This document shows positions 1 through 26,800 of a DNA stretch of 26,800 nucleotides, one piece after another (position 1 is the stretch's first letter; each line of letters begins with the position of its first letter). The stretch comes from a virus: positions 1 to 26,800 of the IMG/VR virus record IMGVR_UViG_3300020171_000114. One strand, written 5' to 3'. Under the pieces are notes generated by a model. That model was not told where the DNA came from. It searched no databases and worked only from the letters and a program-made list of their open reading frames with translations. The position numbers and the translations under genes are program-made.

Positions 1-1306
1 CATTATCCACATAGCCAGGTTGTGAAGTAGGTGTTACGGACATATTTATTGTAGAGGTTGACCAGACGTGCCCATAGGCTGTAATGGCCGCTGCCCCGAT
101 GTCAAGTATAGTCCCGTTCCCAATCGCAGAAATCCCCACATCATTTGTGCATTCTTGGGCTGAGATTATCGGTGTACCTGATGCTGGTGTGGTTATCGTA
201 ATCTCAGCACCATAAGTATACCCGTTTGCGTTTGTTGCGTAAGCTCGTAATTTGTAAGTTGTTGAGGCAGTCAAGGTCGTGAGAGTGGTATAAAAATCTC
301 CAATTACGCCAGTGCCCTCATCCGTGTAATATGGTTGTGCAGTTGGTGCAATGCCAGTATTTATTGTAGAGGTTGACCACACAAAACCGTGCGCCGTAAC
401 CGCAACTCCACCAGTGTTTGTGATTTTGCCATGTCCAACAGCAGTCGTAACTACCACAGCCATTGCCTCTACTGTCGTTACGACAGGTTTATCCGCCGAT
501 GCTGAAAAACTCACCTCAGTTCCGTAGAATGTGCCAATCGTGTTTGTGATATACGACCTCACATAATAAGTAGTATTCTGGGTTAAACCAGTCATACTTG
601 AGGTATATGCCCCTGTTGCCGAAGGTGCGCCTTTTTCTAAGTAATAGTCTTGAGTAGTATAAGCCCCTATCGGAGTAATGGGGTGCGTCGCCCAGACGTG
701 TCCGTGCTGGGTGGCTGCTGGTATTCCCAACCCTGTGACATTGCCGTTCCCTGTCGCTGTCGTAGCAGCGATGGCTGAGACGGCTTGATTGGTGGCGGAA
801 GGGGCTGTGTTATCAACGTGATAACCAGCATCATAGGTATAGATGTAATAGCAATCTGATGTTGCATAAGTTCCCCCATCCTGCCAGACACCACTGGAAC
901 CTTTCCCGCAAAATTGCTCACTAGCCTTAACATCTGAAAATTGGTAATAAACCTGTACATAATTACTTGTATCATTTCCTCCTTGAGCAGATGACTCAAC
1001 GGCAATTCTCACCTGCTCATTAACATAAACGGGAGTACCAAGAGTTACCTCATAATCTGTAGCACTGGTTGAGGTGTCAACAGCATTACCCCAAGTCTTA
1101 GTGGCTATTATGCTGTTATCTGATACCTTCCGTATAACAAAAGCAAGAGTGCCCGTAGGAGTGCCAGTTTTATTCAGCTTAAATGTCAGCTTGGTAACAG
1201 TTCGGTCAGTGATAGTTAGTTTTTGCCCATAACCTACACCAGAAACTGAACTATACCAGTCTAGTCCCGCACCACTATTTTGGCTAAGTTGTGATTCAGT
1301 AGCCAT
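1..1306 (-). CDS. Partial FN3-like repeat virion protein
   Basis: Open from an ATG at 1306 to the window edge with no stop, so the C-terminus is missing (at least 435 residues). The first ~170 residues form a beta-rich, Ser/Thr/Gly-rich domain starting MATESQLSQNSGAG. After that come three copies of a ~105-residue module. Each carries an HGHVWST-like motif (HGHVWAT, HGFVWST, HGHVWST) and ends with a TYYVRSYITN/YGTE-like strand, as in fibronectin type III-like repeats of phage and surface proteins. The start directly follows the stop of the upstream gene (TAGATG). A role as a tail fibre or other virion surface protein that touches the host or its glycans is inferred from the repeats and from the position after the connector and hub-like genes. 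No enzymatic motif is visible. Confidence 0.8.
   Translation of the reverse strand, partial: MATESQLSQNSGAGLDWYSSVSGVGYGQKLTITDRTVTKLTFKLNKTGTPTGTLAFVIRKVSDNSIIATKTWGNAVDTSTSATDYEVTLGTPVYVNEQVRIAVESSAQGGNDTSNYVQVYYQFSDVKASEQFCGKGSSGVWQDGGTYATSDCYYIYTYDAGYHVDNTAPSATNQAVSAIAATTATGNGNVTGLGIPAATQHGHVWATHPITPIGAYTTQDYYLEKGAPSATGAYTSSMTGLTQNTTYYVRSYITNTIGTFYGTEVSFSASADKPVVTTVEAMAVVVTTAVGHGKITNTGGVAVTAHGFVWSTSTINTGIAPTAQPYYTDEGTGVIGDFYTTLTTLTASTTYKLRAYATNANGYTYGAEITITTPASGTPIISAQECTNDVGISAIGNGTILDIGAAAITAYGHVWSTSTINMSVTPTSQPGYVDN
43..379. repeat. 22-bp direct repeats within 315-bp periodic modules
   Basis: An identical 22-bp stretch occurs at 43-64 and 358-379, exactly 315 bp (105 codons) apart. 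The matching point of a third, more diverged copy lies another 315 bp on, near 692. The repeats code for the HGHVWST-like modules of the partial gene and reflect in-frame module duplication. Confidence 0.8.
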
Positions 1307-2641
1307 CTAAACCCCCGCACTCGGCACTTGGAGTAATTGTGTCACGTGCCATTTAGGAACTGTATCTTCCATAATCAATTCGTTCAGGCGTTTTATTATC
1401 TTATCGTCTGTGACCTGAAGGTTTCCGATAATTCTATTGAAGTCCTCGTAGGACACAAACTGACGTTGAGTCCCATCCGCACTTGGAGATATTCCCACCG
1501 TTCCTGCCCGTGAGATGTCTCCAAACCCAAACCCGATTGTATAAGGGTAGTTCCTGTTATTGATGTCAAAGATACGGGTGAGGTAGCCTACGTTCCCTAT
1601 CCTGTTGTCATTCTCTCGTGAGTCGGTTATCTTGATGTAGTCGTGGACTTCCTGCCCACAGTTCATAGGTGCGAAGCCGTTACCCTTTTCGTGTTCTACT
1701 TCTAACTTCTGTATCCCTGCCGTAGCTATCGCTGTGGCCTGAGCATCAGAAGCCAACCTGCCCTCTTTGTAATCCACCTTTGGCAAGAGGGCAAAGGAAG
1801 CAGCACTTGTATAGTTCCCTGTATAAGCTGGTGCGTGGTCGGATGAGGACTGGACAACTATCTTATTCGGTAAGACAAGTCTATTCCTGTAAACCTTAGA
1901 AAAGAAGGTGTGGTTAGCCGCTAGGATAATATCGTTGTATTCATAAGCGTAAGTTGTTCCCGATACTGTCGGGTTGATGATATGTATGTCTCCGTCAGCT
2001 TCTACTCTCATAACGCACTTGGTATAACCTAAGAGTTCCTTTATCTTAGCCAAGCGGGTGTTACCTGTGGACACCCTGAAGTAGTCTTTTGGAGCAAACG
2101 TGTCTATCAGTGAGTCCTCGGAGTCCCAATCCACAGTTATAGCCGTAGTATGACTGAAACAAGCCATCGTAGCCCCGGCGATAGCGTTGATTAGTGTCTT
2201 GACAGTCTGGGTGTCACTGTCAGGCAGAGTATAAGATGCTGAAGCGTGGTCATCATCTAATTGGTCGGGAATCCCATAGAGAGACAGGGTACACTTCAGG
2301 TTGCCACCAGACGACACCTGTTCCTGTCCCTTGACGATTAAAGGCGCAGCCGCTGAGTAGTAATCCGTTCCACTTACGTTATAACCATACGAGATTGTCC
2401 CTGTGTAGCCTTCAAGGGAAAGGGCATATAACACTTGGGCGGAGTCGTCTATCCTAACAGTCGCCGTCTGTGACCAGGGTGTTTCGGAATGACTTACTCG
2501 TTCTATGTTGTTGGTCAGCACCGACCCGCCAGGGGCGTAATAAGTATAGGTAGTCGCACCAGAGGTCAGGACTATCTTCACGATAATCTGACCATTCATC
2601 TGGTTCTGGGCTGTTGTGAGATTACTATCTAGCGAACGCAT
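1307..2641 (-). CDS. Putative tail hub / baseplate-like protein
   Basis: 444 residues. Its ATG directly follows the stop of the upstream connector-like gene (TAGATG) and its stop is followed directly by the next start, so the three genes are translationally linked. The protein is beta-rich with no signal peptide or membrane segment. Residues ~190-225 contain a helix followed by LGYTKCVMRVEADGDIHI and then a proline, a pattern like the 'LL...G....V..DG.I.I..P' stretch of gpD/gp27-type tail hub proteins. The C-terminal ~60 residues look helical (NRIIGNLQVTDDKIIKRLNE). The position between a connector-like protein and a fibre-like protein fits a tail component. The hub assignment rests on pattern resemblance only; a generic tail protein is the safer reading. 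Confidence 0.5.
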   Translation of the reverse strand: MRSLDSNLTTAQNQMNGQIIVKIVLTSGATTYTYYAPGGSVLTNNIERVSHSETPWSQTATVRIDDSAQVLYALSLEGYTGTISYGYNVSGTDYYSAAAPLIVKGQEQVSSGGNLKCTLSLYGIPDQLDDDHASASYTLPDSDTQTVKTLINAIAGATMACFSHTTAITVDWDSEDSLIDTFAPKDYFRVSTGNTRLAKIKELLGYTKCVMRVEADGDIHIINPTVSGTTYAYEYNDIILAANHTFFSKVYRNRLVLPNKIVVQSSSDHAPAYTGNYTSAASFALLPKVDYKEGRLASDAQATAIATAGIQKLEVEHEKGNGFAPMNCGQEVHDYIKITDSRENDNRIGNVGYLTRIFDINNRNYPYTIGFGFGDISRAGTVGISPSADGTQRQFVSYEDFNRIIGNLQVTDDKIIKRLNELIMEDTVPKWHVTQLLQVPSAGV

Positions 2642-3706
2642 CTAACTCCTCGGATATAGGTAAGCCGTTCTGGCTCCGGCTTGTCTGGAGAGTTTCTGTC
2701 TTACCATCGCCAGCCGTCTCTCACCCCACGATGAGTAGTTGGCTGAAGTGGCTGGCCCCATAGCACCAATAGCCTTGAAGAACTTAGGTGCGTGATAGAT
2801 ACACAGTCTTGCCGCTACCATTTCGGCTAGTATGTCCTCATCGTCTGGCAGAAGTGTAGATGATACGAAAGTGACATCATCATTATCACTCACAGCAGCC
2901 TCTAGTGCTGGATAGATAGTAAAGGTAGCTGCGTTAGCGGAGGTTGTCTGGTCGCCAATGGTCGTATAGATAGACCTGTGGTTCTCAATGGTAAATTGGT
3001 TCCCCTCTTCTATGATTACTGTAGCCCCTAACCCATCTACCGCAAATGTGGTAGCACCGGCAGACGCAGCACCTAGAGCCTCGCCAGCCAAATCAACTGT
3101 CTGGGAGAGTATGTGGGGCTTGGCAAACCACACAAGAACGTCCACACTCTCTAGGGTGCCCAAAGTGGAATTGGAGTCGCCTACATACACTACATCAATC
3201 TCTATGATGTTATTGTTGATTAGAGTCCAGTTCCTTGGTCTTCCTATAGGATACTCAACTTTGGCTATTCTCAGGTAATCATTAACATCCCCTATATATA
3301 TCTGCCTCTTGTTGTAACATCTCTTGTTGTAAATCTCGTAGGTATCACCCGAAACAAAGATGTCCGCATTAAGGGCTAAGACGCTAGTGCTCGTGTAGGA
3401 CGCAACAGTAGCCCACGTGTCGTCTGTGGTGTTGTGGACTATCTTTTCATTTGTAGCGTCTCCTGACACGAACTGGGTCTTTACAGTGTCGGTCAGGTTA
3501 GAAGTTGAGGTGGCGGAGACAGTCCCGTATCGTGATTCTATCTTGAAGACCACCGGACAAAGGTTCTCGTGCTTCTGGTAAGAGCCCAGTTCCTTGAGGG
3601 ATTCCTCCATTTGGTAGTTGATTTCAGCCGCCGTGAATTCAGCATTACCAGTGTCCTGAAGCACCTGTTCGATTAAATCAACTTCGTCTGTGTAAATTCT
3701 AGGCAT
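2642..3706 (-). CDS. Putative head-tail connector/adaptor protein
   Basis: 354 residues. The ATG at 3706 has the SD GAGAGG about 5 nt upstream and follows the TAA of the 46-residue gene. The N-terminus is helical (DLIEQVLQDTGNAEFTAAEI, then YQMEESLKEL) and the C-terminus is helical (EDILAEMVAARLCIYHAPKF, ending in a Lys/Arg-rich helix WGERRLAMVRQKLSR). Between them lies a long beta-rich region (~50-280). A helical bundle interrupted by a beta insert is common in head-completion or adaptor proteins that sit under the portal. The location, after the capsid genes and before hub and fibre genes, fits. The family is not certain; it could be another neck or tail-terminator protein. Confidence 0.5.
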   Translation of the reverse strand: MPRIYTDEVDLIEQVLQDTGNAEFTAAEINYQMEESLKELGSYQKHENLCPVVFKIESRYGTVSATSTSNLTDTVKTQFVSGDATNEKIVHNTTDDTWATVASYTSTSVLALNADIFVSGDTYEIYNKRCYNKRQIYIGDVNDYLRIAKVEYPIGRPRNWTLINNNIIEIDVVYVGDSNSTLGTLESVDVLVWFAKPHILSQTVDLAGEALGAASAGATTFAVDGLGATVIIEEGNQFTIENHRSIYTTIGDQTTSANAATFTIYPALEAAVSDNDDVTFVSSTLLPDDEDILAEMVAARLCIYHAPKFFKAIGAMGPATSANYSSWGERRLAMVRQKLSRQAGARTAYLYPRS

Positions 3707-3708
3707 AT

Positions 3709-3849
3709 TTACCTCTCATTAGCGTATCTCGCCCTGATTGAACCTTGTGCCTTTGCTTTGGTCGTAGAACTACCCACAACCTTCCCTGTGTTCTTATTTA
3801 TTATCTTATAAGGCTTTGCGCCAGTTCTCTTTACTATCTTGTATGGCAT
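3709..3849 (-). CDS. Small basic phage protein (46 aa)
   Basis: ATG at 3849, TAA at 3709-3711. The SD AAGGAG sits 4 nt upstream and overlaps the TGA of the preceding membrane-protein gene. The product MPYKIVKRTGAKPYKIINKN... continues with GKVVGSSTTKAKAQGSIRAR. It is very basic (Lys/Arg-rich) with a predicted beta-hairpin followed by a helix. Similar 'KPYKIvnK.TGKVVG.S.tK.KAq.siRA' small proteins are often seen in phage structural operons, but I know of no function. It fills the gap between its two neighbours with almost no spare bases, which supports it as a real gene. Confidence 0.8.
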   Translation of the reverse strand: MPYKIVKRTGAKPYKIINKNTGKVVGSSTTKAKAQGSIRARYANER

Positions 3850-3850
3850 A

Positions 3851-4009
3851 TCACTCCTTGCGAGTTATGAGAAACAGCCATCCACGGCTGATTCCGTTGT
3901 TGATTAGAATACAGCCAAGCGTTACAGATATTCCTTGTACCCATCTGCCGTCTCCCATAAGATAGACCCCATAGTAAGAGGCTATCTCGGTCAACGTTCC
4001 GAGATTCAT
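3851..4009 (-). CDS. Small membrane protein (52 aa), downstream half of an amber-interrupted frame
   Basis: I choose the ATG at 4009 because GGGAG lies 6 nt upstream; an in-frame TTG at 4042 has no SD. The product MNLGTLTEIASYYGVYLMGD... has a hydrophobic segment (WVQGISVTLGCILI and following) that could span the membrane once, and ends in FLITRKE. Its TGA overlaps the SD of the next gene. The same frame is open further upstream to a GTG at 4093, broken only by one TAG at 4055-4057. The protein may therefore be a restarted or truncated form of an ~80-residue product. Function unknown; a lysis-accessory or host-envelope role is possible but unproven. Confidence 0.65.
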   Translation of the reverse strand: MNLGTLTEIASYYGVYLMGDGRWVQGISVTLGCILINNGISRGWLFLITRKE

Positions 4010-4093
4010 CACCAACTCCCTGATTATGTTGTGGCGGGTCAACGGCTCTATCCCCTAGAATAATATCCATTTGCCACCTACTTCATTCCCCAC
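4010..4093 (-). pseudogene. Upstream part of the membrane-protein frame, closed by an in-frame TAG
   Basis: A GTG at 4093 stands 5 nt after a perfect AGGAG (4099-4103). Its frame reads 12 codons (VGNEVGGKWILF), meets TAG at 4055-4057, then continues in the same frame through GIEPLTRHNIIREL into the 52-residue protein. The good SD placed before a 12-codon frame suggests that the original gene began here and was split by an amber mutation, or that the TAG is read through. TAG ends several other genes in the window, so a wholesale reassignment of TAG is unlikely. Confidence 0.5.
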
Positions 4094-4107
4094 GGTATCT
4101 CCTACCC

Positions 4108-4443
4108 TTAACGGACAATTTCAAACATCTCCTCAGGCACACACGGCTGGTTACTTCCCTCATCGTGATGACAAATGTGCTTACTTATCTTGATTGATAC
4201 CCCCGTCAGCGTGAGTATCTTTGCTTTAGCTTGGGCAAAGAGGTTGTCAAGATTCGGCCGCCGGGTGAAACGCACTGTAATAGACATGTTCGGCTGACCT
4301 GAAACCATATCAGCCCCTTTGGTCATAACAGTATCGCCCCACACTGGCTTGCCGCTCAGGAACGTCTCTATCGTGTCGTAGATGTTATCCCGCTTGGCTA
4401 CCGTGTTGGCTGTGATTGTTGCTTTGAGACAAAAAGATGACAC
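4108..4443 (-). CDS. Hypothetical phage protein, start region disturbed by HNH insertion
   Basis: About 111 residues from the GTG at 4443, which has AGGAG 10 nt upstream inside the end of the HNH gene. A GTG at 4452 that overlaps the HNH stop (GTGA) is in frame but only 1 nt from the SD. The product starts (M)SSFCLKATITANTVAKRDN, has a central FTRRPNLDNLFAQAKAKIL helix and a Cys/His-rich C-terminal part (KISKHICHHDEG, then QPCVPEEMF). I do not recognise the family. Its first residues resemble the short peptide encoded just before the HNH gene (TFALKAEI against SFCLKATI), so the native start of this gene may have been displaced by the HNH insertion. Confidence 0.7.
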   Translation of the reverse strand: MSSFCLKATITANTVAKRDNIYDTIETFLSGKPVWGDTVMTKGADMVSGQPNMSITVRFTRRPNLDNLFAQAKAKILTLTGVSIKISKHICHHDEGSNQPCVPEEMFEIVR

Positions 4444-4448
4444 GATTA

Positions 4449-5048
4449 TCACACTCCTAATCTGGCTTGCAACTGAAGCCTTAACTCTTTAATTTCCCAC
4501 TGAAGTAGCCGTAGTTCTTTCCGCATAACACACTGAGAGCAAAACTTCGTTTTCAAGGAATGGTTGACTGGTGAAATCAACTCTAAATTCTCTAGTCTGT
4601 TATCATCTGTAATTCCATTGATATGATGAACCTGTTCTTTCCGAGTTAACAAGCGGTTCAAACTGCGCTCCATCACTAAGCGATGTTCAAGCACATAGCT
4701 AATAGAACTAGCATTGGGATGTTCAGGACAATATACATTCACGTAACCTCCGTGAATAAAACGACCACCTTTCCAATTATAATGGGCTTGACCTCGTAGT
4801 ATTACCTTTTTGCTATTGATAAAATTCGGATGTGTCTTGTTCCTACCCTTCAAATATGCTAGTTTACTCGATTCACTTCGACTTCTAGTAACTTTGGCTC
4901 TTTCCAAGACATCTTGGACTGTTGAGATACTTGAACCCACCTGTGAATGTATGGATTTAGGCGATTCGCCACTTAGATATAGATTAATTACCTTCTCGCA
5001 AAAAGGTTTGTCATTAACTAATCCTCGAATAGTCCTATTTCCTTTCAT
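4449..5048 (-). CDS. HNH homing endonuclease with N-terminal helix-turn-helix
   Basis: 199 residues. Free-standing HNH_3-type endonuclease expected to nick or cut DNA and drive its own spread among related phages. The core has EHRLVMERSLNRLL (His122), then HHINGITDDNRLENLEL with His141/His142, Asn150 and Asn154 as likely metal and catalytic residues. Residues ~13-55 look like a helix-turn-helix (SGESPKSIHSQVGSSISTVQ) that would give site choice. A QAHYNWKGGR element precedes the core. The C-terminus (~175-197) is a Leu-rich coiled coil. The start overlaps the stop of a 16-codon frame (ATGA) and the end overlaps the next frame (GTGA). There is no room for an intron, so this is a free-standing insertion. 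Confidence 0.92.
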   Translation of the reverse strand: MKGNRTIRGLVNDKPFCEKVINLYLSGESPKSIHSQVGSSISTVQDVLERAKVTRSRSESSKLAYLKGRNKTHPNFINSKKVILRGQAHYNWKGGRFIHGGYVNVYCPEHPNASSISYVLEHRLVMERSLNRLLTRKEQVHHINGITDDNRLENLELISPVNHSLKTKFCSQCVMRKELRLLQWEIKELRLQLQARLGV

Positions 5049-5095
5049 ATTGGTGATTCCATCGGAATTTCAGCCTTCAGAGCGAAGGTAGCCAT
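5045..5095 (-). pseudogene. 16-codon frame before the HNH gene, possible displaced gene start
   Basis: The ATG at 5095 overlaps the TAA of the 38-residue gene (TAATG), a normal coupled start. It reads MATFALKAEIPMESPI and stops at a TGA that overlaps the HNH start (ATGA). Its first residues resemble the N-terminus of the gene on the far side of the HNH gene (TFALKAEI against SFCLKATI). I read it as the former 5' end of that gene, cut off by the HNH insertion; it could also be a short leader peptide. Confidence 0.5.
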
Positions 5096-5211
5096 TACTG
5101 ATACCCCCAGTTGGTATGACCGAAAACTCTTATCCCTTCCTCGTAGGAGATGTAAATAGGTTTATCATCTGGTTTCTTTCTGAATAGCCTGTGGAGTATC
5201 TTCTTTATCAT
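5095..5211 (-). CDS. Small basic hypothetical protein (38 aa)
   Basis: ATG at 5211 with a perfect AAGGAGG 5 nt upstream. The product MIKKILHRLFRKKPDDK continues with PIYISYEEGIRVFGHTNWGYQ and ends at a TAA that overlaps the next start (TAATG). The N-terminal part is an amphipathic basic helix and the C-terminal part looks like two beta strands. I do not recognise it. The strong SD and the exact junctions on both sides support it as a real gene in the late operon. Confidence 0.75.
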   Translation of the reverse strand: MIKKILHRLFRKKPDDKPIYISYEEGIRVFGHTNWGYQ

Positions 5212-5229
5212 TGATACCTCCTTTTACCC

Positions 5230-6156
5230 CTAAACATAACGCCACTTTGTCACTAGATAGTTCTGCTGGATTTCCCCTGCGGTTAAAGCCCGATTGTAAA
5301 TCCTGGCTTCACCTATCACCCCATTCAAGTCGCTCGTGCCAGTTTCCCTTTCCCCAAGGTATAAATCCCTACCATCCGCAACAGGTGTGTGTGAAGCGAC
5401 AGCGTTTGCACCAAAAACTCCATTAAGGTAAATCTTAGTGTTCGTCCCATTATAAACGCCAGTTATATACGCCCAAACTCCTTTTGAGCCACTAACAAGC
5501 CCAGCATTATCCCAACTATTGGCATTGCCAGTAAAGAAACTCCACTGGCTGGTATCATTATTCCAAACTATCATATAGCAACCAAGATATGTAGTGGTGT
5601 TTATCTTACTTACAATATCAGCATTTGCGGCAAGGGAACTACTTAATTTTACCCAAACCTCAACAGTTACTACTCCCGAAATATCTATAACCGCATTGTT
5701 TGGAATAACTATTTTGTCATCCGTCCCATCAAAACTTCTGCCTTGATAGCCCCAGGTAGCACCTGTAACAGTCATTGCTAGATTAGACTTGTCTTTTGAC
5801 TTGATGATATTGCTAGAAGTAACTGTGATATTGCCCACTGCCCCAGTTGTTGCTATAGAAGTCGCCACCCCTGCTGGGATAGTTACAACACTGTTCGTTA
5901 CCGTCATAGTGCCTGTGGCTACAGTTCCACCTTCTGGCATACCCACTATAAATGTTCCAGCCGTAGCAACATCTATAGTATTTGCCCCAACAGCAAGGTT
6001 GATTGGGTTAGCCGCTGTAAGTGCGCCAGTCCCGTTCTTAATATACCCACCCTTGGCTACCATATCAGGTCGCCAGAGTGGGGCATAGAACACCTCGGAG
6101 TTGTCCTTCTTGGGAGTCCAGATGCTACCCGTTTTTATCTTAGTAGCTATACTCAT
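5230..6156 (-). CDS. LamG / concanavalin A-like virion protein
   Basis: 308 residues. The N-terminal half (~45-125) is Gly/Thr/Val-rich beta sequence. Residues ~135-305 form a LamG-like jelly-roll: GRSFDGTDDKIVIPNN, VTVEVWVKLS, WAYITGVYNGTNTKIYLNG, LYLGERETG and the closing IGEARIYNRALTAGEIQQNY. The last motif is typical of LamG_3-type domains, which often bind glycans. The protein has no signal peptide. Its ATG is 2 nt after the TAG of the upstream gene, with only a weak SD, so coupled translation is likely. A role as capsid decoration, tail fibre or receptor-binding protein fits the family and the position; binding itself is inferred. Confidence 0.85.
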   Translation of the reverse strand: MSIATKIKTGSIWTPKKDNSEVFYAPLWRPDMVAKGGYIKNGTGALTAANPINLAVGANTIDVATAGTFIVGMPEGGTVATGTMTVTNSVVTIPAGVATSIATTGAVGNITVTSSNIIKSKDKSNLAMTVTGATWGYQGRSFDGTDDKIVIPNNAVIDISGVVTVEVWVKLSSSLAANADIVSKINTTTYLGCYMIVWNNDTSQWSFFTGNANSWDNAGLVSGSKGVWAYITGVYNGTNTKIYLNGVFGANAVASHTPVADGRDLYLGERETGTSDLNGVIGEARIYNRALTAGEIQQNYLVTKWRYV

Positions 6157-6158
6157 GC

Positions 6159-7286
6159 CTATAAATTCTCCGCTGTCAGTTTGATAATAACATCGTCACC
6201 TGCGGTTATCGTAGTAGCTGTTACAGAAACGAGGATTCCAAACAAATCATCAACACCAGCCGCACAGGTAAAAGCTAATGGTAGATTCCCATAAGTAGAT
6301 GGCGTGGCTACCGTTTCAGAGTCCCCGGTACCGTTCTCGGAAAGAGCGGGGAAGTCAATCCGCCCGACATAATTAGCTTGGTCAGCGTGGAATAATGCCG
6401 TATTAGCCGCATTGTCGTCCAATTCTGATGTAGGCGTGGCTGTGAACAGATAAAGAGACAGCAGACCCGTCAATGCGGTCGTCTCACAGATTACATGGGC
6501 TTTCACGATATATCCAGACCCACCGTTCTTGTTGGCTATGGCAGAGAATGTCCAAGCTGTACCGCTTCCGTTGGTTGACTCATTACTGATAACATCGCCA
6601 GCAGAGTTAGCACCGCCAGCCACGATTACCTTAGTAGTGCTGACGGTCTTGAGAGTTGTTCTGCCACCAGCTTCGGGGCTACTGAGGATTTCAGCTATGG
6701 TGGGTTCTAATGGAACAATCTCGTTGTTGAACTTGACATCAGCAACGTAGGCGTTCTCAAAAGTCCCTGTGGAATACCAACCCCATTCAAGGGTTACACG
6801 GTAGATAGTCCACTTGCTGAATATGGTATCGGACTGGAACTGAGTCCATTTATACTGAGTCCCTTCGGTTAGACCTGACCCCACAGTACCCTCACCATAG
6901 TAGAAGAACTGGGTTGCCGTAATATCTAACTCATGAGCATTCCACCCGGAAGTTTTCTCAAGGGTAGCACCTGAAGGGGCTTGGGTGACTTCACATCTCT
7001 TGTCGTTATCTGTGGGGTCGTGCATCCAGATAACAAGATTGACACCGTATTCTTCGGCATTAGTCTGATACCATGTCCAAAGACCTGACTTGAACTCAAA
7101 GGGGTACAGTTCGTCAACAGGTATGTTAATCCTTGCATAATCATCACCAGACTGGGCACCACCGTACAGTTCTGCTAACCATCCGGTAGGACTTTTCTGG
7201 TCATACGGAGACTCATTACCCCGAATCCACCTCGCCGCACCACTTCCAGCCGTTCCTAAACTTGGTCTGCCAAAATGCTTGCTCAT
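6159..7286 (-). CDS. Predicted beta-rich virion protein
   Basis: 375 residues. The ATG at 7286 has the SD AAGGAG 6 nt upstream. Two regions are visible. Residues ~1-195 are rich in Trp and Tyr (LWTWYQTNAEEYGVNLVIW, TLEWGWYSTGTFENAYVADV) and resemble a carbohydrate-binding type jelly-roll that ends in a VADVKFNNEIVP strand. Residues ~210-375 form a second beta domain with SAGDVISNESTNGSG, PTSELDDNAANTALF and GDSETVATPSTYGN. I do not know a named family for the second domain. The position between the enzyme cassette and a LamG protein, and the absence of catalytic motifs, suggest a virion surface or tail protein. Confidence 0.6.
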   Translation of the reverse strand: MSKHFGRPSLGTAGSGAARWIRGNESPYDQKSPTGWLAELYGGAQSGDDYARINIPVDELYPFEFKSGLWTWYQTNAEEYGVNLVIWMHDPTDNDKRCEVTQAPSGATLEKTSGWNAHELDITATQFFYYGEGTVGSGLTEGTQYKWTQFQSDTIFSKWTIYRVTLEWGWYSTGTFENAYVADVKFNNEIVPLEPTIAEILSSPEAGGRTTLKTVSTTKVIVAGGANSAGDVISNESTNGSGTAWTFSAIANKNGGSGYIVKAHVICETTALTGLLSLYLFTATPTSELDDNAANTALFHADQANYVGRIDFPALSENGTGDSETVATPSTYGNLPLAFTCAAGVDDLFGILVSVTATTITAGDDVIIKLTAENL

Positions 7287-7296
7287 TGTCTACTCC

Positions 7297-7773
7297 TTAT
7301 AGTCTCTTTACTAAGTCTTTTATCTTTTCCCTGATTTCAGGGTAGTAATACATCGTTTTAAGGAACTCGTATCCAATTCCTCTCTCGTTTGAGTCTGCCT
7401 TCCAGCAGTCGGGTGGTTGGTCGGGACTCCTCGGCTTCCAGTGACCTTCCAGTACCTCGTCAAGCCATAACTCATGAATCACCTGCTCCCTATCCCTGTA
7501 GTATGGGTCAATCTCGACACTCTTACCTACGAACACTCTCTTGATTGCTTCAAAGAGTGCGTGTCTGCCAGGGTTGTCTTCCATTTCAAGGAACTTATTC
7601 CATACCCTTAACCAAAGTTTAGCGTTAGGATGCGACACGTTCTGTTCTGTAGGTTCCGGATAACGAAACGCCAGAGTCACAAGAGCCTTCATAAGAGGGG
7701 CTTGAACCTTCTCTATATAGTATTGCCTTCGGTTCTTGAGTATCTCATGTGATAATGTTTGATTAGTAACCAT
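7297..7773 (-). CDS. Helical hypothetical protein of the enzyme cassette
   Basis: 158 residues from the ATG at 7773, which has GGAGG just upstream (3 nt) and overlaps the end of the radical SAM gene by 11 nt. The same frame is open 45 codons further upstream, but that stretch lies inside the radical SAM coding region, is unlike the rest and has no better SD. The product (MVTNQTLSHEILKNRRQY...) is mainly helical with many charged and aromatic residues, for example KLWLRVWNKFLEM and REQVIHELWLDEVLEGHWK, ending EIREKIKDLVKRL. No family is recognised. Translational overlap with the radical SAM gene suggests a linked role, perhaps as an accessory or substrate-binding partner, but this is inference. 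Confidence 0.7.
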   Translation of the reverse strand: MVTNQTLSHEILKNRRQYYIEKVQAPLMKALVTLAFRYPEPTEQNVSHPNAKLWLRVWNKFLEMEDNPGRHALFEAIKRVFVGKSVEIDPYYRDREQVIHELWLDEVLEGHWKPRSPDQPPDCWKADSNERGIGYEFLKTMYYYPEIREKIKDLVKRL

Positions 7774-8812
7774 TATCCTCCAGGTATCTCGATAGGGGAC
7801 ATACAGCACATGCCGGTATTTCCTCATAACGCCCATTTGCGTGAAGGTCACGTAACTCCTGAATCTTCTCGCCTGTCCATATATCGTGAACAGATTGCTC
7901 AAAAGCATTACCTACCTGTAGACTTCTCATAGAGTCCAGACAACATACAGTAACCACCCCATCGGGATGAATAAACATGCGCTGCCAGAGCGAGGCACAG
8001 CAGAAGTTGGGATTTCTACGATTGTTATGGGTAGGGGAGTATTCTGGCTTATTCTGACCAAAATGGTCTAGGTAGTCTATGTATGCTACAACATCTACGA
8101 TAGGTTCGAATAGTTTACAGAAGACTTCCCAGTCGTCTTTGTTTTCTTCCATCCGTACCATAGAAACACGGGTTAGGGGACTAACCGACCCCATCTCTTT
8201 CCTGATTTCATTGAATTCTCGAATATTGGCTAGTACCATATCGTACTCAGACCTAACTCTTATTTGATTGTATTTGTCTCTGTAGGGCGAATCAAATGAA
8301 ACGAACAACTTATCAAGTCCTGCCTCGATTAACTCACGGGCTTTCCAATCAACTAGAAGTGTCGCATTGGTGTTAAGCATTGTATCAAGCACTCCAGCTT
8401 GCTTGGCATACTTAATCATCTCCGCAAGTCTGGGATTCAGTAATGGTTCCCCGAGATAATTGAACTTGACAGAGCAAAGTCCGTTTTCCACACCCTCATC
8501 TATGATTTGCTTGTAGAGGTCAAAGTCAAACATCCCTATATCCCAGAATGTCCCGTCCGCAACCTTGATTGTTCTGGGGCACATAACACATCTTAGATTA
8601 CAGGCGTTGGTAGCCTCAATATCAAGATGAAGGGGAAATGAACCAACAATACGTTCTTGGGGAAACTTTATCCAGTTACCCCTGTAATCCCAATACTCAG
8701 GGGACTTGGTAGCTTCCCAACCCTGAATCTTGTTACTCTCCTCTAAATGTAACGTCTGATTAATAGGAGTGTCTGTTCTAAGGATGGTAGACTCCTTAAA
8801 TGGTCTATACAT
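7763..8812 (-). CDS. Radical SAM enzyme with SPASM/twitch-type C-terminal domain
   Basis: 349 residues. The radical SAM CX3CX2C motif is intact (CNLRCVMC; Cys71, Cys75, Cys78) and should hold the [4Fe-4S] cluster that splits S-adenosylmethionine. A NYLGEPLLNP motif (~118-127) matches the SAM-contacting 'GEP' strand. The C-terminal part has Cys272-X12-Gly-X4-Cys290, Cys291, then VGNAFEQSVHDIW and Cys335-X2-Cys338. This fits a SPASM/twitch domain holding probably one auxiliary Fe-S cluster rather than two. Such enzymes act on peptides, sugars or other substrates; the substrate here is unknown. The start overlaps the formyltransferase stop by 8 nt and the end overlaps the next gene by 11 nt. Being inside a virion operon is unusual. 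Confidence 0.92.
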   Translation of the reverse strand: MYRPFKESTILRTDTPINQTLHLEESNKIQGWEATKSPEYWDYRGNWIKFPQERIVGSFPLHLDIEATNACNLRCVMCPRTIKVADGTFWDIGMFDFDLYKQIIDEGVENGLCSVKFNYLGEPLLNPRLAEMIKYAKQAGVLDTMLNTNATLLVDWKARELIEAGLDKLFVSFDSPYRDKYNQIRVRSEYDMVLANIREFNEIRKEMGSVSPLTRVSMVRMEENKDDWEVFCKLFEPIVDVVAYIDYLDHFGQNKPEYSPTHNNRRNPNFCCASLWQRMFIHPDGVVTVCCLDSMRSLQVGNAFEQSVHDIWTGEKIQELRDLHANGRYEEIPACAVCPLSRYLEDNGY

Positions 8813-9449
8813 GGGCTACCTCTGCCCCTTTATAGGGCGGGAAGTGAAATGCCCTCTTCTTGCGGTCTATTGTTTCAGGACTATCTCCAGGGAGAATATA
8901 CCGTAACTTCTCTACATCTTCCCACTTCATATACCTCGTATTGAACTGAGGCGTTCTTTTAACCGTACCACACTCAATACTACGAAGGACTTTTTGGAAC
9001 AGTGTAAACATCTCTTCGTAGGTTTTAATCGCAAGACTGTATGCCGTTTCGTTCCTGTCTAAATAAACGGCTCTTCTGTCTATAATATCCCCCCTGTCTA
9101 TCTGGGCAGTCATAAAGTGGGCAGTACATCCGTATTGTTTGACGTTCTCCAGTATTGCTATATTATAACCACAAGCCCCGCCAAATTCAGGCAACCATCC
9201 AGGGTGGAAGTTGATACACCCCAATCTAGGATGACTGAGCAGGGGTTCTCCTATCTTTTTCCTGGATAAGTAGGAGATTAGCAAATCCACATCACCTAAT
9301 TCAATATCCTCCAGATACGGTATGTGCAGACGCTTACCCTCAGCCCTGACTTCCTCATCCCCATCTACAGCGATTACATCCCAATCAGTCAGCAGGTATC
9401 TGAGTACATTTACCCCGTATTTCTTGCCACCCACAAAGATTACTTTCAT
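8805..9449 (-). CDS. Formyltransferase-fold enzyme (sugar N-formyltransferase-like)
   Basis: 214 residues from the ATG at 9449, which overlaps the stop of the upstream gene (ATGA). The frame is open for 24 codons further upstream, but that is inside the neighbour's coding sequence, and MKVIFVGGKKYG is the natural first strand. The formyl_trans_N catalytic triad is present: Asn80 and His82 in INFHPGWLPEFGG, and Asp118 in TAQIDRGDII. The 36-residue His-to-Asp spacing equals that of Fmt and ArnA. The family moves a formyl group from N10-formyltetrahydrofolate to an amine. The C-terminus has RAFHFPPYKGAEV, a stretch I associate with short amino-sugar N-formyltransferases. It lacks the C-terminal tRNA-binding domain of Fmt. 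The acceptor is not known. Confidence 0.88.
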   Translation of the reverse strand: MKVIFVGGKKYGVNVLRYLLTDWDVIAVDGDEEVRAEGKRLHIPYLEDIELGDVDLLISYLSRKKIGEPLLSHPRLGCINFHPGWLPEFGGACGYNIAILENVKQYGCTAHFMTAQIDRGDIIDRRAVYLDRNETAYSLAIKTYEEMFTLFQKVLRSIECGTVKRTPQFNTRYMKWEDVEKLRYILPGDSPETIDRKKRAFHFPPYKGAEVAHV

Positions 9450-10057
9450 ACGATTGCTTCCATTCGTTCTGATTCGGGAACAAGTTTTACGTAGAGTTTC
9501 TCGTATTCTTCCCTGACCCACGCCATAGGAAGTCCGGTAAGACCAGCACTATACGTCCATTTCAATGAACCTTTGCCCATAACTAACTCAACCCCCAACC
9601 CTGTTGCTAAACCTAGCCAGAATGTCACCGCTGGTTTACCAGTTTGATACATCAGTTCCGGCCCCTGGTCAATACCGTAGATATGGATTTTCTCATAACC
9701 ATACAGCAGGGCATAGGCAATCATGTACGTTACGGTTGGGCCGAAGTATGATGTATGAAACTTGGCTACAACCTCTTTGGTTGGATAGTGTTCTGTAACG
9801 TAGTCTCTCATACCTACCACTGGGATACCTAACTCAGCGGCACGTTTCGATGACTCATCTATAGATGTCTGTAGAAAGGGCGGGTGGTCGTTTATGGTTT
9901 GCCACTTGCCATCAATAGAGAAAATCTTTGTGAACTTCCTGTCTTTCAGACTGGGCTCCAATAAACAACGATAGACCCCCCATACCTCTTCTGTCTCAAA
10001 ACGACATTCAACGTATGAGGGGCCTAGACTTAAAAGGGTAACTTCTTTTTTACTCAT
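9446..10057 (-). CDS. Rossmann-like protein, first gene of the enzyme cassette
   Basis: 203 residues. The N-terminus VTLLSLGPSYVECRF is a beta strand plus a Gly-containing loop as in Rossmann-like folds, followed by EEVWGVYRC and FSIDGK. Residues ~103-130 (SYFGPTVTYMIAYALLYGYE, then KIHIYGIDQ) and ~138-155 (KPAVTFWLGLATGLGVE) recall phage and DUF115/MptE-like proteins that have 'S..YM.A.A...G...I.iyG.D' and a 'P...wlG.A...G' block. Some relatives of that fold bind nucleotides, pterins or sugars, but I cannot assign a reaction. It leads a cassette with a formyltransferase and a radical SAM enzyme, with ATGA coupling. A sugar- or nucleotide-related role is possible. Confidence 0.6.
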   Translation of the reverse strand: MSKKEVTLLSLGPSYVECRFETEEVWGVYRCLLEPSLKDRKFTKIFSIDGKWQTINDHPPFLQTSIDESSKRAAELGIPVVGMRDYVTEHYPTKEVVAKFHTSYFGPTVTYMIAYALLYGYEKIHIYGIDQGPELMYQTGKPAVTFWLGLATGLGVELVMGKGSLKWTYSAGLTGLPMAWVREEYEKLYVKLVPESERMEAIV

Positions 10058-10077
10058 ATTTCCAAACTCTTTCTTGG

Positions 10078-10106
10078 AAGGGGGTTAGTTAGAGTCCAAC
10101 CCCCTT
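10078..10106 (-). other. Perfect 9-bp hairpin between virion genes and enzyme cassette
   Basis: The arms 10078-10086 and 10098-10106 pair perfectly (AAGGGGGTT with AACCCCCTT) around an 11-nt loop. It lies in the 62-nt gap after the paralogous virion genes and ahead of the cassette. No U-run follows on the minus strand, so it is not a classical intrinsic terminator. It could slow or partly end transcription, or protect the 3' end of a processed mRNA. Confidence 0.65.
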
Positions 10107-10119
10107 AAAGACTTTACTA

Positions 10120-10788
10120 TTAAGCTACTGCGGATTTGGGAAGTTCCGCATACACGAACCGTCCAAAGCCTACACCGGCGTTAGACGATGCCCAGCCCAC
10201 CAACTGCTGGCTCGGGCCAATGACTTGCAGGACTCCGGTGTCTTTCGCCAGATAAGTAAACTTGGTCTGGCTTCGGAGAGTAGTTCTGGTTGTGACGTTG
10301 CTACCCAACTGGATACCATCGTGCCAGAACTCATTCACAACCGTAGTCAGGGCTGTTCCTGCGGCGGCCGCCCATGTAACAGTACAAGCCGAGGATAACC
10401 CCGCAATAGCATTGGAACTGGGTGGAATATCAGCAGTCCCAGAACCAGTAACGCTACCTGTACCATATTGGAGAGCAAGTTCTACCACCAGAGCCGTTCC
10501 ATAGAGGTCGAAGTTGACTGTGAACTCCAGTGGTATGATGACTACACTAGACGGGATTGCCACATGAAGGTCAAACTCAGTGGTATCAAGTGTGCCGGCA
10601 CCAAAGGTGACAGGTGTGGTAGCCGCACCAAGAGATGAGGTAAAGACCCGCCCTTCCAGTGACCATAGGGCGATGAGGTCGGTAACACCCATGCTTCCGT
10701 CTCTGAGCATACGAAGGTAGACTTCAGCACCTTCGTCCACTCTTTCAACGGCGGTTGTTTGTCTTGCTGAACCTTTAATTATTGCCAT
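10120..10788 (-). CDS. Beta-rich virion protein, downstream copy of a tandem pair
   Basis: 222 residues. Clearly paralogous to the next gene upstream over its full length: shared blocks include ARQTTAV, DLIA.WSLEGR.FT, AATTPVTFG, PSSVVIIPLE, TTVVNEFWHDGIQLG, SQTKF.Y and GVLQVIGPSQQL, ending RFVYAELP. The ATG overlaps the TAA of the copy (TAATG), so the two are translated as a coupled pair. The protein has no signal peptide, membrane segment or catalytic motif. Position between capsid genes and tail genes suggests capsid decoration or a head-tail structural protein with two related subunits; this is inference. Confidence 0.7.
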   Translation of the reverse strand: MAIIKGSARQTTAVERVDEGAEVYLRMLRDGSMGVTDLIALWSLEGRVFTSSLGAATTPVTFGAGTLDTTEFDLHVAIPSSVVIIPLEFTVNFDLYGTALVVELALQYGTGSVTGSGTADIPPSSNAIAGLSSACTVTWAAAAGTALTTVVNEFWHDGIQLGSNVTTRTTLRSQTKFTYLAKDTGVLQVIGPSQQLVGWASSNAGVGFGRFVYAELPKSAVA

Positions 10789-11462
10789 TATGACACACTC
10801 GCTACTGGTAATTCCGCATAGACAAATCGAGTGAAGCCTGTGCCTGCCTGAGCAGACGCATACCCGATTAACTGTTGGCTTGGGCCAATAACCTGAAGCA
10901 CCCCGCTATCCATAGCCCTGTATGAGAATTTGGTCTGGCTGCGGATAACAGTTGCAGATGCAGCACTGATACCGAGTTGGATACCGTCATGCCAGAACTC
11001 GTTGACCACGGTGGTGAGGTTAGTGCCTGTTGCACAAGAGAACTTTACTGTACAAGCTGAGGTTAGACCCGTGTTGGCATTGGAACTAATTGGGGTGTCC
11101 GTCAGGTCTGCAGTACCAGCCACACTACCTATTCCGTACTGGAGGGCACACTCAACTACCTGGATGGTTCCGTAGATGTCGAAGTTGATAGTCCACTCAA
11201 GAGGGATGATTACCACACTGGACGGGACTAATACGTGCAGGTCGTGTTCCAGTACGTCAAGAGTGCTGGAGCCGAATGTTACTGGGGTTGTAGCTGCACC
11301 CGCACTTGCCGTGAAGATTCTGCCCTCTAAAGACCACTGGGCGATAAGGTCAGCTATGCCAACCGTTCCGTCCCGTAATAGTCTTAGATAGTTTTCGGCA
11401 GTACCTTCGGAATTGCGTACAACAGCCGTTGTTTGTCTTGCATTTCCTATGATTTTTGCCAT
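10788..11462 (-). CDS. Beta-rich virion protein, upstream copy of a tandem pair
   Basis: 224 residues. ATG at 11462 with a strong GGAGG 11 nt upstream. It shares most of its length with the adjacent paralog; differences are concentrated in the middle (~115-140), near residues 155-165 and in the first 30 residues, which may be surface-exposed. The N-terminal ARQTTAV and C-terminal RFVYAELP blocks are nearly unchanged. The pair arose by tandem duplication and has diverged while keeping the fold. I do not recognise a named family. Confidence 0.7.
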   Translation of the reverse strand: MAKIIGNARQTTAVVRNSEGTAENYLRLLRDGTVGIADLIAQWSLEGRIFTASAGAATTPVTFGSSTLDVLEHDLHVLVPSSVVIIPLEWTINFDIYGTIQVVECALQYGIGSVAGTADLTDTPISSNANTGLTSACTVKFSCATGTNLTTVVNEFWHDGIQLGISAASATVIRSQTKFSYRAMDSGVLQVIGPSQQLIGYASAQAGTGFTRFVYAELPVASVS

Positions 11463-11521
11463 TGATTCGTGAAACCTCCTATTTATTTACCGAGTTTATT
11501 TATCGCCTAACTCCGTAAAGG

Positions 11522-11935
11522 CTAGTCATCTCCAGATTCATCTTCAGACACTTGACTTAGTTCTAATTGAACTGTAAAATTCCTACCACCTGCACCGTCT
11601 ATTAACTTGCAGGTTATCCACGACTCCTCTTCGATTGTATCGGGTGTGAAATCCTCCGCCATCTCTTCAGAGTTGTAACCCTTTGGGAGTATCGCCAATG
11701 TGTTTGACGCATCAGTTTCGTCTGCGCCTGACGATACATTGTACATAGTGGGCGTAGAATTGGAGAATATTGACACACCATCATCGTAGATGTCTATTGT
11801 GGCGTTCCTGACGGGCGCCCTTTCCGCATAGATTCTGACGGATACCTTGTCGTATTCGCCATCCATGAAGTAGGCAGGAGACATCTGGGTGTTGTCACCA
11901 GCTTCGTGAATGTGGAATGTTAGAAGTTTACTCAC
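11522..11935 (-). CDS. Small acidic beta-rich protein, probable virion component
   Basis: 137 residues. The GTG start at 11935 is supported by AAGGAGG 5 nt upstream; no ATG fits better. The sequence starts (M)SKLLTFHIHEAGDNTQMS and has beta strands KVSVRIYAERAPVRNATIDI and WITCKLIDGAGGRNFTVQLE. The last ten residues are acidic (SQVSEDESGDD). The fold looks Ig-like or jelly-roll, typical of small capsid-associated proteins. It sits 11 nt after a LamG-like gene. Function is inferred from position only. Confidence 0.6.
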   Translation of the reverse strand: MSKLLTFHIHEAGDNTQMSPAYFMDGEYDKVSVRIYAERAPVRNATIDIYDDGVSIFSNSTPTMYNVSSGADETDASNTLAILPKGYNSEEMAEDFTPDTIEEESWITCKLIDGAGGRNFTVQLELSQVSEDESGDD

Positions 11936-11946
11936 TGTCTCCTCCT

Positions 11947-12699
11947 TTAATTATTCTGCCATACCGTTATTCGGGAGATGGTGCAGACGGGGTTGGCCGT
12001 TGACCTTGAAATGAAACCTACATACGGGGTTAGCAGGTCAGTTGCGGCGTAGGCGATTGCAGCAGGTAGATAACCTACCGCCGTTCCATTGTAGTAGAAG
12101 GTCACATTACCTGACGTATCAGTTTGCACCCTTATCTTGAAGTAGGTGTTGGCCACTGGTGCAAGTGACCCAAATGCGGCTACTGGAGTACCCTCTGTGC
12201 CATTATTGGCCGCTAGGCAGTACCAAATTTTAGATGTCGCATCAGTGTCAAATACCATTCCGACGGCATCGGCTGTGGTGGTCATGTTCTTGAACGTAGA
12301 AGGTGCGGTCAACTCCATTGCTATTAGATTATTGGTGTTCGTTGTTGCATCAACGAAACCCACCGCTACGCCTACCGCAGTTATCTGACTTATCTTTGCC
12401 TTAACTTCCATACCACAGGCAGATGCCGCCGACCATTGAACATTGTGGTACAGTTCGCCACAGTCATCATCAGTTGAGGCATCGCAGGTTATAATCTCTG
12501 CACCTCCATCTACTAATGAATGACTAATGGTAGACCCATTTGATTCCCTTTCTCCCCAATCCCCAATAGTGTCATTAACAAAGGTCTCATCGAACATCTT
12601 GAGTTCGGTCATCATCGGCCCCTTGACATTGGGTTGGTAGAGTGCGGCTCCAGTAAATACTAAATCCTTGCCCACTTTTAACTGTTGAAATCCAGCCAT
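11947..12699 (-). CDS. LamG/concanavalin-like beta protein, possible capsid decoration
   Basis: 250 residues. The ATG at 12699 has a purine-rich SD region (GAGGAAAGGA) upstream. The first ~30 residues (MAGFQQLKVGKDLVFTGAAL) form a leader-like segment. Residues ~35-250 resemble a concanavalin A-like jelly-roll: ETFVNDTIGDW, GMEVKAKIS, GVAVGFVDATTN, FKIRVQTDTSGNVTFYYNG, LTPYVGFISRS and CTISRITVWQNN. The strand order with 'F.i.vd..Gnv.fy.nG' and a closing 'i..i.v.q' is typical of lectin-like domains. It follows the capsid gene and zinc-ribbon gene, where decoration proteins often lie. Ligand binding is not shown. Confidence 0.65.
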   Translation of the reverse strand: MAGFQQLKVGKDLVFTGAALYQPNVKGPMMTELKMFDETFVNDTIGDWGERESNGSTISHSLVDGGAEIITCDASTDDDCGELYHNVQWSAASACGMEVKAKISQITAVGVAVGFVDATTNTNNLIAMELTAPSTFKNMTTTADAVGMVFDTDATSKIWYCLAANNGTEGTPVAAFGSLAPVANTYFKIRVQTDTSGNVTFYYNGTAVGYLPAAIAYAATDLLTPYVGFISRSTANPVCTISRITVWQNN

Positions 12700-12748
12700 T
12701 TTATTTTCCTTTCCTCTTTATTATTTAGAGTCCCATCGCTGAGGTAGC

Positions 12749-12973
12749 TTAGGACTGGGCCTCTGCAAGTCTGCGCCTGTAATCCTTGGCATAAGCATCC
12801 TTGTAGCCCTTACTACGTTGTGGTATGCAGTTTTCAACCACCGTGATTATTGCTGGTGTGGTGAAGACCATTTTCATAGCCTTACCACAAGTGGGACACT
12901 CAGGGGGTTTTTGATTCATCCCCTGAATGACCTCAACTCGCTTACCACAACAATCAAAGTCGTATATCGGCAT
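12749..12973 (-). CDS. FmdB-like zinc ribbon protein
   Basis: 74 residues. It begins MPIYDFDCCGKRVEVIQ, close to the MPIYEY.C..CG..FE start of the FmdB zinc-ribbon family, and has a second knuckle PECPTCGKAMKMVF (Cys26, Cys29). The first knuckle is compressed: Cys8 and Cys9 are adjacent instead of a C-X2-C pair, so zinc binding may use a changed geometry. The C-terminus is a charged helix. The gene lies 2 nt after the major capsid gene. FmdB-like proteins are common in phages next to capsid genes but have no settled function; regulation or assembly help are possibilities. Confidence 0.8.
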   Translation of the reverse strand: MPIYDFDCCGKRVEVIQGMNQKPPECPTCGKAMKMVFTTPAIITVVENCIPQRSKGYKDAYAKDYRRRLAEAQS

Positions 12974-12975
12974 AT

Positions 12976-13845
12976 TTAACTCTTGCGGGTATAGAATCTG
13001 GCACCGGACGGTGATGCACGAAGTACGGCAGCACCGAAGAAGCCAGACGTGTTAACCATCCAGCTATGCCGGGTCGGTTCACGCCATTTCTCAATATCCA
13101 TCGGAGACTGTACGATAAGACCGATTGCCTCTTTAGCTAGAACAGCACCGTAGTTTCCGGTGGTGGCCCCCGTCAGGTTGTTGGTGAAGTAGACAGGAAG
13201 ACCGTAGGAATCAATCCTGCCACGGTAGCCGGCAGCTCTCAGGGGGTTAGTGGTATAGTCGAAGGTCATATACTTGTCTATGCCTCTCAGGTCGGCAAGT
13301 ACAGACGGGTCGCCAACGAGTGCCCTTTCCTCAGGGATGTCGGCTTCATCCAGTCCTTCCATAATGGACACTAACAGGTCATCGGTAAAGGTCTGCCCAT
13401 CAGCACCCTGCCAGGTAGTGCGAAGACTGGAGAACAACGCACAAACATACGCATCCAGTTTCTTCTTCCAACCATAGGCGGCATTGGCGGCAGCTTTCTC
13501 TAAGAGTCCAGGAACCTGTGTCTGGCGGGCTGTGCTGTCGTCTATGGAGACCGGTATTTCCCACCATGTATCAATCGTGATTGATTCGGCGGTTGTGGTT
13601 AGAGCGGTTTTCATATTGGTGATTACACCAGTCGTGCTCACATCCACCATAGCACCAGTGAGTTCGGTCATTACTGGTATATTAAGTATATCGCCTTTTG
13701 CAAGCATTGGTTGCCACTCGGTACTGACTACCTGTTGTGCTACAAGAGTAGACTCAAGTATATCAATAACCTTAGCAGACCAAATTTCAGGAACTAACTG
13801 CCCTGTTAGGGCATCAGTAGGTTGTCTAGTATCGGGCCATGCCAT
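12976..13845 (-). CDS. Major capsid protein, HK97-fold
   Basis: 289 residues. ATG at 13845 with AAGGAG 8 nt upstream. The gene follows a coiled-coil scaffold gene, the usual order for this role. Recognisable parts are an N-arm helix (WSAKVIDILESTLVAQQVV), a beta strand block (GDILNIPVMTELTGAMVDV), a spine-like helix (LEKAAANAAYGWKKKLDAYV), then ALVGDPSVLADLRGIDKYMT and SYGLPVYFTNNL, and the C-terminal P-domain pattern ALRASPSGARFYTRKS-like ending (positions 13020-12979). These fit coat proteins of the P22-like/HK97-like superfamily. No protease gene is visible nearby, so the shell may form without proteolysis. Confidence 0.85.
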   Translation of the reverse strand: MAWPDTRQPTDALTGQLVPEIWSAKVIDILESTLVAQQVVSTEWQPMLAKGDILNIPVMTELTGAMVDVSTTGVITNMKTALTTTAESITIDTWWEIPVSIDDSTARQTQVPGLLEKAAANAAYGWKKKLDAYVCALFSSLRTTWQGADGQTFTDDLLVSIMEGLDEADIPEERALVGDPSVLADLRGIDKYMTFDYTTNPLRAAGYRGRIDSYGLPVYFTNNLTGATTGNYGAVLAKEAIGLIVQSPMDIEKWREPTRHSWMVNTSGFFGAAVLRASPSGARFYTRKS

Positions 13846-13860
13846 TGTATTACTCCTTTA

Positions 13861-14499
13861 TTAGAAAGATAATTTTGCTATTTCTTTGCGGCGTTTATTA
13901 CGTTCTTCAGGGGACATCTTACCAACTTCTTCTTTGGTCAAGACCCCTGAACCTCCGCCTCTACTTGAATTGGAATCCGGTTTACCCGTACCACGAGAGT
14001 TGCTTTTCGGTAACTCCTGGGCTATTTCCTCTATCGCCTCTGCGGAACCGTCTGTACGCTTTGAGAGTTTTATCAACTTGTCAGCATCTATACCAAGCCG
14101 TTCTGCGATTTCTCGTGCTGTCTGATTCTTTGTTATCTCAGACCTCTCAGTTTCGTATGTTTGTAGTCTTGCTTCTTTCTCAGCTAACTCTGCTTCCTTA
14201 TTGGCAAGTTCGGTTTCTGCCTTTGTTGCTCGTTGTATTGCTCTGGCTGACTTGATATATTCAGGGTCGTCTCGGTGGGCTTCAAGTTCGGCAGCTAAAT
14301 CCGCTTCTTCTTTCTGACGCATACGCTCTACTATCTTTTGGGCGTTTGCCAGTGCCGTTTCTAGCCGTCCCTTGTCCGCTAGTGCATCACTTCGGGCTTT
14401 CCTTACCTGTTCTTTTACCCATTCCTCTGTGTACGTTGAAGTTCCCTTTGACTGTTGCGAAGATTTGTCCGCAACGGCTGTCTCAGTTCCGTCCGCCAT
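13861..14499 (-). CDS. Scaffold protein for capsid assembly
   Basis: 212 residues from the ATG at 14499, which has AAGGAG 10 nt upstream. The frame is open 11 codons further, but the earlier start overlaps the terminator region and has no SD. The sequence is rich in Lys, Glu, Ala and Arg with a long coiled coil (~15-130), for example AETELANKEAELAEKEARLQ. A flexible Ser/Gly-rich stretch (~165-185) precedes a C-terminal basic helix (MSPEERNKRRKEIAKLSF). A coiled-coil protein with a basic C-terminal helix directly before the capsid gene is the standard mark of an assembly scaffold; the basic helix would bind the coat protein. Confidence 0.85.
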   Translation of the reverse strand: MADGTETAVADKSSQQSKGTSTYTEEWVKEQVRKARSDALADKGRLETALANAQKIVERMRQKEEADLAAELEAHRDDPEYIKSARAIQRATKAETELANKEAELAEKEARLQTYETERSEITKNQTAREIAERLGIDADKLIKLSKRTDGSAEAIEEIAQELPKSNSRGTGKPDSNSSRGGGSGVLTKEEVGKMSPEERNKRRKEIAKLSF

Positions 14500-14530
14500 T
14501 TTGTTCCAACTCCTTATAAATTTACTCAAC

Positions 14531-14562
14531 AAAAAAGGGCTAAACCCTTTCGGGTCAGCCCT
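14531..14562 (-). terminator. Intrinsic terminator upstream of the scaffold gene
   Basis: Read on the minus strand, AAGGGCT...ACCC pairs with GGGT...AGCCCTT around a GAAA tetraloop and is followed by TTTTTT. This is a classical rho-independent terminator. It lies between the promoter near 14721-14748 and the scaffold SD, so it would act as an attenuator for the capsid genes or end messages coming from the packaging genes. Confidence 0.85.
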
Positions 14563-14600
14563 TCTCAGTTTTCCTGTTAGGGAATTACCTATTCAATTGT

Positions 14601-14673
14601 GGATGGCGGTTTACCCGGCTTTAATTTCTCCTGAAGTTAATCAGGCACGAACTCTTTGACCGCCCAGCCATCC
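14601..14673 (-). ncRNA. Structured leader RNA element, unknown class
   Basis: In the leader of the scaffold transcript, GGATGGC (14667-14673) pairs with GCCATCC (14601-14607), closing a 73-nt domain. Inside it CCTGA and TCAGG form a hairpin with a 6-nt loop. A second pairing, GGCGGT with ACCGCC, competes with the closing stem. I see no match to a riboswitch class I know. It could be an attenuator, a protein-binding leader or only a stable fold. Confidence 0.4.
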
Positions 14674-14720
14674 CGCTTCAAAAAAGGTATCTTATTCAGT
14701 TACCTAAATACTAACTGACA

Positions 14721-14748
14721 TTTATATACATTGTCAAGTCTTTGTCAA
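14721..14748 (-). promoter_or_regulatory. Sigma70-type promoter for scaffold/capsid genes
   Basis: TTGACA (14743-14748) is 16 nt from TATAAA (14721-14726), read on the minus strand. The -10 box lies within an imperfect dyad, TGACA-N11-TGTCA, that could be an operator. Transcription would start near 14714 and give a leader of about 215 nt before the scaffold start. Confidence 0.7.
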
Positions 14749-14762
14749 GTCTTTGTCAAGTC
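14730..14762 (-). repeat. Three tandem 11-bp repeats carrying TTGACA
   Basis: GACTTGACAAA, GACTTGACAAA and GACTTGACAAT follow each other without a gap, giving three TTGACA boxes on the same face of the helix, about one turn apart. The last codon and TGA of the DUF2292-like gene lie in the first copy. Only the middle box is at promoter distance from the -10; the others may bind a regulator. Confidence 0.85.
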
Positions 14763-14902
14763 TTTTTGACAAGTATTGTCGTTGTAGGCTGGATAATCTT
14801 GACTACCCCATTCTGGATTTTGATTGTAACCTCACCGAAGCCAGGACTTTTCTCTATCTTTTCACACTCTTGCCTGATTAGTTGAAGGGTGTCATTTGTC
14901 AT
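14756..14902 (-). CDS. DUF2292-like small protein (48 aa)
   Basis: ATG at 14902 overlaps the TGA of the giant gene (ATGA); an AGGG-containing purine stretch is upstream. The product is MTNDTLQLIRQECEKIEKSP followed by GFGEVTIKIQNGVVKIIQPT and a short tail. The helix followed by a 'G.v.I.i..G.v..I' beta hairpin matches the small DUF2292 family found in phages and Firmicutes. No function is established. Its 3' end runs into the tandem TTGACA repeats that drive the capsid genes, so it closes the packaging transcription unit. Confidence 0.8.
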   Translation of the reverse strand: MTNDTLQLIRQECEKIEKSPGFGEVTIKIQNGVVKIIQPTTTILVKKT

Positions 14903-17900
14903 CGTTTTAACCCTGCCAGTTTCTTGTCTATTTCAGCCTGCCGTTGCTCAATGTCATAGAGTGCCTGGTCACGGGCATTTGGTTTGGTCTGGTACTTCTT
15001 CTGGTCTCTAATAGGAATCCACCCGAAGGCAATTACACCCCACGCCTCAAGGTCGGGATTGTTTTTACGATATAAGTCCCGCCAGTAATCGGTGGGAAGA
15101 TTCTGGTATTCAACATACTTCTGGTAGACGACTCTATCAGGTAGACTTGTGCCAGGAATCATAGGAACTTTACGGAAGTCCATAGGTTTGTGGTCAGGGA
15201 AAATATCCTTGTTCATCCACACATCTCGGTAGTAGTCCATGTGTTCCAACATGAACCATTCATCATCATAAGGTGTCTCTTTCGGCTTGGTATAGAACTG
15301 GGCATACGTTTCCACATAGTTCCCTGGTACTTTTGCTTTGTATGCGTCCCTGCGTCTTCTATCCATTTTGTATTCTAAATTCTCAGGCTTATCTAAGTAG
15401 GCATTGATGGCTGCCGTCTGTTCTTTGGTCTGACCTGCCCCATACTTACCAAGAATTTCTTCATAACCAGCATCCTGCTTCTCGTACTTAACGTCTATGT
15501 TCCAGATAGGTATCTTCGTGAAGTCTGGTGCGTTTTCCATGAATCCATTGTCAAGTCTCCATTGACCGTAAGGAGTTAGTTTAGGTTTCATTGGGTCAGA
15601 CTGGTCTATCAGAGATAACTGTATGTCCGGTGAGTTCCAAGACTTGCCTGGTTGCCCCTGTTTTATCATATAGTCCACGTGACTTTGCACCAGACCATCA
15701 TCAGGCTTCACATAGGGCGTGCCAGTGGCTTTGGATGCGTTAGAAGCTATTGTATATACCTCTGAGCGATATGTGTCCTCAAACGCCTCCTGGTTGTCTT
15801 TGTTCAACTGTGCTATTGCCAATGACCTTGCTGTAAACTTGCCATTCGGGTCAGGTTGACCTTGTTCGTTCACTTTCAAGTTACCATCTTTGTAGTCAGG
15901 ATTAGGTTTACCGCCAGGTAGAGTCTTGTCAGAATAAGACTTGATTGTGTCCAGATACTTACGGTCTTTCCTCTCTATCTCCCAGATAGGTACACGTGTC
16001 TTGTCAAGCGGTTCCATAGCATCATCACCCATTATGTCTTTGTTAGTGAGTAACGCATCCAACTCAGGATTGTTTAACCTATCAAGGTTGGCTTCCGCAC
16101 TTGTCGTACTATCCCCTGGAACGTCACTTCTACGTTTGAACACGACTACCGCATCAATGAGCTTTGTGTCTATCGGTTTCTCGGTAGTGCCTTTTTCTAT
16201 CAGGTCTATGCGCCTCTTGGTGTCAATGTAAGTCTCGTTGCCCACTTTAGTCTTGTATAATTCAGCCCTTGCTCTATCACGGGCGGTAAGACCGTTGGCA
16301 TCTTTTACCTCGTCATCCAGCAAAGAAACAGCATCCAACTTCCGAGTAGTATCTCGGAATGTCTTTTCGGTTTGTAACTTAAACACTGGCAGGTTTTTAG
16401 GAGTAATATCTTCTGGTAAAGCAGAATCAACCAAGTCTAGTTTATCAATCAATTTCATATATGATTCATAGGCTTCCATTGTCAGTAATTTTGCTTCACC
16501 CCACAACGCCAATCTAGCATTATCTTCGGGACTATTTATCAGGGTTTCCTCATATTTATTCTCTGAAAGCCAGGGGTTCTGTTTAAGCATATCTTGCTGT
16601 TCCTGCGGACTGGCAGAGTGATATTTCGCTAGAACGTCTAGTTGGCGACCACTTAATTTACTAAGGGCTAAGGCATTTGGATGCTTACTATCAAATTCCT
16701 TCAGTTTCTCTGGGTCAACAATACTACGTCTATCACCTATTTGGGTCAGTATGTCATCGAGTTTAATCTTGTCACCAATCAAACTCTTACTAACTTGGGC
16801 AGGAGATTTCTTGGGAAACTCATTAACAGTGGCTTTTGCAGTTTCCTTTTCATACCAATTACTTACTATGGGAGATGGCTTTTCTACTTCCTTTATTTCA
16901 ATCCCTTTGTATAGGGTGCTGAACTTATTATCAAGGTCACTTGTCTTATAGTATTTATCCGGTTCTCCAAGTTCACCCTTTTGAGAAACATTACCCAGCC
17001 TCCCTTCTGCCAGTTCACTGTTTTCAGTGAGCGTCATAGCCCTTCGCCCCTCTATTTTTAACCCACTCTGGAATGTATCGAGTGCGGCAGACTTAGCCTT
17101 ACCCATAACATCCTGAAGCAGATTGCGTTTTTCTTCATCACTGGCTTTTTGATAATCGTCAGTGGAAATGAGAGTATTAACTCTCTTGATAACCTCGTCA
17201 GACATCATCTGTTGGTAGTCGTTACGTTCCTGAATTGTAAGTTCCACGTTGTTAATTGAACTGCCGATACTCCCAAGTCTAACGCCAAGTGCATCCATAT
17301 CTTCTATTTGGGAAAATTCACGATTGGTATTGGTCGTAGTTTCATTAAATTTATCCCACCCCAAGTTTTCTTCCTGAGTGGCTTTAGTCCCTATGAAACG
17401 TCTTACAAAGGGGACTCTGGTTAGTTTTTGAGTGGAAGTGTATTGCTCTTCCTGTTTTGCTTTAGTAGACTCACCATACATCTCAGGTTTGAAGCCGAGA
17501 GCCTCTAACCCCAAACCAACAATCCAGTTTACAGTTTCACCTGCACCAGCAAAATAGTCTTTGATAGCAAAGTCAATCAGGCGAGGACTAACCTTGAATT
17601 TCTTGCCTAAAGCAACTGCTACATTAGAGGTTTCATCACCAAATTGCTGTTCTGGAAGTCGTGCCTGTTCACCTTGAGGTATAATAGGTACGCCTCTGAA
17701 TAAATCCTGTCCGGTCGCTAACCCAACTCCTGCACCCAATAGTGGAGGTGTAATACCAGAGATAGTTGGTTCTACCGGGCTTAGACCAGTTAACATACTA
17801 CCTGTAGTATTAAGCAGGTTCTCTACTACTGACCTATCGTTTTGCCCCCACATAATACGCAGGAAGGTTTCAATCGGCGCAGCGAGAACAGACCCCATTG

Positions 17901-20900
17901 GCCCCTTAGGAACTTTGATATAGACGGGGAACTTCTCACCCTTATTGTCAGTCCCTTCACCAAACTGGAATATCCAGTTATATCTATATTCATAATCAGG
18001 TATGTCTTTTGAAGTCTCAAATCGTGCATTGTTTACCTGAGCCATAACACTTGTTATCCCTAATGGAGCAGAAGCAACTAATGCCCACTTAGGATTATTC
18101 TTAAAAACCCTTAATGTGTTAATGCCACCTTGTAACGAAGCATTGGAGAATGGGATTGCCTGGTTAATAAGTTTCATCACTGTTCCAGACTTGGCAAAGT
18201 CCACTGTCACATCCCTAGACCGTATAGCAGCCTCAAGTTTAGATACGCCAGCATTGGTAAGTTTCTTGTATGTTCCTATCCTTGTAGCACGTTCACCCAC
18301 AATGTTGGCTTCCTGAATCAGTCTGGGAATATAAGTTAGAACATCTTTTGGATTCTTGATAGTCAACGAACCACGTGTTGCTGCCGACGCCAATTTCGCA
18401 GTAGAACGCTGTGTCTCTGTTATACCTGACATCAACACACCCTCTTTAGCTGCATCACTAAAGAGTTTGTTCTTGGTTATAGCTGCCCACCAACCTTCAA
18501 GATAACTTGGTGAGAATGGAATCATCCTCTCCCTAAACCACGCTGATATAGCATCTCTTAATGGGTTCATTACCGCAAACGCAGGATTATAGGTTGTAGC
18601 ACCGGCACGTAATGGTGCAGCCACCGTTTGTAGGAAATTGGTCAAAGCGTTACCAAATTCAGCATCAAGATTCTTAGCAGCTTCGGCATATATCTTGGGA
18701 ACTTCTACAGTAACCTTCTTACCATCGAAGAAGAATGAAATCGTATCTTTTAGAACACTATGCTCACCCGCCTCACCCTCTTTGAGATACTTGACAAGCG
18801 GTTCGTCGATTTGTTCTTCTAATTTCTGAAGTCCAGCAACCACTGACTTAGCTGACTTATTTCTGGCTATAAGATTCTGTGTTTTAATAACTTGTGTCTC
18901 CGACCTTGCAAGAGGACTATCCAGTTTTCTGATACTGCCACTAGGTTGCATTACTTTGATACCAGTAGTAGAAACAGACGCCTCAGGACGGGCAAGAACA
19001 TTCTCCACTTGGTCAACAATGGAGAAGTCCTCACGGGCATAATCTATATAGTGAGGGTTAGACGCTTTTAACGCATTATAGGATTCTTTTGAAAGTATCC
19101 CCTCATCGAGTAATGGCTTGAGGACATTCTCATCATTTATCTTCCACATTGCCTGAGCAGCATCTTCTATCTTCTTAAAAGCCTTGTCGCCTATTTTTGC
19201 TTTAAGTGTTGCTTCGGCTGTGGCAATATCACCCCAACCAGTCAACCCACCTGGTAGTTTGGCACCGGGATATTTCTGTAGTATGTCCTGTGCCCTTCTC
19301 CCAACCATAAGTTCTTCAAGGTGTTTGATTTCATTCTGGGTAAGTTTTGCCAATACCGGTCTGACTTGAGTTCTAAGTAAATCCTCACCATAAGCAGATG
19401 CACCAGAAACTATTTGCGCCATCTGGTGAGTAGGAACGCCAGTTTTATTCTCCAGTCCTCTTAGTGTATCAAGTCTATCGTAATACTGGGTAAGAAACTT
19501 GTTTGTAGCAACACTTATTTTATCCTTTAGTGGAGTTTCTGTCGGAGTAACGGCATCTACTAACTTCTTATATGGGTCTTCGGGAGGTAATGGTTTCGGT
19601 ACTCCTTTACCTGGTACACGACCCGATGGAAGTTTTGTTCCACCTCCACTTACTACTGGTTTTGCCTCTAACTGTTGGACAGTAAGCCTTTCACTGACCT
19701 GTTGCTCAACTGTTCTACCTTGTGGTATCTCTGTTTTGGGTAAGATAGCACCCTCTTTGGGTACTGGTGTAACCCCTGGGGCAGGTGTAACAGGTTCGGG
19801 TAACTTTACTGTAGGTTCTTTGGGTAAAGCGGCAGGCGGCTGAGTAGTGGAGGGAGAGACACTCTCAACACCGCCTGCTTTGGTCACAATAGGCTTGGCG
19901 GGAGGCACCTCACCTACTGGTTCTATCTTAACACGTGCTTTTACAGCATCATCAAATGCTTGAGGATTCCTTACCCTTATTGCTTCCTCAGTAGGAGTTA
20001 GCTTCTCACCCTTAACTATCTTGTCAACAGTTGCAGTGAATGATGGCTGCTCTTTAACACCGACAATTGGCTTCTCACCTACCTTGATGGGTTCGGGCTT
20101 GGCTACCTTAGCATCCTCTACTGCCGTCTTAGCCTCTTGGATAATCTTCCCTGCCGTTTCCTCTGTGAGTTTGCCTTTAGAACCTTTTATCAATGCTCCG
20201 ATGTCGGCTTTAGCCAGTTTAGTTATCCACTCAGGCAGAACCTTCTCTAATAACTTACCACCTGCACCAGCTACCTTTCTAACCCCGATATTAACAATCC
20301 CCCCACCTGCTCCCCACAGATAGGCGTTAAGAAGATTCAGTCCTTGTTCGATTGGAGTATCAGCTTCCAGATTAAAGCCAGCAGCCTCGGCAATAATTTT
20401 TACTTTGCCTTCGAAGACTCGAAGTTTTGCCCAAGTTCCGTTTTCTCTCTCCCTAAGCCATCTATCAGGTTCGGTAGTATAAATCACTCTCTCTCTGACA
20501 GTCATTGAGTTAAGTTCAGCATCAGTCATTGGATAGGGTATCCGTTTACCGCCAGGTGTCGTTATCATCGGCGGTGTAGGTTTAGCCCCAGTAATATCGA
20601 ACTTCGGTGTCATACCACCAGCAGACAATGCGCTTGGTTTGGCTTGAGTCGGGGAAAACGCCTCTGAAAGGACATTAAAACTGAGTTGCTCAATATCCGT
20701 CTCGCTCATCCCTATTATCCTGAGCAGGTTCTTTTTGTCTTCGGTCATACCACCCATCTGAATCACCTTAACGAAAGAATCAGGGTTTGTGGTTAGAAGG
20801 TTAGCCAAAGAGTCTACCGTCTGCCCTTCAAGCCCTGGAATCTTACTAAGGCTCGTCTGGACAGCGTTCAGCACTTTCTCTGGTGGGATGATTGAGTCAA

Positions 20901-21375
20901 TCGTGGCTTGGTCAGCACCCATATTCTTGAGAAGCGAGATTGATTCGGTAACATTATTATCTTGAAGTTCTTTGGCAAACTGCTCCGGGTCAAGAGCGAG
21001 TTTAGTGTTAGCGATAGACACTTCTTTAGCCTTGTAATATCTATCAAGATAACCAGGCGACAATGGAGAATCCACGGGAATCTCTCTAGCTTTATCTAAC
21101 TGTGCCTGTAGTTCTGGCGAGAGGGAAGTATCGGGTTCTGTAGTAGGGGTAGCACCAGCAAAAATATCCCGACCGGCACGAGGAATAGTTCGCATAGGTG
21201 GTCTTTCAGCTAATAGTTTTACTTCACCATTGTCTAACTGAGTATTGTCAGTAACAATAGGATTAACAGGTATCTGTTCTGCCCTTAGTTTGGGAGGAAC
21301 ATACCCTGTATAGTCAGGTGGCATACCTTCATACGGGTCGTCTTTGGTAAAATCAGACTTCCAGTTTTTTGCCAT
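14899..21375 (-). CDS. Giant polyvalent-type virion protein with LPD38-like core (2158 aa)
   Basis: 2158 residues; the ATG at 21375 follows the TAA of the 57-residue gene (TAAATG). Residues ~1-480 are mostly helical with Pro-rich linkers and one Gly-rich hydrophobic stretch (~345-375, NAYLWGAGGGIVNIG). Residues ~480-600 are a Pro/Val/Lys-rich spacer. Residues ~600-1280 match the LPD38 domain of phage polyvalent proteins: SNPHYIDYARED, then YNPAFAVMNPLRDAISAW, VDFAKSGTVMKLINQAIPFS and nearby blocks. The C-terminal third is helical with four degenerate KVPIW-like motifs near 1663, 1795, 1956 and 2072. Polyvalent proteins travel in the virion and enter the host with the DNA; that fate here is inferred from the family. 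I see no protease or ADP-ribosyltransferase motif. A tape-measure role is less likely given its place between portal and scaffold. Confidence 0.85.
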   Translation of the reverse strand: MAKNWKSDFTKDDPYEGMPPDYTGYVPPKLRAEQIPVNPIVTDNTQLDNGEVKLLAERPPMRTIPRAGRDIFAGATPTTEPDTSLSPELQAQLDKAREIPVDSPLSPGYLDRYYKAKEVSIANTKLALDPEQFAKELQDNNVTESISLLKNMGADQATIDSIIPPEKVLNAVQTSLSKIPGLEGQTVDSLANLLTTNPDSFVKVIQMGGMTEDKKNLLRIIGMSETDIEQLSFNVLSEAFSPTQAKPSALSAGGMTPKFDITGAKPTPPMITTPGGKRIPYPMTDAELNSMTVRERVIYTTEPDRWLRERENGTWAKLRVFEGKVKIIAEAAGFNLEADTPIEQGLNLLNAYLWGAGGGIVNIGVRKVAGAGGKLLEKVLPEWITKLAKADIGALIKGSKGKLTEETAGKIIQEAKTAVEDAKVAKPEPIKVGEKPIVGVKEQPSFTATVDKIVKGEKLTPTEEAIRVRNPQAFDDAVKARVKIEPVGEVPPAKPIVTKAGGVESVSPSTTQPPAALPKEPTVKLPEPVTPAPGVTPVPKEGAILPKTEIPQGRTVEQQVSERLTVQQLEAKPVVSGGGTKLPSGRVPGKGVPKPLPPEDPYKKLVDAVTPTETPLKDKISVATNKFLTQYYDRLDTLRGLENKTGVPTHQMAQIVSGASAYGEDLLRTQVRPVLAKLTQNEIKHLEELMVGRRAQDILQKYPGAKLPGGLTGWGDIATAEATLKAKIGDKAFKKIEDAAQAMWKINDENVLKPLLDEGILSKESYNALKASNPHYIDYAREDFSIVDQVENVLARPEASVSTTGIKVMQPSGSIRKLDSPLARSETQVIKTQNLIARNKSAKSVVAGLQKLEEQIDEPLVKYLKEGEAGEHSVLKDTISFFFDGKKVTVEVPKIYAEAAKNLDAEFGNALTNFLQTVAAPLRAGATTYNPAFAVMNPLRDAISAWFRERMIPFSPSYLEGWWAAITKNKLFSDAAKEGVLMSGITETQRSTAKLASAATRGSLTIKNPKDVLTYIPRLIQEANIVGERATRIGTYKKLTNAGVSKLEAAIRSRDVTVDFAKSGTVMKLINQAIPFSNASLQGGINTLRVFKNNPKWALVASAPLGITSVMAQVNNARFETSKDIPDYEYRYNWIFQFGEGTDNKGEKFPVYIKVPKGPMGSVLAAPIETFLRIMWGQNDRSVVENLLNTTGSMLTGLSPVEPTISGITPPLLGAGVGLATGQDLFRGVPIIPQGEQARLPEQQFGDETSNVAVALGKKFKVSPRLIDFAIKDYFAGAGETVNWIVGLGLEALGFKPEMYGESTKAKQEEQYTSTQKLTRVPFVRRFIGTKATQEENLGWDKFNETTTNTNREFSQIEDMDALGVRLGSIGSSINNVELTIQERNDYQQMMSDEVIKRVNTLISTDDYQKASDEEKRNLLQDVMGKAKSAALDTFQSGLKIEGRRAMTLTENSELAEGRLGNVSQKGELGEPDKYYKTSDLDNKFSTLYKGIEIKEVEKPSPIVSNWYEKETAKATVNEFPKKSPAQVSKSLIGDKIKLDDILTQIGDRRSIVDPEKLKEFDSKHPNALALSKLSGRQLDVLAKYHSASPQEQQDMLKQNPWLSENKYEETLINSPEDNARLALWGEAKLLTMEAYESYMKLIDKLDLVDSALPEDITPKNLPVFKLQTEKTFRDTTRKLDAVSLLDDEVKDANGLTARDRARAELYKTKVGNETYIDTKRRIDLIEKGTTEKPIDTKLIDAVVVFKRRSDVPGDSTTSAEANLDRLNNPELDALLTNKDIMGDDAMEPLDKTRVPIWEIERKDRKYLDTIKSYSDKTLPGGKPNPDYKDGNLKVNEQGQPDPNGKFTARSLAIAQLNKDNQEAFEDTYRSEVYTIASNASKATGTPYVKPDDGLVQSHVDYMIKQGQPGKSWNSPDIQLSLIDQSDPMKPKLTPYGQWRLDNGFMENAPDFTKIPIWNIDVKYEKQDAGYEEILGKYGAGQTKEQTAAINAYLDKPENLEYKMDRRRRDAYKAKVPGNYVETYAQFYTKPKETPYDDEWFMLEHMDYYRDVWMNKDIFPDHKPMDFRKVPMIPGTSLPDRVVYQKYVEYQNLPTDYWRDLYRKNNPDLEAWGVIAFGWIPIRDQKKYQTKPNARDQALYDIEQRQAEIDKKLAGLKR

Positions 21376-21549
21376 TTATTCCGCCTTCGGTGGTTCTTCT
21401 AGGTTCGCCTGTGCCTGAACACGGAGATTCCCCCGCATTGCTTGGACAGCACCCTTGAGTCTGTCCATCGGGGAAACACCTTGATTAACTGACGGCATAA
21501 GAGCTTCCTGAATCTTCTTGTTTATATCAGAGTGAGTCCAACGTATCAT
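21376..21549 (-). CDS. Small protein between portal and giant gene (57 aa)
   Basis: ATG at 21549 overlaps the TGA of the HNH gene (ATGA), with GGGAG 6 nt upstream. The product begins MIRWTHSDINKKIQEALMPS, continues with SPMDRLKGAVQAMRGNLRVQ and ends EEPPKAE. It is helical and has no known family. Its TAA sits directly before the giant gene's ATG, so translation of the two is linked. Before the HNH insertion it probably followed the portal gene directly. A head-assembly or packaging accessory role is possible. Confidence 0.75.
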   Translation of the reverse strand: MIRWTHSDINKKIQEALMPSVNQGVSPMDRLKGAVQAMRGNLRVQAQANLEEPPKAE

Positions 21550-22148
21550 ATTGTTCTCCCTACATTTTCGATTTCTAATTGTTGTCTTAAAAGTATATTT
21601 TCAGCTTCCAAGGCTGTCACTCGTTTCTGAAGCATAGCGATTTGACTTTTTATCCATGTATCAGCTAAGTGGTATTGTTTCCCATTGATAAGTTCCAGAT
21701 TTTCTATTCTATTATCATTTTTGATGCCATTCTTATGGTGAACAACCTCCCAAGAGAGTAAACATCGGCTTAGACTTTTTGCCATTACTAAGCGGTGTTC
21801 AAAAACATATCCCTTGGAGGGATGTAACTTCTTGTATCCTTTACCCTTCTTTACTGTCATTGGGAAGAAGAAGTCATCTGGTTGGAGTAAAACTAAAATA
21901 TAACCTGGCTTGGTAGTAACCCGCCCACCTTTCCAGTGCCAATGTTCTGAACCACGCTTTTTGAGTTCATTCGCTCGGCAATCCATACAACGCCTATTAA
22001 CAGGTTGACGTTTAACAAACGCCACCCATCTGGTCTTACCACAAACTTCGCAAGCAGACCATATCAGACTAGTACCATTGGAATAGCCAATATCCCTACC
22101 TCGTTTGATTTCTCCTAAGTAAGTTCCTATAGGATGGGCATTAACCAT
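21546..22148 (-). CDS. HNH homing endonuclease with N-terminal zinc finger
   Basis: 200 residues. The core shares its layout with the HNH protein at 4449-5048: SEHWHWKGGR, then FEHRLVMAKSLSRCLL and HHKNGIKNDNRIENLEL (His137/His138, Asn146, Asn150). The N-terminal part differs: CEVCGK (Cys33, Cys36) and CMDC (Cys54, Cys57) form a four-Cys zinc site instead of a helix-turn-helix. The C-terminal ~30 residues are a coiled coil (AMLQKRVTALEAENILLRQQ). Its ATG overlaps the portal stop by 8 nt and its stop overlaps the next start. It is a free-standing homing endonuclease inserted between portal and the 57-residue gene. Confidence 0.92.
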   Translation of the reverse strand: MVNAHPIGTYLGEIKRGRDIGYSNGTSLIWSACEVCGKTRWVAFVKRQPVNRRCMDCRANELKKRGSEHWHWKGGRVTTKPGYILVLLQPDDFFFPMTVKKGKGYKKLHPSKGYVFEHRLVMAKSLSRCLLSWEVVHHKNGIKNDNRIENLELINGKQYHLADTWIKSQIAMLQKRVTALEAENILLRQQLEIENVGRTI

Positions 22149-23847
22149 TTTCCTGCCCTCCAGCCTTATTTACCCCGCCAGAGTTACCCAACATCGGGAT
22201 AAGCATATTGGTATTGCCTTTCGGCTCGGCTACTTTCGGTTGCTGAGTCGGTTGGTTTCCTTCTTGAGTGACAGGTGGTGAGCTTTCAAGGGCAATAAGC
22301 GCAATAGCCCTATTTGTCAAGCCGATTGACTCTATCAGTTTGGAATCCCTATCGTCACCCTCAAGATTTTCTGCCTCATCAACCATAGCATGAGCCATTC
22401 TTACAAGCATAATCCATGGTGAGGCTTGCTCAGCTTTCTGCGACCTCATCTTGGCTAGAATCTCGTCAGGGTTTTCTGCCAGTAACAAATCCCTCACGAT
22501 AACCTCATCAGGAAGTCCGATAGCCTTAGCGGCATTTGATATAGCTAGATTCGCTATCTCCATTTCCTTTGACTTGGACATAAAACGGTATCTGATAGAA
22601 TAGTCACCATCAAGGTCGGCTAAAGTGTATTTTTTCTTTCTGCCTGGCACTCCGAGTTCGGGTTTGAAGTTTTCGGTATTCGTGAGAATCTTTCTTTGTT
22701 CAATCATCATACGAGAGAGTTTCTGCCGGAAAGAGGCGATAGCATTAAATCTCGGTAGTAAAGCCTTCTTACGAATGTCCTCAATAGAAGCGATAGCGAC
22801 CGCAGAGAAGGGTTGGTTGATGTTACCTATGTCTATGTTTCTACCACCCTGCTGGAGTCCCTGTAAGATGTCCTGTCTACCAAGTTGTGCGGCTCGGTTG
22901 AAGTCACCCACAGGTAAGAGTTCGGGTTTCTCACCCACATTGTAAGCTGTCTGTGCGCCAGGTTTGTCAGGGTAGGGGTCAGCAGGAGAATTGGCATCCT
23001 GTTTTTCCTGAGAATAGGCTGGCATAACGGACTTCTGCGCCAATGTTTGTTCGATAGAGACACTCCGATTCAGTTCATCATAGAGCATCCTGTCAAGAAA
23101 TAAGGCACTCTCACCTTCGTTTTGGATATAACCCTTGTCTCGGAGAAAGAAACCTGCCGGTGCGGGTTGTATGATTGCTGGCACGTGCCCATAGTTATGA
23201 GTCCATAAGTTGATTAAGTCTTGCCCGGCATAAACTTCTTCTTTTCCGTCATCCAGAAAGGTGACAACCTCTATTGGTTTGTCACCAGAAACCTTTGCAT
23301 TGGGATATTCATTCAAAATGTCACTCGGAAGTCGTGATGTTCTATACGAAGCCCATTTTAGACCATTTGAACCAAACTCCCAGGCACAATATCGCACATC
23401 CCAAGGTGCGAAGTCAGGGATATACAGTCCATTATCTACCCAAGCGCAGTATCTTCCACCTATCCAACCACGTAAGACAATGTGGCTTGCTAACCATGTC
23501 ATCAGGTTAGGTAATCCTCGATTAGAAAGACTATCATCAATCATATCATAGTTGGCGTTCAGAAAGTCCTCAATAATATGGGTTTCCTTGCCCGTCATTG
23601 GCTTACCTTTCCTGTAACCCTCGATAACTGTCTGTGTGAGAGCCTGAGAAATAAGGGTCGCCAGGTCATTGGCGTAGGTGCCTGGGTAGTTCATGGTGAC
23701 GTTGACCACGTTATCTACAGCGACCGAAGGTTGGTCAAGGCGCATCATGCGGTAAGGAACGCTTAATTTAGCCGCATCAAAGTCCACACGCTGGTAGAGT
23801 ATGGATAATTCCTGTTCTCTGGTTGTAACTATATCAATGCTACTCAT
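22141..23847 (-). CDS. Portal protein
   Basis: 568 residues. Its ATG overlaps the TGA of the terminase gene (ATGA), the usual order TerL-portal. The portal forms the dodecameric ring at one capsid vertex through which DNA is pumped. Visible parts are an N-terminal helical region, a beta core (RYCAWVDNGLYIPDFAPWDV, VEVVTFLDDGKEEVYAG-like strands), a long stem/crown helix block (SAVAIASIEDIRKKALLPRF, SFRQKLSRMMIEQ) and an acidic/Gln-rich C-terminal tail (QEGNQPTQQPKVAEPKG). The size is typical for portals. The subfamily is not clear by eye. Confidence 0.88.
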   Translation of the reverse strand: MSSIDIVTTREQELSILYQRVDFDAAKLSVPYRMMRLDQPSVAVDNVVNVTMNYPGTYANDLATLISQALTQTVIEGYRKGKPMTGKETHIIEDFLNANYDMIDDSLSNRGLPNLMTWLASHIVLRGWIGGRYCAWVDNGLYIPDFAPWDVRYCAWEFGSNGLKWASYRTSRLPSDILNEYPNAKVSGDKPIEVVTFLDDGKEEVYAGQDLINLWTHNYGHVPAIIQPAPAGFFLRDKGYIQNEGESALFLDRMLYDELNRSVSIEQTLAQKSVMPAYSQEKQDANSPADPYPDKPGAQTAYNVGEKPELLPVGDFNRAAQLGRQDILQGLQQGGRNIDIGNINQPFSAVAIASIEDIRKKALLPRFNAIASFRQKLSRMMIEQRKILTNTENFKPELGVPGRKKKYTLADLDGDYSIRYRFMSKSKEMEIANLAISNAAKAIGLPDEVIVRDLLLAENPDEILAKMRSQKAEQASPWIMLVRMAHAMVDEAENLEGDDRDSKLIESIGLTNRAIALIALESSPPVTQEGNQPTQQPKVAEPKGNTNMLIPMLGNSGGVNKAGGQENG

Positions 23848-25106
23848 ATCTTCACCAAATCCTTTACTGTGAGTGGGTTACGTTCCCTTATACCCAGAAT
23901 GGTCTGTCTTGCCCTTACCAGTGAGCCCAAGATTGATTGTCTGGCGGGGCCGTGATGTGTGAAACTGATAGTAGCTACCGGATAACGCCTAGCATCTAAT
24001 CCGTGACTCCATTTATGGGTAGTTTTCTCAGTAATCAGACCATTTTTATCAATGATATATCTGTGATTCCGTTGCTCTTTAATGCAATTCACCGAGCGTT
24101 TTGTCCAGACCTGCTTATACTGGTTGACCTTCTGAATCCCGTATTGGACACTCCCCTTACCTTTCTCACAGGGTTTGATATTAAAGTGCCTGTCGTAAAG
24201 CTCCTGAATACTCTTAGGTTCGGCTGAGTCAGCTATAATTTCATCATAATTCTGTATTACACCAAGTAAATCCATCTTCCGTGCAAGAACATCATTTGTG
24301 AGACCTGTCTCGTAAATTAACTCATCAGAATATAATGTGTCTCCAATGATAACATTGGCCACCAAAGCAGCAGGGTCGCCGGAGAACCCGAAGTCCAACC
24401 CATAGAATTTGTCACCATCGGGCAGAGTATCACACTGTTCAAAGAACGGATATACCAGCCCTTCAATCTTCCCCAACCTACCTAGCCCGTATATGTTCCA
24501 CCAGTTCGGGTCTTTGTCTTTGTACGATTCAATATCCTCAATCACCTGTGCCGGCAAGACTTCCATAGCATCTAGATAGGTTGAGTGAATATACTCCGAG
24601 CTCTTATCGTGCAACCAGTATTCGTGTGCCCAAAACTCCCCTACAGGATTCCAGTCAAGAACAGTAAACCTTGATGTGCGGATGTCTAGCCCTTGACCCG
24701 TTCCCCAGGGTACGTTGTTTGCCTCATTGATGAAAAGTATATCCCGTCTTGGCCCCCTTACCTTCGCATCATCATCAGCCCCGAAGAACTCGAACACACC
24801 CTTCCACTCAGGCCGCCGATACATACTCTCCGTCTTGTTGAAATACTTGTTGTTGTCCGGTATCTCACCAAGTATGTTGAAAAAATCCCTCATAGCACCA
24901 CGCTTTAAGTGGGGTAATGACTCACTTACAACAGAAATCATCAGGGGCACCGGCGTCTCCTGAGCCACCATGATTAAAAACTGCAAAATAGAGTACGTCT
25001 TACTTGAAGATGTCCCACCCTCATTCAGAACACGCCTCTTGCCTGTCACATAAGCGTGTAAGGTCTCTTTGAATATCCTGGTGGTGATTAGATTGACTGC
25101 TACCGT
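23844..25106 (-). CDS. terL: Terminase large subunit, probable ACG start
   Basis: ATPase-nuclease motor that packages DNA through the portal. From the first canonical start (GTG, 25049) it has 401 residues: Walker A GGTSSSKT (11-18, with Ser in place of the usual Gly before Lys), Walker B DILFINEA (103-110), DWNP (132-135), and RNase H-type nuclease acidic residues Asp219 (YGLDFGFSGDP), Asp274 (IIADSAEPKS) and Asp352 (GLDARRY). That start leaves only ten residues before Walker A and has no SD. The frame is open 19 codons further to an ACG at 25106 placed 6 nt after a perfect GGGAGG. Those codons read TVAVNLITTRIFKETLHAY, a normal TerL N-terminus. I therefore extend to 25106. The alternative is that the true codon is ATG and the sequence here has an error. 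Confidence 0.93.
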   Translation of the reverse strand, partial: TVAVNLITTRIFKETLHAYVTGKRRVLNEGGTSSSKTYSILQFLIMVAQETPVPLMISVVSESLPHLKRGAMRDFFNILGEIPDNNKYFNKTESMYRRPEWKGVFEFFGADDDAKVRGPRRDILFINEANNVPWGTGQGLDIRTSRFTVLDWNPVGEFWAHEYWLHDKSSEYIHSTYLDAMEVLPAQVIEDIESYKDKDPNWWNIYGLGRLGKIEGLVYPFFEQCDTLPDGDKFYGLDFGFSGDPAALVANVIIGDTLYSDELIYETGLTNDVLARKMDLLGVIQNYDEIIADSAEPKSIQELYDRHFNIKPCEKGKGSVQYGIQKVNQYKQVWTKRSVNCIKEQRNHRYIIDKNGLITEKTTHKWSHGLDARRYPVATISFTHHGPARQSILGSLVRARQTILGIRERNPLTVKDLVKI

Positions 25107-25112
25107 TCTATT

Positions 25113-25118
25113 CCTCCC
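25113..25118 (-). promoter_or_regulatory. SD that supports the ACG start of TerL
   Basis: GGGAGG on the minus strand, 6 nt before ACG. No ATG, GTG or TTG in the TerL frame lies at a usable distance, and no other frame starts here. Confidence 0.7.
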
Positions 25119-25132
25119 TAACTATCCTTATT

Positions 25133-25213
25133 TTACAGGGGCAGGTGTCTGTTCCACCGCACCCTCTTCGGATTGCTGGCTGACCTAGCGAAGTCATTTA
25201 AACGAGACGCCAT
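25133..25213 (-). CDS. Possible 26-residue basic peptide
   Basis: ATG at 25213 reads MASRLNDFARSASNPKRVRW and ends NRHLPL at a TAA just before the SD of terL. It is Arg-rich with an amphipathic helix. The SD is weak (TTGAG). Size and position suit a tiny gene of the packaging region, but it could be chance. Confidence 0.35.
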   Translation of the reverse strand: MASRLNDFARSASNPKRVRWNRHLPL

Positions 25214-25261
25214 CTCAATACCAGATTACCTAGAGCGTGTTATCGCCATCTGCTTACGGGA

Positions 25262-25333
25262 TTACCAGCTTCCCTTTCTCGCCCCCATTACATAATAAAA
25301 CACCGAAATTTGGTTTTCTACTTTCCCGAACAT
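25262..25333 (-). CDS. Possible 23-residue peptide
   Basis: ATG at 25333, 6 nt after the TAG of the Cys-rich gene, reads MFGKVENQISVFYYVMGARK and ends GSW. It has no SD and would need coupling to the upstream gene. Between it and the 26-residue frame (25214-25261) I see nothing else. Confidence 0.22.
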   Translation of the reverse strand: MFGKVENQISVFYYVMGARKGSW

Positions 25334-25338
25334 CTGTT

Positions 25339-25485
25339 CTAAAAAGAACTCCACCATACCTTGATATGATTTAATTGACACTTATCTTCCCATTCTCTCC
25401 CACAGTCTTCACAGTAAACCTTCAAACATAGCTTACAAAACTTGATACGTCGGTGTTCGCATCCATGATTGTGCTTGCATGACAT
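25339..25485 (-). CDS. Cys/His-rich zinc-binding small protein (48 aa)
   Basis: ATG at 25485 with GGGAGG 7 nt upstream. The product MSCKHNHGCEHRRIKFCKLC continues with LKVYCEDCGREWEDKCQLNH and ends in VWWSSF. Likely metal ligands are Cys3, His5, His7, Cys9, His11, Cys17, Cys20, Cys25, Cys28, Cys36 and His40, enough for two zinc sites. No family recognised. Small zinc proteins next to terminase genes can be DNA-binding or packaging accessory factors; here this is inference. Confidence 0.7.
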   Translation of the reverse strand: MSCKHNHGCEHRRIKFCKLCLKVYCEDCGREWEDKCQLNHIKVWWSSF

Positions 25486-25509
25486 AATAAAACCTCCCTT
25501 TTTGTTTTC

Positions 25510-25641
25510 TTAGTTACGGGGGTATACTAAGTACCCCTCACCCCGCCCGTCAATCCGAGGTCGCCCCACTAATTCAACTCGGCAGGCATAGTCATCGCAT
25601 CTTACCCTTGACTGGCACGACAGGATAGGGTCTAAACACAC
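25510..25641 (-). CDS. Probable small Cys-rich protein overlapping the previous gene
   Basis: The frame ends at TAA 25510-25512. From a GTG at 25641 it reads (M)CLDPILSCQSRVRCDDYA, then CRVELVGRPRIDGRGEGYLV and YPRN. The second half looks like real protein, with Cys residues spaced for metal binding. It overlaps the end of the 57-residue gene by 50 nt in another frame. The start is uncertain because no SD is visible; an earlier CTG is in frame. Confidence 0.42.
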   Translation of the reverse strand: MCLDPILSCQSRVRCDDYACRVELVGRPRIDGRGEGYLVYPRN

Positions 25642-25765
25642 TAGAAGGTCTAACAGGGGCTACGATAGGTCTAACAGGTAGATTGATAGGGTCTAACACC
25701 TTAACACACCGCCTACGTCTCATGTAGTCCCGCTGGTAGTCCTTCTTAGCTTGACCTACTAGCAT
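25592..25765 (-). CDS. Small basic protein after TerS (57 aa)
   Basis: ATG at 25765 with GGGGG 4 nt upstream. It begins MLVGQAKKDYQRDYMRRRRC; the YQRDYMRRRR helix is a motif often seen in small phage DNA-binding or HNH-associated proteins. The second half is a Val/Arg/Pro-rich stretch (LPVRPIVAPVRP) that is coded by the DNA repeats at 25624-25698. The protein may be real while its tail is shaped by the repeats. Function unknown. Confidence 0.65.
   Translation of the reverse strand: MLVGQAKKDYQRDYMRRRRCVKVLDPINLPVRPIVAPVRPSSVFRPYPVVPVKGKMR
25624..25698. repeat. Four iteron-like repeats between TerS and TerL
   Basis: Four imperfect copies of GATAGG(G)TCTAACA on the plus strand, with the shared GTCTA at 25630, 25648, 25669 and 25691 (spacing 18, 21 and 22 bp, about two helical turns). 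Spacing of 22 breaks the codon phase, so the copies lie in different frames of the overlapping gene, which suggests DNA-level selection. A packaging site bound by TerS is one possible role. Confidence 0.6.
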
Positions 25766-25859
25766 TTAGCCCCCTATGACTTAGTTACTTTAATACCCCT
25801 GACACGCACTACGATAAGCAAGGCGCACATTGTAATACACGGGACATAGAAAGATACCA
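25766..25859. other. Short gap after TerS without a recognised gene
   Basis: About 94 nt between the TerS stop and the 57-residue gene. I find no convincing frame, hairpin or promoter. It may be leader or packaging-site sequence. Confidence 0.4.
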
Positions 25860-26423
25860 CTAGCCATTTACCAAGCCCTCTGTTAACTGTTCTGGGAGTT
25901 TAGCAGTCTTACCCATAGCTTTTAAGAGCGTCAGGTCAGCCTTGGTCTCAGCGTCCTTGACTATGACATTGAGGATGTTAACAGTCGGCGCTTTGGCTTC
26001 ATCGCCAGTAACCTTGCCTTCGGTGCGGTCTAGGACGGCACTGACAGCTACAGGATAACCACGGCTACCAGGGCTACAAGCGGTCTCGTATAGCTTCTCG
26101 GCGACTACCCTACCCTTGAGCTTACCATCAGGGTTAATCTCGGCTATCAGGTCTTTAAGGTGACGGCTGATAGGGTAGGGATTGCCCGGCCCGTGCTTAT
26201 GCCCCGGCTCAAACGGCTTAAGGTTAGCAAGTGAAGCGGGGCTCATCTGACGCCGCTTAGAGGGGCTATGAGTAGTTATGTTATCCATAACATCCGCCCC
26301 GGGAGTCCCCGTGGGCTTAGCTGGTAGGACAAGCCAGGGGTTATCTTGGGGGTTATCTTCCTCAAGGTCGGCCGGAGCCGCTATCACCTGGACGGCCGGC
26401 AGAGAGGACTTTGGTTTACTCAT
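25860..26423 (-). CDS. Putative terminase small subunit / DUF5681-like protein
   Basis: 187 residues from the ATG at 26423 (a TTG one codon earlier is less likely). The N-terminal ~55 residues are Pro/Ala-rich and disordered. The core has SPASLANLKPFEPGHKHGPG, then NPYPISRHLKDLI, DGKLKGRVVAEKLYETACSP and AVSAVLDRTEGKVTGD. This is the 'NLKPF.pG...GNP' plus helical plus 'RteGKp' layout of DUF5681-like phage proteins, which often stand where TerS is expected. TerS recognises phage DNA and recruits TerL. First position in the operon supports this. The gene seems richer in G+C than its neighbours. Confidence 0.65.
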   Translation of the reverse strand: MSKPKSSLPAVQVIAAPADLEEDNPQDNPWLVLPAKPTGTPGADVMDNITTHSPSKRRQMSPASLANLKPFEPGHKHGPGNPYPISRHLKDLIAEINPDGKLKGRVVAEKLYETACSPGSRGYPVAVSAVLDRTEGKVTGDEAKAPTVNILNVIVKDAETKADLTLLKAMGKTAKLPEQLTEGLVNG

Positions 26424-26431
26424 CAACTTTA

Positions 26432-26460
26432 GTTAAACTGAAGTGGATAGATAATGTCAA
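26432..26460 (-). promoter_or_regulatory. Promoter for the packaging/late operon
   Basis: On the minus strand, a perfect TTGACA (26455-26460) is 17 nt from TTTAAC (26432-26437, four of six consensus bases). Transcription would begin near 26425, two bases before the TerS ATG, so the message would be nearly leaderless. This matches the lack of an SD. Confidence 0.6.
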
Positions 26461-26495
26461 GGGTTTTCTCTAAGTGGTACACTTACTCTAAGTGG
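26438..26495. repeat. CTCTAAGTGG operator-like repeats at the TerS promoter
   Basis: CTCTAAGTGG occurs at 26468-26477 and 26486-26495, 18 bp apart, upstream of the -35 box. A related CTGAAGTGG lies at 26438-26446 in the promoter spacer. Together they look like binding sites for a late-gene regulator. Confidence 0.6.
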
Positions 26496-26645
26496 CTAAT
26501 AGGGTGCTCTCTTCTCCTTACTCTCTTCTCTTCTCTTCTCTTGGCATTACCCCCCCCTATTAGCACCCCCTATTTATTCACTACCTTAAGTGAGTTTGAG
26601 ACTAAAGCACCCTATTAGGATACCCTATTACCCCTCCCTAATAGG
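26496..26645. repeat. Cluster of CCCTATTA repeats in both orientations
   Basis: TAATAGGG at 26497-26504, CCCTATTA at 26555-26562, 26610-26617 and 26623-26630, plus near copies at 26568-26575 and 26638-26645. The 13-bp arms at 26496-26508 and 26606-26618 form a perfect inverted repeat. No gene is visible. An origin, packaging or regulatory site is possible. Confidence 0.75.
26509..26542. repeat. Pure pyrimidine/purine tract with 5-bp CTCTT repeats
   Basis: An almost pure C/T run on the plus strand (A/G on the minus) ending in about four CTCTT units, between the arms of the 13-bp inverted repeat. Such tracts bend or unwind easily. A tiny frame inside it is not convincing as a gene. Confidence 0.65.
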
Positions 26646-26700
26646 TGGTGGCAGCAAGATATCCCGCCGATTAGTTTACAATTTGTGTATTTAGTCTCAA
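26596..26700. repeat. 11-bp perfect inverted repeat TTGAGACTAAA/TTTAGTCTCAA
   Basis: Arms at 26596-26606 and 26690-26700 with 83 bp between them. They flank part of the CCCTATTA cluster. The spacing is long for a hairpin terminator; two binding sites in opposite orientation is a better reading. Confidence 0.6.
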
Positions 26701-26800
26701 GGTATATTTTAACTAGCCTCGTTTCGTGCGTAGAACTTTAGTTATTAAGGCTAGAACAACCTATTGACAAAGGTATTTAAGGGGTGTAATGTTATAGATA
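26646..26800. other. A+T-rich noncoding end of the window with a CTAGCCT hairpin
   Basis: No gene seen on either strand. CTAGCCT (26713-26719) and AGGCTAG (26748-26754) can form a 7-bp stem with a 28-nt loop. AACTTTAGTTA at 26734-26744 repeats the sequence at 26425-26435 at the TerS promoter. No clear U-run follows the stem on either strand. Confidence 0.5.

Follow-up and report, generated by a model that had tools for sequence, protein, structure and literature searches.

A putative cassette for nonulosonic-acid tailoring and transfer in a phage virion operon

We describe a four-gene cassette within the virion operon of a 26.8-kb IMG/VR virus record (a genome fragment, analysed over its whole length and hereafter called the window) that, with a probability we place at about 0.5, tailors a nonulosonic acid (NulO) and transfers it in the cytosol, in the manner of Maf, most likely onto virion proteins. 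On our best reading, the window represents one variant of a wider, apparently undescribed phage system in which NulO are made, tailored and transferred. The central element is a small transferase of an unnamed phage family, accompanied by an N-formyltransferase, a radical SAM/SPASM enzyme and a phage-specific protein (Table 1).

Cassette layout and syntenic relatives

Gene coordinates confirmed the four genes, their order and the overlaps of 4, 8 and 11 nt between successive genes that had been reported in an initial annotation of this DNA; gaps of 62 nt and 10 nt separate the cassette from its flanking genes, and the Pfam matches within it (PF00551, PF04055 and PF13186) all exceed the Pfam cut-offs. 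The initially described setting of the cassette amid virion genes was also borne out. Upstream are the major head protein (MCP; PHROG 267), small structural genes and two tandem paralogues encoding beta proteins, downstream are a 375-aa gene and the LamG virion gene (PHROG 8510), and the terminase and portal of the window were recognised via relatives.

Table 1 Cassette genes, candidate acceptors and virion-operon anchor in the window
Feature	Position	Strand	Evidence or remark
Phage-specific protein, 158 aa	7297..7773	-	Two homologues in L107; possible transferase partner
Radical SAM/SPASM enzyme, 349 aa	7763..8812	-	PF04055 1.3e-15; SPASM PF13186 1.8e-14
Amino-sugar N-formyltransferase (Formyl_trans_N), 214 aa	8805..9449	-	PF00551 1.3e-16
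CstII/Maf-fold (GT42-like) transferase, 203 aa	9446..10057	-	Probable NulO transferase, unnamed phage family
LamG virion protein, candidate acceptor	5230..6156	-	PF13385 4.1e-23; PHROG 8510 (virion structural) 4.5e-23
Paralogous structural protein B, candidate acceptor	10120..10788	-	Tandem paralogue directly before transferase gene
Paralogous structural protein A, candidate acceptor	10788..11462	-	Tandem with paralogue B; tandem also in L071
Major head protein, virion-operon anchor	12976..13845	-	PHROG 267 2.5e-22; 49% identity to L071 MCP

The closest syntenic relative of the window (L071/L102) resembles it in the MCP (49% identity), a 137-aa gene (44%), the transferase (48%) and the downstream tail genes (41–44%). 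The gene order of L071 matches that of the window (MCP, small structural genes, two beta paralogues and the gene initially termed Rossmann-like), and its conservation in this independent virus indicates that the arrangement in the window is not due to chance. Slot contents vary among relatives: in L102, the formyltransferase, radical SAM and 158-aa genes are replaced by genes for a cupin, NeuB, a HAD-like protein (assigned by eye, without a Pfam match), a radical SAM enzyme, a NeuA–methyltransferase fusion and a radical SAM protein with B12 binding. A capsid gene precedes the transferase gene on the same strand in nine viruses (L071, L074, L090, L103, L107, L108, L117, L122 and L126; the capsid call in L107 was by position and size only), and the transferase gene lies before the terminase in L115, L123 and Microcystis phage Mvi-Yong1342-1. 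A search of other phages for the same four-gene order, as the initial annotation had suggested, recovered the core but not the full set: the exact set was found in no other record searched and the formyltransferase in 0 of 77 related viral records, whereas the transferase recurred in virion operons, repeatedly alongside genes for sugar synthesis and radical SAM enzymes. A random assemblage of mobile auxiliary genes, devoid of joint function, would fit both the uniqueness of the full set and the differing slot contents, but we consider it very unlikely, given that the reading frames overlap and that two of the enzymes, the transferase and the formyltransferase, each lead separately to amino- or nonulosonic-sugar loci.

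The transferase family and its association with NulO genes

The protein encoded by the transferase gene has no counterpart among Pfam, PHROG or NCBIfam families. When the transferase, the formyltransferase or the radical SAM enzyme served as a single query, scans of viral contigs were empty, and DNA patterns and alignments were needed; a DNA pattern derived from a transferase motif yielded 21 viral stretches with related proteins, and 16 members of the family were aligned (the window protein is 48% identical to its counterpart in L071 and 39% to that in L107). Among 50,697 isolate records, there was one match to the family.

With a profile of the 16-member family (hmmsearch), the nine best PDB matches were sialyltransferases, with CstII at the top (E = 2.5e-7). 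An AlphaFold model built with the alignment reached a pLDDT of 82.5 (the alignment was required, as the alignment-free fold was unusable), and a Foldseek comparison of this model with the PDB returned CstII at all of ranks 1–5 (E = 5.6e-5 to 1.4e-3, TM ~0.5). Structure prediction, proposed initially as a check on the Rossmann-like protein, thereby sharpened its assignment to a CstII-related transferase (Foldseek E = 5.6e-5): profile and predicted fold agree that the protein is a distant relative of CstII. Identity between the family and CstII is ~18%, and the two have a core in common (YM-x-A-x-A...GY-x-x-I...G-I/V-D); Tyr111 and Asp130 of the transferase are conserved; Pfam CST-I was matched by the family only under the cut-off, and PF01973 (Maf) by 1 of the 16 members (E = 0.097, below the cut-off), with the window protein unmatched. 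We take Tyr156 and His188 to be the catalytic residues of CstII, His188 being the base. In the family alignment, the equivalent of Tyr156 is missing (Tyr is absent at the aligned D+2 position), and there is no His, invariant or nearly so, to take the place of His188; because neither residue has a clear equivalent, we term the family GT42-like (CstII-like) and do not class it as a GT42 member.

The next fold match after CstII was thiamine pyrophosphokinase (E = 1.7e-3), and MptE-like matches to the family were marginal by profile and were found by fold among viral proteins, both of which favour an MptE/thiamine pyrophosphokinase-like enzyme in a cassette that modifies a pterin, a cofactor or a nucleotide. 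That CstII scores better by sequence and by fold, and that no pterin or folate genes were recognised nearby, where NulO genes recur instead, makes such an enzyme highly improbable. Nucleotide modification had also been raised in the initial annotation and found no support.

NeuB (nonulosonic-acid synthase) was present in 15 of the 46 viral records bearing the transferase family and a NeuA-type CMP-sugar synthase in the identical 15 records, compared with 0 of 50 terminase-matched control records for either gene (Fisher P = 3.9e-6, or 8e-5 with total length as the null; near-duplicates among the records make the effective n lower). The transferase-family records had been retrieved without the use of NeuB or NeuA, and many of the 31 records with neither gene are short. 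Transferase and NeuB genes were at most 5 kb apart in eight records, and in other phages Pse- or Neu-type genes adjoin the transferase, after the capsid gene or before the terminase; L117 carries PseH, PseB, NeuB and NeuA genes (Pse-type), L122 has WbuX, PseB-like and PseC-like genes with two NeuB genes, and L123 has NeuC-like, NeuA and NeuB genes. Homology, fold and the NeuB/NeuA association together suggest that the 203-aa protein is probably a NulO (sialic-acid-like) transferase, for now a putative one.

The same sugar chemistry could act on a host surface glycan, remodelling the envelope to block superinfection. That role has been proposed for glycosyltransferases of pelagimyophage host-recognition regions, in which radical SAM cassettes also occur (PMC7029224), and the gene cluster of L108 includes a CsaB-like pyruvyl transferase. 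A host-glycan acceptor is nevertheless unlikely in our view: none of the window ORFs was seen to encode a flippase, a lipid-linked glycosyltransferase or a membrane enzyme, which argues against envelope remodelling, the cassette is part of the virion operon, as opposed to a lysogeny or early region, and the transferase gene follows the capsid gene in nine viruses. The initial suggestion that an unusual group is built on or attached to virion proteins remains the best-supported reading, sharpened here to what is most likely a NulO, with the virion inferred as target from the operon position and the absence of a lipid-carrier or membrane enzyme.

The formyltransferase, the radical SAM enzyme and the 158-aa protein

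Judged by its sequence, the window formyltransferase is a member of an amino-sugar N-formyltransferase subfamily. The residues noted initially (Asn80, His82 and Asp118) are present and are invariant in 19 cellular relatives, across which the end of the window protein (Arg199–Ala209, RAF-PPY-GA) is also invariant or nearly so; the top match is an Omnitrophota protein (42% identity, E = 1e-50), and the window enzyme is shorter, the last ~20–50 residues of its cellular relatives being missing. Fmt (tRNA formylation) and PurN (purine synthesis) were rejected as identities, in each case on a score far under the equivalog cut-off and on membership of the amino-sugar subfamily.

The 23 cellular members sampled were retrieved by motif, and FHP-LP-G-GYN-AI is thus common to all by construction. 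NulO (legionaminic-type) genes occur at 4 of these 23 loci (L155, L156, L157 and L161), one of which, L155, has a row of genes for NeuA, a sugar nucleotidyltransferase, NeuB, a formyltransferase–NeuD fusion, NeuC, LegC and LegB. The remaining cellular loci mostly hold aminotransferase and dehydratase genes of 4-amino-sugar pathways, for which reason an amino-hexose stays a rival to a NulO. That the subfamily also sits with 4-amino-hexose genes where NeuB is lacking speaks against the NulO reading. The window itself contains no genes for sugar synthesis. Neither scanning viral contigs for the formyltransferase motif nor scanning genomes directly with the protein gave a match, and a search by DNA pattern and alignment found four other viral copies, in regions rich in sugar genes. 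The L175 formyltransferase, which belongs to the same subfamily, shares a 4-nt overlap with a gene that is weakly MptE-like/CST-I-like.

The transferred sugar might accordingly be a nucleotide-linked 4-amino-4,6-dideoxyhexose (for example, of the N-formyl-perosamine type), as the many cellular relatives beside aminotransferase and dehydratase genes would allow, together with the other phages bearing this formyltransferase, which carry amino-hexose-type genes with NeuB absent nearby. Set against this are the CstII fold and NeuB/NeuA association of the transferase family and the absence of amino-hexose genes from the window, and we regard such a sugar as distinctly unlikely.

The radical SAM motif reported initially (CX3CX2C) is also present, as Cys71-x3-Cys75-x2-Cys78, as are six further Cys residues (Cys271, Cys272, Cys290, Cys291, Cys335 and Cys338) that are possible auxiliary-cluster ligands; the enzyme probably holds one auxiliary cluster. 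Its closest solved structure is BtrN (E = 1.2e-8), which we take to be a dehydrogenase acting on an amino-cyclitol, and no named equivalog was found (the top NCBIfam match reached 108.5 bits, where the cut-off is 380). Radical SAM genes adjoin NulO genes in G001 and G007 and occur with glycosyltransferase or methyltransferase genes in the structural regions of L027 and L039, and we propose that the window enzyme tailors a sugar. Peptide modification of the RiPP kind was also considered; the NCBIfam scores do not favour peptide maturases, and the initial idea of a modified peptide gained no support.

The 158-aa protein, for which no Pfam, PHROG or NCBIfam family passed its cut-off, has two homologues in L107 (34–38% identity), which indicate that the gene is genuine. 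One of the homologue genes overlaps the L107 transferase gene by 4 nt and the other precedes a LamG gene; the protein is a possible partner of the transferase.

Proposed mechanism and comparison with known systems

NeuB and NeuA are both absent from the 26.8-kb window, and the donor, a CMP-nonulosonic acid (sialic-, legionaminic- or pseudaminic-like), would thus be a product of the host or of phage genes lying off the sequenced fragment. The formyltransferase would add an N-formyl group to the amino sugar, either as a free precursor or in nucleotide-linked form, and the radical SAM/SPASM enzyme would alter the sugar further, perhaps by a BtrN-type oxidation or epimerisation. Last, the CstII/Maf-fold transferase, perhaps helped by the 158-aa protein, would move the sugar in the cytosol to Ser/Thr residues of virion proteins encoded alongside it, much as Maf glycosylates flagellin. 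The identity of the sugar, the reaction of the radical SAM enzyme, the role of the helper and the acceptor are what we infer in this scheme from the evidence above. Weighing against it are the lack of NeuB and NeuA in the window (a fragment) and in 31 of the 46 transferase-bearing records, the lack of equivalents of the CstII catalytic residues, and the lack of a formyltransferase in the 77 related records.

More tentatively, and with less than even confidence, we suggest that many tailed-phage lineages have dedicated cytosolic pathways for NulO synthesis, tailoring and attachment to their own capsids or tails, of which the window would be the N-formyl plus radical SAM variant. Tailoring in this broader reading would span N-formyl, methyl, radical SAM and B12-radical SAM chemistry, and attachment would fall to the small CstII-fold transferase family that the libraries leave unnamed. 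In the open-access literature, the scope of which makes this weak evidence, we found no description of phage-encoded NulO decoration of virions, nor of a family of phage transferases with the CstII fold that is linked to NulO genes in virion operons.

Recognition among cells, viruses and immune systems is governed by sialic-acid-like sugars. Should phages use genes of their own to cover their particles with NulO, this would explain the presence of sugar-synthesis genes inside virion operons and would suggest a route by which phages alter adsorption or evade defences. It would also provide a compact enzyme set for attaching nonulosonic acids to proteins and would parallel, in phages, the glycosylation of flagellin; a phage protein family without a Pfam or PHROG name becomes a testable enzyme class.

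Among known systems, CstII (GT42) is the best match of the phage transferase by profile and fold and has a core motif in common with it; the low identity, the TM of ~0.5 and the lack of a Tyr156 equivalent and an invariant His set the two apart. CstII itself resembles thiamine pyrophosphokinase in structure, as well as PF01973, the central domain of Maf (PMC3426422, PMC11339370). Maf puts pseudaminic acid on flagellin in the cytoplasm before export (PMC4065374); like the phage transferase, it resembles CstII and its genes are kept with NulO synthesis genes, whereas the phage protein is a single domain of ~200 aa with no PF01973 match over the cut-off and no flagellin. The window formyltransferase has the Formyl_trans_N fold and Asn/His/Asp active site of the ArnA N-domain, PseJ and VioF, and differs from them in its truncated C-terminus and in forming its own subfamily, beside or fused to NulO genes. 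BtrN and other SPASM/twitch enzymes are comparable to the window radical SAM enzyme, through BtrN as its best solved relative and a likely single auxiliary cluster; a difference is that its scores fall well short of all NCBIfam equivalog cut-offs. Of the NeuB and NeuA genes expected in a legionaminic/pseudaminic acid locus, the closest syntenic relative has both and the window has neither.

Phage-encoded glycosyltransferases have been proposed to act on virion proteins in mycobacteriophages as well (for example, Maravista), where they are thought to glycosylate the capsid (PMC11256854); its abstract names only two putative glycosyltransferases, and no NulO, formyltransferase or radical SAM enzyme. 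In HRPV-1, the virion glycoprotein VP4 bears 5-N-formyl-legionaminic acid, and a predicted formyltransferase adjoins neuC and neuD at a host locus (PMC6137143). HRPV-1 differs from the window in being archaeal and enveloped, with a sugar that is made by the host, carried on an N-linked glycan and matched by no such viral genes, and it provides a precedent for a virus particle with an N-formylated nonulosonic acid.

Accessory genes beside the transferase and formyltransferase

Two diverged relatives of the window's 158-aa protein, a possible transferase partner, occur in the compared stretch L107, one preceding the transferase gene and the other a LamG gene, an arrangement hinting that this helper family is tied to particular virion proteins. 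In the phage L175, whose formyltransferase belongs to the window subfamily, the formyltransferase gene shares a 4-nt overlap with the gene for a 423-aa protein, and the two possibly represent a second, independent transferase–formyltransferase pair.

Features of the window and of compared stretches
Stretch	Position	Strand	Feature	Basis or remark
L107	9390-9995		helper-family copy	
L107	11276-11719		helper-family copy	
L175	8559-9830		423-aa protein	GPS motif; weak MptE-like/CST-I matches
L027	16017-18217		methyltransferase-glycosyltransferase fusion, radical SAM/SPASM	assigned by eye
L039	12379-16122		glycosyltransferases, radical SAM/SPASM, methyltransferase	assigned by eye
Window	4449-5048	-	HNH endonuclease 1	PF13392, 2.2e-7
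Window	12749-12973	-	zinc-ribbon protein, 74 aa	PF09723; immediately downstream of major capsid gene
Window	14899-21375	-	giant protein, 2158 aa	flanked by portal and scaffold genes
Window	21546-22148	-	HNH endonuclease 2	resembles HNH 1 via relatives common to both
L102	7008-8264		B12-binding radical SAM protein	Pfam
L103	9344-10555		protein resembling that of L102	judged by eye
L122	13514-17836		WbuX (N-acetyl sugar amidotransferase), PseB-like dehydratase, second NeuB, PseC-like aminotransferase	consecutive, downstream of capsid gene

Head-region and HNH genes of the window

The 2158-aa protein, possibly head-internal or ejected, is partially similar to giant proteins of L004, L048, L107 (2181 aa) and the closest syntenic relative, L071 (1911 aa), which also encodes a CxxC protein of comparable size in the position of the zinc-ribbon protein. 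Both HNH endonuclease genes interrupt the virion operon as insertions, with relatives in L007, L012, L020, L022, L033, L106, L113 and L124.

Enzyme genes in relatives

L027 and L039, terminase relatives without the transferase family, carry their tabulated gene sets in structural regions. The B12-radical SAM-type genes of L102 and L103 lie within phage virion operons, adjoining nonulosonic-acid genes, and the four consecutive genes of L122 constitute a nearly complete virus-borne nonulosonic-acid pathway.
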